Positions 1-57,218 of a stretch of DNA of 57,218 bases are shown here, piece after piece; position 1 is the first letter of the stretch; the number at the start of each line of letters is the position of its first letter. The notes below the pieces were generated by a model. The model ran no database searches. It had not been told where the DNA came from and saw only the letters and a list, made by a program, of their open reading frames with translations. Origin of the DNA: Deltaproteobacteria bacterium HGW-Deltaproteobacteria-19 (GTDB lineage Bacteria; Desulfobacterota; Syntrophia; Syntrophales; PHBD01); NCBI GenBank assembly GCA_002841865.1, contig PHBD01000019.1:1-57218 (forward strand), in the 5' to 3' direction. The position numbers and the translations under genes were made by a program.

Positions 1-333
1 TGACAAAGAGCAAGTTACTCTCTGATCAACCGCCCCAAGGGGCGGAGGGCGCTAATTGCTCCTCTGGAAACCCCCGGTCGCGCCCCCGCGAACGTCGGTT
101 GGGGAGAGGGGTCTTCCCGGAGCGCGAATAGCGGCTTTTTCGGGGTATCCTGCCGTCGCAGCGCAGCGCCCGCAAAGTCATCTGTCTGAGCGCCACCAGG
201 CGCGAGTTATGACTTTGCAGCGGAGCGAGACGATGCAGGGTCGAAAAAACGCTTCTGAGCGCGAGGGAAGCCCCCTCCCATATCTATTTGTACCGCGCCC
301 CGACAGCTTGCTCCCGTGTTCTCCCGGCAGACG
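1..333. other. Gene-free left edge with a hairpin and a large palindrome
   Basis: No convincing coding region is seen here. It holds a short perfect stem-loop at 30-45 (CCGCCCC, AA, GGGGCGG) and a large imperfect palindrome at about 101-279, listed separately. It lies downstream of the first acyl-CoA ligase, so the small hairpin could help end that operon, but no clear U-tract follows it on the minus strand. An open frame crosses the palindrome on the plus strand, but it has no recognisable protein signature. Confidence 0.6.
101..279. repeat. Large imperfect inverted repeat, about 180 bp
   Basis: The two halves are imperfect reverse complements along their length. Matching blocks from outside in are GGGGAGAGGGG (101) with CCCCCTCCC (271), TCTTCCC (112) with GGGAAG (265), GCGC (122) with GCGC (259), CTTTTTCG (about 135) with CGAAAAAA (242), and a perfect 10-bp pair GCAAAGTCAT (172-181) with ATGACTTTGC (209-218). 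The centre holds a small CGCC-ACCA-GGCG hairpin. It could be a MITE-like repeat, a structured RNA or a bidirectional terminator. Copy number elsewhere in the genome is unknown. Confidence 0.6.
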
Positions 334-2004
334 TCAGGGTGTGCCCATCTTCTTCTTGATATCCTCCCGCAGGACCTTCTTGAGGATCTTCCCTACGGGA
401 TTGCGCGGGATGGCTTCGATGATCTCCAGCCGCTCGGGGATCTTGTAGACCGCCAGCCCCTTCTCCTTCATAAAGGCCACGACCTCCTCGAGGGTCACCG
501 TTTCGCCCGGTTTCGGAACGACGTAGACGCAGGTCCGCTCCCCGAGAACCTCGTCGGGCATGGCCACGGCCGCGGCGTCGAGGACCTTCGGGTGGCCGAG
601 GACCATGTTCTCCACCTCCTGGGCGCTGACGTTGAAGCCACCCCGGATGATGATGTCCTTGGACCGCTCGAAGAAGCCGATGCACTCGTTGTCCTTCAAC
701 TGGAAAAGGTCGCCCGTGTTGAAGTAGCCCTCCGCGTCGAAGGCCTTGGCCGTCAGGTCGGGCCGCTTGAAGTAGCCGGGGATCACGTTGGGCCCACGGT
801 ACCAGAGTTCCCCGACCTCTCCCTCCTTCTTCGGCCCGCCGGGAATGGCTGCATTGACCAGCTTCATGGAAACGTACTTGGCCATCAGGGTGCCTGTCTT
901 CGTCCACCTGCTCCCCGGGCCGTTGTAGAGGAAATGGTCCAGCCGCATCTCCATGTCGGGGATATCGTAGCCGCTGGCCACGTTGGCCGTACCCTCGTTC
1001 TGCCCCCAGATGTTGGCGAAGTCGATACCCCAGCGGCGCTTCAGCTCCTGCACCGACCACAGGGACGGCGGGGCGGCGCCGATCGTGATTGCCCTCATCT
1101 TGCTGAAGTCGAACTTGTCCACCATGGGGTGCTTCAGGAGGGCGTTCACCACCGCCGGCACCAGCAGGGTGTAGTGGATCTCTTCCGCCATGAGCTGCAT
1201 GACGAACGAGGGGCCGTCGAAGGGGTGGTGGAGGACGAGCTTCCCGCCGCCGATGAGCCAGGGAATATAGACCGTCCCGATGGAGGCCATGTTCACCAGC
1301 GGCCCCGCCGTGATCAGGTTGTCACCCCAGGAGATGGGGGCCATTTCGAAGCACAGGTTCGCCTGGCAGATCCAGTTGTTGTGCGACAGCGGGCAGCCCT
1401 TGGGCTCCGCTTCCGTCCCGGAGGACCAGGAAAGGGTGAAGACATCGTTCGCGTCGATTACGATATCGTTGAGTTTCCCCGTCACGGGCCCCTTGGTCAT
1501 CTCCCGGATCTCCGGCAGGTAGATGATCTCCCGGATCGAGGCCTGCTTCGCCTTGACCTTCTCCGCCATCTCCCCGTGGCTGAAGTTCCCGAAGGACTCG
1601 ACCGTCAGGATGGCCTTGGCCTCCGTGATCCCTGCGATGAACTCCAGCTCCGAGGCCCGCCACTGCATGGGCATGGGGGAAATGAGCCCGCCCATTCGGG
1701 AAATGGCAAGGTACAGCATGGCCAGCTCCCAGACGTTGGGAATCTGGACCATGAAGATGTCGTCCTTCCCGTATCCCTTCGCCAGGAGCCCTTCGGCAAC
1801 GGCATCGGCCGCCCGGGCGAGTTCCGCGTAGGTCAGCTTCTCCGGCTTCAGCCCCACGAGTGCTTCCTTGTTCAATGGATCGACCAGGCAGATCTTGTCG
1901 GGCGTCTTGCGGACGTGAAAACGGAAATGATCGAGCAGTGTCTTGTGTCCCCAGGCCCCCGCCTCGGTCCACCGGCGAATCGTTTCCTGTGATGCCAGAA
2001 TCAT
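334..2004 (-). CDS. AMP-forming acyl-CoA ligase (ligase 1)
   Basis: This 556-residue protein belongs to the ANL superfamily, which activates a carboxylic acid to acyl-AMP and then to the CoA thioester in the cytoplasm. The phosphate-binding loop SSGTEAEPKG is near residues 194-203 and is unusual in having EAE where most relatives have TTG. The C-terminal catalytic lysine lies in NPVGKILKK near residue 539. The ATG has an AAGGAG site about eight bases upstream. It is the most divergent of the five ligases here. Its N-terminal style recalls cyclohexanecarboxylate-type ligases, but the substrate cannot be read from the sequence. It ends the long minus-strand acyl-CoA cluster, 71 bases after ligase 2. 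Confidence 0.9.
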   Translation of the reverse strand: MILASQETIRRWTEAGAWGHKTLLDHFRFHVRKTPDKICLVDPLNKEALVGLKPEKLTYAELARAADAVAEGLLAKGYGKDDIFMVQIPNVWELAMLYLAISRMGGLISPMPMQWRASELEFIAGITEAKAILTVESFGNFSHGEMAEKVKAKQASIREIIYLPEIREMTKGPVTGKLNDIVIDANDVFTLSWSSGTEAEPKGCPLSHNNWICQANLCFEMAPISWGDNLITAGPLVNMASIGTVYIPWLIGGGKLVLHHPFDGPSFVMQLMAEEIHYTLLVPAVVNALLKHPMVDKFDFSKMRAITIGAAPPSLWSVQELKRRWGIDFANIWGQNEGTANVASGYDIPDMEMRLDHFLYNGPGSRWTKTGTLMAKYVSMKLVNAAIPGGPKKEGEVGELWYRGPNVIPGYFKRPDLTAKAFDAEGYFNTGDLFQLKDNECIGFFERSKDIIIRGGFNVSAQEVENMVLGHPKVLDAAAVAMPDEVLGERTCVYVVPKPGETVTLEEVVAFMKEKGLAVYKIPERLEIIEAIPRNPVGKILKKVLREDIKKKMGTP

Positions 2005-2075
2005 CGTATTCTCCTTTCAATCTGCGCAAGGCCGGCCCCCGAAGGGCCGGCGGAATCGTTCAAAGGCCCGGGAAG

Positions 2076-3734
2076 TCAGGCCTTTCCCATCTTCTTCATC
2101 TCCAGGTCCCGGAGTTCCCGGCGCAGGATCTTCCCTACGGCGCTCTTCGGCAGCGTCTCCAGGAACTCCACCATTTTCGGAATCTTGTAGGCCGCCAGGG
2201 TCTGCCGGCAGAAGGACGTCACGTCCTCCTCCGTCATGGTCTGCCCCGGCTTGACGACCACGAAGGTCTTCACCGTCTCTCCCCGATAGGCGTCCGGAAC
2301 CCCAATGGTGCAGACCTCGAGGACTTTCGGGTGGGTCATCAGGAGCTCGTCGATCTCCTTGGGATAGATGTTGAAACCGCTCGCGAGGATCATGTCCTTC
2401 TTCCGGTCCACAATGGTGACGTACCCGTCCTCATCCATGACCCCGATGTCACCCGTGTAGAGCCAGCCATCGACCAGGACTTTAGAAGTTTCCTCGGGAT
2501 TCTTGTAGTACCCCATCATGACTTGGGGCCCCTTGAAGCAGATCTCGCCGGCCTCGCCCTGTTTCACTTCCGTCTTTCCCGTCTCGAGGTCCACGATCTT
2601 GAGGTCCGTGTTGGGGAAGGGAATTCCGACGGTGCCGGGCTTTTCGTCACCGCCCCAGGGTGTCGCCGTCCCCATGGGGGTGATCTCCGTGAGGCCGTAC
2701 ACGTTCACCAGGGGCACGTTCCGGCGATCCTTGAGCATCTTGATGGTTTCCACCGCCATGGGTGCCGACCCGGTGAGGTAGGCCTTTACGAAGGACAGGT
2801 CCATCTTCTGGAACCGTTCGCTGTTCAGGAGGGCCACGAAAATTGTGGAAACGCCCGGGAGAAACGTGGGCTTGAATTTCTCCAGGAGGTCCATGATCCG
2901 GTCCGGTTCCGGCCGGGGGACGAGGACGTCCGCCCAGCCGGCATAGATGGACGTGTTCTGGAGCCCCGTCCAGCCGGCAGCGTGGAAGAAGGGGAAGATG
3001 GCCAGCGTTCTCTCTTCGCCGTCCCTGGAGTCGACGAACCAGCTCCGGAACTGCTGGGCGTTGAAAGAGATGTTGGCGTGGCTCAGCATGACGCCCTTGC
3101 TGAGGCCCGTCGTCCCGCCCGTGTAGATGAGGGCTCCCAGGTCCTCCAGGGAGGCCTCGTTTTTCACCGGGTCGTCCGGCTGGGGACCGATCAGGTCCAT
3201 GAACTTGTACACCCCCTCCGCGGGCGGAACGTCCGCTGGCGGGAAGAAAGGCTTCAGCGGCTCCGGCAGGTAATCCGCCAGGCCGCAGAGGATGGCTTTC
3301 TTCGCTCCCGTGCTTTGCTGGAGCTTCCGGGCCACCGGGTGAAACAGGTCGAGGGTGACCAGGACGGTGGACTCGGAGTCGTTGAGCTGATGGGCCAGCT
3401 CGTGCTCCGTGTACAGGGGGTTGTTCATGACGTTGACCGCCCCGATGCGGAACGCCGCGTATTCGGCGATGACGATCTGGGGGATGTTGGGCAGGATCAT
3501 GGACACCTTGTCGCCTTTTTTGACCCCCAGGGAGCGCAGGGCCTTGGCAAACCGGTTGACCAGGCTTTCCAGTTCCCGGTAGGTGATGACGGTGCCGAAA
3601 TAAATCAGGGCGGGGTTGTCAGGAAACCGCGAGGCCGACCTTGTGAGGGCCTCGGGCATGGTGATCCGGTCGAAATCGATCTCCGCCGGGATGCCCGATG
3701 GATAGTTCTTGTGCCAGATCCGCTGGAAAGACAT
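2076..3734 (-). CDS. Long-chain-type acyl-CoA ligase (ligase 2)
   Basis: A 552-residue AMP-forming ligase of the FadD type. The nucleotide loop YTGGTTGLSKG is at residues 204-214, an A5-like block YGLTEITP follows in the middle, and the hinge and C-terminal domain carry YTGDIGVMDEDGY and DRKKDMI. The adenylation lysine is in SAVGKILRRELR near residue 535. A strong site (GGAGGG) precedes the ATG. It is a clear paralogue of the ligase at 10461-12137: both begin with the same RIWHK...GIP pattern and share NPLYTE-ELAHQL. It would activate a fatty or branched acid for beta-oxidation by its neighbours. Confidence 0.92.
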   Translation of the reverse strand: MSFQRIWHKNYPSGIPAEIDFDRITMPEALTRSASRFPDNPALIYFGTVITYRELESLVNRFAKALRSLGVKKGDKVSMILPNIPQIVIAEYAAFRIGAVNVMNNPLYTEHELAHQLNDSESTVLVTLDLFHPVARKLQQSTGAKKAILCGLADYLPEPLKPFFPPADVPPAEGVYKFMDLIGPQPDDPVKNEASLEDLGALIYTGGTTGLSKGVMLSHANISFNAQQFRSWFVDSRDGEERTLAIFPFFHAAGWTGLQNTSIYAGWADVLVPRPEPDRIMDLLEKFKPTFLPGVSTIFVALLNSERFQKMDLSFVKAYLTGSAPMAVETIKMLKDRRNVPLVNVYGLTEITPMGTATPWGGDEKPGTVGIPFPNTDLKIVDLETGKTEVKQGEAGEICFKGPQVMMGYYKNPEETSKVLVDGWLYTGDIGVMDEDGYVTIVDRKKDMILASGFNIYPKEIDELLMTHPKVLEVCTIGVPDAYRGETVKTFVVVKPGQTMTEEDVTSFCRQTLAAYKIPKMVEFLETLPKSAVGKILRRELRDLEMKKMGKA

Positions 3735-3905
3735 AGGTTCCCTCCTTTTCTTTCACTGTGGAACGTTGGACTGCAAGGATCTCGGTCCGACAACGTGTGG
3801 AATCGGGGCTGCCGCGCCGATCGCATCAGGCCCGGAATCCCGATTCCTCATTTTCTGTGGAATGCTTTCTGAAACCACCTCCTTCTGGTCTTTTCCGCTC
3901 TTTTT

Positions 3906-5129
3906 TTACACTTTCAGGATGACCGCCTCGCCCTGGGCCAGGCCGCCGCAGATGGAGGCAACGCCGTAGCCGCCGCCCCGGCGCTGAAGCTCGTAGGCCA
4001 GGTGCATGGTGATCCGACCGGCGCTGGCGCCTACTGGATGGCCGATGGCGATGGCGCCGCCGTTGACGTTGGTCTTCTCCTGGAGTGCCTTCCACTTCGC
4101 CTCATCGCCGTCCGCCAGGATCTTCGTGGACACGAGCGGCATGGCGGCAAAGGCCTCGTTGATCTCGATCAGATCCATCCGGTCGATGGTCAGGCCGGTC
4201 CGCTTGAGGGCCTCCCGGATGGTCAGGGCGGGAATGACGGGAATGTCCCGCGGCTTCGTGGCCGTTCCAATGGACGCGAGAATCGTGGCCAGGGGCTTCA
4301 GTCCCTTTGCCTCGGCCTGCTGCCTTGTCATGAAGAGAATGGCGCTGGAGCCCGCGCTGATGGGCGGTGCGTTTCCGGCCGTGACCGTGGGGCTGCCGTA
4401 AACGGTCCTCAGTTTTGACAGGATCTCCATGGTGGTCCGCCGGGGCGCTTCATCCCGGTCGATGATGAGAGGCTCTCCCTTCTTCCGGGGGATGACCACG
4501 GGGACGATCTCCTCGCCCACCTTGTACTTCCCGGCCGCGAAGGCCTGCGCATAGCGCTCCTGGGTCTGGCAGGCCCAGGCGTCCTGCATCTCCCGGGTGA
4601 CCCCGTACTCCAGGGCAACCTCGCCGGCGTCTACAGCCACCGGGGCAAAGCCCTTGGCGCCGTAGCCCAGTTCGAAGAGGCCGTCGAGCATCCGGATGTG
4701 GCCGAGCCGCACGCCCTTTCGCAGGCCCGGGACCAGGTGAGGCATCCGGGGCATGTTCTCGGAGCCGACGGACATGCAGATCTCCGCTTCCCCGGCCCGG
4801 ATGGCGCGGACCCCCAGGCGGAGGGCCGTCAGGGACGAGCAGCACGCCCGGTCCAGGGTGACGGAGAGGATCTCCGGCGGCCAGCCCGCCAGGAGAGCGG
4901 CCTGGCGAACGGGGATGTCCGTTTCCAGGGCCATCTCGGCCATGACGCAGCTTCCGTAGTTGATCTCGTCGAGTTCCTCCGGTTTCACGCCGACCCGCTC
5001 GATGACCTCCTTCATAACGATAACCGCCAGGTCGATGCTGGCGATGTCCGCCATCGCGGAATCGAACCGGCTGAAGGGCGTCCGGACGGCGCTGACGATG
5101 ACAATTTCATCTTTATCGTGATGACTCAT
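3906..5129 (-). CDS. Thiolase family acyltransferase
   Basis: A 407-residue thiolase that would cleave 3-ketoacyl-CoA with CoA, or run in reverse to condense acetyl-CoA. The nucleophilic cysteine is the second Cys of RACCSSL (about residue 97). The other active-site blocks are present: NEAFAAM, the GHPVGASAGR histidine loop (about residue 364) and the C-terminal SICGG motif (Cys near 394). The ATG follows a GGAAGGGAAGGAA stretch. The short-chain dehydrogenase that could make its substrate lies 31 bases upstream, so the two are probably co-transcribed. Exact chain-length preference is unknown. Confidence 0.93.
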   Translation of the reverse strand: MSHHDKDEIVIVSAVRTPFSRFDSAMADIASIDLAVIVMKEVIERVGVKPEELDEINYGSCVMAEMALETDIPVRQAALLAGWPPEILSVTLDRACCSSLTALRLGVRAIRAGEAEICMSVGSENMPRMPHLVPGLRKGVRLGHIRMLDGLFELGYGAKGFAPVAVDAGEVALEYGVTREMQDAWACQTQERYAQAFAAGKYKVGEEIVPVVIPRKKGEPLIIDRDEAPRRTTMEILSKLRTVYGSPTVTAGNAPPISAGSSAILFMTRQQAEAKGLKPLATILASIGTATKPRDIPVIPALTIREALKRTGLTIDRMDLIEINEAFAAMPLVSTKILADGDEAKWKALQEKTNVNGGAIAIGHPVGASAGRITMHLAYELQRRGGGYGVASICGGLAQGEAVILKV

Positions 5130-5160
5130 GATTCCTTCCCTTCCTTTTCCTTTTGCGTAT

Positions 5161-5928
5161 CTATTTCGCCGCCATCCGGATTGCTCCGTCCAGGCGGATC
5201 ACTTCCCCGTTGAGCATCGTATTTTCGATGATGTGCTGAGCCAGCAGGGCGTACTCCATCGGGTTGCCCAGCCGCTTCGGGAAGGGAACACTCGCGCCGA
5301 GGGCATCCCGGGCCTCCTGCGGCAGCAGGGCCAGCATGGGCGTGTCGAAAAGCCCCGGGGCGATGGTCATCACCCGGATGCCGTATTCGGCGCATTCCCG
5401 GGCGATGGGAAGGGTCATCCCCACGACGCCCGCCTTGGAAGCGCTGTAGGCCGCCTGCCCGATCTGGCCGTCGAAGGCCGCCGCCGAGGCGGTGTTGATG
5501 ATGACGCCCCGTTCGCCCGCGGCATTCGGCGTGTTCCTCGCCATCTGCTCCACCGCCAGGCGGATCACGTTGAAGGTTCCGATGAGGTTGATCTGGACGA
5601 CCCAGTTGAAGGCGTTCAACGGGTAGGGCCCCTTCTTGGAGAGGACCTTGGCGGCCGCTCCGACGCCGGCGCAGTTGATGGCGGCGTTGATCGTTCCGAA
5701 GGCCTCGGCGGCCTTGGCGATGGAGGCCTTGACGCTTTCCTCGTTCGTCACGTCGGTCTTGGTATACAGGCAGTTTGCGCCCAGCTCGGCGGCCAGATTG
5801 GCGCCGCGCTCGTCCTGAAGATCAAAGATGACCGCTTTCCCCCCGTTTTTCACGAGGGTTCTCACACAGGCCTCCCCCAGTCCGGAAGCCCCTCCCGTCA
5901 CGACGGCAATGCAGTCCTTCACGTTCAT
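5161..5928 (-). CDS. Short-chain dehydrogenase, 3-hydroxyacyl-CoA dehydrogenase type
   Basis: A 255-residue classical SDR, close in layout to type II 3-hydroxyacyl-CoA dehydrogenase (HSD10-like). The Rossmann signature TGGASGLG is at residues 11-18, NCAG is near 85-88, Ser148 lies in NTAS, and the catalytic pair is Tyr161 and Lys165 in YSASK. It would oxidise a 3-hydroxyacyl-CoA with NAD+ just before thiolysis by the next gene. The ATG has an AAGGAGGA site. Assignment to acyl-CoA substrates rests partly on context, since many SDRs share these motifs. Confidence 0.9.
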
Positions 5929-6093
5929 GAATCCTGATCCTCCTTTTCACAAATAATAAGTCATCCCGGAAACAGCCGGAGAAGGGAATCCGCAGGGAAC
6001 CCTTCCCCGTGAAACGCCATTTTTTGCTTCCCGCACCACCGGAATTCGCCGCCCGCGGGAAAACCCGCTCCAGCGAACCAGCGGACCGCGCAC

Positions 6094-7275
6094 TTACCGG
6101 AACAGTCCCGCCGCCTCCATCTCCGTGATCTCAGTGTTAGTATACCCCGCCGCCCTGAGAACCGCCACCGTGTCGCTACCGGCGGGCGCCCCGGCATGGC
6201 GGAACTCCGGTTTCATGGAGGAGAACTTGATGGGACAGCCGAGCTGCCGCACCGTACCCCCCGCCGGCAGCGGGACGTCCACGACCATCTCCCGCTCGAC
6301 CGCCAGCGGATCCGCAAAGGCCTCCGCCAGCGTCAGGACCGGCTCCGTACATGCGTCCGTGGCGTCGAACAGGGCCTTCCACTCCGCCAGGGTCTTCGTC
6401 CGGAAGACGGCCCGGACCTCCTCCTTCACCTCGGCGAGATTCTTCGGGGACACGGTGCCGGCGATCAGGTCGGGACGGCCCAGGGTATTGCAGAAATTAG
6501 CGAAGAACTGGGGCTCCAGGGGGCCGCAGCTCAGCCAGCGGCCTTCCTTTGTCTCGTAATAGTCATAGAGGGAGCCGCCGTTGAGGAGGTTCCCCTCGAA
6601 GACCTGCTCCTTCCCGTCCACCAGGAAGGCGGCCCCGAACATGGCGTTGAAGGCGATCATGCCGTCGGTCATGGAGATGTCGACGAACTGGCCTTCTCCC
6701 GTCTGCTGCCGGCCGAAGACGGCGGCGAGGATCCCGATGACGGCGTGGTTGGAGCCCGAGGCGACATCGGCGATCTGCATGCTCACGAGGGACGGTCCCG
6801 AGGACTTCTTGCCCGTGTAGGAAGCAACGCCGGAGCGGGCGATGTAGTTGATGTCGTGCCCCGCCCGGTCGCGCAGGGGACCCGTCTGGCCGTACCCGGT
6901 GATGGAGCAGTAGACGATGCGGGGATTTACTTTTCCGAGGGAATCGTAATCGAGGCCGAGTTTGGCCATGACGCCGGGCCGGAACTGCTCGACGACGACG
7001 TCGTAATCGCCCAGCAGGCGATGCACGACGTCAATGGCTCGGGGGATTTTCAGGTTGAGGGCCATGCTCCGCTTGTTGCGCCCGAGGTACGCCGATGCCG
7101 CGGAGAGCTTTGTTCCCGGGATGAACGGGGGGAAGAAATCCACCAGGTCCGGCCGGGAGGGCGATACAATGCGCAGAACCTCCGCTCCCATATCGGCCAG
7201 GAGCATGGTGGCGTAAGGTCCGGGCAGGAGGGTTGTAAAATCGAGAACCTTCAGTCCTTGAAGTGGTCCGGCCAT
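6094..7275 (-). CDS. Class III (CaiB/BaiF) CoA-transferase
   Basis: A 393-residue member of the family III CoA-transferases and racemases (formyl-CoA transferase, CaiB, alpha-methylacyl-CoA racemase). The N-terminus LKVLDFTTLLPGPYATMLLADMGAEV is typical, as are GYGQTGP near 127-133 and the conserved aspartate after SMQIA (about residue 170). It could move CoA from a pathway product to an incoming acid, saving ATP, or racemise a 2-methyl-branched acyl-CoA. The latter would fit branched-acid degradation. The sequence alone does not choose between these. The ATG has a GGAGG site, and the paralogous dehydrogenase gene lies 31 bases upstream. Confidence 0.9.
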   Translation of the reverse strand: MAGPLQGLKVLDFTTLLPGPYATMLLADMGAEVLRIVSPSRPDLVDFFPPFIPGTKLSAASAYLGRNKRSMALNLKIPRAIDVVHRLLGDYDVVVEQFRPGVMAKLGLDYDSLGKVNPRIVYCSITGYGQTGPLRDRAGHDINYIARSGVASYTGKKSSGPSLVSMQIADVASGSNHAVIGILAAVFGRQQTGEGQFVDISMTDGMIAFNAMFGAAFLVDGKEQVFEGNLLNGGSLYDYYETKEGRWLSCGPLEPQFFANFCNTLGRPDLIAGTVSPKNLAEVKEEVRAVFRTKTLAEWKALFDATDACTEPVLTLAEAFADPLAVEREMVVDVPLPAGGTVRQLGCPIKFSSMKPEFRHAGAPAGSDTVAVLRAAGYTNTEITEMEAAGLFR

Positions 7276-7306
7276 AACTGCCTCCTTTCTTCAGCTTTCG
7301 CCGATG

Positions 7307-8449
7307 TTACAATCCCATGAACTTCGCCACGATCCCTTTCATGATTTCATTTGTGCCGGCAAAAATCCGGGTCACCCGGATGTCCCGCCACGCCCGGGCA
7401 ATGGGATACTCCTCACAGTACCCGTACCCGCCGTGAAGCTGGACACACCGGTCGGCCACCCGGCAGGCCATCTCGGTGACCCAGTACTTGGCCATGGACA
7501 CCTCGACGGTGACGTTCTTCCCCTCCATGTGATCGGCGATGAGCTTGTCGACGAACGTCCGGCCGATCTTGATCTCCGTGGACATCTCTGCGAACTCGAA
7601 CTGGCTGTGCTGGAACTTGGCGATGGGCTTCCCGAAGGCCGTCCGCTCCCGGCAGTACTTGATCGTCCACTCCAGCATGCACTCCGCCGCCACCTGGGCA
7701 CCGAGGGCGCAGATGAGGCGCTCCTGCTGAAGCTTCATCATCAGGTTCAGGAATCCCGAACCCTTCGTGCCCAGGCGGTTCTCCGCGGGGATCCGGCAGT
7801 CCGTGAAGTAAAGCTCCGCCGTATCCTGGCTGTGCCAGCCGATCTTCTTGATGCGTCGCCCTTTTTCAAAGCCCGGCGTGCCCGCTTCGACGAGGTAGAG
7901 GTCGACGGCCCGGTGGGGGTTCTCCACGGCCGGGTCCTTCGCTGCCAGGACGACAACGTCGCAGTTGATGCCGTTGGAAATGAAGGTTTTCTGGCCGTTG
8001 ATGACGATCTCGCCGTTTTTTTCCGCGGCGGTGGTGCGGATCGCCGCGAGGTCGCTCCCCGTATTGGGCTCAGTCATGGCCACGGCGGTGATGCAGTCTC
8101 CGGTCACGCATCCCGGGAGATATTTCTTCTTCTGCTCTTCCGTTCCGAAGGATGCAATGTAGGGCACGATGATGTCACTGTGCAGGGAAGCACAAAGGCC
8201 CGAGAAATTGCACTTCGCCATCTCCTCGCAGACAATGACGGAATACAGGAAATCAGCACCCACCCCGCCGTACTCCTCGGGCACCCAGGTGCTGAGAAAG
8301 CCGTTCTCTCCCATCTTCTGCCAGTAGCTCCTGGGGACGATGCCCGCTTCCTCCCACTCCTCGATGTGGGGTACGATCTCCTTCTCCAGGAAACGCCGCA
8401 GGCTCTCGCGAAAAATCTTGTGCTCCTCCGTGAACATCAGAATCTCCAT
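7307..8449 (-). CDS. Acyl-CoA dehydrogenase (paralogue 1)
   Basis: A 380-residue FAD-dependent acyl-CoA dehydrogenase that introduces the alpha-beta double bond. The ATG at 8449 is chosen because GGAGGAG lies just upstream and because the length then matches the paralogue at 17932-19074. Signatures are AMTEPNTGSDL (residues 125-135), AFGKPIAKFQ and the C-terminal FAGTNEIMKG. The usual YEGT glutamate is absent. The base is probably Glu243 in QQERL, as in long-chain and isovaleryl-CoA dehydrogenases. The C-terminal part around LHGGYGYCEEYPIARAWRD is also typical. Electrons would go to ETF, but no ETF pair lies beside it. The TetR gene is upstream. Confidence 0.94.
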   Translation of the reverse strand: MEILMFTEEHKIFRESLRRFLEKEIVPHIEEWEEAGIVPRSYWQKMGENGFLSTWVPEEYGGVGADFLYSVIVCEEMAKCNFSGLCASLHSDIIVPYIASFGTEEQKKKYLPGCVTGDCITAVAMTEPNTGSDLAAIRTTAAEKNGEIVINGQKTFISNGINCDVVVLAAKDPAVENPHRAVDLYLVEAGTPGFEKGRRIKKIGWHSQDTAELYFTDCRIPAENRLGTKGSGFLNLMMKLQQERLICALGAQVAAECMLEWTIKYCRERTAFGKPIAKFQHSQFEFAEMSTEIKIGRTFVDKLIADHMEGKNVTVEVSMAKYWVTEMACRVADRCVQLHGGYGYCEEYPIARAWRDIRVTRIFAGTNEIMKGIVAKFMGL

Positions 8450-8765
8450 TGCTCTCCTCCCCTTCGTGTTTAACATTCAAGAAAGATGGACAATGAACCC
8501 GATCCCGCGGCTATCGCCTGATGCCGCCGGGAATCCATGACGGACGATGCGTGTGAAAGATTTTTTCCCTGTTGAAGTCGCGAAGAATACTGTCCCCCGG
8601 CCAGGAGCTGTCAGGCCTTCTGTTGGCACTCTCGCTCCGGGCGATGTGTTTTCCCTCCTGAAAGCAGATCATTCATGGTTGGTCCCGGCTGTCATTGAAG
8701 GCACACCGGAACGGATTGAAAAGCGGATTGAAAAAATGGCGAGCAGGATTTGGCGGATTGGAACA
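8450..8765. other. Promoter-containing gap upstream of acyl-CoA dehydrogenase 1
   Basis: No convincing gene lies in these 316 bases. A TTAACATTCA element at 8470-8479 sits about 20 bases upstream of the dehydrogenase start and recurs at 14146 and, in variant form, at 15772. A short run of GCGGATTG-like units (8712, 8723, 8753) lies just downstream of the TetR stop codon. Promoters for the dehydrogenase operon are expected here. A plus-strand open frame at 8547-8819 lacks any recognisable feature and overlaps the TetR gene. Confidence 0.4.
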
Positions 8766-9416
8766 TCACGCCGGCCCGGGATCGCCCTTGTCCTCCCTCT
8801 GGACAAAGGCGGGGATTAGGATAAATTTCAGCACCTCCTTTACCTGGGTGATGTACACTTCCCGGTCCACATGAACGATGGAGCGGAAGAACACCTCGCC
8901 GGACACGAAGTTGTAAATCCCGTTTACGACCGCCAGGACTTCCAGCAGAGCCCTCGGAGTCGGCTCCTTCTGGTTCCGGATCAGATTCATGGAACGGGCC
9001 ATGTCGACTGTGAATTCGGGAACCTGGATTTCCTGCACGGCCTCTTCCCGGGTACGGCCGAAATAGCGATGAAGGATGAGGTTGGCGATTTCCGGGTGTT
9101 CGAACAGGTAATCCGTCATGACGTCAATCGAGATGGCCAGCCGTTCGCCCAGGGGCTTCCCGTGGATCATCCTTTCCACGTCCCGGAGGCTCTGTCCGAG
9201 GTCCTTGTTGATGTCCAGAACAACCGCCTCGTACAGGCCCTTCTTGTCGCCCCAGTGGTAGTGGAGGGTGGAAACGTCGATCCCCACCTCCTGGGCGATC
9301 ATCCGGGTGGTGGTCCCATGGTAGCCGTAATCACCGAAGATCCTCCGGGCAACGGTAAGGATGCGTGCTTTCATCGATTCGGGATCCTGACGGGCTTTAT
9401 CCAGGGCGGTCTTCAT
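8766..9416 (-). CDS. TetR/AcrR family transcriptional regulator
   Basis: A 216-residue one-component repressor. The N-terminal helix-turn-helix is in MKARILTVARRIFGDYGYHG followed by TTTRMIAQEVGIDVSTLHYHW (about residues 15-56), the standard TetR arrangement. The C-terminal part should bind a ligand, plausibly an acyl-CoA given the neighbours. The ATG at 9416 is preferred over an upstream in-frame TTG at 9455. GCATTGTAATGC, an inverted repeat, occurs at 9442-9453 just upstream and could be an autoregulatory operator. A decayed copy of this gene is present at about 19150-19354. Confidence 0.93.
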   Translation of the reverse strand: MKTALDKARQDPESMKARILTVARRIFGDYGYHGTTTRMIAQEVGIDVSTLHYHWGDKKGLYEAVVLDINKDLGQSLRDVERMIHGKPLGERLAISIDVMTDYLFEHPEIANLILHRYFGRTREEAVQEIQVPEFTVDMARSMNLIRNQKEPTPRALLEVLAVVNGIYNFVSGEVFFRSIVHVDREVYITQVKEVLKFILIPAFVQREDKGDPGPA

Positions 9417-9585
9417 CAAATTGTTCCATCTAATGATTGAAGCATTGTAATGCAACCTAACCAGAAACCTTCACCCCTGTCAATTAGAAGGTGCTCCGGG
9501 CCGGCGTCCGGCTCGTGAGGCCCGCCTTCCCCACCGGCACCCGGTTTCCCGTCGCCGGAAACCGCGAACAGGCGCACTGCAGCGA

Positions 9586-9630
9586 AAAAAGAAGCACGGC
9601 CGGGCGTTTCAATCCGCCCATGGGCCGTGC
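9586..9630 (-). terminator. Rho-independent terminator after the enoyl-CoA hydratase gene
   Basis: Read on the minus strand this is a GC-rich stem, GCACGGCC with GGCCGTGC, with a further inner GGGCG/CGCCC pairing, followed directly by TTCTTTTTTC. It lies 23 bases beyond the hydratase stop codon and separates that operon from the TetR gene. Confidence 0.82.
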
Positions 9631-9652
9631 ATTCCGTGGATTTCGCCGCAGG

Positions 9653-10456
9653 TCAGTCCTTCCCGCCTCCCTTGAAGAACGGCTGGACCAGCTTGAAGAA
9701 CTCGCCGGAGAAGACCATGATCGTCTGGTTGCGGTTCTCGAGATTGATCGCCGCATCGAGTGACGGTGCGTCGATGTTCTGGTCCAGGACCCGTTTCGTC
9801 AGCTTCAGCGCCCCGATGGACTTGGCGATCATGGGCCGGGCATAGGAAAGGGCCGTCTCGAGGAGGGCCTCCCGTGGTACGACCCGGTTGACCAGTCCGA
9901 TCCGCTCCGCCTCATCCGCCTTCACTTTCCTGCCCGTCAAAAGGATCTCCGATGACCGGGCCATGCCGATCAGTCGGGGCAGGAGATAGGACGTCCCCAA
10001 CTCGCCACCGGTCAGGCCAATGTTTGCAAACGAGGCAATAAACGAAGCCTCCGGCGACGCCACCCGCACATCGCTTGCCAGGGCCATGCCGAATCCCGCA
10101 CCTGCAGCCGCGCCGTTGACGGCGGAGATGACGGGCTGCGGGATCCGCCGAAGCCCCAGGACCAGGGCGGCATAGCGTTCCTGGACGATGCGGAGGAAGT
10201 TCTCCGGGTCGGAGAAAGCCTCCGTATCCTTGTGGACGACGGCGTCGTTCAAATCCGCCCCGGCGCAGAATCCGCGCCCTTCCCCGGTCAGGATGAGAAC
10301 CCGGATGGCGTCGTCCTTCGACAGAAGGGAAAACAGCTCTCCGAATTCGTCCAGCATCATGATGTTGACTGCGTTGAGCTGTTCCGGCCGGTTCATGGTG
10401 ACAAGCCCTACCCGGGGCTCGACTTCTTCAAACCTGAATGTCTCGAATTCCTTCAT
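9653..10456 (-). CDS. Enoyl-CoA hydratase/isomerase (crotonase) family protein
   Basis: A 267-residue crotonase-fold protein expected to hydrate a 2-enoyl-CoA to the 3-hydroxyacyl-CoA. The oxyanion-hole blocks are GFCAGADL (about residues 61-68) and AAAGAGFGMALASDVRVAS (about 115-133). Acidic candidates for catalysis are the Glu of SPEASF and the Glu of TGGELGTSY. The ATG has an AAAGGATAAGG site. The ligase gene upstream ends only four bases before it, so the two are translationally close. Hydratase rather than isomerase activity is likely but not certain. Confidence 0.9.
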   Translation of the reverse strand: MKEFETFRFEEVEPRVGLVTMNRPEQLNAVNIMMLDEFGELFSLLSKDDAIRVLILTGEGRGFCAGADLNDAVVHKDTEAFSDPENFLRIVQERYAALVLGLRRIPQPVISAVNGAAAGAGFGMALASDVRVASPEASFIASFANIGLTGGELGTSYLLPRLIGMARSSEILLTGRKVKADEAERIGLVNRVVPREALLETALSYARPMIAKSIGALKLTKRVLDQNIDAPSLDAAINLENRNQTIMVFSGEFFKLVQPFFKGGGKD

Positions 10457-10460
10457 TTCC

Positions 10461-12137
10461 TTATCCTTTGGATTGTTTTTTCATTTCCTGGTCCCGGAGC
10501 TCCCGCCGCAGGATCTTTCCCACGTTGCTTTTCGGCAGCTCGTTCGTAAACTCGATGATTTTCGGCACCTTGTAGGCGGCCAAGTGCTCCTTGCAGTGGG
10601 CGATCACCTCGTCCACCGTCATCTTCTCGCCTCCCTTCAGGACGACGAAGGCCTTGACCGTCTCTCCCCGGTAGGTGTCGGGAACGCCGATGGTGCACGC
10701 CTCGAGAATCTTGTCGTGCTGGAAGAGGATCTCGTCGATGTCCTTGGGGTAGATGTTGTATCCCCCGGCGACGATCATGTCTTTTTTCCGGTCCACGATG
10801 CGGAAATAGCCCTCCTCATCCATGATTCCGATGTCCCCCGTGTAGAGCCAGCCGTCGCGGATGGCCAGCGCCGTCTCGTCGGGACGCTTGTAGTACCCCG
10901 TCATCACCTGGGGGCCCTTGATGCAGATCTCGCCGGCCTCGCCGGGCTTGAGAACGGTAGTTCCCTCGTCCAGGTCGACCACCTTCAGTTCCGTATTCGG
11001 AAGCGGCAGCCCAACCGTGCCCGGCTTCACCTTCCCCCCCCAGGGGGTCGCCGTGGCAAAGGCCGTGTTTTCCGTCATCCCGTAGATCTCGTAGACATCC
11101 TTGCCGGTCAGCTTTTTCAGATCCTGCACCGTATCGGCGGCGATGGGGGACGCCCCGGTGAAGAAGCCCTTGAGGAAGGACTTGTCCATGCTGCGGAACT
11201 CCTTGTCGGCCAGAAGTCCGACAAAGATGGAGGCAACGCCGGGCAGGAAGTTCGGCTTGTACTTCTTCACGGTCTCGATGAGGATGTTCGGCTCCGGCCG
11301 CGGGATGATCGTCGAGGTCCAGCCGCTCCAGATGGTGAGGTTCTGGCTTGCGGTGTAACCCGCCGAATGGAATATGGGATAGGTTCCCACGATGTGCACC
11401 TCCCCGTCCTTGAGATCGGGCAGCCAGGCACGGAAGATCTGGACGACAACGGAGAGGTTCGCATGGGTCAGCATGGCCCCCTTCGAGACGCCCGTCGTTC
11501 CGCCCGTGTAGACCAGGGCGCCCAGGTCTTCCCACCGGGACCGATCCGGAACCGGATTCGAAGAGGCTTTGCCCATGAGGTTCATGAACTCGTGAACGTC
11601 CTTCTGGGGCGGGACCTTCCGGTACATCGTCTTCTTCACATGGGGGAAGAGCTGCTTCTTCGGGAAGGGCAGGTAGTCGTTGATGTGGCAGGTGATGATC
11701 GTTTCGACGCTGGTCTTCCCCTTCAGGGCAAGCGCCCGGGGCAGGAGCAGGTCCAGCGTGATGAGGAAGCGGGCATCACAGTCCTTCAACTGGTGGGCCA
11801 GCTCCTGTTCCGTGTAGAGGGGGTTGTTCATCGCCGTCACCGCCCCAAGGCGGTGGGTGGCGTGGCAGGCGATGATCATCTGGGGCAGGTTGGGCAGGAG
11901 CATCCCCACCTTGTCCCCCTCCTTCACGCCCAGGTCCTTGAGCGCGTTGGCGAACCGGTTCACGAGGGCGTCCATTTCGCGGTAGCTGAACCGCCGGCCC
12001 ATGTAGATGAAGGCGGTGTGGTCGGGAAACTTCTTTGCCGACCGGATCAGCGCAGCCGCCGTGGTGATCTTTTCAAATTCAATTTCCGGGGGTACGCCCG
12101 GGGCATACGACTTGTGCCAGATTCTCTCAAAAGCCAT
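10461..12137 (-). CDS. Long-chain-type acyl-CoA ligase (ligase 3)
   Basis: A 558-residue AMP-forming ligase and paralogue of ligase 2. It has the YTGGTTGVSKG loop near residue 210, YGMTENTAF in the middle, YTGDIGIMDEEGY and DRKKDMI in the hinge region, and the lysine of VGKILRRELR near residue 541. A GCAGGAGG site precedes the ATG. The enoyl-CoA hydratase follows after four bases, so activation and hydration are probably expressed together. Its substrate is unknown. Confidence 0.92.
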   Translation of the reverse strand: MAFERIWHKSYAPGVPPEIEFEKITTAAALIRSAKKFPDHTAFIYMGRRFSYREMDALVNRFANALKDLGVKEGDKVGMLLPNLPQMIIACHATHRLGAVTAMNNPLYTEQELAHQLKDCDARFLITLDLLLPRALALKGKTSVETIITCHINDYLPFPKKQLFPHVKKTMYRKVPPQKDVHEFMNLMGKASSNPVPDRSRWEDLGALVYTGGTTGVSKGAMLTHANLSVVVQIFRAWLPDLKDGEVHIVGTYPIFHSAGYTASQNLTIWSGWTSTIIPRPEPNILIETVKKYKPNFLPGVASIFVGLLADKEFRSMDKSFLKGFFTGASPIAADTVQDLKKLTGKDVYEIYGMTENTAFATATPWGGKVKPGTVGLPLPNTELKVVDLDEGTTVLKPGEAGEICIKGPQVMTGYYKRPDETALAIRDGWLYTGDIGIMDEEGYFRIVDRKKDMIVAGGYNIYPKDIDEILFQHDKILEACTIGVPDTYRGETVKAFVVLKGGEKMTVDEVIAHCKEHLAAYKVPKIIEFTNELPKSNVGKILRRELRDQEMKKQSKG

Positions 12138-12232
12138 TGACCCAATCCTCCTGCAAGTATTTCAGGGCCGGCCGGCAAAACGGTCTTCACTACCCGCGCT
12201 GTGTTCCGACCGGGAAACGTCCCGGCCGTTCA

Positions 12233-12260
12233 CCGCCGCCTCCCTTCACGGAGGCGGCGG
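12233..12260. other. Perfect 11-bp stem-loop in a ligase intergenic gap
   Basis: CCGCCGCCTCC (12233-12243), a six-base loop, and GGAGGCGGCGG (12250-12260) form a strong hairpin between ligases 3 and 4. No U-tract follows on either strand, so it may be a factor-dependent terminator or a transcript-stabilising structure. Confidence 0.5.
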
Positions 12261-12352
12261 GAGCGTTTCAACTTTCATCAGGCAGGGAAAATCCGCATTC
12301 ACCTGGGCGCAAGACCCCCGATTGCTTCTTGCCGCTGTTGAGAAAGCCCGCC

Positions 12353-14020
12353 TTACGGGGCTTCCTGCATGATTCTCCGGAGCTCCCTCTTGAGCACCTT
12401 GCCTACGGAACTCATGGGCAGGGCGTCCATGAACCGGACGACCTTCGGCACCTTATAGGGGGCCACCGTTTTCTTCATATATTCGATGATATCCTGCCGC
12501 ATCTCTTCGTCGCCGGCAGAGCCCGCCTTCAGGACCACGGCGCAGGCCACGAGCTCCGATCCCGGCCGCTTCGGGTCCGGCAGGCCGATCGTCGCGGCAA
12601 GATCAATGCTGGGATGAGCATGCAGGGCGTCGTCCACGACCTGAGTGAACACCTTGAAGCCGGATACGCTCACCATGTCCTTCAGCCGGTCCACGATGTA
12701 GAAATATCCGTCCTCGTCCATGACCGCCACGTCCCCCGTATAGATCCACCCGTCCCGGAGGGTGTGGGCCGTATCCTCGGGCTTGTCGTGATATCCGAGG
12801 GAGAAAACCTGGGGACCCCGGGCCACCATTTCCCCGGGCTCTCCAAGGGGAACCGTCTTCCCGGTCTCGGGATCCACCAGCTTCACCTCCGTGTCGCACA
12901 CGGGCATGCCGACGGACCCGACCTTCTTGACCCCGTGCAGCGGCAGGGCGACAATGACCGGACTGGTCTCCGTCATACCGCAGACCTCAATCACCTTTCC
13001 CTTCCCGACAACCTCCTCGAACTGCCGGATATTCTCGGCCGGGAACGACGCGGCGCCGCTGACAAAGAACTGAACCCCGGAGAAATCGAGGGCGCGGAAT
13101 TCAGGCAGCTTCAACAATTCCAGGTAGATGGTGGGCACATTGACGGTCATTGTCGGGCGGTGGGTCTCCATGGCCTTCACGAAGAACTGGAGATCCCGCG
13201 GATTGGGAATGATGATGTTTGTGGATCCCATCGCCATGTTCCACATGACCATGAAATTCCCTGCCTGGTGGAACATGGGGAAAGCGGACATCGCGACGTG
13301 TTCTCCCATCGGGTAGCCCAGCCAGGCGTTCAGCTGCGTCATGTGGCCGACGATGTTGTCGTTCGTGAGGAGCGCACCTTTCGGAGGTCCCGTCGTCCCG
13401 CCCGTGTACATCATGAGGCAGGCGGCGCCCGGATCGACCTTCACATCGACCGGGTCGGCGGGCATCGACGCGATGGCATCCTTGAAGCCGAGCGTCTCGA
13501 CCCCGGGGATCGGGTCCGGAGGCGAAGCGGGCACATCCTGGGGCATATAGTCGAAGATGGAGGCCACCACGACGACCTTCACGCCCGTTTCGCCGATCGC
13601 CTGCTTCACGACGGGAAACAGCAGATCCGCCGTAATCAGGACTTTCGCTCCGGAATCGTTCAGCTGGTAAGCAAGCTCCTCGGCGGTGAGCAGAGGGCTC
13701 ACCCCCGTGAAGATGCAGCCCGCCTTCTGGGTTCCGGCGGATCCGATATAGCTGGCCGGGATGTTGGGCATGTGGAAACCGACCACGTCGCCGGGCCGGC
13801 ACCCCGTTTCAATCAGAAACCGGGCAAACCGGTTGGACAGCCCGTCCAGCTCCCGATACGTTATCTCCGTCCCCACGTAAATGAGGGCAACCCGGGAAGG
13901 AACCTCCTGAAATGCCTTCTGCAGCGCTTCGGCGTACGATACGGCAGGGTATTCGAGTTTCTTCGGAATGGACTGATCGTAATGATTCAGCCAGGGTTTT
14001 GCTGCGTATACATCACTCAT
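12353..14020 (-). CDS. AMP-forming acyl-CoA ligase (ligase 4)
   Basis: A 555-residue ANL-superfamily ligase. The loop is MYTGGTTGPPKGALL in the first half, CGMTETSPV marks the A5 region, YTGDVAVMDEDGY and DRLKDMVSVSGFKV the hinge, and the C-terminal lysine is in SVGKVLKRELR (about residue 541). The ATG at 14020 is preferred over an in-frame GTG at 14035 because AAGGAG falls at the right distance from it. DRLKDM and the wide N-terminal region set it apart from ligases 2 and 3. It would activate an unidentified acid. Confidence 0.9.
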   Translation of the reverse strand: MSDVYAAKPWLNHYDQSIPKKLEYPAVSYAEALQKAFQEVPSRVALIYVGTEITYRELDGLSNRFARFLIETGCRPGDVVGFHMPNIPASYIGSAGTQKAGCIFTGVSPLLTAEELAYQLNDSGAKVLITADLLFPVVKQAIGETGVKVVVVASIFDYMPQDVPASPPDPIPGVETLGFKDAIASMPADPVDVKVDPGAACLMMYTGGTTGPPKGALLTNDNIVGHMTQLNAWLGYPMGEHVAMSAFPMFHQAGNFMVMWNMAMGSTNIIIPNPRDLQFFVKAMETHRPTMTVNVPTIYLELLKLPEFRALDFSGVQFFVSGAASFPAENIRQFEEVVGKGKVIEVCGMTETSPVIVALPLHGVKKVGSVGMPVCDTEVKLVDPETGKTVPLGEPGEMVARGPQVFSLGYHDKPEDTAHTLRDGWIYTGDVAVMDEDGYFYIVDRLKDMVSVSGFKVFTQVVDDALHAHPSIDLAATIGLPDPKRPGSELVACAVVLKAGSAGDEEMRQDIIEYMKKTVAPYKVPKVVRFMDALPMSSVGKVLKRELRRIMQEAP

Positions 14021-14169
14021 GTCACTCTCCTTCACGGACCGCGCCGCACCGGATTCCCGGGGAACTGCAGATGTCCCGATTCCGCAGGAGTGCCGGTGGG
14101 ACGCTCACGCCATGGAAAACCTGCGCGGTCCGTCCTGAAAAAATGTTAACATTCAGAGACAGCCTCCGC

Positions 14170-15711
14170 TCACGCAGAGGCGAACTTCTCCACGAGGAGA
14201 AACTTCTGGACTTTTCCCGTCGGGGTCATGGGAAGATTGTCCACGAAAATGATTTTTTTCGGGGCCTTGAAATGGGCGATCCGCTCGCGGCCGAAAGCGA
14301 TGAGTTCCTCTTCCGTCACCTCGCGGCCGGGAAAAGGGATGATGACGGCCGTCACCATCTCGCCCCAGGTGTCGTCGGGCAGGCCGATGACGGCGCACTG
14401 CAGGACCGCCGGGTGGCCCATCAGCATCTCCTCCACCTCGATTGCATACACATTCTGGCCGCCCGTGATGATCATGTCCTTCTTCCGGCCGGCCAGGTAT
14501 AGAAACCCCTCGTCGTCGAAGCGTCCCAGGTCGCCGGTGTAGAACCAGCCGTCCTTGAACATATCCTTCGTCTTTTCCTCGTTCTTGTAATAGCCCGCTG
14601 TGACGGCAACCCCCCGGCCGATGATCTCGCCTACTTCACCGACGGGAACGTCTTTGCCCTGGAAGTCCACGATCCGCACATCCGCCCCGAAATAAAGCGT
14701 CCCGACGGACTCGGGCTTGCGCTCCTTGTCCTTGGGCCCGATGTTGACCAGGAGACCGGTCTCCTGAAGCCCGTAAAACTCATAGAGGTTGGGACACAGC
14801 CGTTTCTTGACCTGCTCCTGAAGCGCCACGGAAAACGGCGAGGAGCAAAAGACGAGGGCGCGCAGTGACGAGAGGTCGTGTTTCTCGATATCGGGCACGG
14901 CAAGCACGAAACTCGCCATGGTGGGGACCCAGTTCGAGATGGTCACCTTCTCCTGCTCGATGACCCCCAGGATCTTCGTCAGGTCGAACTGGTGAATGAC
15001 GTTGCGGGCCCCCGCGAAGATCGCGCAGGCGGACCAGGCGAAGCCGACGCGTCCGTAAATGGGAAACACGGTCATGACGACGTCGTTCGGCGTCACGTCA
15101 TGCATGTAGATCATGGTCGGGCCCCCGCCGGCGTTGTTGTACTGCGAGAGCATATAGGCCTTCGGCAGCCCCGTGGTCCCGGAGGTCAGGTTGAGGTACT
15201 GGGGATCCTCCTCGGTAATCTCCACATCCGGCTCCTCCAGCGAGGACTTGCTGATGAGATCTTCATAGGACACGGCAAAATCGGGAATCTCCTTCCCGAA
15301 GCAGATGAAGCGCTTGATCGCCGGGAGCTGCGGGCGAAGTCCCTCGACGAGCGTCGTGAAGGAGGCGTCAAAAATGAGATTTTCCGTATCGCAGAAGGTC
15401 ATCAGCTCGACCATCTCCTGGGGCGACAGGCGGTAGTTGAGCGGCAGCCCGATGCTGCCGATCTTCCCCAGGGCGAAATAGGTCTCCACGATTTCGTGGC
15501 GGTTATAGGAAAGAAAGGCTGTGTTGTCGCCCTTGCGGATGCCGAGCCCCAGGAGCCCGTTCGCCAGGCCGTTGACCCGCTGGTTGACCTGCCGGAAGGT
15601 GAGACGCCGGCCCGTCGTCATGCAGGTGATCGCCTCCCGGTCACCGTAGCGTGCAGCAGCGACCTTCGTATAGTTACCGATGGTAAAGGTTCCCGTTGCT
15701 TTTCCTGACAT
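14170..15711 (-). CDS. AMP-forming acyl-CoA ligase (ligase 5)
   Basis: A 513-residue ligase with the loop LTSGTTGLPKA, the A5-like FYGLQETG, YTGDLGRFDDEGF and the terminal lysine in TPTGKVQKF (about residue 500). The ATG at 15711 has AAAGGAGGA immediately upstream, so the longer in-frame extension to 15825 is rejected. It begins about 140 bases after the MaoC-type gene. A TTCAACATTCAG element lies at 15772-15783, about 60 bases upstream, similar to elements at 8470 and 14146. Substrate unknown. Confidence 0.9.
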   Translation of the reverse strand: MSGKATGTFTIGNYTKVAAARYGDREAITCMTTGRRLTFRQVNQRVNGLANGLLGLGIRKGDNTAFLSYNRHEIVETYFALGKIGSIGLPLNYRLSPQEMVELMTFCDTENLIFDASFTTLVEGLRPQLPAIKRFICFGKEIPDFAVSYEDLISKSSLEEPDVEITEEDPQYLNLTSGTTGLPKAYMLSQYNNAGGGPTMIYMHDVTPNDVVMTVFPIYGRVGFAWSACAIFAGARNVIHQFDLTKILGVIEQEKVTISNWVPTMASFVLAVPDIEKHDLSSLRALVFCSSPFSVALQEQVKKRLCPNLYEFYGLQETGLLVNIGPKDKERKPESVGTLYFGADVRIVDFQGKDVPVGEVGEIIGRGVAVTAGYYKNEEKTKDMFKDGWFYTGDLGRFDDEGFLYLAGRKKDMIITGGQNVYAIEVEEMLMGHPAVLQCAVIGLPDDTWGEMVTAVIIPFPGREVTEEELIAFGRERIAHFKAPKKIIFVDNLPMTPTGKVQKFLLVEKFASA

Positions 15712-15854
15712 GTTTTCCTCCTTTACACGTCGAATGAACAATTGGTTGTGAATCGTTATTCCGTAATGAGGTTCAACATTCAGCCGCATGCCGGGCATTG
15801 TTTCCCGACCCCTCCCATCCGGCATCCTGGGCGGGAACGGCGGGGCGGGTCCTT

Positions 15855-16307
15855 CTACGGCAGCGCCGCAACGAAGCTGCCCGTGATTTTGACGGCCCCG
15901 AGAGCGTCGGCCGCCTGGATCTCGCAGCGGATCCTCTTCTCTCCCGCCTCCTCGAACTTCTCGACGACCTTGCCGGTTACGACGATCGTCGCCCTGGCCC
16001 TGGAGTTCGGATCGTCCAGGTCCATGGGCTCCGTCATCCCGGAGAAGCGGACGCCGAATTTGCGCAGGTGCTTGTCGTCGATCCAGTCCGTGACGGCCCG
16101 GCCGGTGATCCCCATGATGAGCATGCCGTGGGAGATGATCCGCGGCATGCCGAACAGCTTGACAAAGGTCTCGTCATGGTGAAGGGGATTGAAATCGCCG
16201 GATGCGCCGGCGTAGCGGACGATGTGGGTCCGGGTTACCGGATCCGAGGTGAAGGTGGGCATCGCGTCGCCGACGTTGATGCTGTCGAATGTCATTGCCT
16301 TGGTCAT
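15855..16307 (-). CDS. MaoC-type hydratase subunit, C-terminal half-like
   Basis: A 150-residue single hot-dog domain with the hydratase-2 motif: YAGASGDFNPLHHDETF with Asp and His in the D-x4-H spacing (about residues 38 and 43), then SHGMLIMG. Such proteins hydrate enoyl-CoA to the (R)-3-hydroxyacyl-CoA. It begins 12 bases after the stop of a partner gene that resembles the other half of a double hot-dog hydratase, so a heterodimer is likely. GGAGGAGGGAG precedes the ATG. Confidence 0.88.
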   Translation of the reverse strand: MTKAMTFDSINVGDAMPTFTSDPVTRTHIVRYAGASGDFNPLHHDETFVKLFGMPRIISHGMLIMGITGRAVTDWIDDKHLRKFGVRFSGMTEPMDLDDPNSRARATIVVTGKVVEKFEEAGEKRIRCEIQAADALGAVKITGSFVAALP

Positions 16308-16319
16308 GTCTCCCTCCTC

Positions 16320-16793
16320 CTATCTCTCCACCAGGGTCGTGCGGGCGCGGATCACCGGCTCGCCCCGCTGGTTCGTGACTTCCGTCTCGATAACTGTGAA
16401 CTCCATGACTTTCCCGGGCTTGTCCTTCTTTTCCTTGTCGTACATGTCGACGACCCGTGTCCGGCCGTGCATGGTATCCCCGGGGTGGATGGGGGCCAGG
16501 TATTCGAACTCCTCCTCGCCGTGGAGCAGCCTTCCCAGGTTGATGCCCAGGGCCTGCAGCATGGGCATCAGCCCCTCACTGCCCCACAGGGCAAAGCACG
16601 TCTCGAATGTCGGCGACGGGATGATGTCGCCGTACCCGGCCGCCTTCGCCGCCTCGGAATCCACGTAAATGGGCTTCACCTGGCCCTTGCTCTCCTTCTG
16701 GGAAACGGCCATTGCGAATTCGGCGATCTTCCCCTTCTCCACCACATAAGCGTACGGTGGGAACTCCATCCCCAGCTTCGTCTTGTCTGCCAT
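16320..16793 (-). CDS. MaoC-like hydratase subunit, N-terminal half-like (FAS1-type dehydratase domain)
   Basis: A 157-residue hot-dog protein. YVVEKGKIAEFAMAV at the start and the HGEEEFEYLAPIHPGDT block are typical of the N-terminal half of double hot-dog dehydratases, which carries structure but not the catalytic D-x4-H pair. The catalytic half is the next gene (15855-16307). Together they probably form a heterodimeric enoyl-CoA hydratase. A GGAGGAGACA site precedes the ATG. Confidence 0.85.
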   Translation of the reverse strand: MADKTKLGMEFPPYAYVVEKGKIAEFAMAVSQKESKGQVKPIYVDSEAAKAAGYGDIIPSPTFETCFALWGSEGLMPMLQALGINLGRLLHGEEEFEYLAPIHPGDTMHGRTRVVDMYDKEKKDKPGKVMEFTVIETEVTNQRGEPVIRARTTLVER

Positions 16794-16951
16794 TGTCTCC
16801 TCCTGGTGTGCAGCAATCGGGTTGACACCGGGGCATGCAGAGCCCCTTCCCCCACGGATTCAGCGTACTTGTCTTTTTTGCCCGGCGCTTCCCGCTTCCA
16901 CTGCGAGATACACGGTGTGACCGATGATCCGGATCGGCCGCGTACAGCCCG

Positions 16952-17758
16952 CTAGTCACCGACAAAATTCGGTTTGCGCTTCTCCATGAACGCCGCCACG
17001 GCCTCCATCAAGTCCTTGCTCGGAAGAATCGCGGAGTTCATCTGCGCCACGTAATCGAGCCCCGGGAAAATACCGTTGTCCCGGTTATAAAGGATGCTGT
17101 CCTTGACGCCCTGTACCGCCATGGGGGGATTGGCGGCGATCTCCTCCGCAAGGGCGCGGGCGCCCTGATGGAGGGCTTCGCGGTCATCGTAAAGCCGGTT
17201 CACGTAACCGATCCGCAAGGCCTCCTCGGCGGTGAAATCCCTTCCCGTCAGGGCCAGTTCCCGGAACAGTCCCTGGCCGACGATCGTGGGAAAACGCTGC
17301 AGGGTCCCTACGTCGGCTACGATCCCGATGCGCGTCTCCCGGATCGAGAAGACGGCGTCCCGAGCGGCCAGGCGGATGTCGCAGGCGCTCGTCAGGTCGA
17401 TGCCGCCGCCGACGCAGTGACCGTGGACTGCGGCAATGACGGGCTTCCGGCAGCGCTCCACGGCGCTGATGCAGTCCTGGAGCCACCGGATCTTCCATCT
17501 CGTTTTCTCGCGCCCCGACGCGGACCCGTCGCCGAGGATCGCCGCCCCTTCGACCAGATCCAGGCCGGCACAGAATGTCTTCCCCTCGGCCTGAACCACG
17601 ACAACGCGAACCTCCGGATCTTCGCTTAACCGACCGAAATGCTCGATAAGTCCGCCGAAGAAATCGAACGTCATGCAGTTGCGCTTCTCCGGCCGATCGA
17701 GGATCAGCCAGGCCACATGCCCTTCCTTTTCCACCCTGAAGGGAGCCTTTTCAGCCAT
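16952..17758 (-). CDS. Crotonase family, delta3,5-delta2,4-dienoyl-CoA isomerase-like
   Basis: A 268-residue crotonase-fold protein. The three acidic residues that define mammalian dienoyl-CoA isomerase (ECH1) appear in the same spacing: Asp121 in GGIDL, Glu141 in IRETRIG and Asp149 in VADVGTLQRFP. The run VADVGTLQR is especially characteristic. FCAGLDL (about 62-68) supplies the oxyanion hole. It would shift conjugated double bonds in dienoyl-CoAs formed from unsaturated or cyclic acids. The ATG at 17758 follows GGAGGAACG, so a longer in-frame extension is rejected. Function is assigned from these residues, not from a search. Confidence 0.85.
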   Translation of the reverse strand: MAEKAPFRVEKEGHVAWLILDRPEKRNCMTFDFFGGLIEHFGRLSEDPEVRVVVVQAEGKTFCAGLDLVEGAAILGDGSASGREKTRWKIRWLQDCISAVERCRKPVIAAVHGHCVGGGIDLTSACDIRLAARDAVFSIRETRIGIVADVGTLQRFPTIVGQGLFRELALTGRDFTAEEALRIGYVNRLYDDREALHQGARALAEEIAANPPMAVQGVKDSILYNRDNGIFPGLDYVAQMNSAILPSKDLMEAVAAFMEKRKPNFVGD

Positions 17759-17931
17759 CGTTCCTCCTTTCCCGATCAAGAAAGACCGGTTTTCCCAAAG
17801 GCCAATGTCTCTTCCGCCCTGAATCCGGTTCCCCGGCACACCATCCGGGCCGACATCCCGGTCAGGATATCGGCCCGGCGGCAGGCCCGGGGCATCGCCG
17901 GACATCCGGCGGCTGCTGTCCGCTCTACCCG

Positions 17932-19074
17932 CTACAACCCCATGAAGCGGGCGATGATGACTTTCATGATCTCGTTCGTACCGGCGAAGATCCGGGCCGC
18001 CCGGCAGTCCCGCCAGGCCCGCGAAATCGGATACTCGTCACAGTAACCATAGCCGCCGTGAAGCTGCAGGCACCGATCGGCCACCTTGAAGGCCATGTCC
18101 GTCATCCAGTATTTGGCCATCGACGTCTCGATGACGATGTTCCGGCCTTCCATATGGTCGACGACCAGCTTGTCGATGAACGTCCGGCCCAGCTTAATTT
18201 CCGTCGCCATCTCCACGATCTCGAACTGATTGTGCTGGAACCTGGAGATCGGCTTCCCGAACACTGTCCGCTCCCGGCAGTAACGCATGGTGATATCAAG
18301 CATGTATTCCGCCGCGGCGATGGCAACGACGGCGCAGACCAGGCGCTCCTGCTGGAGCTTCTGCATGAGCTTCAGGAACCCCGTGCCCTTGTCCCCCAGC
18401 CGGTTCTGCTTCGGAATCCGGCAGTCCGTAAAATACAGCTCCGCCGTGTCCTGGCTGTGGCAACCGGCCTTCATGATCCGCCTGCCCTTCTCGAAGCCCG
18501 GCGTGATGGCCTCCACGAGGTACAGGTCCACCGCCGCGTGGGGGTTCTTCTCAGACGGGTCCTTGGCGGCCAGAACGCACAGGTCGCAGTTGATCCCGTT
18601 GCTGATGAAGGTCTTCTGCCCGTTTATAACGACAAAGTCACCGTCCTCCACGGCCGTCGTCTTCATGGCCGCCAGATCGCTCCCCGCGTTGGGCTCCGTC
18701 ATGGCCACCGACGTGATGACGTCGCCGCTCACGCAGCCGGGCAGATAGGCCTGCTTCTGCTCTTCCGTTGCGAAAGAAACGATGTACGGGACGACGATGT
18801 CGCTGTGGAGCCACGTGGAGAAACTCGACAGGTTCGCCCGGGCCAGCTCTTCGATCGCGATCACCGAATAGAGAAAATCGGCTCCCGGCCCGCCGTATTC
18901 CGCGGGAACCGAGGTCCCCAGGAATCCCTGCTGTCCCATCTTCTGCCAGATGCTCCGGGGAACGATACCGGCCTCTTCCCACTCATCGGCATGGGGAATC
19001 AGCTCATTCGTGACGAACCTCCGCATGGTGTCGCGGAATATCCCGTGTTCTTCCGTGTAATTGATAATGTCCAT
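17932..19074 (-). CDS. Acyl-CoA dehydrogenase (paralogue 2)
   Basis: A 380-residue acyl-CoA dehydrogenase, the same length as and strongly similar to the one at 7307-8449 (both have FTEEH- or YTEEH-IFR, EEWEEAGIVPRS, AMTEPN-GSDL, KLQQERL and FAGTNEIMK). The YEGT glutamate is again missing and Glu of QQERL is the likely base. A nearby position has Asp (YMLDIT) where paralogue 1 has Glu (CMLEWT). An AAGGAGACA site precedes the ATG. It heads the operon running to the MaoC genes. A TetR remnant lies upstream where paralogue 1 has an intact TetR gene. Confidence 0.94.
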   Translation of the reverse strand: MDIINYTEEHGIFRDTMRRFVTNELIPHADEWEEAGIVPRSIWQKMGQQGFLGTSVPAEYGGPGADFLYSVIAIEELARANLSSFSTWLHSDIVVPYIVSFATEEQKQAYLPGCVSGDVITSVAMTEPNAGSDLAAMKTTAVEDGDFVVINGQKTFISNGINCDLCVLAAKDPSEKNPHAAVDLYLVEAITPGFEKGRRIMKAGCHSQDTAELYFTDCRIPKQNRLGDKGTGFLKLMQKLQQERLVCAVVAIAAAEYMLDITMRYCRERTVFGKPISRFQHNQFEIVEMATEIKLGRTFIDKLVVDHMEGRNIVIETSMAKYWMTDMAFKVADRCLQLHGGYGYCDEYPISRAWRDCRAARIFAGTNEIMKVIIARFMGL

Positions 19075-19149
19075 ATTCTGTCTCCTTGTAGCTGATCATT
19101 TTCACTATCCCGGGGGGTTCGTCCCGGGAAATTCACATCAATCCGGCGG

Positions 19150-19354
19150 CCGCAACGCGTGGAGACGTTGATGGCTGCCTCCGGGGGTCATCCGGCCGGC
19201 GGTCTCGTGGAAAACGGATTGCCATGAATTGCCCCGGGATCCGATGGGTGGCGGCGAGAACCTTCGCCTGAACCGAATGAAGGTTTGGACGAACTTTTTC
19301 AGAGCGGCATTCATCGCGTTGTTCCATCGCGTTGTTCCATCCGATGGTTCCATC
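19150..19354 (-). pseudogene. Decayed TetR regulator gene
   Basis: Read on the minus strand, this stretch aligns with the 5' end of the TetR gene at 8766-9416. The shared opening is ATCATT-GATGGAACAA, then GATGAA-GCCGC-CTG. An AKVLAATHRIPG frame matches KARILTVARRIFG, and GACC-CC--CCGGATGA followed by ATC-ACGT-TCCAC matches the helix-turn-helix. The frame shifts at least once, the C-terminal two thirds are missing, and a 13-bp unit is triplicated at the start. It occupies the same place relative to acyl-CoA dehydrogenase 2 as the intact gene does to paralogue 1. Confidence 0.75.
19316..19354. repeat. Three tandem 13-bp units
   Basis: Two identical GCGTTGTTCCATC units (19316-19328, 19329-19341) are followed by a variant CGATGGTTCCATC (19342-19354). 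The intact TetR gene has only one matching unit at its start, so the array probably arose by slippage in the decaying copy. Confidence 0.7.
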
Positions 19355-19869
19355 AAATGATTAGTGCCTATCCAACCGCCCCCTTTCTGTCAAGAAAAAA
19401 ATGAATGGAGGCCCTCCACCACCGTCACGAACAGGAGATACCCGCTTGCACCGCGGATGCTTTTTTCAAGGCCCCCTGGGCCTCCCGGGGAAACGGTTCA
19501 GCCTTTATGGGATCCTTTGACATCGATGATTATGCAGGCAAAAAAGAGAAAGAAATGATATGCTTCAGTACATCAAAAAAACGATCTCCCGTTGTGCAGA
19601 ACCTGTTTTTCCTCAACCGGTAGCCCAGGATACGCTTCGTTTGACTCCCTGGCGGGACTGCCGAGTGCTGGCGTTGTATTATGAACCATGAGACACCAGC
19701 GTGACGTGATTGCACTTCGTGAGGGATCCGCGGGAACCTTTCGTACCCTCCAAGTCTGAGCCTGTGGTCAGGCGACCGACCGCCGGCAGCGTGTATGACC
19801 ACCTGTCCGTATGATGGAACTCCCTTTTCCTACGCTCGTTCATTCGAGCACATCGAGGAGGAAGCAGCC
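19355..19869. other. Gene-poor interval between the two divergent transcription units
   Basis: No convincing gene is seen in these roughly 500 bases. The left part should hold the promoter of the minus-strand acyl-CoA operon, and the right part that of the PagL-like gene. A small GCTCG-TTCATT-CGAGC stem-loop sits just before the ribosome binding site of the latter. Base composition is lower in GC than the flanking genes. Open frames present are short and lack recognisable features. Confidence 0.4.
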
Positions 19870-20469
19870 ATGCGCGCAAATACGAGAAAGGCGGCCTTGA
19901 TTGGAATTCTTCTTGCGATCATGGAGACTCTCTCCACCGCGCCGTCCGCGATGGCGGAGGAAAAGAAAAACTGGGCCGTCACCGTCTACGGCGCCGTCCA
20001 GACCCGCAGCGATCTTTGGGGGACGTTTTACAACCCCGATTTCGACAGCAGCTATCACTTCCTTGCCGTCGCCATTTCCCGAAGAGTCTGGTCATTGACG
20101 CGCCACATCGACTGGGAAGTTGAAGGACAGGCGGTGAAGCACTTTGGCGACCAGAACCACTGGGAGTTCAACGCCCTTCTTTTGGCCCGGTGGCGCACCT
20201 TTCCCTGGGATTCTTACCTCGACACGAGCTTCGCCGTCGGCAACGGCCTTTCCTACGCAACCCGGACCCCGCTGATCGAGGAGATCCAGCATGACAAGAC
20301 CCACCAGTTCCTGGATTACATGCTCGTCGAACTGGCGTTTTCCCTTCCGGAGCAGCCCCGCTGGAGCCTGGTCTTGCGTCTCCATCACCGGTCGGGGGTT
20401 TACGGCCTCTTCAACGGCGTCCACGGGGCGTCCAACGCCCTCGGCGCGGGCCTGAAGTATCACTTCTGA
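19870..20469 (+). CDS. Outer-membrane acyloxyacyl hydrolase/PagL-like protein
   Basis: A 199-residue protein with a clear signal peptide (positively charged start, hydrophobic core, likely cut after SAMA near residue 28), followed by alternating amphipathic strands ending in an aromatic KYHF, as in small outer-membrane beta-barrels. The C-terminal stretch RLHHRSGVYGLFNGVHGASNALGAGL resembles the lipid A 3-O-deacylase (PagL) region, where a His and a Ser do the hydrolysis. If correct, it trims the 3-linked acyl chain of lipid A. The ATG at 19870 follows GAGGAGGAAG. Family assignment is by motif and is tentative. Confidence 0.65.
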   Translation: MRANTRKAALIGILLAIMETLSTAPSAMAEEKKNWAVTVYGAVQTRSDLWGTFYNPDFDSSYHFLAVAISRRVWSLTRHIDWEVEGQAVKHFGDQNHWEFNALLLARWRTFPWDSYLDTSFAVGNGLSYATRTPLIEEIQHDKTHQFLDYMLVELAFSLPEQPRWSLVLRLHHRSGVYGLFNGVHGASNALGAGLKYHF

Positions 20470-20477
20470 GGAAATGG

Positions 20478-20966
20478 ATGATGCCTTTGAATGATCGACA
20501 AACAGCGAGTTCCCCTGACGGGAGAATCGGCCGGAGACAGCCGGGAGACCTCCGTCTTGCCTGCTTCGCTGTCATTCTTGGATTCCTGTGGATCGTGGCG
20601 GGATGCGCCGCACGGTACCGACCGGTCCTCTACCCGAATCCGCATCTTCAATCCGTCGGGGAAGCACAGGCGCAGCGGGACATCGACGAATGCGAAGTCC
20701 TGGCGGAGAAGTACATCAAGGACAATCCAGGGGCGGATGCCGCAAAAAGCACTGTGGCGGGAGGGGCTGCAGGGGCCGTCATCGGGGGGGCCACCGGGGC
20801 CGTTACCGGCAGCCTGGGACGGGGCATCGGCATAGGCGCCGCAGCCGGCGCAGCATCGGGCCTGGTCCATGGAATCGTCAAAGCCTCCCGGCCGTCTCCA
20901 CTCTACAAGAGTTTCGTCGACAGGTGTCTGCAGGACAGAGGGTACGAGCCGCTGGGGTGGGAGTGA
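20478..20966 (+). CDS. Glycine-zipper lipoprotein
   Basis: A 162-residue protein. A hydrophobic stretch ends in a lipobox-like IVAGC at about residues 39-43, so the mature protein would be lipid-anchored. A glycine-rich zipper (AGGAAGAVIGGATGAVTGSLGRG, then GIGAAAGAASG) runs from about 93 to 128 and could insert in or span a membrane. A C-terminal YKSFVDRCLQDRGYEPLGW motif recurs in such surface proteins. The true start may be further in than the first ATG, since the region before the hydrophobic segment is long for a signal peptide. It starts eight bases after the PagL-like gene. Confidence 0.72.
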   Translation: MMPLNDRQTASSPDGRIGRRQPGDLRLACFAVILGFLWIVAGCAARYRPVLYPNPHLQSVGEAQAQRDIDECEVLAEKYIKDNPGADAAKSTVAGGAAGAVIGGATGAVTGSLGRGIGIGAAAGAASGLVHGIVKASRPSPLYKSFVDRCLQDRGYEPLGWE

Positions 20967-20982
20967 GAGGCGTCGGGCCGGT

Positions 20983-22005
20983 TCAAATCCTCGCCGCCTC
21001 GATGAACAGCGGCAGAAAGATCGTCAGGTCCTCGACGATCCCGTAATGGGCCGCCCGGAAAATGGGGGCGGCGGGATCCCGGTTGACGGCGACGATGCAG
21101 CGGGACCCCTTCATGCCGGCCAGATGCTGGGACGTCCCGGAGATCCCGCAGGCCATGTACAGGTCCGGCGTGACGGTCCGGCCCGTGAGACCGACTTGGT
21201 GCCGGTACCCGAGCCAGCCCTGATCGCAGACGGGACGGGACGCGCCCACGGCGGCGTTCCGGAACAGCCCCGCCAGGCGCCGGATCAGATCCAGGTTCTC
21301 TTCCCGGCCGATTCCCCGGCCCGCCGAGACGATGACATCCGCCTCCGCCAGGTCCACACCACCTTCCTCTCCCCGGATCTTCCCCTTGAGAGCGATTCGT
21401 CCGCGTCCCGGAGCCGTCTCAAGTATCTTGACGAAGCCGGCTGTCGCCTTTCCTCCCATGACGGCGGAATCTCCCCCCGGGGATTCACCGCCGAGCACAC
21501 CAGGCAGGACGGTCAGAACGGTACAGGACACCTCCGGTCGAATCTCCATCCGCATCCGTCCCCGGCAGACGGACCGGAGGAACGTCCGTCGGCCGTCCCG
21601 GAATGCAAACTCCTCCACGGCGGTAACGCAGGCGGCGCCCAGGTGCACCGCCAGGGCTGGGGCCAGATCGGCTCCACGTGAATCATGGGTCAGGACGACA
21701 TGGACGGGGTCGAGTTGCCGGAGGAGCGAAGCGAGCGCCCGGACGGCATCATCCCCGCAGGCCGGATCGAGTAGCGCCCCCCGAAGGGCGAATACGGGGA
21801 GCCCCGTTCCGGCGGCCACATCCCGGGCAGCGGCTTCCGGCTCGACGCCGCACATTACGACCGCAGCCTCTCTCCCCCGGGCGGTGGAGAGATATTGGGC
21901 CGTCGATACGATCTCGAAGGTTCCCGGGCAGAGATCTTCGCCGCTGTTCCAAACGACGGCAACGGCATCTATCTTCATGGGGGACGGGGATTGCTGTTCA
22001 GCCAT
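20983..22005 (-). CDS. etfA: Electron transfer flavoprotein alpha subunit-like protein
   Basis: A 340-residue ETF alpha-type protein. The C-terminal FAD-binding half is well kept: VSAGRGIG, then [10 protein letters not shown], a [20 protein letters not shown] stretch and [21 protein letters not shown]. The N-terminal half is less conserved. ETF alpha normally pairs with ETF beta to carry electrons from acyl-CoA dehydrogenases to the quinone pool, yet no beta gene is visible nearby. It follows the small membrane protein gene by 25 bases and shares its operon with mobB. It may pair with a beta subunit encoded elsewhere, or serve another flavin role. Confidence 0.88.
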
Positions 22006-22030
22006 TGCGGTCTCGGGTCTGCGCGGAAAG

Positions 22031-22411
22031 CTATTGCGGCAGCTTCGAGCGAAGCTTCGCTTCTTTCTTCTGCTGTTTCGCCAGGGCCTTCAGGGATTTC
22101 TTGTCCGTTCCGGAAACGGCGGCCAGCGTCTCCGCTGCTGGAGACGGGATAACGGATGGATGCTCTTTCAACCCGCTGTCAGGCCTCGGCCCGCTCGGCT
22201 CATCGGGACCGGGTAGCGGCTTCCGTTCGCCTGTCCCCTGGACAGATCCGGAAGATTCGGACTGAACGGGCGGGGCCGCGCTTCCGGACCGTTTCTTCCG
22301 CATCCTGGCCATGGTCGCCTGGGCGAAACTCTTGCCGAACTGACCGATGAATCCCGCCAGCAGCACCAGCAAAACCCACTTGAGGATATCCCACGTGGCA
22401 ATGTCCGTCAT
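22031..22411 (-). CDS. Small single-span membrane protein, function unknown
   Basis: A 126-residue protein with one N-terminal membrane segment (WVLLVLLAGFIGQFG, about residues 12-26), a basic stretch after it (MARMRKKRSG), then a long Pro/Ser-rich low-complexity linker and a Lys-rich C-terminal helix (KKSLKALAKQQKKEAKLRSK). I do not recognise a family. Its start overlaps the mobB stop in an ATGA junction, and the ETF alpha gene follows, so the three are one operon. Confidence 0.7.
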   Translation of the reverse strand: MTDIATWDILKWVLLVLLAGFIGQFGKSFAQATMARMRKKRSGSAAPPVQSESSGSVQGTGERKPLPGPDEPSGPRPDSGLKEHPSVIPSPAAETLAAVSGTDKKSLKALAKQQKKEAKLRSKLPQ

Positions 22412-22935
22412 GGCGCAGCGCCTCTCAGGATGGTCCGTTCGATAAAATCGCAGAGGGCGGGGATGTCGTCCGGCCCGAACCGGGGGACCGCCGGTGGCAG
22501 GGGCGATTCGGAGACCACGGCGACACAGTGGTCATCAGGACCGCAGAGCCGTTCGGAATGGACCTCCGGCCGGAACACCTCGATCTTGGGATGGGGGTTT
22601 TTCTTGAATCCTTCCGCCAGGACCAGATCCACATCGCGGACGTAGAGGTCCCGAAGCTCGGCCATCGTATAATCCCGGGGGGCATCCGCCACGAGGGCCA
22701 CCTTTTGGGGGGAGGCCACGACGGTCATGCGGGCGCCGGCGTTCTTGTGGCGCCAGCTGTCCTTCCCCTCGTGGTCCATCTGGAAACCGTGACGGTTGTG
22801 CTTGATCGTCGCCACCCGCCAGCCTCTTCGCACGAGTTCCGGAATCAGCCGCTCGATGAGGGTCGTCTTGCCTGTGTTGGACTTGCCGACAATGGACAGG
22901 ATGGGGATTTCTCCCCTTTCCGGGGTTTTGTTCAT
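22408..22935 (-). CDS. mobB: Molybdopterin-guanine dinucleotide biosynthesis protein B
   Basis: A 175-residue P-loop GTPase. SIVGKSNTGKTTLIERLIPEL near residues 13-33 is the Walker A region. RRGWRVATIKHNRHGFQMDHEGKDSWRHKNAGA is the classic MobB block, and DLVLAEGFKKNPHPKIEVFR follows. MobB assists MobA in attaching GMP to molybdopterin, for bis-MGD enzymes such as formate dehydrogenase. The ATG at 22935 matches the family length, and the longer in-frame extension has no such features. No strong ribosome binding site is visible before it. Confidence 0.9.
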   Translation of the reverse strand: MNKTPERGEIPILSIVGKSNTGKTTLIERLIPELVRRGWRVATIKHNRHGFQMDHEGKDSWRHKNAGARMTVVASPQKVALVADAPRDYTMAELRDLYVRDVDLVLAEGFKKNPHPKIEVFRPEVHSERLCGPDDHCVAVVSESPLPPAVPRFGPDDIPALCDFIERTILRGAAP

Positions 22936-22996
22936 AAAACGACGGCTCCCGGGCCGGCTGGCCTGAAACGTCCAGCCCGGCCCTTCCGGTCCGGTT

Positions 22997-23299
22997 TCAA
23001 GCGGATCGGGGGCGGAAGGGAGAAAAGATGTATTCCTTGTCCCGGACGGCAAAGGCGACCCGTTCCTCCTCGTTGGCCGTGATCCTGCCCTCGATGATCC
23101 GCTTGCAGCCGAAGTCGTAGAAGGTGATCTGGTGAGTCGGGATCCGGTCTTCCGGCATGCCCGAGAAAGACTGGGTCTTTTCCTCCACCGACAGTTCCCG
23201 GACGGTGAGTTTCTGGCACCGCTCCCGGCTCTCCTCTTCTCCCAGGCGGATCTGGACCAGGTAATTGCCGTGAAACGAGATGGGCATCCGGATCTTCAT
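22997..23299 (-). CDS. Conserved-looking small protein, function unknown
   Basis: A 100-residue cytoplasmic protein beginning MKIRMPISFHGNYLVQIRLG. The ATG at 23299 has GGAGGGAG just upstream, so the 13-residue longer start is unlikely. It has no membrane segment and few cysteines (RCQKL, FGCKR). It looks like a small soluble beta-rich domain. It lies 61 bases upstream of mobB on the same strand and may be part of that operon. I recognise no family. Confidence 0.7.
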   Translation of the reverse strand: MKIRMPISFHGNYLVQIRLGEEESRERCQKLTVRELSVEEKTQSFSGMPEDRIPTHQITFYDFGCKRIIEGRITANEEERVAFAVRDKEYIFSPFRPRSA

Positions 23300-23517
23300 C
23301 GGTTCTCCCTCCTCTGTCAGGTTTGAATTTCTTATCATATGCCGGATGAAATGTCATGGCGGGGATGGGAAGCGGGGGGTGTTTTATCATGCAGTCCGCT
23401 TTCTTTTGTGCTATCGTTCCTGCCGTCGTGGGTGATTCCACACGTTCGCTCTCCCGCCCGGCCACCCGCCCATGATCCCACCGCCGTGCGGATTCGCGGC
23501 AAGAGAGGAGAACTCGA

Positions 23518-23727
23518 ATGGATCTCGGCGATCTGGTCCTGGTGGATCATCCCCGTCACCCCCTGAACGGATGCCAGGGGAAGATCGTGGGCAGGAGGGG
23601 TCTGAGGATTCCCGACGACCTGTGGATGCTTGTTTACGTCCCTTCCCGGATGCGGAGTTTCCTGATCCCCCGGTCCATGCTGAAGATGGAGGAGCGCAGC
23701 GATGTTCCGCCACGGACGCTCCAGTAG
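23518..23727 (+). CDS. Small protein with a KOW-like start, function unknown
   Basis: A 69-residue protein. MDLGDLVLVDHPRHPLNGCQGKIVGRRG resembles the N-terminal strand-loop-strand of KOW/SH3-like domains, but the match is loose. A good GAGAGGAGAA site precedes the ATG. It is transcribed alone on the plus strand between the MobB group and mtnA, with stop codons three bases apart from the convergent mtnA gene. It could be a genuine small gene or a chance frame, and the ribosome binding site favours a gene. Confidence 0.55.
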   Translation: MDLGDLVLVDHPRHPLNGCQGKIVGRRGLRIPDDLWMLVYVPSRMRSFLIPRSMLKMEERSDVPPRTLQ

Positions 23728-23729
23728 AC

Positions 23730-24734
23730 TCAACCCTTCCAGGTCTCGATCCCGCGACTGGTGACAATGCCCGTCACCAGGTCCTTGGGCGTCAGGTCGA
23801 AGGCCGGGTAGTATCCCTTTACATCCTCCCCGGTGATGGGAATCCCCCGGAACGTCAGAACCTCCGATGGATCCCGCTCCTCGATGGGGATGTCCTCCCC
23901 CCGGGCCGTCCGGCGGTCCGGCCCGCCGTAGGCAAGCACCCAGAAAGGAATGCGATACCGGTCCGCGCAGATGGCCAACTGCAGGGTCCCCACCTTGTTG
24001 GCCACGGTTCCGTCGAGGGCCACCCGGTCGGCAGCGGTGAAGACCTTCTGCACCATCCCCCGGGACATGCAATGGGCCGCCATGTTGTCGGTGATGAGCG
24101 TGACGGGGATACCCAACTGGCTGATCGACCAGGCGGTCAGGCGCGCGCCCTGCAGGTAGGGCCTGGTTTCCGTGCAGAGGACTTGGATCTCCTTGCCCTT
24201 TTCCCGGGCGGTTTGAAGCATGTACAGAAGAGCACCACCGGCGAAGCAGTGGGTCAGGATCGCCTCCCCCGAAACCAGAAGCGTTTCGGCATGGCGCCCC
24301 GTGTCCTCGGAGATCCGCCGCTGCCGCTCCAGGACGTTCTGTAAGCAGGAAAGGATCTTCTCCGCCGGAGGAGGGCCGTTCGGGTCTTCCGCCAGCATTC
24401 CCATGAGCCGGTCGAGCAGGGCCGCCAGATGGTAGCCCGTCGGCCGGGTGGCCTTCAGCCGCGCTGCAGCCTTGTCCAGAAAAGCCCGGTAATCCCGATC
24501 ACCCCTTCGGCCCGTCTCCCGGGCCGCCAGGTACAACCCGAATCCCGCGGTGACGGCGATGTCCCCCGCCCCCTGGACGACCATGTCCTCGATGGCCCGG
24601 GCCACCGCTTCATGATCGGGGCATGAGACCCGGACGATCTCCCGGGGAAGCCTCCGGCGGTCCACCAGGACGAGGCGGTCTCCTTCAAGATAGACGTTGT
24701 TTTCCAGGTGCAGCAGCAGGGGTTCCATGTCCAC
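23730..24734 (-). CDS. mtnA: Methylthioribose-1-phosphate isomerase (MtnA/eIF2B-like)
   Basis: A 334-residue protein of the MtnA family, which isomerises 5-methylthioribose-1-phosphate to the ribulose form in methionine salvage. Key blocks are VQGAGDIAVTAGFGLYLAA near 53-71 (family GAPAI region), the catalytic cysteine in LTHCFAGG (about residue 160), CTETRPYLQGARLTAW, and the aspartate-containing ADRVALDGTVANKVGTLQLA (about 233-252). GDIAVT and ALDG differ from the usual GAPAIG and AANG, so a related substrate such as another pentose phosphate is possible. It follows pyrG by 12 bases. Confidence 0.85.
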   Translation of the reverse strand: MDMEPLLLHLENNVYLEGDRLVLVDRRRLPREIVRVSCPDHEAVARAIEDMVVQGAGDIAVTAGFGLYLAARETGRRGDRDYRAFLDKAAARLKATRPTGYHLAALLDRLMGMLAEDPNGPPPAEKILSCLQNVLERQRRISEDTGRHAETLLVSGEAILTHCFAGGALLYMLQTAREKGKEIQVLCTETRPYLQGARLTAWSISQLGIPVTLITDNMAAHCMSRGMVQKVFTAADRVALDGTVANKVGTLQLAICADRYRIPFWVLAYGGPDRRTARGEDIPIEERDPSEVLTFRGIPITGEDVKGYYPAFDLTPKDLVTGIVTSRGIETWKG

Positions 24735-24746
24735 CAGGGACGGACT

Positions 24747-30106
<5,360 letters not shown>

Positions 30107-30463
30107 GGATTTCCTGTCATGCCCTCTCCGCGGGCTCGACGATTCACCCTGTCCGCCGGGAAAGATGGGGCTGATCCGGCACGACGCCGCGTGGCGCATC
30201 GCCGGGAAGAGCCGCCGCCTCGTTCTGGCGGGGCTGTCGTTGAAGTGGATGAAGGGGCTTCCCACCTCGATGTGATTCCGGCGGTTTGTGCCTCCACCCA
30301 TGAGGCAGTCGCAGAAGTTGACCGGGCGGCCGAGGATTATGAAGGGGAAAAGGATGGCCTGTTTGAGCCCTGCAGCATGGGCTCCGGAAGATTCCTCCTC
30401 GGGGATCCGGATGCCTTTTTCGAGGAGCTTCCGAATGCCGGCAGGCAGGAAGACATCATCCAT
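30107..30463 (-). pseudogene. Decayed GlmU-like (UDP-GlcNAc pyrophosphorylase-related) gene fragment
   Basis: In frame with and upstream of the GlmS-like gene, about 119 codons resemble parts of the intact protein at 32311-33633. LLEKGIRIP matches LMEKGVNIP. After a jump of about 90 residues, AAGLKQAILFPFIILG, then NFCDCLMGGG and RRNHIEVGSPFIHFN match the same order in the intact gene. PIFPGGQG matches PIFLGGQG after a stretch that no longer aligns. The rest of the family is absent. It looks like a truncated gene whose residue reads through into the next gene. Confidence 0.8.
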
Positions 30464-30514
30464 GTCCCGGTCTCTCCCGCACGGAAGTCCGGTCAGGATT
30501 CCTCGCCGGCATCA

Positions 30515-30820
30515 TCATTCCTCCTTCGGATCTCCATCCAGGCCAAGCCGGATCAGCTTTTTCTGGAAGGTGTTCCGGTTAACTCCCAGGTATGCCGCGG
30601 CCTTGCTCCGCACATTGCCGGAACGGCTCAAGGCGATCCGGAACAGGCTCCGCTCCACCATCGTCATAACGTTTTCGTGGAGCCGGCTTTTTCCATTGCC
30701 CGACGCGCAGAGCACCGTGGCGATATCCTCGAGTTTCATTTCCATCATCCGTTCCACTACCTGGACGGGATCATCCGATTTTTCCGTCCGACTTCCGGCT
30801 GTGGATCTCTTGGTCTTCAT
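30515..30820 (-). CDS. Fis-type helix-turn-helix protein
   Basis: A 101-residue protein whose C-terminal third, SGNVRSKAAAYLGVNRNTFQKKLIRLGL, is a Fis/NtrC-type DNA-binding helix-turn-helix. The N-terminal part, with VERMMEMKLEDIATVLCASGNGKSRLHENVMTMVERSLF, resembles the short helical segment that precedes it in Fis. There is no AAA+ or receiver domain, so it is a stand-alone DNA-binding protein or nucleoid factor. It lies between the decayed GlmU-like fragment and a membrane protein gene, 28 bases after the latter. Confidence 0.82.
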   Translation of the reverse strand: MKTKRSTAGSRTEKSDDPVQVVERMMEMKLEDIATVLCASGNGKSRLHENVMTMVERSLFRIALSRSGNVRSKAAAYLGVNRNTFQKKLIRLGLDGDPKEE

Positions 30821-30848
30821 GGTCTTGGGGCTTTCTCCATTGGAAGGG

Positions 30849-31367
30849 TCAAATCTTCAGAAATTTCAGGACAAGAATACCGAGGATCACGGCCGCCGCG
30901 AACCATGCCGCCGCTGCATCCGACCTTCCGCGAACCGGCTGGTCCACCTGCGCCCGGAGCGTCTCCTCCACCCTTTCGGCATCGAGATGCCGGACCATGT
31001 CGGCGACCAGCTTTTCATAGTTCGCGTACGCGCTGGACAGGACATGGTATCCCTTCGTCGTCGTCAGGAGAATATAGGCTTTACCGCGCATGATCAGGGT
31101 TCCGGCGTAATTGACTTCCTGCCAGAGAAGGCGGGTTTCCCGGAAGAATTTCCGGATGGCGATCCCTTCCTCATCGGTGGAAACATTCCGTGAGACCGAT
31201 TCGGTGAAGACCGCCAGGGCCAGAAGAAAGAAAACGCCCAGAACGATACGCTCCGTAAAGGCCCCCGTACCCAGGACGGACCACGCGAACAGCACCAGCA
31301 GAAGGAAAACGTCCAGGCCAAGGGGAATCAGAAAGGATGCTTTTATCCGGTAACTCGTTTGCGTCAT
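30849..31367 (-). CDS. PH-domain-like inner membrane protein
   Basis: A 172-residue protein. Two adjoining hydrophobic segments (FLIPLGLDVFLLLVLFAW and IVLGVFFLLALAVFTES) near the N-terminus anchor it. The middle, with DEEGIAIRKFFRETRLLWQEVNYAGTL and RGKAYILLTTTKGYHVLSS, resembles the bacterial PH (YdbT/YdbS-like) domain. A last hydrophobic segment lies near 155-172 (AAAWFAAAVILGILVLKFL). Function is unknown. It precedes the Fis-like gene by 28 bases and follows moaC by 25 bases. Confidence 0.72.
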   Translation of the reverse strand: MTQTSYRIKASFLIPLGLDVFLLLVLFAWSVLGTGAFTERIVLGVFFLLALAVFTESVSRNVSTDEEGIAIRKFFRETRLLWQEVNYAGTLIMRGKAYILLTTTKGYHVLSSAYANYEKLVADMVRHLDAERVEETLRAQVDQPVRGRSDAAAAWFAAAVILGILVLKFLKI

Positions 31368-31392
31368 GGACTCGTTCGTTTTCCTGGAATCA

Positions 31393-31866
31393 CTATTCCC
31401 GCGTGAAGGTTCCGCTCTTGCCGCCCTTTTTCGAGATCAGGCGGATCTCCGTCAGAATCATCCCCCGATCCACAGCCTTGCACATGTCATAGATGGTGAG
31501 GGCCGCTGCGCTGACCGCCGTCATCGCCTCCATCTCCACGCCCGTTCTCCCGCGGGTGGTCACCTGTGCCTCGATCTCCAGCGTGCGCTCGTCCCTCTCG
31601 GAAAACCGGATTTCAACCCCCGTCAGTTGCAGAGGGTGGCACAGGGGAATCCAGCCGGATGTATTCTTTGCTGCCATGATCCCGGCGATCCGTGCCACAG
31701 CAAAGACATCCCCCTTGGCCATCTGACCCCGCGAGATCTTCGAAAGGGTTTCCGGCTTCATGAGCACCGCCCCCCTGGCCACCGCTGCGCGCAGGGTTTC
31801 TTTCTTCTGCGTGACGTCGACCATACAGGCTTGGCCGTGCTCATCCAAATGGGTCATTCGGGTCAT
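31393..31866 (-). CDS. moaC: Cyclic pyranopterin monophosphate synthase accessory/MoaC
   Basis: A 157-residue MoaC, which with MoaA converts GTP to cyclic pyranopterin monophosphate in molybdenum-cofactor synthesis. Family blocks are [29 protein letters not shown] (about 49-77), [28 protein letters not shown] (about 109-136) and the Lys-rich SKKGGKSG end. The start at 31866 (or 31857) gives the normal length. The frame stays open upstream to 32142 but that part is the comM-like repeat, so it is left out. It is transcribed away from comM, whose ancestral upstream region it adjoins. Confidence 0.95.
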
Positions 31867-31965
31867 GGCGTTTGTTGTGATGGGCTGACTCCAGGAAAGT
31901 GAACGGATAAGCAAAATCGAGAGGAACTTAACACAGGGATTACCCGCCGTCAAGCCGGTTCGATC

Positions 31966-32135
31966 GGGCTTTGGAACTGAAGAGAAAGACCACACTTTCA
32001 TTGGCGTTCTGAAACAAAGATGGAATTCCCTGCCGCGTACAGTCTCTCGTCCAAAGGTTTCTGCTGCTGCAAAATTACTACGAGCAATCCGGGAGGGAAA
32101 CGGGATCGTCAAAGCCTCCAAGACCACACTCATCG
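31966..32135. repeat. Diverged direct repeat R1 (comM upstream region and first codons)
   Basis: This 170-base stretch matches 36316-36486 at many places: GGGCTTTGGAAC, GAGAAAGACC, TTTCATTGG, AAAGATGGAAT, AAGGTTTCTG, TTACTACGAG, GAGGGAA and ATCGTCAA. The ends include the first comM-like codons (ATCGTCAAAGCCTCC... ACACTCATCG) but the GTG start has become GGG, so it is not a start. It marks the left side of an AT-richer segment. Confidence 0.85.
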
Positions 32136-32310
32136 AAAGCATGGCTTTATGGTGAGGCAGTCGGTAGCAGAAATCAGAATCCGGGTGTCGTACTTCGCGG
32201 GCAAGTCAATTGTTCAATAGAGAAATTCGTGAGACGGCATGGTCTTTTCTATGACCCATCTCTTCCATGATAATCAATAAAAGGCCTCTTCATCCTCTGG
32301 CAAATCCTCC

Positions 32311-33633
32311 TTGACAAACAAGACTACTCCATTTATCCTCACGCCAAATAAAGAGGAATTCTTATCACTTATGAAAGCGAACGTTGAATTGACGTCTAAA
32401 GTGAATGCATTGATGGAAAAGGGAGTCAATATTCCCAATCCATTTTCAATAGACATCGGAGAAGAAATAAACCTCGACAGGATATCCGGAAGCGGCGTGG
32501 TGCTGTATCCCGGAACGAAGGTTTATGGAGCAAAGACCCTTATCTCACGTGGAACAAAACTGGGATATGAAACCCCCGTTACCGTTGTTGATTGTCGCAT
32601 CGGCCCCTCCGTTGAATTGAAGGGGGGGTTCTTTAAATCATCCGTCTTTCTTGAAAAGGCAAAAATGGCGAGCGGCGCCCAAGTCAGGGAGGGATGTATT
32701 CTGGAGGAAGAGGCAAATGCAAGCCACACAGTAGGATTAAAACAGACGATCCTTTTTCCCTTTGTAACATTAGGTAGTCTGATTAACTTTTGCGATTGTT
32801 TCATGGCAGGCGGGACGAGCAGAAAGAATCATAGTGAAGTAGGAAGCTCATACATCCATTTCAACTACACACCGAACCAGGATAAAGCAACGGCGTCTCT
32901 CATCGGCGATGTACCCAAGGGGGTCATGATTAACCAGGCGCCAATATTTCTGGGAGGCCAGGGAGGTCTGGTCGGACCTTCCAGGATTGGCTATGGGACG
33001 GTAATTGCCGCGGGTACCGTTTACCGGAAGGATTGTCCCGAAGGAGGAAAACTGCTCAGGCAGGAAGATGCATCTCTTCGTGAGACTGAATTTCTTATGG
33101 GTTATTATGGCAGCGTCACGAGGAAGATCAAGAATAATGTGTATTACATTGCTAATCTTTTAGCCCTCAAAGAGTGGTATGCTCACGTTCGTCAACCGTT
33201 CTTTCAGCATCATGATATGGGGCGGGAACTGTATGAGGGAGTCCAAGATACACTCGATGTTGCCATTGAGGAGAGGCTAAAACGGTTAAAGGACCTCTTT
33301 GAAAAAATAAAGACATCCATAACAATCAGAAAAAAAATTCAAGTAGAAAATAATACGCAAGAGGCGTCACTTCGTCAGAAAAAGGCATTCTGTGAAAATT
33401 GGGAAAAGATTGAGGATTTTTTAACCGGCAAGCATGAACAATATGTCGATATAACAAGCAGGGATAAGTTCGTTGCGATCATTCACGGTAAAATAAAAGA
33501 AGAAAATAATTATATAAAAGTCATTCAAGGGCTTGACAAAGACACAGCGACACTGGGAACGGCGTGGCTTCAGAATATCGTTGACCATATCACAAATCAC
33601 GTCTTCGACATGTTGCCGTCTCGTAATTCCTGA
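32311..33633 (+). CDS. GlmU-like protein (UDP-N-acetylglucosamine pyrophosphorylase-related, left-handed beta-helix)
   Basis: A 440-residue protein related to the acetyltransferase half of GlmU and UDP-sugar pyrophosphorylase relatives. The sequence from about 40 to 270 is rich in hexapeptide-like repeats (GSGVVLYPGTKVYGAKTLISRGTKLG, then VDCRIGPSVELKGGFF, VREGCILEEEA) typical of a left-handed beta-helix, with GLKQTILFPFVTLGSLINFCDC and SSYIHFNYTPNQDKAT in the middle. The C-terminus is helical and Lys-rich. It starts with TTG at 32311, or ATG at 32371, which has an AGAGGA site at somewhat long spacing. It has lower GC than the region and is probably acquired. A decayed relative is at 30107-30463. 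Confidence 0.75.
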   Translation: MTNKTTPFILTPNKEEFLSLMKANVELTSKVNALMEKGVNIPNPFSIDIGEEINLDRISGSGVVLYPGTKVYGAKTLISRGTKLGYETPVTVVDCRIGPSVELKGGFFKSSVFLEKAKMASGAQVREGCILEEEANASHTVGLKQTILFPFVTLGSLINFCDCFMAGGTSRKNHSEVGSSYIHFNYTPNQDKATASLIGDVPKGVMINQAPIFLGGQGGLVGPSRIGYGTVIAAGTVYRKDCPEGGKLLRQEDASLRETEFLMGYYGSVTRKIKNNVYYIANLLALKEWYAHVRQPFFQHHDMGRELYEGVQDTLDVAIEERLKRLKDLFEKIKTSITIRKKIQVENNTQEASLRQKKAFCENWEKIEDFLTGKHEQYVDITSRDKFVAIIHGKIKEENNYIKVIQGLDKDTATLGTAWLQNIVDHITNHVFDMLPSRNS

Positions 33634-33678
33634 TAATCCCTTTAAACGGCATACAATCAGCCTGTTTGCCCGTAACAA

Positions 33679-35028
33679 CTATCCAAGTTTGGCCCGAACG
33701 ATGTCTGCAATTCGTTTACAATACTCCAGGGTTTCTTCCTTGGTGGGCCCTTCAACCATGACACGGCACATGTTTTGTGTTCCTGAATACCTGACAAGAA
33801 CCCTGCCCTTATCCCCAAGTTTTTGCTCAATATCTTTGATGACAGAAACAATTTCCGGCACTGTAGATATTTCCGGTCTCGAGTTGGTATCAACGTTTAT
33901 CAGGGATTGAGGGAAGACATGCATGACTTTTGCAAGTTCCGATAAAGGCTTTCCCTCTTTTTTCATGGCCGACAATACCTGCAGAGCCGATACAATACCA
34001 TCACCCGTGGTATGGTGCCGGAGAAATATTATATGCCCCGAATCTTCACCACCAATGGCACTGCCTTTTGCCCGCATTTCTTCCAGGACATACCTGTCTC
34101 CTACTTTTGTCATCACCGAATCAACCTGCATGTTCTTGAGAGCGACGGACAGGCCGATATTACTCATCACGGTTCTGACCACGAGATTGTTTGTAAGAGA
34201 GCCTTCCTTCTTCATTACGTTGGCGCAGACAGCAAGTATCTGATCACCTGTGAGGACAGATCCCTTCTCATCCACCGCGATGAGACGATCACCGTCTCCG
34301 TCAAAGGCGAACCCCACGTCCGCCCCTTTCTTCAAGACTTCGGCGGCCAGTGCTTCCGGATGCTGGGAACCGCACTGGAGATTGATGTTTTTCCCGTCGG
34401 GGTCATCGAAAAGGGTTGTGACTTCCGCCCCGAGTTCAGCGAATGTGTCAGGAGCCACCCTGTAGGTTGCACCGTTGGCACAATCGAGAACGACTTTCAT
34501 GCCTTCCATGGTGAATTCCCGGGGAAAAGAGTGTTTTAAAAAAACGATATATCGCCCCCTTGCGTCGTCCATGCGGTATGCTTTTCCCAATTCGCCCGGA
34601 GAAGGTTGAAGTTTCTGCATGTTATTTGCGAAAATCATATCTTCGATGGCAAGTTCTTTTTCATCGGGAAGTTTGAAGCCATCTCCGGAGAAAATCTTTA
34701 TTCCGTTATCCTGAAAAGGATTGTGTGAAGCCGATATGACAATACCGGCGTCCACTCTCATGCTTGGTGTCAGAAAGGCAACGCCCGGTGTGGGGATGAC
34801 GCCGGCCAGTATGGCATCGACACCCATCGAGCAGATTCCCGAAACCAGTGCATTTTCAAACATATACCCAGAGAGTCTCGTATCTTTCCCAATAAGGATC
34901 TTGGGGGCATGCCCCTTCCTTTTGAACAGATGGGCTGTCGCCCTTCCAATGTTGAGTGCCATTTCGGCCGTCATTGGATATTTATTGGCAACTCCTCTGA
35001 TGCCGTCGGTTCCGAATAATTTCGCCAT
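33679..35028 (-). CDS. glmM: Phosphoglucosamine mutase
   Basis: A 449-residue alpha-D-phosphohexomutase that converts glucosamine-6-phosphate to the 1-phosphate in UDP-GlcNAc synthesis. MAKLFGTDGIRGVAN opens it. The phosphoserine is Ser101 in VISASHNPFQDNG, the metal loop is FDGDGDRLIAVD, the sugar-binding loop is GGEDSGHII, and RYSGTQNMCRV is the phosphate-binding end. The last is slightly unusual (Q in place of E). It is full length and intact. It lies inside the AT-richer island, convergent with the GlmU-like gene. Confidence 0.97.
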   Translation of the reverse strand: MAKLFGTDGIRGVANKYPMTAEMALNIGRATAHLFKRKGHAPKILIGKDTRLSGYMFENALVSGICSMGVDAILAGVIPTPGVAFLTPSMRVDAGIVISASHNPFQDNGIKIFSGDGFKLPDEKELAIEDMIFANNMQKLQPSPGELGKAYRMDDARGRYIVFLKHSFPREFTMEGMKVVLDCANGATYRVAPDTFAELGAEVTTLFDDPDGKNINLQCGSQHPEALAAEVLKKGADVGFAFDGDGDRLIAVDEKGSVLTGDQILAVCANVMKKEGSLTNNLVVRTVMSNIGLSVALKNMQVDSVMTKVGDRYVLEEMRAKGSAIGGEDSGHIIFLRHHTTGDGIVSALQVLSAMKKEGKPLSELAKVMHVFPQSLINVDTNSRPEISTVPEIVSVIKDIEQKLGDKGRVLVRYSGTQNMCRVMVEGPTKEETLEYCKRIADIVRAKLG

Positions 35029-35130
35029 ATAGCTCTCTCCTTTGAAGAGGTACCGTTGTTGATGCTGTCAGTATGCCTTCCACGACTTCTCTGGAAGGTC
35101 GGTGACCTTTGTATAATGGGGGGATACAGA

Positions 35131-36117
35131 CTAACGACCGTAAGAAGATATTATCTCTGATACCAGTGATGCCAGCTTTTTCGAGTCATGACGAACAATG
35201 CCGCCTACCACGCTCAGAAGTTCAGACGAATGGATGTTTCGATTTCCCCATAATTCCCCATTATTATCGATTTCAACAAACTCAGCTTTCTGTGCCCTGT
35301 ATTGTTCGAGAATCTTTTGTGTCGGTTTCCTGGTGTTATAGATTATCCCATCGATTGTGCGCCCAATGTATTCCTCAACCTTTTGCACAAAGTCATTCCC
35401 CGTAAATGCGTCCGTTTCACCATACTTAGTCATGATGTTCACGATATAAAATACGATCGCATTCGTTTCTTGAATTGCTTCTTTAACACCCGGGACAAGA
35501 AGGTTAGGGATAATACTGGTAAAGAGATCACCCGGACCGATAAATATGAAATCGGCGCTATTGATTGCTTCAATGACAGGGGGATATACGGCTATTGTAT
35601 CATGATAATGGGGTACGAGATAAATATCCTGTATTTTCTCTCTCTGAGTCTCTCGAGGTATGTCGATCGCTGTCTGTCCATATATCCGGCTTCCATCCGA
35701 CAACTGGGCAACGAGGGTAGCCTTGTCCACGGTGACCGGCAGAATCGTGCCATGGGCGTCAAGAATTTCAGAAAGCGCTTTAACACCCGTGGCAAAGCTG
35801 CGGGTATACTCTGCAAGCATTGTAAGGAGCAGATTGCCTGCATTGTGTCCTTGCAAACGCCTGTCCACCGTTAGTCTTCTCAGCAAAATCGTTCGAATTA
35901 TATCGCGTTGCGGAGAAAGAGCGAGGACACATTTGAGTATATCACCAGGCGGTAAGATTCCCAGCTCGTCGCGTAACCTGCCGGTGCTTCCCCCGCTGTC
36001 GACCATCGATACAATTGCAGTAATGTCGATTCCCTTCAAATCCCTCAAACCTGAAAGAAGTGCGAACTGGCCGCTTCCCCCACCGATTGTCACAATTTTC
36101 TGTTTCTTATCTACCAT
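35131..36117 (-). CDS. yvcK: YvcK/CofD-like family protein
   Basis: A 328-residue protein. IGGGSGQFALLSGLRDL at the start and VDSGGSTGRLRDELGILPPGD (about 42-62) are the CofD-fold nucleotide-binding blocks. FIFIGPGDLFTSIIPNLLVPGVKEAI is the second half signature. In Bacillus, YvcK binds UDP-GlcNAc and is needed for growth on gluconeogenic carbon and for cell-wall synthesis. Its place between glmM and comM, with a GlmU-like gene nearby, suits a UDP-GlcNAc sensor. A long, low-GC upstream region separates it from comM. Confidence 0.92.
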   Translation of the reverse strand: MVDKKQKIVTIGGGSGQFALLSGLRDLKGIDITAIVSMVDSGGSTGRLRDELGILPPGDILKCVLALSPQRDIIRTILLRRLTVDRRLQGHNAGNLLLTMLAEYTRSFATGVKALSEILDAHGTILPVTVDKATLVAQLSDGSRIYGQTAIDIPRETQREKIQDIYLVPHYHDTIAVYPPVIEAINSADFIFIGPGDLFTSIIPNLLVPGVKEAIQETNAIVFYIVNIMTKYGETDAFTGNDFVQKVEEYIGRTIDGIIYNTRKPTQKILEQYRAQKAEFVEIDNNGELWGNRNIHSSELLSVVGGIVRHDSKKLASLVSEIISSYGR

Positions 36118-36315
36118 TCCACATGTCCAAATCGTTAAAAAAACGCCTCAATATATATTTTCTCATGCTTTCAGATTTTCATCATCCGCATTCATCGGGT
36201 TTTCCGCACCGGGTATCTCATCCGGATCCATGACGACGCATATGCATTTGTATTTTGATTGCTTTTGAAACAGCGAACTACACCATGCATGCAGGGTATG
36301 TCAATGCAGACTTCA

Positions 36316-36486
36316 GGGCTTTGGAACGGGAGAGAAAGACCTTGCTTTCATTGGTGTCCTGAAATAAAGATGGAATCCCCTGCCGGGAGCAGCCTCTCCA
36401 TCCGAAGGTTTCTGTCACTGCAAACTTACTACGAGATGTCTGTGAGGGAATTGTGATCGTCAAGAGCTCCGGGGCCACGGTCATCG
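36316..36486. repeat. Diverged direct repeat R2 (comM upstream region and first codons)
   Basis: The functional-looking counterpart of R1 at 31966-32135, in the same orientation and about 4.35 kb away. It covers the comM upstream region and runs into the first codons (GTG at 36453, then ATCGTCAAGAGC...ACGGTCATCG). It marks the right side of the AT-richer segment. Confidence 0.85.
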
Positions 36487-37985
36487 GTATCGACTGTCAT
36501 CTGGTGGACGTGGAAGTGGACGTATCCCACGGCATTCCTCATTTTTCCACGGTCGGACTGCCTGATGCAGCGGTCCGGGAGAGCAAAGACCGGATTCGGG
36601 CCGCCATCCGCAACTCCGGCTACCCTTTCCCCCGCCACCACGTGACCGTCAACCTGGCGCCGGCCGACATCCGGAAGGAGGGCACCGGGTTCGACCTGCC
36701 CATCTCCATGTCCATCCTGGCGGCCCAGGGAATCGTCCAACCCGAGACGCTCCACGGCTACGTATTCATGGGTGAACTCTCACTCAACGGAACAATCAAG
36801 GGCGTCCAGGGAGTCCTGCCGGTGGCCCAGGAAGTGCGTCGTTCCGGGAGGCCGGGAATCGTCGTGGCCCGTGAAAATGCAGACGAAGCAGCCATGGTGG
36901 AAGGTCTCGACGTTCTGCCGGTGGACGTTCTGTCGGACGTGGTGGACGGTTTTACCGGGACGAGGCCGATCGCACCCCACCGGGTGGATCTGGATGCCCT
37001 GTTTCGGGAGGGCCTGCAGCCGGCCCTGGATTTCAGCGAGATCCGGGGGCAGGAGCAGGCCAAGCGGGCCATGGAGGTAGCCGCCGCGGGAGGACACAAC
37101 ATCCTGATGATCGGCCCCCCGGGGGCGGGGAAAACCATGCTGGCCCAGCGGCTTCCCGGCATCCTCCCCGAGTTGACGCTGCCGGAGGCCATCGAGACGA
37201 CCAAGATCTTTTCCGTGGCGGGCCTCCTGGAGCGGAACCGCTCCCTTGTCGGCATGCGGCCCTTCCGTTCGCCTCACCACACCGTGTCCGACGCGGGGAT
37301 GGTGGGAGGCGGACAGCAGCCCCGGCCCGGGGAAATCAGCCTGGCCCACCACGGTGTTCTCTTCCTCGATGAACTGCCGGAATTCCGCAAGAACGTCCTG
37401 GAGGCCCTCCGCCAGCCCATGGAAGACGGGGTGATCACCATCAGCCGATCCGCCGTGAGCACGACCTTCCCCGCCCGTTTCATGCTCGTGGCGGCGATGA
37501 ATCCCTGCCCCTGCGGATTCCTCGGGGAGACGCGACGGCACTGCCGCTGTTCCGCCACGGCGGTCCGCAACTACCAGTCGCGGATCTCCGGACCGCTCCT
37601 GGACCGGATCGATCTCCATATCGAGGTTCCGGCGGTGCGGCACCGGGAACTGGCCGGAGGATCCCAGGGAGAGAACTCGGCCGCCATCGCCGGCCGCGTC
37701 CGCAGCGCCCGCATGCTTCAGAAGGAACGTTTCGGTGGAAACACCGCGGCTACGAACGCCCGGATGGACAATGGCCAGATCCGACGGTTCTGTTCCCTCG
37801 ATGTGCAGTCCCGGCATCTCCTCGAAATGGCCATGGAAAAGCTGGGGCTCAGCGCCCGGGCCTACACGAGAATCCTCAAGACCGCCCGCACAATCGCCGA
37901 TCTGGCGGAGGCGGAATCCATCGATCCTTCCCATGTCGCCGAGGCGATCCAGTACAGAAGCCTTGATCGACTCGTCCAATCATGA
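36453..37985 (+). CDS. comM: Magnesium-chelatase-like ATPase ComM/YifB
   Basis: A 510-residue AAA+ protein. The N-terminal third resembles the Lon-protease-like S5 fold (IGIDCHLVDVEVDVSHGIPHFSTVGLPDAAVRESKDRI). Then come the Walker A GPPGAGKTMLAQRLPG, Walker B VLFLDELPEF, the AMNPCPCGF block and the C-terminal SARAYTRILKTARTIADL helix domain. ComM helps branch migration of transforming DNA in naturally competent bacteria. The GTG start at 36453 has a GAGGGAA site. A degraded copy of its first codons survives in R1. Confidence 0.96.
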   Translation: MIVKSSGATVIGIDCHLVDVEVDVSHGIPHFSTVGLPDAAVRESKDRIRAAIRNSGYPFPRHHVTVNLAPADIRKEGTGFDLPISMSILAAQGIVQPETLHGYVFMGELSLNGTIKGVQGVLPVAQEVRRSGRPGIVVARENADEAAMVEGLDVLPVDVLSDVVDGFTGTRPIAPHRVDLDALFREGLQPALDFSEIRGQEQAKRAMEVAAAGGHNILMIGPPGAGKTMLAQRLPGILPELTLPEAIETTKIFSVAGLLERNRSLVGMRPFRSPHHTVSDAGMVGGGQQPRPGEISLAHHGVLFLDELPEFRKNVLEALRQPMEDGVITISRSAVSTTFPARFMLVAAMNPCPCGFLGETRRHCRCSATAVRNYQSRISGPLLDRIDLHIEVPAVRHRELAGGSQGENSAAIAGRVRSARMLQKERFGGNTAATNARMDNGQIRRFCSLDVQSRHLLEMAMEKLGLSARAYTRILKTARTIADLAEAESIDPSHVAEAIQYRSLDRLVQS

Positions 37986-38036
37986 TAAAGTGATCTTTAA
38001 TTGTTTTGGGATGTTAAATCATACTTGGGGGGAATT

Positions 38037-39113
38037 ATGAAGATCAAGATCACGAAGACCGCACCGGCAAAGTGTAAACCAAAATACAAGAACGAGGCAA
38101 TGCTGGGGTTCGGAAAGATCTTCACGGACCACATGTTCACCATGCCCTACAAGGAAGGCAAAGGCTGGTTCAATCCCGCCATCGAGCCTTACCGGGATTT
38201 TCATCTCGATCCCGCCTGCATCTGCCTTCACTACGCCCAGCTCATCTTCGAGGGCCTGAAGGCCTATCGGGGCAAGGACGGCGCAATCTACCTGTTCCGG
38301 CCCCTCGAAAACGCCCGTCGCATGAACAACTCGGCGCGGCGCCTCTGCATGCCCGCCGTTGACGAGAACCTGTTCCTGGAGGCTGTCCGTGAGCTGGTGA
38401 TCATCGAAAAGGACTGGATTCCCAAAGGCCTGGGCACGTCCCTCTACATCCGGCCCACCATGATTGCCACGGAACCGGCCCTGGGCGTGCACGCCTCTCC
38501 CGAATACCTGTTCTACATAATCGTGGGCCCCGTCGGCGCCTACTATCCCGAAGGGTTCAGCCCCACAAAAATCTTCGTCGAGGAGCATTACGTCCGGTCC
38601 GCCCCCGGTGGCATCGGCTACTGCAAGGCCGCGGCGAACTACGCCGCCAGCCTTTACGCAAGCAAAGCCGCCCAGGAAAAGGGCTATACGCAGGTTCTCT
38701 GGCTCGATGCCGTCCACAAGAAATATGTGGAGGAAGTTGGCACCAGCAACATCTTCTTCATCATCGGCGACGAGTTGGTGACGCCGCCCCTGGGCGGAAC
38801 GATTCTGCCGGGGATAACGCGGGATTCGGTGATCCAGCTCGCACGCAGCTGGGGCATCCCCGTGATGGAACGTCCCGTCACCATGGAGGAGGTGATCATT
38901 GCCTCGGAGCGCGGTCTCCTCAAGGAGGCCTTCGCGTCCGGAACTGCAGCCATCGTCTCGCCCATCGGTCAGATGTTCTTCCGCGGGAAGGAACACAAGA
39001 TCGGCAGCGGGAAAACAGGCACCCTGACGAAGCGGCTGTACAATGAAATCCTACAGATCCAGTACGGCGAGAAGGAAGACCCCTTCGGCTGGCGCCTGAA
39101 AATATCAGGGTAA
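38037..39113 (+). CDS. ilvE: Branched-chain amino acid aminotransferase
   Basis: A 358-residue class IV PLP aminotransferase, the last step of isoleucine, leucine and valine synthesis. The Schiff-base lysine is Lys197 in GGIGYCKAAANYA. Other blocks are FEGLKAYRG, SLYIRPTMIATEPALGV and EVGTSNIFFIIGDELVTPPL. Length and layout match the IlvE group with the HYAQ..FEGLKAY start. The ATG at 38037 has a GGGGGGAATT stretch just before it, so the longer in-frame extension from 38001 is rejected. It lies 51 bases after comM. Confidence 0.96.
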   Translation: MKIKITKTAPAKCKPKYKNEAMLGFGKIFTDHMFTMPYKEGKGWFNPAIEPYRDFHLDPACICLHYAQLIFEGLKAYRGKDGAIYLFRPLENARRMNNSARRLCMPAVDENLFLEAVRELVIIEKDWIPKGLGTSLYIRPTMIATEPALGVHASPEYLFYIIVGPVGAYYPEGFSPTKIFVEEHYVRSAPGGIGYCKAAANYAASLYASKAAQEKGYTQVLWLDAVHKKYVEEVGTSNIFFIIGDELVTPPLGGTILPGITRDSVIQLARSWGIPVMERPVTMEEVIIASERGLLKEAFASGTAAIVSPIGQMFFRGKEHKIGSGKTGTLTKRLYNEILQIQYGEKEDPFGWRLKISG

Positions 39114-39408
39114 CTGCTATTCCGCGGGTTCTTTCCCTTGATCCGGGGAGTTAACGGAGGAATCCACAGAGCTGTTGATGAACCTGTTGATAACTCTGTG
39201 GACAAAAACCCTAAGGCTTCAAATGTCACGATTTTATACCGCCTTGCACAAGGTTTAGGCACAACTAATTGTGCCTAATTTCAGCTAGTTGCAAAGCCGG
39301 GCAGAATATCGGAACGTTAGCGCGTTCCATGACTCCTTTCTGGAAACAGATAGAAAGAAATGTGCCAGCGGCGTTGAGTCGCGGGATAAAAAAACGAGGT
39401 TTCTTCCA
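39114..39408. other. Intergenic region with DnaA-box-like sites and inverted repeats
   Basis: This gap has a 9-bp stem TCCACAGAG (39163-39171) with CTCTGTGGA (39194-39202), with two CTGTTGAT direct repeats between them. Read on the minus strand this gives TTGTCCACA, TTATCAACA and related nonamers, each one or two bases from the DnaA box. A perfect 10-bp inverted repeat, TTAGGCACAA with TTGTGCCTAA separated by four bases, is at 39255-39278. No gene was found. It could be regulatory or a remnant origin-like region. Confidence 0.55.
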
Positions 39409-40167
39409 TTGAAGCGGAATTCCCTTCCTCATTCAGCAGTTCCATCATCCCGCCCGCGGGCGGGATTCAGCCGGTGCCCGCTTGTTTTCCGCCGGGTCTC
39501 GATTGTCCTGTCCGTTCTTATGCTGCCGGCCCTGGTATCTCTCGTTCTGCCCGCGGAGATTCGGGGTACTGAGGCGCCACCACTGGAAAAGCTTCTCGCG
39601 GACATGCAGGAGCGGTATGAAAAAACCGGAGCCCTGAAGGGGCATTTCATACAGGAAGTCACCGTCAAAGGGTCGAAGAAGGTCGAGCGGGAGGAAGGGA
39701 CGGTCTACTTTCGAAATCCCGGACGGATGGCCTGGCATTACGAGAAACCGAAGGCGAAGAAACTAATCATCGGCCCCAAGACCTCATGGCTCTATGTCCC
39801 GGAGGATCACGCCGTTTATGTCCAGAACGCCGAAAGCCTGCTCAAGTCCAGGCTGACCATGCGCTTTTTTACCGGACTGGGGAAGCTGAGAGAGGATTTT
39901 CAGGTCGAATACGCCAAACCCAATGCCGTCGACAAGGACGGGAATCCCTTGCTTGTCCTCACCCCTCGGGATCCCGGTCTGGGTGTCTCCCGCCTTTACC
40001 TGACCATCGGCAAGGAGGACCTCCAGGTCCACGAGGTTCGATTTACCGATTCCTACGGGAATCTCACCCGGGTTGCCTTTCGGGACCTGAAGGAGAATGT
40101 CGCAATTCCCGACCGGACCTTCTCCTTCCGGCCCCCAAAGGGAGTCGAGGTTCTTCATCTTCCCTGA
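39409..40167 (+). CDS. lolA: LolA-like outer-membrane lipoprotein carrier
   Basis: A protein of about 252 residues of the LolA/LolB-fold family, which ferries lipoproteins across the periplasm. The hydrophobic segment VSIVLSVLMLPALVSLVLPAEI looks like a signal peptide core. Typical blocks follow: ALKGHFIQEVT, EGTVYFRNPGRMAWHYEKPKAKKLIIGPKTSWLYVPEDHAVYVQ and the late FRDLKENVAIPDRTFSFRPPKGVEV. No ATG fits the start. A TTG at 39409 with a CGAGG about ten bases upstream is plausible, and another in-frame TTG lies at 39289. Start is uncertain. Confidence 0.82.
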   Translation: MKRNSLPHSAVPSSRPRAGFSRCPLVFRRVSIVLSVLMLPALVSLVLPAEIRGTEAPPLEKLLADMQERYEKTGALKGHFIQEVTVKGSKKVEREEGTVYFRNPGRMAWHYEKPKAKKLIIGPKTSWLYVPEDHAVYVQNAESLLKSRLTMRFFTGLGKLREDFQVEYAKPNAVDKDGNPLLVLTPRDPGLGVSRLYLTIGKEDLQVHEVRFTDSYGNLTRVAFRDLKENVAIPDRTFSFRPPKGVEVLHLP

Positions 40168-40224
40168 TCCGGCGGGAGCAGCAGTCCATTTTTATCGTCA
40201 TCCCGCAACCCGCAGGGGGCCGCC

Positions 40225-42249
40225 ATGACGACGCCGTCGCTGGAGAACATCACCTCCCTTTCCCATGACGCCCTTCTCGGCCTGGAATGGCTGGAGACCA
40301 ACGGCCAGGGCGGTTTTGCCGCCAGTACACTCCTGAACTGCCATACACGGAAGTACCACGGTCTTCTGGCGGCAAATCTGAAGACGCCGGCGGGCCGTTA
40401 CGTCCTGCTCTCGAAACTGGAGGATGCCTATCATTGCAGCGACCGGGCGACGCCCCTTTTCTGCCACCGCTTCCCCGACTGCTTTGCTCCCGCAGAAACG
40501 CCGCCCTTGCGGTCTTTCCGCTGGGACCCGGGACCGGTGTTCGAATACGGAGACGGCGGGTTCACCCTGCGCAAGGAAGTCCTCCTGGTCTTCGAGGAAG
40601 ATCAGATCCTCATTCGCTACGAGCTTATTGACGGCCCTCCGGACGGGCACCTGACCATCCGGCCCTTTCTTGCCTTCCGTGGGATCCATGCACTGGCGCA
40701 CCGGAACGCGTTTCTTCAGGACCGGTCGCATCCCATGAACGACGGATTCTCGCTTCAGCCTTACGAAGGGATGCCCGCGATCTATTTCCAGACCAGCCCG
40801 CCGCCAATCTTCTCCTCCTCCCCGGACTGGTACTTGAATTTCGAGTACATTCGCGAACGGGAGCGCGGCTACGAATGGAGGGAAGACCTGTTCACGCCGG
40901 GAGAACTGACCGTTCCCCTGGAGCGGGGGAAGCCGGTCGTCCTTTCGGCCTCGCTGCTCCCCTGTCGCCGGAAACTGACAGGGCTCTGGACGGCCGAGTC
41001 GAACCGGCGGAAGCGGGAAGCGGCGGAAGACCTCTCTTTCCTGGAGCCGTGCGACCCGGGGGACCGTCCGGCCATGCACTCCCTTCTCCGGGCAGGACGG
41101 CAGTTCCTGATCCGCACCCCCGCGGGCCGGCAGGCCGTCATCGCCGGTTATCCCTGGTTTACGGACTGGGGCCGCGACGCGCTGATCTCCCTCCCAGGGC
41201 TCACATTCCGGTCCGGAAGACCCAAAACGGGAAAGGAAATCCTGGTCGGCCTGGCCGAGCAGGAACGTGGCGGGCTCCTGCCGAACTTCTTCTCCGACGA
41301 CGGACAGCCCGGCACCTTCAACACAGTCGACGCCCCGCTCTGGTTCTTCTGGGCGGTGCAGGAGATGCTGGCCACAACGGGAGATCTGGGCCTTGTACAG
41401 AAGCGATTATGGCCGGTCCTCAAGCGAATCCTCCGTCACATGATCGAAGGGACATCCTTCGACATCTTCATGGACAGCCGGGGTCTTCTTCACGCCGGTT
41501 CGGAAGAGATGAACCTGACCTGGATGGACGCCCGGGTCAACGGCATTCCCGTGACGCCAAGGGGAGGTTTTGCCGTGGAGGTGAACGCCCTCTGGTACAA
41601 CGCCGTCTGCTTCGCCGCTACACTGGCGGAGCGTTTCGGGGAGCGTGACTTCTCCATGAGCGGCCTTCCGGCACGCATTCGCCACTCCTTCCAGGAGGCA
41701 TTCTGGAACGAAAAAGGGAACTGCCTGGGGGACGTTCTGCAGGGCGGCAGGCTGGACACGTCCGTCCGGCCCAATCAGATCGTTGCGGCCGCCCTCCCCT
41801 TCTCTCCCCTCGATCCCGCCCGGATGGCGGCGGTCGTGGAGACGGTCCGGAGGTCCCTCCTGACGCCCCGCGGACTCCGGACGCTCTCCCGGTCGGACTC
41901 CCGGTACCGCGGGGTATACGGAGGAGACGGGGAATCCCGGGACCGGGCGTATCATCAGGGTACAGTCTGGCCGTGGCTTCTTCTGCCCTTCGGCATGGCC
42001 TTTCTGCGAACCGCCACGGATCGGCGGGAGGCGGAGGCGTTTCTTCTCGGGTACCTGCGGATCTTTCTCCGGGAACACCTCCCGGAGGCCGGAGTCGGTA
42101 CCATCTCGGAGATCTTCGACGGCGATCCCCCCCACCGCCCGAACGGCTGCATTTCGCAGGCCTGGAGCGTCGCCGCAGCCCTCCACCTCCACACCCTGCT
42201 CCATGGCGGTGTGACGGCAACGGAGGAAAACGGGGATCCCGCGGCATGA
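40225..42249 (+). CDS. Glycogen debranching enzyme family protein (amylo-alpha-1,6-glucosidase-like)
   Basis: A 674-residue protein with two typical parts. The N-terminal GDE domain begins LGLEWLETNGQGGFAASTLLNCHTRKYHGLLAA. The C-terminal alpha-6-barrel glucosidase domain has GYPWFTDWGRDALISLPGL (about 308-327), ADTF-like FFSDDGQPGTFNTVDAPLWF, and NLTWMDARVNGIPVTPRGGFAVEVNALWYN. It removes alpha-1,6-linked glucose from limit dextrin. It lies 57 bases after the LolA-like gene and leads a glycogen block with the two genes downstream. Confidence 0.93.
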   Translation: MTTPSLENITSLSHDALLGLEWLETNGQGGFAASTLLNCHTRKYHGLLAANLKTPAGRYVLLSKLEDAYHCSDRATPLFCHRFPDCFAPAETPPLRSFRWDPGPVFEYGDGGFTLRKEVLLVFEEDQILIRYELIDGPPDGHLTIRPFLAFRGIHALAHRNAFLQDRSHPMNDGFSLQPYEGMPAIYFQTSPPPIFSSSPDWYLNFEYIRERERGYEWREDLFTPGELTVPLERGKPVVLSASLLPCRRKLTGLWTAESNRRKREAAEDLSFLEPCDPGDRPAMHSLLRAGRQFLIRTPAGRQAVIAGYPWFTDWGRDALISLPGLTFRSGRPKTGKEILVGLAEQERGGLLPNFFSDDGQPGTFNTVDAPLWFFWAVQEMLATTGDLGLVQKRLWPVLKRILRHMIEGTSFDIFMDSRGLLHAGSEEMNLTWMDARVNGIPVTPRGGFAVEVNALWYNAVCFAATLAERFGERDFSMSGLPARIRHSFQEAFWNEKGNCLGDVLQGGRLDTSVRPNQIVAAALPFSPLDPARMAAVVETVRRSLLTPRGLRTLSRSDSRYRGVYGGDGESRDRAYHQGTVWPWLLLPFGMAFLRTATDRREAEAFLLGYLRIFLREHLPEAGVGTISEIFDGDPPHRPNGCISQAWSVAAALHLHTLLHGGVTATEENGDPAA

Positions 42250-42349
42250 ATGGATTCCAGGCGGCCGGATCCGCGCCGGGAATTCCGTTTACAATCCACA
42301 TCGACTATGGAAGAATTCCCGGCAAGACAGTAGAGCGGAGGGAAAACCA

Positions 42350-43564
42350 TTGCGCGTCCTGATGTTCGGCTGGGACTTCTCAGCCCGGTTGAGCGGCGGC
42401 CTTGGTCCGGCCTGCCGGGGAATCACGGGAGCCTTGTCCGGACTCGGCCACGAGGTGATCCTGGTCTTCCCCCGGGGCAACCCTGCACCGGATGACCCCC
42501 GCAGTTCTGCAGAAGATGCAGCACGAGAGATCGACGCCCGGCCCGTTCCCTCACCTCTGACGCCATATCAGACGCCGGCATCCTACCGGCCGCACCCGCT
42601 TCGCGAAGCGGAGAGCGGCGATTCGGCAGCGGAACGCGAGTACGGACCCGATCTTTTGTCTGAGGTGATCCGGTTCGGGGAAGAGGCCTCCTGGCTGGCC
42701 AGGGACCTTTCCTTCGACATGATTCACGCCCACGACTGGATGACGGCATTCGCCGCCGTCCGGGCTCGGGAAGCCTCCGGGAAGCCGCTTGTTTTCCACC
42801 TCCACTCCCTCGAGTTCAACCGCCGGGGAGAGGAGATCAACGGGAACATCTTCGAGATCGAGCGCTATGGAATGGAGCAGGCGGATCACATCATCGCCGT
42901 GAGCGCCTTTCTGAAGAACATGATCGTGAGCCGCTACGGAATCCCCCCGGAGAAGGTCACCGTCGCATACAATGCGGCCGATTCGCTCCAGGCGGCCGAA
43001 ACGATGCCGGCCCGGGATCACAGCCGGAAAACCGTTCTGTTCCTGGGGAGGATCACGCAGCAGAAGGGCCCTCTTTTTTTTCTGGAGGCGGCCGCCCGGG
43101 TCCTCCGGGACCTGCCGGAAACGGATTTCATCCTGGCCGGCGACGGCGACGGCCTGAGCGAGGCGCAGCAATTTGCGAAGGACCTCGGAATCGACCGGCG
43201 GGTCCGGTTCGCGGGATTTCTCGACGGGGACCGGTTGGAGGCGGCCTTTGCTGCGAGCGATCTGTACGTCCTGAGCAGCGTCTCGGAACCCTTCGGAATC
43301 GCTCCGCTGGAGGCAGCCCGGCACGGCGTCCCGGTTATCCTGTCCCGCCAGTCCGGCGTGGCGGAGGTGCTCAAGGCCGCCTGGCGGGTCGACTTCTGGG
43401 ACACACAGGAACTGGCCCGGAAAATCCTCGACGTCCTGACCGATCCGGACCGCGCAGCCTCACTGGCGCGGGCGGTGCGGGATGAGGAGTCGGGGATCCG
43501 CTGGGATGCCGCCGCTGAGAAGATCGATGGAATCTACCGGCAGCTGGAATCCGAGATCCCATAA
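42350..43564 (+). CDS. GT4 glycosyltransferase, likely glycogen or alpha-glucan synthase
   Basis: A 404-residue GT-B fold glycosyltransferase. It has the N-terminal GGLGPACRGI sugar-acceptor loop, HAHDWMTAFAAV, HLHSLEFNRRG, the LGRITQQKGP motif and the E-x7-E block EPFGIAPLEAARHGV. It resembles starch/glycogen synthases and sucrose-type GT4 enzymes and would add glucose from ADP-glucose or UDP-glucose. Translation starts with TTG (42350) behind GGAGGGAAA. Its neighbours are the debranching enzyme and the synthase-phosphorylase fusion, which supports a role in storage glucan. Confidence 0.87.
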   Translation: MRVLMFGWDFSARLSGGLGPACRGITGALSGLGHEVILVFPRGNPAPDDPRSSAEDAAREIDARPVPSPLTPYQTPASYRPHPLREAESGDSAAEREYGPDLLSEVIRFGEEASWLARDLSFDMIHAHDWMTAFAAVRAREASGKPLVFHLHSLEFNRRGEEINGNIFEIERYGMEQADHIIAVSAFLKNMIVSRYGIPPEKVTVAYNAADSLQAAETMPARDHSRKTVLFLGRITQQKGPLFFLEAAARVLRDLPETDFILAGDGDGLSEAQQFAKDLGIDRRVRFAGFLDGDRLEAAFAASDLYVLSSVSEPFGIAPLEAARHGVPVILSRQSGVAEVLKAAWRVDFWDTQELARKILDVLTDPDRAASLARAVRDEESGIRWDAAAEKIDGIYRQLESEIP

Positions 43565-43756
43565 CGGGCCACCGAAGGAATCCTGTTCACGGGCATTTCA
43601 GGCTGCTTCCTGAGACCGGGATCCCGGGATCCCGGACCGCGAGTCGCGCCGGCCCCTGCTCCGCAGGATGCAGGACGGGAAAACCGCGCCGGATGGGTAT
43701 TTGTAACAGCCTGTCGATTCGGACAATCGACGGTATCCAGGTAAGGAGTGCGATCC
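43565..43756. other. Leader region of the glycogen fusion gene
   Basis: About 190 bases with no gene. It contains a 20-bp perfect palindrome built of two GGGATCCC units (43616-43635) and a GTCGATT-CGGAC-AATCGAC hairpin (43713-43731) about 25 bases before the start codon. The latter could act on translation or transcription, but there is no other evidence. Confidence 0.4.
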
Positions 43757-46700
43757 ATGACGGAACACCAGAACACCTACCTGTTCGAAGTCAGCTGGGA
43801 GATCTGCAACAAGGTAGGCGGGATCCATACGGTGGTTACGAGCAAGATGCGGGAGGCCCTGCGCACCTTTGGGGATCGCTATTTCCTGCTCGGCCCCGAT
43901 CTGAAGAACAATCCCGAATTCGAGGAAACGGACGAGGAATGCTGGAACCGAATCCGCGAAGCGACAGCCATCAAGGAGATCCCCTGCCGGTTCGGCCGAT
44001 GGCGGATTCCCGGCCGGCCGAAAGTCATCCTCGTGGGATTCTCCCGGCGGTACGACAAGGACCAGCTTCTGTTCCGCATCTGGGAAAACTGGGGCGTCGA
44101 TTCCATGACCGGCGGCTGGGATTACGTGGAACCCGTCATGTTCAGCTATGCCACGGGGGAGGTCATCGAGACGGCGTATCACGTCCTGGCCCGTCCCGGC
44201 GGAAATCCGGTCATTGCACACTTTCACGAATGGATGAGCGGGGCGGGCCTTCTCTACCTGAAGCGGCGGATTCCCGAGATCGCCACCGTGTTCACCACCC
44301 ATGCGACCATCCTTGGCCGCACCCTGTCGGGCACCGGCATGGATCTGTACGGATCGATGGAGCACCTCTCGCCCCAGAAAGAGGCGGGAGCCCATAACAT
44401 CAGCGCGAAATTCTCTTTGGAACAGGTCTCGGCCCGGGAGGCCGACTGCTTCACCACCGTCAGCGAGATCACGGCCCTGGAGGCCCGGAACATTCTCGGC
44501 CGCGCCCCCGATGCGATCACCCCCAACGGGCTGGACATGGAGAATATCCCGGACCTTACGGAAGACCGGGCACCGGCTGAGGCCTCCCGGGCTGCCCTGC
44601 TGGCTGCGGCAGGCAATTTCCTTCACCGGGACCTTCCGCCGGACACCCGTCTTTTCATGACCTCCGGCCGCTATGAATTCCACAACAAGGGAATCGACGT
44701 GTTCCTGGGAGCCCTGGGGCGCCTGGAGCGGGAGATGGAGGCCGCGCAGTCGGCCGTGGCCTTCCTCTTTGTCATGGGCAGCCACATGGACCTGCTTCCC
44801 TCCCTGCAGGCTCACTACACCCGGATCGATCCGGGTCCCATGCCCATTGCCACGCATCGCCTTTCTTACGGCTCCTCGGATCCCGTTCTGGAGACGTGCA
44901 AGCGCCTGGGCCTCCGGAACATGCCCGAGAACCGGGTCAACATCATCTTTGTCCCGGCTCCGCTCGACGGAAACGACGGGTTCCTCAACCTTCCATATTA
45001 CGAGGCCCTCCAGGGGTGCGACATGGGCGTTTTTCCCTCTTATTACGAGCCTTGGGGATACACGCCCCTGGAGTGTGCAGCCTACGCCGTCCCCACGGTT
45101 TCCACCGATCTGGCCGGTTTCGGGCAGTGGGTCCGGCAGATGACCGGCGGCTACGACGGCGTAAGGATCCTGGACCGTCGGAACCAGGAGCCGGCGGCCG
45201 TGGAGGAAGAGCTCAAGGAAATGCTCCGGGAGAGCTTCTCCTGGACGGGGCAGCAGTTGCTCCAGATGCGCCGGGGAGCCAGGCTTCTGGCGCTGCACGC
45301 CAGTTGGAGGGACTTTTACGGGGCGTACCTGGCAGCCTATGATCGGGCCCTGGGAACGGCCTTTGAGCGGGCCGTCAAGATCGCGGCGACGGATGCGGGA
45401 GAGAAGAAGCATGTTTTCGCGGGCACCGTCTCCACCCAGCCTCACTTCAGGGTCTTCGCGGCGGTGGCCAACCTGCCCGAGGCGATCGTCCGGCTCCGGG
45501 AATTGGCTTACAATCTATGGTGGGCCTGGAATCCCAGGGCACTGGATCTGTTCGCCACCCTGGATCCGAAGCTCTGGCTGGAAATGGGCAACAACCCCGT
45601 CCGGATGCTGGAAACGGTCAGCACCACGCGGCTTGCCGAAGCAGCGGAGAATCCGAGTTACATGGCCCTGTACGGCCAGATCATGGGCCAGTTCGACGAC
45701 TACATGGAGGAGAAGGCCTCCGACCGCAACCCATACGCCACAAATGGAATCCGCTGGTCCAGCCCGGTCGCCTATTTTTCAACCGAATACGGGCTCCACG
45801 AGTGCCTCCCCATTTATTCCGGCGGTCTGGGAACCCTGTCGGGGGATCATCTCAAAACCGCCAGCGACATGAACGTCCCCCTCGTCGGGATCGGGCTTCT
45901 TTACAAAAATGGGTACTTCCGGCAGATCATCGACCGGAACGGAATTCAGATCGCCGAGTATCCCGAAAACGATTTCTCAAGCCTGCCCGTGGAAATCGTC
46001 CGGGACGAACTGGGCGTAGATGTCCAGATCTCCCTGGAACTGCCCGGGCGCACCCTTTACGCGAACATCTGGGAAATCAAAGTCGGCCGGGTCTCGCTCT
46101 ACCTCCTGGACACGGACGTCCCGGGAAACACCCTCCAGGATCGCTCCATCACAGCCCGCCTCTACGGGGCCGACCCGCGGGTGCGGATCGAGCAGGAAAT
46201 CCTGCTGGGAGCGGGAGGGGTTCGCCTCCTCAGGAAACTCGGCATCCGTCCCCGGGTCTACCACATCAACGAGGGACATTCGGCCTTTCTGATCTTCGAG
46301 CGGATCGCCGACCTGATGAGCGGGGAGGGGCTGTCCTTCGAAGAAGCGGCGGAGGTCGTCCGGGGCAGCACGGTCTTTACGACCCACACCCCCGTGGAGG
46401 CCGGAAACGAGCGTTTCCCCCGGGATCTCGTCGAGTCGCACCTGGGGGGATACCTGAAGCGCTTCGGCCTTTCATCGGCCCAGTTCTGGGACCTGGGGCG
46501 AAAGGAGCGGGGCGACGACAGGCCGTTCTTCATGACCATCCTGGCCCTCAAAATGTCCCACCGGAGCAATGCCGTGAGCAGCCTTCACGGGCAGGTGGCG
46601 CGCCACATGTGGCGGGACGTCTGGAAGGGATTCGACGATTCGGACATCCCCATCGGACAGATCACCAACGGCGTCCACGTGATGTCCTACATCGCCCCCC

Positions 46701-48013
46701 GGATGAAGGAATGCTTCGATACCTATCTGGGAATGGACTGGGAAAAACACCTGACGGACCCCGAACGCTGGCGGCGCGTCCAGGACATCCCCGATATCCA
46801 GCTTTGGCGGATCCGTCACGAGCTGAAACAGCGGATGCTCGATTTTCTCCGCGACTACACCGCCGCCGCAGACACGAAATCCCCCACCTGGAAGAACTGG
46901 CGGGAGGATCTGTTTTCCCGGCTGAATCCGTCGGCGCTCATGATCGGTTTCGCACGCCGCTTCGCCCCGTACAAGCGGGCGGACCTGATTATTTCGGACC
47001 TGGACCGATTGGATCGGATCGTCAATCATCCGACCCGGCCGGTGCACATCATCTTTGCCGGCAAGGCCCATCCCAACGACGACATGGGAAAAAACCTCGT
47101 GAAGCGGGTCATCGACATCTGCCGGGACGTCCGGTTCCGGGGCCGCATCTTCTTCATCGAAAACTACTCCCTCGGCATCGCCCGGATGCTGGTCCAGGGA
47201 GTTGATCTTTGGCTCAACACGCCCCGGCGCCCCTACGAGGCCAGCGGTACGAGCGGCATGAAGGTAGCCGCCAACGGCGTTCTGAACCTGAGCGTTTCCG
47301 ATGGATGGTGGTGTGAGGCCTTCGACGGGACAAACGGCTGGACAGTGGGACCGGTGGTGCAACAGCAGCATGTGGACGAGCGACCAAACGCCGACGAGGA
47401 GGACGGCCGGGACCTCTACGATCTCCTGGAAGAAGTCGTCATTCCCGCTTTTTATGAACGCGACCTGTCCGGGATTCCGGAGCGCTGGATCACCACGATC
47501 AAGCACTCCATGCAGACCCTGGTTCCGAAATTCAACACGGAGCGGATGCTGGCCGAGTATTACAAAGGGATGTATCTCCCGACGGCACGGCGGGAGCAGG
47601 ACCTGACGGCGGGCGGCTTCGCCCTGGCCCGTACGGTTGTCGACTGGAAGCGGAAGGTTCCCATGCGGTTTTCCTCGCTAAAGCTCCAGGAAGTGACTGT
47701 CGAGGGCATTCACGGGGACACGATCGTGGTGGACCAGCCCCTGTCCGTCCAGGTCCGGATCGAACCGGGAAAGATGGCGCCGGAGGAGATCCACGTGGAG
47801 CTGGTAATCGGCCCCAGGGACGGCCACGGTTTCTCCGGGACGCCGGAACGGATCACCCTGAAGATCGTGGACGTGGAAAAGGACGGCGTGCTGATCTTCT
47901 CCGGCGAGTATACGGTTCGGGCGAACGGGACCTACTCCTACGGCATCCGGGTTCTTCCGTTCCACCCGCAACTGGCGACGCTTCAGGAGACGGGCCTGAT
48001 CCTCTGGGGATAA
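43757..48013 (+). CDS. Glycogen synthase (GT3-like) fused to alpha-glucan phosphorylase (GT35)
   Basis: A 1,418-residue fusion. The N-terminal about 550 residues look like a GT3-type glycogen synthase: FEVSWEICNKVGGIHTVVTSK opens it, then HFHEWMSGAGLLYLK, TTHATILGR, FPSYYEPWGYTPLECAAYAVPT. From about 564 the DUF3417-type start of alpha-glucan phosphorylase begins (LRELAYNLWWAWNPRAL), followed by STEYGLHECLPIYSGGLGTLSGDH, NEGHSAFL and the PLP-lysine block YEASGTSGMKVAANG (about 1160-1174). Synthesis and phosphorolysis of glucan are thus in one chain. The ATG at 43757 has AAGGAG upstream. Confidence 0.93.
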   Translation: MTEHQNTYLFEVSWEICNKVGGIHTVVTSKMREALRTFGDRYFLLGPDLKNNPEFEETDEECWNRIREATAIKEIPCRFGRWRIPGRPKVILVGFSRRYDKDQLLFRIWENWGVDSMTGGWDYVEPVMFSYATGEVIETAYHVLARPGGNPVIAHFHEWMSGAGLLYLKRRIPEIATVFTTHATILGRTLSGTGMDLYGSMEHLSPQKEAGAHNISAKFSLEQVSAREADCFTTVSEITALEARNILGRAPDAITPNGLDMENIPDLTEDRAPAEASRAALLAAAGNFLHRDLPPDTRLFMTSGRYEFHNKGIDVFLGALGRLEREMEAAQSAVAFLFVMGSHMDLLPSLQAHYTRIDPGPMPIATHRLSYGSSDPVLETCKRLGLRNMPENRVNIIFVPAPLDGNDGFLNLPYYEALQGCDMGVFPSYYEPWGYTPLECAAYAVPTVSTDLAGFGQWVRQMTGGYDGVRILDRRNQEPAAVEEELKEMLRESFSWTGQQLLQMRRGARLLALHASWRDFYGAYLAAYDRALGTAFERAVKIAATDAGEKKHVFAGTVSTQPHFRVFAAVANLPEAIVRLRELAYNLWWAWNPRALDLFATLDPKLWLEMGNNPVRMLETVSTTRLAEAAENPSYMALYGQIMGQFDDYMEEKASDRNPYATNGIRWSSPVAYFSTEYGLHECLPIYSGGLGTLSGDHLKTASDMNVPLVGIGLLYKNGYFRQIIDRNGIQIAEYPENDFSSLPVEIVRDELGVDVQISLELPGRTLYANIWEIKVGRVSLYLLDTDVPGNTLQDRSITARLYGADPRVRIEQEILLGAGGVRLLRKLGIRPRVYHINEGHSAFLIFERIADLMSGEGLSFEEAAEVVRGSTVFTTHTPVEAGNERFPRDLVESHLGGYLKRFGLSSAQFWDLGRKERGDDRPFFMTILALKMSHRSNAVSSLHGQVARHMWRDVWKGFDDSDIPIGQITNGVHVMSYIAPRMKECFDTYLGMDWEKHLTDPERWRRVQDIPDIQLWRIRHELKQRMLDFLRDYTAAADTKSPTWKNWREDLFSRLNPSALMIGFARRFAPYKRADLIISDLDRLDRIVNHPTRPVHIIFAGKAHPNDDMGKNLVKRVIDICRDVRFRGRIFFIENYSLGIARMLVQGVDLWLNTPRRPYEASGTSGMKVAANGVLNLSVSDGWWCEAFDGTNGWTVGPVVQQQHVDERPNADEEDGRDLYDLLEEVVIPAFYERDLSGIPERWITTIKHSMQTLVPKFNTERMLAEYYKGMYLPTARREQDLTAGGFALARTVVDWKRKVPMRFSSLKLQEVTVEGIHGDTIVVDQPLSVQVRIEPGKMAPEEIHVELVIGPRDGHGFSGTPERITLKIVDVEKDGVLIFSGEYTVRANGTYSYGIRVLPFHPQLATLQETGLILWG

Positions 48014-48065
48014 GGAGAAAGACTCCCGCCGGATTGCGAGACGGCCGTCTACGCCATGGGGCGGG

Positions 48066-48110
48066 CAAAACAGAAACGGGGGCGCTCTGCTTGACAGAGT
48101 ACCCCCGTCT
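48066..48110 (-). terminator. Rho-independent terminator after tRNA-Leu
   Basis: ACGGGGG (48076-48082) pairs with CCCCCGT (48102-48108), with an inner CTCTG/CAGAG stem. On the minus strand it is followed by TTCTGTTTTG. It lies just downstream of the tRNA and also converges with the end of the glycogen fusion gene. Confidence 0.75.
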
Positions 48111-48117
48111 GTATATA

Positions 48118-48205
48118 TGGTGCCGAAGCCGGGATTTGAACCCGGACAGGCATACGCCCACTAGACCCTGAACCTAGCGCGTCTACCAAATTCCGCCACT
48201 TCGGC
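48118..48205 (-). tRNA. tRNA-Leu (anticodon CAG)
   Basis: The minus strand folds into a cloverleaf. The acceptor is GCCGAAG with CTTCGGC, the D-arm holds GGTAGACGC, the anticodon loop is TTCAGGG giving CAG, there is a long variable arm (GTGGGCGTATGCC) as expected for leucine, and the T-loop is GGTTCAAATCC. The discriminator is A and the CCA end is encoded (48118-48120). All elements are in order and no defect is seen. Confidence 0.96.
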
Positions 48206-48345
48206 AAAAAGGCTGGTGCATTTCAAAAGAGCGTTTTTTTCTACACGAATCGCCAATCCCCTGTCAAGAAAAATGATCCGCCCGGGCCGCGCCAGTGGCG
48301 GATTTACACAGCATCGGACGGGGTCGGCCAGCGGAAAGGGAAAAC

Positions 48346-49299
48346 ATGGAGGTCATCCGCAGTCTGGAGGAAATCCCCCGGGAGTTGGAGGGGGCTTTCG
48401 TCACCATCGGCAACTTCGATGGCGTGCACCGGGGACACCGGGCCATTTTCCGCCGCCTGATCGAAGAGGCCCGACCGGTCGGGGCGCCCGTCCTGGTCAT
48501 CACCTTCGAACCGCATCCGAAAAGTGTCCTCCGAGCCGACCGCCGGCCGTTCTACCTGATCACAACCCCTGAGGAAAAGATCCGGGAGATTGCCGCCACG
48601 GGGGTCGACGCCCTCCTTATGATCCCCTTCAACCTGGACTTCGCGGCCCTGTCCGCCGAGGCCTTCGTCCGGGACGTCCTCTGGAAGAGGCTCCGCATCC
48701 GGAAACTCTTCATCGGCCACGATTATCGCTTCGGCCGCGGCAAGGAAGGAAACGAGGCCTTCCTCACCCGTTGGGGAAGGACCCTGGGGTTCGCCGTGGA
48801 GGCCCTCGGGGCTGTATCCGAAAGCGGTGACGTCATCAGCAGCACCCGGATCCGGAACGCCATTTTCGACGGTGACGTCCGGGCGGCCCGACACCTCCTC
48901 GGCCGCCCCTACAATGTGGTCGGCCGGGTCGTCCATGGCCATCGCCGGGGAACGGGACTGGGTTTTCCGACAGCGAACGTCCGCCCCGAAAAGGAACTCC
49001 TGCCGGCCCGGGGCGTCTACGCCGCCATCGCAAAGATGGACGGTCGCTCCATGAAGTCGGTCCTCAACATCGGATACAACCCTACCTTCGGTGACGCGGA
49101 GTTGTCCGTGGAGGTCTTCATCCTCGATTTCCGGGGCGACCTGTACGGGGAAGCGCTGGAGATTCTCTTCATCGACCGGCTCCGGCCGGAGATGAAGTTC
49201 GACGGTCCCGAGGCGCTGGTGACACAGATCCGGGCCGACGTGGCCAAGGCGGAGAGCATCCTGGCGAACTACATGGAAAAGCCCGATGAGGGTCCATAG
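48346..49299 (+). CDS. ribF: Bifunctional riboflavin kinase/FMN adenylyltransferase
   Basis: A 317-residue RibF that makes FMN and FAD. The N-terminal adenylyltransferase domain has IGNFDGVHRGHRAIF (about residues 21-35) and TFEPHPKSVL. The C-terminal kinase domain has GRVVHGHRRGTGLGFPTANV. The ATG at 48346 has AAAGGGAAAAC just upstream, so the longer in-frame extension is rejected. FAD demand is high in an organism with several acyl-CoA dehydrogenases and ETF. The stop overlaps the start of endonuclease V by 14 bases. Confidence 0.96.
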   Translation: MEVIRSLEEIPRELEGAFVTIGNFDGVHRGHRAIFRRLIEEARPVGAPVLVITFEPHPKSVLRADRRPFYLITTPEEKIREIAATGVDALLMIPFNLDFAALSAEAFVRDVLWKRLRIRKLFIGHDYRFGRGKEGNEAFLTRWGRTLGFAVEALGAVSESGDVISSTRIRNAIFDGDVRAARHLLGRPYNVVGRVVHGHRRGTGLGFPTANVRPEKELLPARGVYAAIAKMDGRSMKSVLNIGYNPTFGDAELSVEVFILDFRGDLYGEALEILFIDRLRPEMKFDGPEALVTQIRADVAKAESILANYMEKPDEGP

Positions 49300-49972
49300 C
49301 CTCCATCCCTGGAACCTATCCTACCGGGACGCTGCCAGCCTCCAGGAGAAACTGCGGGAGCGGCTGATCCTGGACGACCGGTCTTTTCCTTCATCCCTGC
49401 AAACGATAGCCGGTTCCGACGTCTCCTACGCCCGGGGGAGCGACCGCTTCTTCGCCGCGGTCGTCATTTTCGCCTATCCGTCCCTGGAACTGCTCGAAGA
49501 GGCATCCGCCGAGGACCGGTCTGCGTTCCCCTATATTCCGGGCCTTCTGAGCTTTCGCGAGGGCCCCGTGGTTCTGAAGGCCTTCAGGCAACTCCGGCGT
49601 GTTCCCGATGCAGTCCTCTTCGACGGCCAGGGAATCGCCCACCCCCGGGGCATCGGCCTCGCCTCCCACCTGGGGTTGTTCCTCGACGTGCCAACGATCG
49701 GATGCGCCAAGACGCGGCTCTACGGAACTCATGGCAACGTCGGCATGGAAAAGGGAAGCAGGACGGATCTCCTGGCGGACGGAACTGCTGTCGGAACCGC
49801 AGTACGGACCCGGGACCGGGTCAAGCCCGTCTTTATCTCCCCGGGGCATCGGATCGGGCTGGAGAAGGCCGTCGAGATCGCCCTCTCCTGCTGCCGGGGC
49901 TATCGCCTTCCGGAACCGATCCGGCAGGCACACCGGACGGTAAACCGGATCCGCATGGAGGCAGGGGATTAA
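49286..49972 (+). CDS. nfi: Endonuclease V
   Basis: A 228-residue Nfi protein, which nicks DNA beside deaminated bases, chiefly inosine. The conserved blocks are IAGSDVSYARGSDRFFAAVVI (containing the first metal-binding Asp), the PYIPGLLSFREGPVVL stretch, LFDGQGIAHPRGIGLASHLG and GCAKTRLYG. It begins inside the end of ribF with a 14-base overlap, so the two are coupled. Its residue numbers and length match the family. Confidence 0.94.
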   Translation: MRVHSLHPWNLSYRDAASLQEKLRERLILDDRSFPSSLQTIAGSDVSYARGSDRFFAAVVIFAYPSLELLEEASAEDRSAFPYIPGLLSFREGPVVLKAFRQLRRVPDAVLFDGQGIAHPRGIGLASHLGLFLDVPTIGCAKTRLYGTHGNVGMEKGSRTDLLADGTAVGTAVRTRDRVKPVFISPGHRIGLEKAVEIALSCCRGYRLPEPIRQAHRTVNRIRMEAGD

Positions 49973-49988
49973 GAAAGTCGCGATGAGG

Positions 49989-50027
49989 CAGACGGGCTTT
50001 TCGTATGCGAACACCCGTCTGATTTTC
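49989..50027 (+). terminator. Terminator-like hairpin after endonuclease V
   Basis: CAGACGGG (49989-49996) pairs with CCCGTCTG (50014-50021), with a further TTCG/CGAA inner pairing, then ATTTTCC. It sits in the convergent gap between nfi and the DUF3047-type gene, so it may stop the plus-strand operon. Confidence 0.65.
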
Positions 50028-50057
50028 CGGAGAGAGAAAACGGGCACGTTCGGAGTG

Positions 50058-50765
50058 TCAGGACTTGCTGAAGTAAACCTCGCCGATGTAGCCTTCCGCC
50101 TGGCTTTTGGTGTTCTGTGAATTGATGTAGAAGCGAAGTCCGTGGGTTGCGCCCCTGGGCTCGCCCCCGTCGACATCCCGGAATACCTTCCGGAAGTCTT
50201 CGTACACATTTCGCTTTTCCGTGTACCAGGTGCCGAGGCGGTCCGTCTTGTTGCGGACGACGACGTACCGAATCTTCTTCATGAGGGGCTTTGGACTTTT
50301 GGTGATCAACCCCTTCGGCGCCTCGTTGTCCCAGACGTAGGTCAGGATCGGGTAGTTCAACGTCTCCGGGAAGCCGGTCGACGGCAGGACAACATAGATC
50401 TGGAGCGCCTGGTCGTCGGTGGCGGACTTCCGGACGTCGCCGCCCCGGGGCAGCCTCGTCGCCGTCCAGGTCCAGTTCAGGTACGGATATTCCTTGAGAT
50501 CGACGCTGACCTCCTTTTCGAGCCCGAAACCAGACCGGGAATCACTTGCCAGGCGCACATAGTAGGCATCTCCGAACTTCTCGAGCCGGATGACCGGCGT
50601 TCCGGAATGGCGCATGATCTTCCAACCCGCCGGAACGCCGTTGACCATCCTTGCGCTCCGGTACAGGGCCACCTCCACGATCTCCCCCCGCAGGGCATAC
50701 GCCGCGGCGGCGGATGTAAGGAGGAACAGCGCCGCCAGGAGAACAATCCGTTTCTTTCTGTTCAT
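50058..50765 (-). CDS. DUF3047-type exported protein
   Basis: A 235-residue protein with a signal peptide (MNRKKRIVLLAALFLLTSAAAAYA, probable cut near residue 24), followed by a beta-rich body with YPYLNWTWTATRLPRGGDVRKSATDDQALQIYVV, typical of the DUF3047 family. NYPILTYVWDN and a late RFYINSQNTKSQAEGYIGEVYF also fit. Function of the family is unknown; secretion to the periplasm is likely. The ATG at 50765 has an AGGTGGG site. Confidence 0.8.
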   Translation of the reverse strand: MNRKKRIVLLAALFLLTSAAAAYALRGEIVEVALYRSARMVNGVPAGWKIMRHSGTPVIRLEKFGDAYYVRLASDSRSGFGLEKEVSVDLKEYPYLNWTWTATRLPRGGDVRKSATDDQALQIYVVLPSTGFPETLNYPILTYVWDNEAPKGLITKSPKPLMKKIRYVVVRNKTDRLGTWYTEKRNVYEDFRKVFRDVDGGEPRGATHGLRFYINSQNTKSQAEGYIGEVYFSKS

Positions 50766-50830
50766 GAAACAACCCACCTTGATTCCCGGGCTCCACCCTG
50801 CTTTTTCGAATCCTTCTCTTTCCGTCACCG

Positions 50831-50857
50831 GGAAAAGGAAAAGCCCGCCAAGCGGGC
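50831..50857 (-). terminator. Terminator-like hairpin beside the pyrE remnant
   Basis: On the minus strand GCCCGC (50857 side), a TTG loop and GCGGGC are followed by TTTTCCTTTTCC. It lies about 70 bases beyond the remnant's stop codon and may be the terminator of the former pyrE gene. Confidence 0.6.
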
Positions 50858-50941
50858 CTATCGAGCATTACCCAAGAATATTAAACACTTGTGATTTTTT
50901 AAGCGGCGATCATAGATCACCTGCGAGGCTCATGCAAGCTC

Positions 50942-51118
50942 TTTTTTATATCGTTTCATGATCCCCGTCCGGGTGAAGACGGCGTCGACGCGGCCCACCA
51001 GGGCCACGATGCTTTCACGCACGCTTTTCTCACGGTCGATGGCGGCAGCGTCGCGATCCGTGACGAGAACCGCATCAAGGGCCTTCCCGGCGGCGCTTAC
51101 CGTTGGTCCGCTACCCAA
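50942..51118 (-). pseudogene. 3' remnant of an orotate phosphoribosyltransferase gene
   Basis: About 58 codons on the minus strand align end to end with the C-terminus of the intact PyrE at 54605-55177. GRVDAVFTRTGIMKRYKKEL corresponds to GRVDAVFTRTEIMERYRKI, IDREKSVRESIVALV to IDREEGGRENILALV, and GPTVSAAGKA to GSTITAIEKA. The catalytic PRPP loop and everything before it are missing. It sits directly against the terminator of the 4-hydroxybutyryl-CoA dehydratase gene. It could be the trace of a pyrE copy displaced by insertion of that gene. Confidence 0.85.
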
Positions 51119-51150
51119 AAAAGAAAGGCAGGGCGCGGCCGCCCTGCCTT
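51113..51150 (-). terminator. Rho-independent terminator after 4-hydroxybutyryl-CoA dehydratase
   Basis: AAAGGCAGGGCG (51123-51134) pairs with CGCCCTGCCTTT (51139-51150) and is followed on the minus strand by CTTTTTTGG. It is the strongest terminator in the window, 22 bases past the dehydratase stop. Confidence 0.9.
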
Positions 51151-51171
51151 TCCATTCGAGCCAATGGAGGA

Positions 51172-52623
51172 TCAGTCCTTCATCCCCATGATTTTCTTTG
51201 CCATCTTCTTCTTCGCGTCGAAATCCGTCAGAACGGTGAACATGAACCGCTGGGTCTGGGGAGCGCCGGCTCCATGCCAGGTCCCGGGCCCATGAAGGCC
51301 CGCCGACCAGTGCTGGAGGAACTTGGCGACCTTCATCCGCTTGTCCGCCGGGGCCGCGGCCCCGAAGGCCTTCTTCAGCATGGGGCCGACCTCCGGGTCT
51401 TCCAGATCCTTCAGCCTCGGCATGGTCACCACCAGGCCGCCGCCGATGTCCCCCGCGTTCTTGATGATTTCCCAGAATCCGTGGGCGATGTTCAGCTTGG
51501 CGGCGTTGCCGAAGAGATCGTCCGGCAGAAAGACGCCGGAGCCTTTCGGTTCCTCACGGCCTCTCATGGCGGCTGCGATGGCGCAGGCGTGGGAGGTCTC
51601 GCTGAAACGGACCATGTCGATGATCTTCTCCTGGATGTGGGGGACCTTTTCCACGCCGATGTATTCGGCGGCCAGCATGGTGCCTCCGATGATCAGGTCG
51701 GCGAACCCCACCTTGCAGGCCCCGCCGCAGTTCATGCGGTGGGCCTTGGCGAACCGGGTGACCATTTTCCCGCAGTACTTGGTCTCGCCGCAGAGAAACA
51801 CACGTTCCCAGGGAATGAACACGTTGTCGAACACCATCGTCGATGTTTCCCGCTGACCGTAGATCGGGTTCCCGAGTTCCGCTTCATCGTCGCCGAACAT
51901 TTCGCGCTCCGCGGAATAGGCGTTGTACTGGCAGATGTAGGACAGACCCGGGACACTGTTCTGGACGGCAAAGGCCAGGGCGAATTTTTCCTCCCCTTCC
52001 TTCAGGGCGCCGCCGGGAAGCACCAGGGTTTCATGGGAGCCGATGGCGCCGCTCTGGCTGACCTTGATCCCCCGCACCACAATCCCGTCGTCCCGTTTCT
52101 CGACGAGGTGGACGAAAGTGTCGATATCATCCTGCTGGGAGGGGCGTTTCTTCCGGTCCCCTTTGGCGTCGGTGATGGCACCCGACACGGCCAGGTCGTT
52201 GGCCTGGGCAAAGGCCAGCCATTTGTTGAAATTTTCCTCATACTTCGTCCCCAGGACCTGGTCCATTTCCCAGGTCGTGGCGGCCACACTGTTAAGGGCG
52301 TCGCAGCCGACACAGCGGTAGTTGCAGGTCCCCACCGTCTGGCTGGTGAGAAGGGCCATCTCCTGCCGCATGTCCAGATCGTGAATATTCCGTGCTACAT
52401 TGAGGTTGCGGTTGATCGGCTCTCCCGTCAGGTGGGACTTCGCCACCATGACTTCCCTGTTTTTCTCGTCCTCGGCCAGCCCGTACATAGCGGAGTTGGC
52501 CATAACCATGGAGCGTGTGACCGGATTGTCCAGCAGATTCGTTACCCATTTCCCCCCGCAATACACACGGGGCTTCATCTTTCTGATGCTGTTCAGATAC
52601 TCCTCTGCCGTTTTTAGAGCCAT
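51172..52623 (-). CDS. 4-hydroxybutyryl-CoA dehydratase/vinylacetyl-CoA isomerase-type protein
   Basis: A 483-residue member of the family that dehydrates 4-hydroxybutyryl-CoA to crotonyl-CoA with FAD and a [4Fe-4S] cluster. Cys100 and Cys104 in GTCNYRCVGC sit in the position and spacing of two cluster ligands of the Clostridium enzyme, and HRMNCGGACK (His295, Cys299, Cys303) is where the remaining His and Cys are expected. The GNPIYGQRETSTMVFDNVFIPWERVF block is common to the HpaB-related fold. A GGGAGGGG site precedes the ATG. A small gene starts the operon, and a strong terminator ends it. Confidence 0.88.
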   Translation of the reverse strand: MALKTAEEYLNSIRKMKPRVYCGGKWVTNLLDNPVTRSMVMANSAMYGLAEDEKNREVMVAKSHLTGEPINRNLNVARNIHDLDMRQEMALLTSQTVGTCNYRCVGCDALNSVAATTWEMDQVLGTKYEENFNKWLAFAQANDLAVSGAITDAKGDRKKRPSQQDDIDTFVHLVEKRDDGIVVRGIKVSQSGAIGSHETLVLPGGALKEGEEKFALAFAVQNSVPGLSYICQYNAYSAEREMFGDDEAELGNPIYGQRETSTMVFDNVFIPWERVFLCGETKYCGKMVTRFAKAHRMNCGGACKVGFADLIIGGTMLAAEYIGVEKVPHIQEKIIDMVRFSETSHACAIAAAMRGREEPKGSGVFLPDDLFGNAAKLNIAHGFWEIIKNAGDIGGGLVVTMPRLKDLEDPEVGPMLKKAFGAAAPADKRMKVAKFLQHWSAGLHGPGTWHGAGAPQTQRFMFTVLTDFDAKKKMAKKIMGMKD

Positions 52624-52645
52624 CGTCCCCTCCTTCCCCCTTTTT

Positions 52646-52945
52646 TCATTTTTCGGATCTGACTTCGACGACCCATTCCGCCTCTCCCCCGGTACCGGGA
52701 AAGGCCATCATGTTGTGCAATGCCGCTTCCATCATCTCGATCAGTTCTGCCGCGGGGCGTCCTCCGGACAGCAGCAGTACCAATCGCCGTCCTTTCCGTT
52801 CGGCTCCTACAATCAGGTCCTTCTGGTGGAAACCTGGAAGCACCTGTTTCCGGGTACAGCAATCCGTGAAACCGGCAAAGGTCCCTGCCAACCCCTGATA
52901 TGTCGCGCAAACCTTGCCGTCGATATCCACGGCGATGGTTTCCAT
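52646..52945 (-). CDS. Small unknown protein upstream of the 4-hydroxybutyryl-CoA dehydratase gene
   Basis: A 99-residue protein starting METIAVDIDGKVCATYQGLAG. It has a mid-length region with CCTRKQVLPGF and GAERKGRRLVLLLSGGRPAAELIEMMEAAL. No membrane segment and no family that I recognise. It ends 22 bases before the dehydratase gene and shares its promoter region. The start at 52945 has GAAGGGAG about eleven bases upstream, while an earlier in-frame start exists at 52972. Confidence 0.65.
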   Translation of the reverse strand: METIAVDIDGKVCATYQGLAGTFAGFTDCCTRKQVLPGFHQKDLIVGAERKGRRLVLLLSGGRPAAELIEMMEAALHNMMAFPGTGGEAEWVVEVRSEK

Positions 52946-53270
52946 GCCCGATGATCTCCCTTCAGGTGCCACTCCCTCTCCTCCTCAATATGCCTGCCCG
53001 GCTGACCCGAGTCTTTGCTTTCCTCTCCATTGACCGGGGTCTCGTCAAGAGCAGACCGTTCACGTTGATTTTCACTCAACTCGTCGACAATCAGGCTTGT
53101 GAATCCGACGTCCCGGAGACGGAGAAGCCCTGCCCGTCATTACGCCCGGGGCTATCCCGGGGAATCCCATGCGGATACAAGATCATTGATTCAGGAACAG
53201 GGCAATCCGGAAATATTACGTATTCTATACGTAGCTAAAATACGTATTACAAGGCTTGGACCGCCGCCGA
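52946..53270. other. Promoter region with a triple TACGTA motif
   Basis: A 325-base gap between the PAS-LuxR gene end and the dehydratase operon. Three TACGTA hexamers lie at 53217-53222, 53228-53233 and 53241-53246, spaced 11 and 13 bases apart, the last within a perfect AATACGTATT palindrome. They are in a distinctly AT-rich stretch. Their place beside a LuxR-type regulator gene and upstream of the dehydratase operon fits a set of operator half-sites, but this is inference. Confidence 0.55.
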
Positions 53271-54551
53271 TTACAGGGACAGGAGGTGAGACCGCAAGTT
53301 GGCCTTCCGGTTTTTCAGGCCGATTTTTTTCCGGATGTTGTCGCGGTGGACTTCTACGGTTCGGGCGGACGCATGGAGGAGCACCGCCATTTCCTTCGTC
53401 GTACGCCCTTCCTTGATGAAATTGATCACCTTGATTTCCATCGGGGTGAGATTGGGGTACTTCGACGAGAGGGTGCGCAGGAACGGGGACACGATCTCGT
53501 TCGTGTTTCTCTCCAGGATTTTCAGCTGGTTACTCTGGTGGCTGTCAAGATGGGTGATCTTCAGGTTCTCGATGTACGGCAGGATCAGCGCCCTCATGTT
53601 GAAGGTGACCTTCTCCTCCAGTTCCGCCTTGTCCTCTTCCCGGCGCTTGAGCAGAACCTTCAGGGCCGTATTGGCATCTTCCAGGTTGCGGGATTGTTCC
53701 TCCAGCTCCCTCTCCCTCTTTTTCAGGGCCTCCTCCATCATCTTGCGTTCGGTGATGTTGCGGGCGATGCCGTGGATCGATACCTGCCTGCCGTTTTCCT
53801 TCACGATCTGGGCATTCACCTCCAGCCAGACAGCCTTGCCGTCCTTCGTGTAGGTGAGAAATTCCAGGGGATTCGTGACCTGCAGACCGTCCCGCTTCTT
53901 CCGGATGAGTTCCCGGACAACGGGGAGGTAGTCCCGATCCAGAAGGGCCTCCAGATTCCGCCCCAGGAGCTGCTCTCTTTCGTAGCCGTATGTCCTGGAG
54001 ACGGAGGCATTGCAGGAGAGGATCCTGCCGTCCAGATCCAGAATGAAAATGATGTCGCTTGCGTTTTCAAAAAGCTCCCGGTACTTCTGCTCCGATTGCC
54101 GCATCGCCTCCTCGGCGCGTCTTCGCTCCGTGGTGTCCGTGACGATTTCGACGATACCGGTAAGAGCGCCTTTTTCATTCCGGACGGGATAGCTGCGCAG
54201 CACCCAGTTTTTCTCGTAGGATGAGAAATCCACGACTTCCTGGGGCTTGCCGGATTCGAGCGTTTTTTCCGCCGGGCATATGCTGCAGGGCTTGCTTCTG
54301 TTATGAAGCGCCCGATAACAGTGTTTCCCGGTCAATTGGCCCGGCACCAGGCTGAAGGCATCATGCATGGCCTTGTTGGCCCAGATGACCTTCATGTCCG
54401 TATCGAGATACAGGACAAGCTCCGTCATGGCGTCGAGGATGACCGACTTCTCCTGCTCCGATTTGCTGAGCGCTTCAAAGATCCGGCGGTACCTCTGTTC
54501 GCCCTGCCGGGTCTTCGAATCGGTCTTCTCGGTTTTCGCTGATTTTTTCAT
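53271..54551 (-). CDS. PAS-PAS sensor with LuxR-type DNA-binding domain
   Basis: A 426-residue one-component regulator. Two PAS domains are visible. The first (about 35-140) carries a four-cysteine run CYRALHNRSKPCSICP that may bind a metal or sense redox. The second (about 150-275) is the usual PAS with TERRRAEEAM and TERKMMEEALKKRE flanking. A coiled-coil follows. The C-terminal about 65 residues are a LuxR/NarL helix-turn-helix, LTPMEIKVINFIKEGRTTKEMAVLLHASARTVEVHRDNIRKKIGL. There is no kinase or receiver domain. It may read a ligand directly and switch transcription of nearby genes. Confidence 0.88.
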   Translation of the reverse strand: MKKSAKTEKTDSKTRQGEQRYRRIFEALSKSEQEKSVILDAMTELVLYLDTDMKVIWANKAMHDAFSLVPGQLTGKHCYRALHNRSKPCSICPAEKTLESGKPQEVVDFSSYEKNWVLRSYPVRNEKGALTGIVEIVTDTTERRRAEEAMRQSEQKYRELFENASDIIFILDLDGRILSCNASVSRTYGYEREQLLGRNLEALLDRDYLPVVRELIRKKRDGLQVTNPLEFLTYTKDGKAVWLEVNAQIVKENGRQVSIHGIARNITERKMMEEALKKRERELEEQSRNLEDANTALKVLLKRREEDKAELEEKVTFNMRALILPYIENLKITHLDSHQSNQLKILERNTNEIVSPFLRTLSSKYPNLTPMEIKVINFIKEGRTTKEMAVLLHASARTVEVHRDNIRKKIGLKNRKANLRSHLLSL

Positions 54552-54604
54552 TGCTTTCAGCCATGGAGCCCGCACCGTGCCTGCTCCCCGGAAAGCAGCC
54601 GGCT

Positions 54605-55177
54605 TCAGATCTTTCTGTACCGCTCCATGATCTCCGTTCGGGTAAAGACGGCATCGACACGGCCGACCAGGGCCAGGATGTTTTCGCGCCCGCCTTCCTC
54701 CCGGTCGATGAGGGCAATGACGCGATCCACGATGAGGCCCGCCTCGCGGGCCTTCTCGATGGCCGTAATCGTCGATCCGCCCGTTGTGATCACGTCGTCG
54801 AGGACAACCACGTGCTCCCCCTTCGCCACGTTCCCTTCGACGGCGCTCTTCGTCCCGTGGGCCTTCACGTCCTTCCGGACGATGAACGACTTGATCGGCT
54901 CCCCCTCCTGGAAGGAGATCACCGACAGCGCATTCGCCAGGGGATCCGCCCCCAGGGTCAGGCCGCCGGCGGCGGTGACACCGGTCCCGCGGATCATCCC
55001 GAAGAGGACGCGGCCGATCAGGTTCATTCCCTCGGGATCGAGGGTAACCGGCTTGCAGTTGAAGTAGAAGAAACTCGTTTTCCCGGAGGCCAGGGTAAAC
55101 GGCGGATCCTCGCGGTATTGAAAGGAACGGCGGAGAATCAGCTCCGCAAGACGATCCCGGTTTGCAGACAGGTCCAT
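54605..55177 (-). CDS. pyrE: Orotate phosphoribosyltransferase
   Basis: A 190-residue PyrE that joins orotate to PRPP in pyrimidine synthesis. The PRPP-binding loop HVVVLDDVITTGGSTITA is at about residues 114-131. FYFNCKPVTLDPEGM and GLTLGADPLA occur earlier, with the lysine-rich SFIVRKDVKAHGTKSAVEG loop in between. Length is slightly short of the E. coli form but normal for the group. It starts 28 bases after tonB. A 3' remnant of a second copy is present at 50942-51118. Confidence 0.97.
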   Translation of the reverse strand: MDLSANRDRLAELILRRSFQYREDPPFTLASGKTSFFYFNCKPVTLDPEGMNLIGRVLFGMIRGTGVTAAGGLTLGADPLANALSVISFQEGEPIKSFIVRKDVKAHGTKSAVEGNVAKGEHVVVLDDVITTGGSTITAIEKAREAGLIVDRVIALIDREEGGRENILALVGRVDAVFTRTEIMERYRKI

Positions 55178-55205
55178 TTCTTATGGGTCCTCCTTAAGTC
55201 GATAT

Positions 55206-55931
55206 TCAGGATAAAGACTCCTCGCTGCGGAGGAGGAATTTCACCGGCACATCCACCTGTATCCGGACCGGCCGGCCCATCCGGCGGGCCGGCTCGAACG
55301 TCCAGGTCCGGACGGCCTCCAGGGCGGACCGGTCCAGGACATCGTATCCCGACGACCGTTTCACCTTGAGGTCACCCACCCGGCCTTCGGCGGATACTTC
55401 CACAGAGAGCAGCACCACTCCCTCATAGCCGCGAAGGCGGGCCGCCAGTGGGTAGGAAGGCCTGGCATTGCTCCGGTAGCGGGGAAGCGCCGCCGTCATG
55501 ACCTCACCGGCAGTCGCACCTCGGGACGGGAGGGCCGCCGATGCGGAGGAGACCTGTCCCGGACTCCTGGATATCAGTGTCGATGTCGTGGCAGCAAGCA
55601 ACACATTCCGGCCCCCTGCACCCTGTGCCTCCCGCCCCGCTTCCTTCTCCACCGGTTTCTCCGGGATTACGGCCCGTGGAGCCGGCACCGGTGATTCGGG
55701 AACGGGTGCAGCCTTCCCTTCGGCGTGCACCGCAGGGGTCTCATTTCCGGCGGGCACTACAGAGATCCAGGAGACGCTCAGGGCCGGAACTTCCGCCTTC
55801 AGGAGCCTCGGCAGGCTGGGTTCGGCAGCGATCAGCACCAGCGTCGCCACCACGGCGACATGGAGGGCCGCCGACATCAGGATGGGAATCCGGATGTTCC
55901 TTTGCCGGGAGGGGAGGCGGATGTTCGTCAT
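55206..55931 (-). CDS. TonB-like energy transducer protein
   Basis: A 241-residue protein with the TonB layout. A single membrane segment is near residues 17-35 (ILMSAALHVAVVATLVLIA), then a long Pro/Ala-rich periplasmic linker, then the C-terminal TonB domain YPLAARLRGYEGVVLLSVEVSAEGRVGDLKVKRSSGYDVLDRSALEAVRTWTFEPARRMGRPV. It would couple inner-membrane energy to outer-membrane receptors. The ExbB and ExbD partners are not in the window. It lies four bases after the methyltransferase gene. Confidence 0.9.
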   Translation of the reverse strand: MTNIRLPSRQRNIRIPILMSAALHVAVVATLVLIAAEPSLPRLLKAEVPALSVSWISVVPAGNETPAVHAEGKAAPVPESPVPAPRAVIPEKPVEKEAGREAQGAGGRNVLLAATTSTLISRSPGQVSSASAALPSRGATAGEVMTAALPRYRSNARPSYPLAARLRGYEGVVLLSVEVSAEGRVGDLKVKRSSGYDVLDRSALEAVRTWTFEPARRMGRPVRIQVDVPVKFLLRSEESLS

Positions 55932-55935
55932 GGCG

Positions 55936-57218
55936 TCAGGAATCCTCCGGTGGCGGCAGGGCCTCCAGGACCCGTACGGCCTCCACGCCGTCCTTTCCGT
56001 ATACGGCCCCGATCGAATCGGCGTATTCCCGGGTAACCACAGCGCCGCCGACGAGGAATGGCGTCCGGAAACCCCGGTCCCGGGCCAGGCCGATCACCTC
56101 TTTCATATGGACCATGGTCGTTGTCATCAGAGCCGAGAGGCCCACGGCCCGGGGTTTCACTTCATCCATGGCCGTGACGATCCGCGCGGCACTCACGTCC
56201 TTCCCCAGGTCCATCACCCGCCAGCCGGCATTACGGAGCATCAGGGAGATGATGTTCTTCCCGATGTCGTGGATATCCCCTTCCACCGTGGCCAGGACGA
56301 TCGACCCCCGGGATGCCCGGGCTGCATCTCCCCGCAGCCGCGGCTCCAGGTGCTCCATGGCCCGCTGCATGGCCTCCGCCCCGGCGATGAGCTGGGGCAG
56401 AAAATAGCGCTTCTGCTCGTAGAGAGCCCCCACCCGGACGACCGCCGGGATCATCGTGTCCTCCACCAGCCGGGAAACGCCGACTCCGGATGCCAGGGCC
56501 TCCTCGACGCGGGCGACAACGCCGTCCCGGTCTCCCTCGAGAATGGCCTGGGAAACCCGCCGGGCGGGATCTAACGCGGCAGCCGGCTCCGGTTCCTTCC
56601 GGACCGCGGAGAAGCGGCGGACGTAGGCGGCGGCGTTCCTGTCCTTCGCCAGGAGCACGTCGCCGGCCATCTTCAGGCTCATCAGTTCTTCCTGCGCCGG
56701 GTTGGCAATGGCCATCGTCAGTCCCAGCGCCTGGGCCATGGCCAGGAAGGCGCCGTTGATCCAGCGCCGCTCGGGCAGGCCGAAGGATACATTGGAGAGG
56801 CCCACGATGGTCCGGCAGTGAAGGCTGCGGGCACACCACTCCACGGTCCGCAGGGTCTCCCGCGGAGCCGCCGGCCGGGAGGCGGCGGTCATCACCAGGG
56901 CGTCCACGACGGCGTCTTCCTTCGTCAGTCCGTGCCGCCGGGCCTCCCGCAGGACCTCCCGGACGATCTCCCGCCGCTCCTCGAAGGTTTCCGGAACCTC
57001 GCGGCCCTTCAGGGGCAGGAGGATGAACATGGCGCCGTAGCGGGCGGCCAGGGGCAGGAGGCGCTCCAGTTTGTCCCGCTCCCCCGAGATGGAGTTGATG
57101 AGGGCCCGACCGGGGTAGAGGCGGAGGGCTGCCTCGATGGTCTCCACGCGGGAAGAGTCGATCACCAGGGGCAGGGAAGTGATGTTGACGACGCTGCCGA
57201 TCACCTCCCGGATGGTCT
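55936..57218 (-). CDS. Corrinoid (B12)-dependent methyltransferase, MetH-like, partial at the window edge
   Basis: At least 427 residues, with the beginning outside the window. The visible N-terminal part is a pterin-binding TIM-barrel domain (LPLVIDSS, ALINSISGERDKLERLLPLA, EDAVVDALVM). After a linker comes the cobalamin-binding module with its helical cap (RVSQAILEGDRDGVVARVEEAL and SRLVEDTMIPAV) and the lower-ligand motif GDIHDIGKN. There is no reactivation domain after it. It therefore resembles corrinoid methyltransferases of the acetyl-CoA and methyl-transfer pathways as much as methionine synthase. The C-terminal end runs to tonB. Confidence 0.88.
   Translation of the reverse strand, partial: TIREVIGSVVNITSLPLVIDSSRVETIEAALRLYPGRALINSISGERDKLERLLPLAARYGAMFILLPLKGREVPETFEERREIVREVLREARRHGLTKEDAVVDALVMTAASRPAAPRETLRTVEWCARSLHCRTIVGLSNVSFGLPERRWINGAFLAMAQALGLTMAIANPAQEELMSLKMAGDVLLAKDRNAAAYVRRFSAVRKEPEPAAALDPARRVSQAILEGDRDGVVARVEEALASGVGVSRLVEDTMIPAVVRVGALYEQKRYFLPQLIAGAEAMQRAMEHLEPRLRGDAARASRGSIVLATVEGDIHDIGKNIISLMLRNAGWRVMDLGKDVSAARIVTAMDEVKPRAVGLSALMTTTMVHMKEVIGLARDRGFRTPFLVGGAVVTREYADSIGAVYGKDGVEAVRVLEALPPPEDS

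Follow-up and report, generated by a model that had tools for sequence, protein, structure and literature searches.

The three TACGTA hexamers lying between the gene of a PAS-PAS-LuxR regulator and a small gene followed by an AbfD-like gene are three of four phased boxes that abut a predicted sigma-70-type promoter on the minus strand. Judged by its conservation this operator-promoter is real; it is newly recognised here and belongs to an ordinary kind of gene switch. The observations behind it are its conservation, its fixed spacing, its promoter anatomy, its co-occurrence with the regulator and its presence at further operons. We propose, as the likely reading, that the TACGTA cluster is the core of the operator-promoter for the operon behind it, that its ligand is the adjacent PAS-PAS-LuxR regulator and that this protein activates the small-gene/AbfD-like operon. 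Positions refer to the window, i.e., the whole 57,218-nucleotide stretch of DNA that was analysed.

The hexamers lie at 53217-53222, 53228-53233 and 53241-53246, their starts 11 and 13 bp apart, as described in the earlier note, which had reported three copies in 30 bases at this spacing and had placed them next to the 3' end of the regulator gene and upstream of the small gene; both statements hold, and all three genes are on the minus strand. Read along that strand the order is 53246-53241, 53233-53228 and 53222-53217, with starts 13 and then 11 bp apart, and the hexamers become boxes A, B and C of a conserved 72-bp operator-promoter element (53177..53248, minus strand) that was recognised by profile score and by sequence-model match. 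Box A (53241..53246) is TACNTA in relatives, box B (53228..53233) is TANGTA and box C (53217..53222), which is followed by a conserved T-rich tract, is TRCGTA. Downstream of this tract, at a fixed 11-bp spacing from box C, the degenerate hexamer TCCGGA (53206..53211) abuts the -35 element, and we infer that it is a fourth box, box D, which departs from the consensus in the window. The predicted -35 element TTGCCC (53200..53205; consensus TTGnnA, with TTG in 19/19 sites) is separated by 17 bp from a predicted extended -10, TGA TCTTGT (53177..53185; consensus TGn TnnTAT), all on the minus strand. The full arrangement thus reads boxes A, B, C and D with starts 13, 11 and 11 bp apart, then TTGnnA, 17 bp and TGnTnnTAT. 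Numbered from a -35 hexamer placed at -35, the boxes would start at about -76, -63, -52 and -41, so that box A would span -76 to -71, box B -63 to -58 and box C -52 to -47.

Absence of the cluster upstream of the operon in relatives had been named in the earlier note as the finding that would speak against an operator, and it was looked for. Instead, the same ungapped element of ~72 bp (columns -38 to +33) directly follows the regulator stop in 19 of the 22 orthologs. The T, A, C, T and A of TACnTA in box A are identical in all 18 aligned sites, position 4 being free, and box A of the 19th site (genome G114) is visible in a longer record (L127). Box B has TA in 19/19 sites, G in 18/19 and the final A in 18/19; in box C the T and the G are found in 19/19. 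Box D is TCCGTA in eight and TCAGTA in four of the 19 sites, with its G and final A in every one, and in the extended -10 the T, the G, the first T and the last T are each present in 19/19. What is conserved is not TACGTA as such: among the 19 sites three carry three exact copies of it and four carry none. When each genus is represented by a single sequence (10 of the 19), pairwise identity averages 0.90, 0.91, 0.75 and 0.84 in boxes A, B, C and D and 0.81 in the tract between C and D, whereas the A-B and B-C spacers reach 0.43 and 0.44 and the flanks of the element fall to a background of 0.32 and 0.25; across these 10 genera the element differs from its flanks at p = 1.2e-13 and the boxes differ from the three spacers at p = 1e-4.

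A leave-one-family-out profile gave the 18 complete sites 43.2 to 99.3 bits, as against at most -14.3 elsewhere in the same loci; the window site scored 52.1 bits and the runner-up in the 57-kb window -29.6. By the sequence model the window element has an E value of 2.1e-16 and is the sole match at E <= 0.1 in its own genome, in a scan that scored 30 of 344 first-look candidates and with the window site in the training set. A sigma-70 promoter scan of 52900-53400 detected no promoter, which we attribute to hexamers in the window that are too poor, the -10 being a poor match to TATAAT, so that the promoter is recognised through conservation alone.

The proposed ligand is encoded at 53271..54575 on the minus strand. 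It is a 434-aa one-component regulator with the arrangement PAS-PAS-coiled coil-LuxR/GerE, assigned by Pfam matches to PAS_4, PAS_9 and GerE (PF00196, residues 375-424, E 4e-11). The C-terminal GerE helix-turn-helix (HTH) places it among the GerE/LuxR-type (NarL/FixJ) regulators and it joins a PAS sensor, here in two copies, to a LuxR HTH in one protein; PAS-family domains and GerE are the only Pfam matches at E <= 0.001, and the N-terminal receiver domain of NarL/FixJ response regulators is not among them. Secondary-structure prediction agrees with a pair of PAS folds, a long helix (residues 275-339) and an HTH. The predicted model has a mean pLDDT of 80 and a pTM of 0.41, the latter leaving the domain arrangement uncertain.

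The suggestion that a four-cysteine PAS domain might sense redox state or metal does not stand in that form. PAS1 carries three invariant cysteines (86, 97 and 100), which together with His91 are unchanged in 15/15 aligned orthologs (of 22), whereas the fourth, Cys188, sits in PAS2 and varies among orthologs. Structure comparison of the regulator returned LOV, FixL, DosP, MmoS and other PAS proteins, an assortment that says nothing specific about the signal. We nevertheless give a small but real chance to a scheme in which PAS1, through Cys86-x4-His91-x5-Cys97-x2-Cys100, binds a metal or an Fe-S cluster, making the protein a redox- or metal-responsive one-component switch. Through its FixJ-like four-box operator it would tune a radical-type AbfD-like dehydratase, a B12 acyl-CoA mutase and thiol-redox partners, as the dedicated and portable regulon of an undescribed acyl-CoA pathway in syntrophic bacteria.

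In this genome the promoter is followed first by the small conserved gene (52646..52972, minus strand), which has no Pfam or NCBIfam match. Its protein has matches in 23 of 149 genomes of the order, own genome included, and the AbfD-like gene adjoins it in 22 of these 23 loci; a search for related loci seeded with the small protein gave no match. The AbfD-like gene (51172..52623, minus strand) encodes 483 aa of the 4-hydroxybutyryl-CoA dehydratase / vinylacetyl-CoA isomerase family, and the best solved relative of its product is 1u8v (E 2.9e-112). Residues C99, C103, H292 and C299 of 1u8v, which we take to be the ligands of the [4Fe-4S] cluster, are all matched in the sequence alignment, with one residue inserted between the last two. 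NCBIfam returned two HpaB models alone, far below their cut-offs; judged by sequence, the HpaB-type fold and the four ligand residues mark the predicted protein as AbfD-like.

Several relatives (e.g., G003, G016, G059, G066 and G128) have two more genes between the regulator and the pair of small and AbfD-like genes, first a C_GCAxxG_C_C gene (PF09719) and then a CoA-disulfide-reductase-like one. On the 3' side of the AbfD-like gene the block continues in several genera with genes for a methylmalonyl-CoA-mutase-type large subunit, a B12-binding subunit, MeaB, and CobA/CobO or DUF2284. The mutase-type subunit of ~562 aa was located after the AbfD-like gene at L054 6413-8101, L062 4419-6167 and L146 5063-6748; in the own genome it is on contig C18.

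Compared with G003, a genome of the same genus with identical boxes, the window is without the 1984 bp (L048 3345-5328) that lie there between promoter and small gene and hold the C_GCAxxG_C_C and CoA-disulfide-reductase-like genes, and has 124 bp (52989-53112) in their place. As the operator is retained, it would drive the small and AbfD-like genes directly, probably through an untranslated leader of ~200 bases. Relocation of the missing C_GCAxxG gene was considered and rejected: a copy does exist on contig C18, but behind a gene that by eye is acyl-CoA-dehydrogenase-like, and without the element. Part of the 3' end of a pyrE-like gene is found again, in direct orientation, beyond the regulator-AbfD block (76% over 169 bp; 50943-51111 / 54605-55177). 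Among loci L026-L067 pyrE adjoins the regulator in this genus only, and the partial copy may record an insertion or a rearrangement that took place at pyrE.

Binding, the direction of control, the pairing of boxes by a dimer and the signal are what we infer from this arrangement. The regulator would dimerise via its PAS domains and the long coiled coil, and its FixJ/NarL-type HTHs would bind the four boxes, phased at about one helical turn and predicted to span -76 to -36. Boxes A (TACnTA) and B (TAnGTA) would act as an inverted pair, being mirror images of each other as expected for a dimer, with box C plus the T-rich tract and box D lying beside the -35; it is also conceivable that the conserved T-rich tract and the -35 region serve another factor. 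The bound protein would recruit sigma-70 polymerase to the weak -35/extended -10 promoter, and the operon would be switched on in answer to a signal sensed by PAS1, as would the C_GCAxxG_C_C, CoA-disulfide-reductase-like and B12-mutase genes in several relatives. On its position and on the poor core promoter (TTGCCC, TCTTGT) the regulator most probably activates, a core promoter of this kind fitting activation without proving it.

The same protein on the same operator might instead repress, the occupied boxes by the -35 blocking polymerase. LuxR/NarL-type proteins are capable of repression. Repression of ompW by NarL is treated in PMC4886647. In the present element box D does abut the -35, and in four genomes the operon promoter is kept beside a possibly disrupted regulator. 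Most of the boxes, however, lie upstream of the -35, the position taken by FixJ/NarL-type activators, and the core promoter of the window is poor; we therefore regard repression as unlikely, and activation by the neighbouring regulator is the reading that we retain.

That the neighbouring protein is the one that very probably reads the operator is suggested by the distribution of the two. Orthologs of the regulator (E <= 1e-100) are present in 22 of 155 genomes of the order, own genome included, with one in each, and among 395 genomes drawn from the phylum two, the own genome and G009, matched at E <= 1e-90, each of them a member of the order; named records of the regulator loci are mostly from Syntrophaceae/Syntrophales and 'Deltaproteobacteria' MAGs. 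A sequence-only model of the element, built from 17 sites and used under stricter filters to scan the 155 genomes, with at most 30 first-look candidates scored in each, gave 22 strong matches (E <= 3.2e-12) in 21 genomes, five of them outside the training set (G089, G114, G070 and two in G017). In 19 of these 21 genomes the element is accompanied by a regulator match at E <= 1e-100, 16 of the proteins being whole and three defective (one in-frame stop each in G063 and G058; residues 155-434 only in G135). The contig of G017 begins inside the regulator HTH, and in G070 the regulator is frame-shifted with its middle lost. Regulator and element co-occur at 2.9e-19 in a Fisher test, a value that overstates independence, as most sites are linked to the regulator and the two may have been inherited together.

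The regulator genomes without a strong match are the three exceptions among the 22 orthologs, namely G012 (67%) and G009 (66%), which carry the two most diverged orthologs, and G079, in which the regulator is uninterrupted and most of the element is missing. G009, the most diverged, retains a weak trace (-10.6). In G012 regulator and operon are on different contigs; the regulator has no element beside it, and a degenerate copy (15.0 bits, E 0.0029) is found at the operon. This weak site and two second sites provide the support away from the regulator: the second copy of G028 (E 4.5e-8) precedes a C_GCAxxG + CoA-disulfide-reductase-like pair that shares a contig with the main operon and is ~14 kb away from it, and that of G017 (E 2.8e-15) lies on another contig before DUF169-FixC-FixX-acyl-CoA dehydrogenase. 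G025 has neither a regulator match nor the element.

A real operator that is bound by some other factor, either a PAS-LuxR paralog or a global regulator, would account for good elements next to a broken regulator in G070 and a possibly disrupted one in G058, G063 and G135, where sequencing error is possible, and for weak second-tier matches beside other PAS-LuxR paralogs. Yet the other 131 genomes of the order, which lack a regulator match at E <= 1e-100 (G017 and G070 excluded), hold no strong match among the 30 candidates scored in each; in G073 the HTH end of the regulator and the element are lost jointly, and the three nearest paralogs of the own genome (49, 44 and 37% identity) have no TAC-like boxes within 500 bases past their stops. 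Another ligand is thus rather improbable, and the neighbouring regulator remains our candidate.

Second-tier matches of the model (E between 1e-4 and 0.1) were treated as mostly noise. Weaker sites lie before a PAS-LuxR paralog (31% identity) in G043 (11.4 bits), before nuoE/F-like genes (named by eye) that adjoin a paralog in G058 (18.9 bits) and near a paralog on G012 C18, and it may be that related paralogs read similar boxes. The G043 site (L103 5154-5207, minus strand; G043:C54:45653-45706) has three boxes at the same spacing, a hint of cross-regulation or of a shared box code. The promoter part persists, with altered boxes, in G033 (26.5 bits, E 3e-5), a genome that lacks a regulator match at E <= 1e-100; this site (L106 1960-2026) reads TACTTGG...CCAAGTA with the T-rich/-35 part intact, and its operon is split by a gene that by eye is transposase-like. 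Three genomes from a single genus (G076, G063 and G016; sites L100 4330-4365, L101 and L102) also share a shortened 36-position site that resembles box C, box D and the -35; the gene behind it looks pilin-like, with a prepilin N-terminus recognised by eye.

A regulator-seeded search for related loci returned nine loci already in our set out of the 12 checked and is therefore no independent test; the three new and more distant regulator loci (57, 43 and 33% identity) lack the element. A control built on the 17 of 23 small-gene loci that have no adjacent regulator, and that at first sight seemed to lack the motif, was dropped. In eight of them the regulator shares the contig and lies ~2 kb farther upstream, in four it is on another contig and in five there is no match at E <= 1e-100; as it is non-adjacent yet present in many the comparison would mislead.

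The stretch lies directly 3' of the regulator stop and contains palindromes, so that the boxes might be thought to act in the transcript, as the end of the regulator mRNA or as an attenuator. This is very improbable, as no consensus structure emerged (0 pairs over 17 sites), no Rfam match was found at gathering scores in 52600-53600, the sole terminator-like site in 52900-53400 (53308-53322) is on the other strand, and the second copies in G028 and G017 are not 3' of the regulator; an RNA structure or terminator is accordingly disfavoured and a DNA operator preferred.

Apart from the cluster the window holds a single extra TACGTA, at 36759. The total of four against 1.01 expected is only mildly high (at least four in 4/100 shuffles), and the signal is thus the clustering. 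Three copies within 30 bp occurred in 0/1000 dinucleotide shuffles of the window and two copies in 1/1000, and in 20,000 shuffles of the intergenic stretch 52973-53270 none had even two. A genome scan for similar clusters, as proposed in the earlier note, gave no other: matches to TACGTA-N3..30-TACGTA in the whole genome of 3,976,372 bases are confined to this cluster, as compared to one match per strand for the reversed control of the pattern. Chance clustering of a palindromic hexamer in a patch that by eye is AT-rich is ruled out by the shuffles, by the lack of other close pairs in the 3.98-Mb genome and by conservation across 19 orthologous loci.

In the open-licence literature we found no paper on PAS-LuxR regulators in Syntrophales, Syntrophaceae or Syntrophus aciditrophicus, which is weak evidence of absence, nothing on TACGTA as a LuxR operator or on C-GCAxxG-C-C with LuxR, and no paper joining 4-hydroxybutyryl-CoA dehydratase with PAS/LuxR or with butyrate oxidation by syntrophs. 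Passages of PMC13101534 mention the dehydratase once, as an analogy, and LuxR is absent from them. For the Syntrophales, which are presumed to be syntrophs, the present data offer a regulator-operator pair that is precise and open to testing. Its motif provides a means of delimiting the regulon of the AbfD-like/B12-mutase gene set, which would help to find the substrate of that set.

Among known systems the element resembles the sites of FixJ, and the two proteins share a GerE-type HTH. FixJ is the phosphorylated response regulator of the haem kinase FixL, whereas here the PAS sensors are fused straight to the HTH, with no receiver in between. FixJ sites at rhizobial fixK promoters, as given in PMC4999443, are GTAMGTAG, GTAGTTTCCC and TAAGTAATTTCCCTTA, and at fixK the protein protects -69 to -44 and -57 to -31. 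As in these sites, TAMGTA boxes (matched by box B in 12/18 and by box C in 11/19 sites) are followed by a T-rich/TTTCC stretch, and the region occupied by FixJ, or predicted here from the boxes, lies just upstream of the -35 (PMC4999443). Unlike FixJ, the present system would use four phased boxes and address acyl-CoA metabolism.

Half-sites of the TAC/GTA type upstream of the -35, a feature of NarL/FixJ response regulators, are provided by boxes A-D. The heptamers of NarL are classically arranged as 7-2-7, whereas the heptamer spacing here is 5 bp instead of 2, and the receiver domain of NarL/NarP is missing. Measured against the NarL consensus TACYYMT, as it appears in PMC4886647, box A agrees in 7/18 sites and box B, reversed, in 4/18, as an inverted pair with TAC outwards.

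The PAS-LuxR regulators PimM and PteF of Streptomyces, as described in PMC9774167, likewise have a PAS sensor fused to a LuxR HTH, are cluster-situated and act near the -35 (predicted here), but their operator consensus, CTVGGGAWWTCCCBAG, is not conserved in our loci. An operator of this type was sought in the 300 bases after the 22 regulators and rejected: best matches had 3 to 7 mismatches, and the window count was 8 versus 9.6 by chance. The GGGAWWTCCC core follows one of the 22 regulators (L027, same genus), and a match with three mismatches (53146-53161) falls within the leader, past the promoter. EL222, a LOV-LuxR light regulator, is also a one-component protein with a LOV/PAS-type sensor and a LuxR-type HTH, and its HTH (8a5r) is among the sequence matches of our regulator. 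Taken together, the pair described here very probably combines sites of the FixJ/NarL type with a one-component PAS-LuxR protein, suggesting that such half-sites serve a regulator of this class, unlike the PAS-LuxR operator presented in the review PMC9774167.
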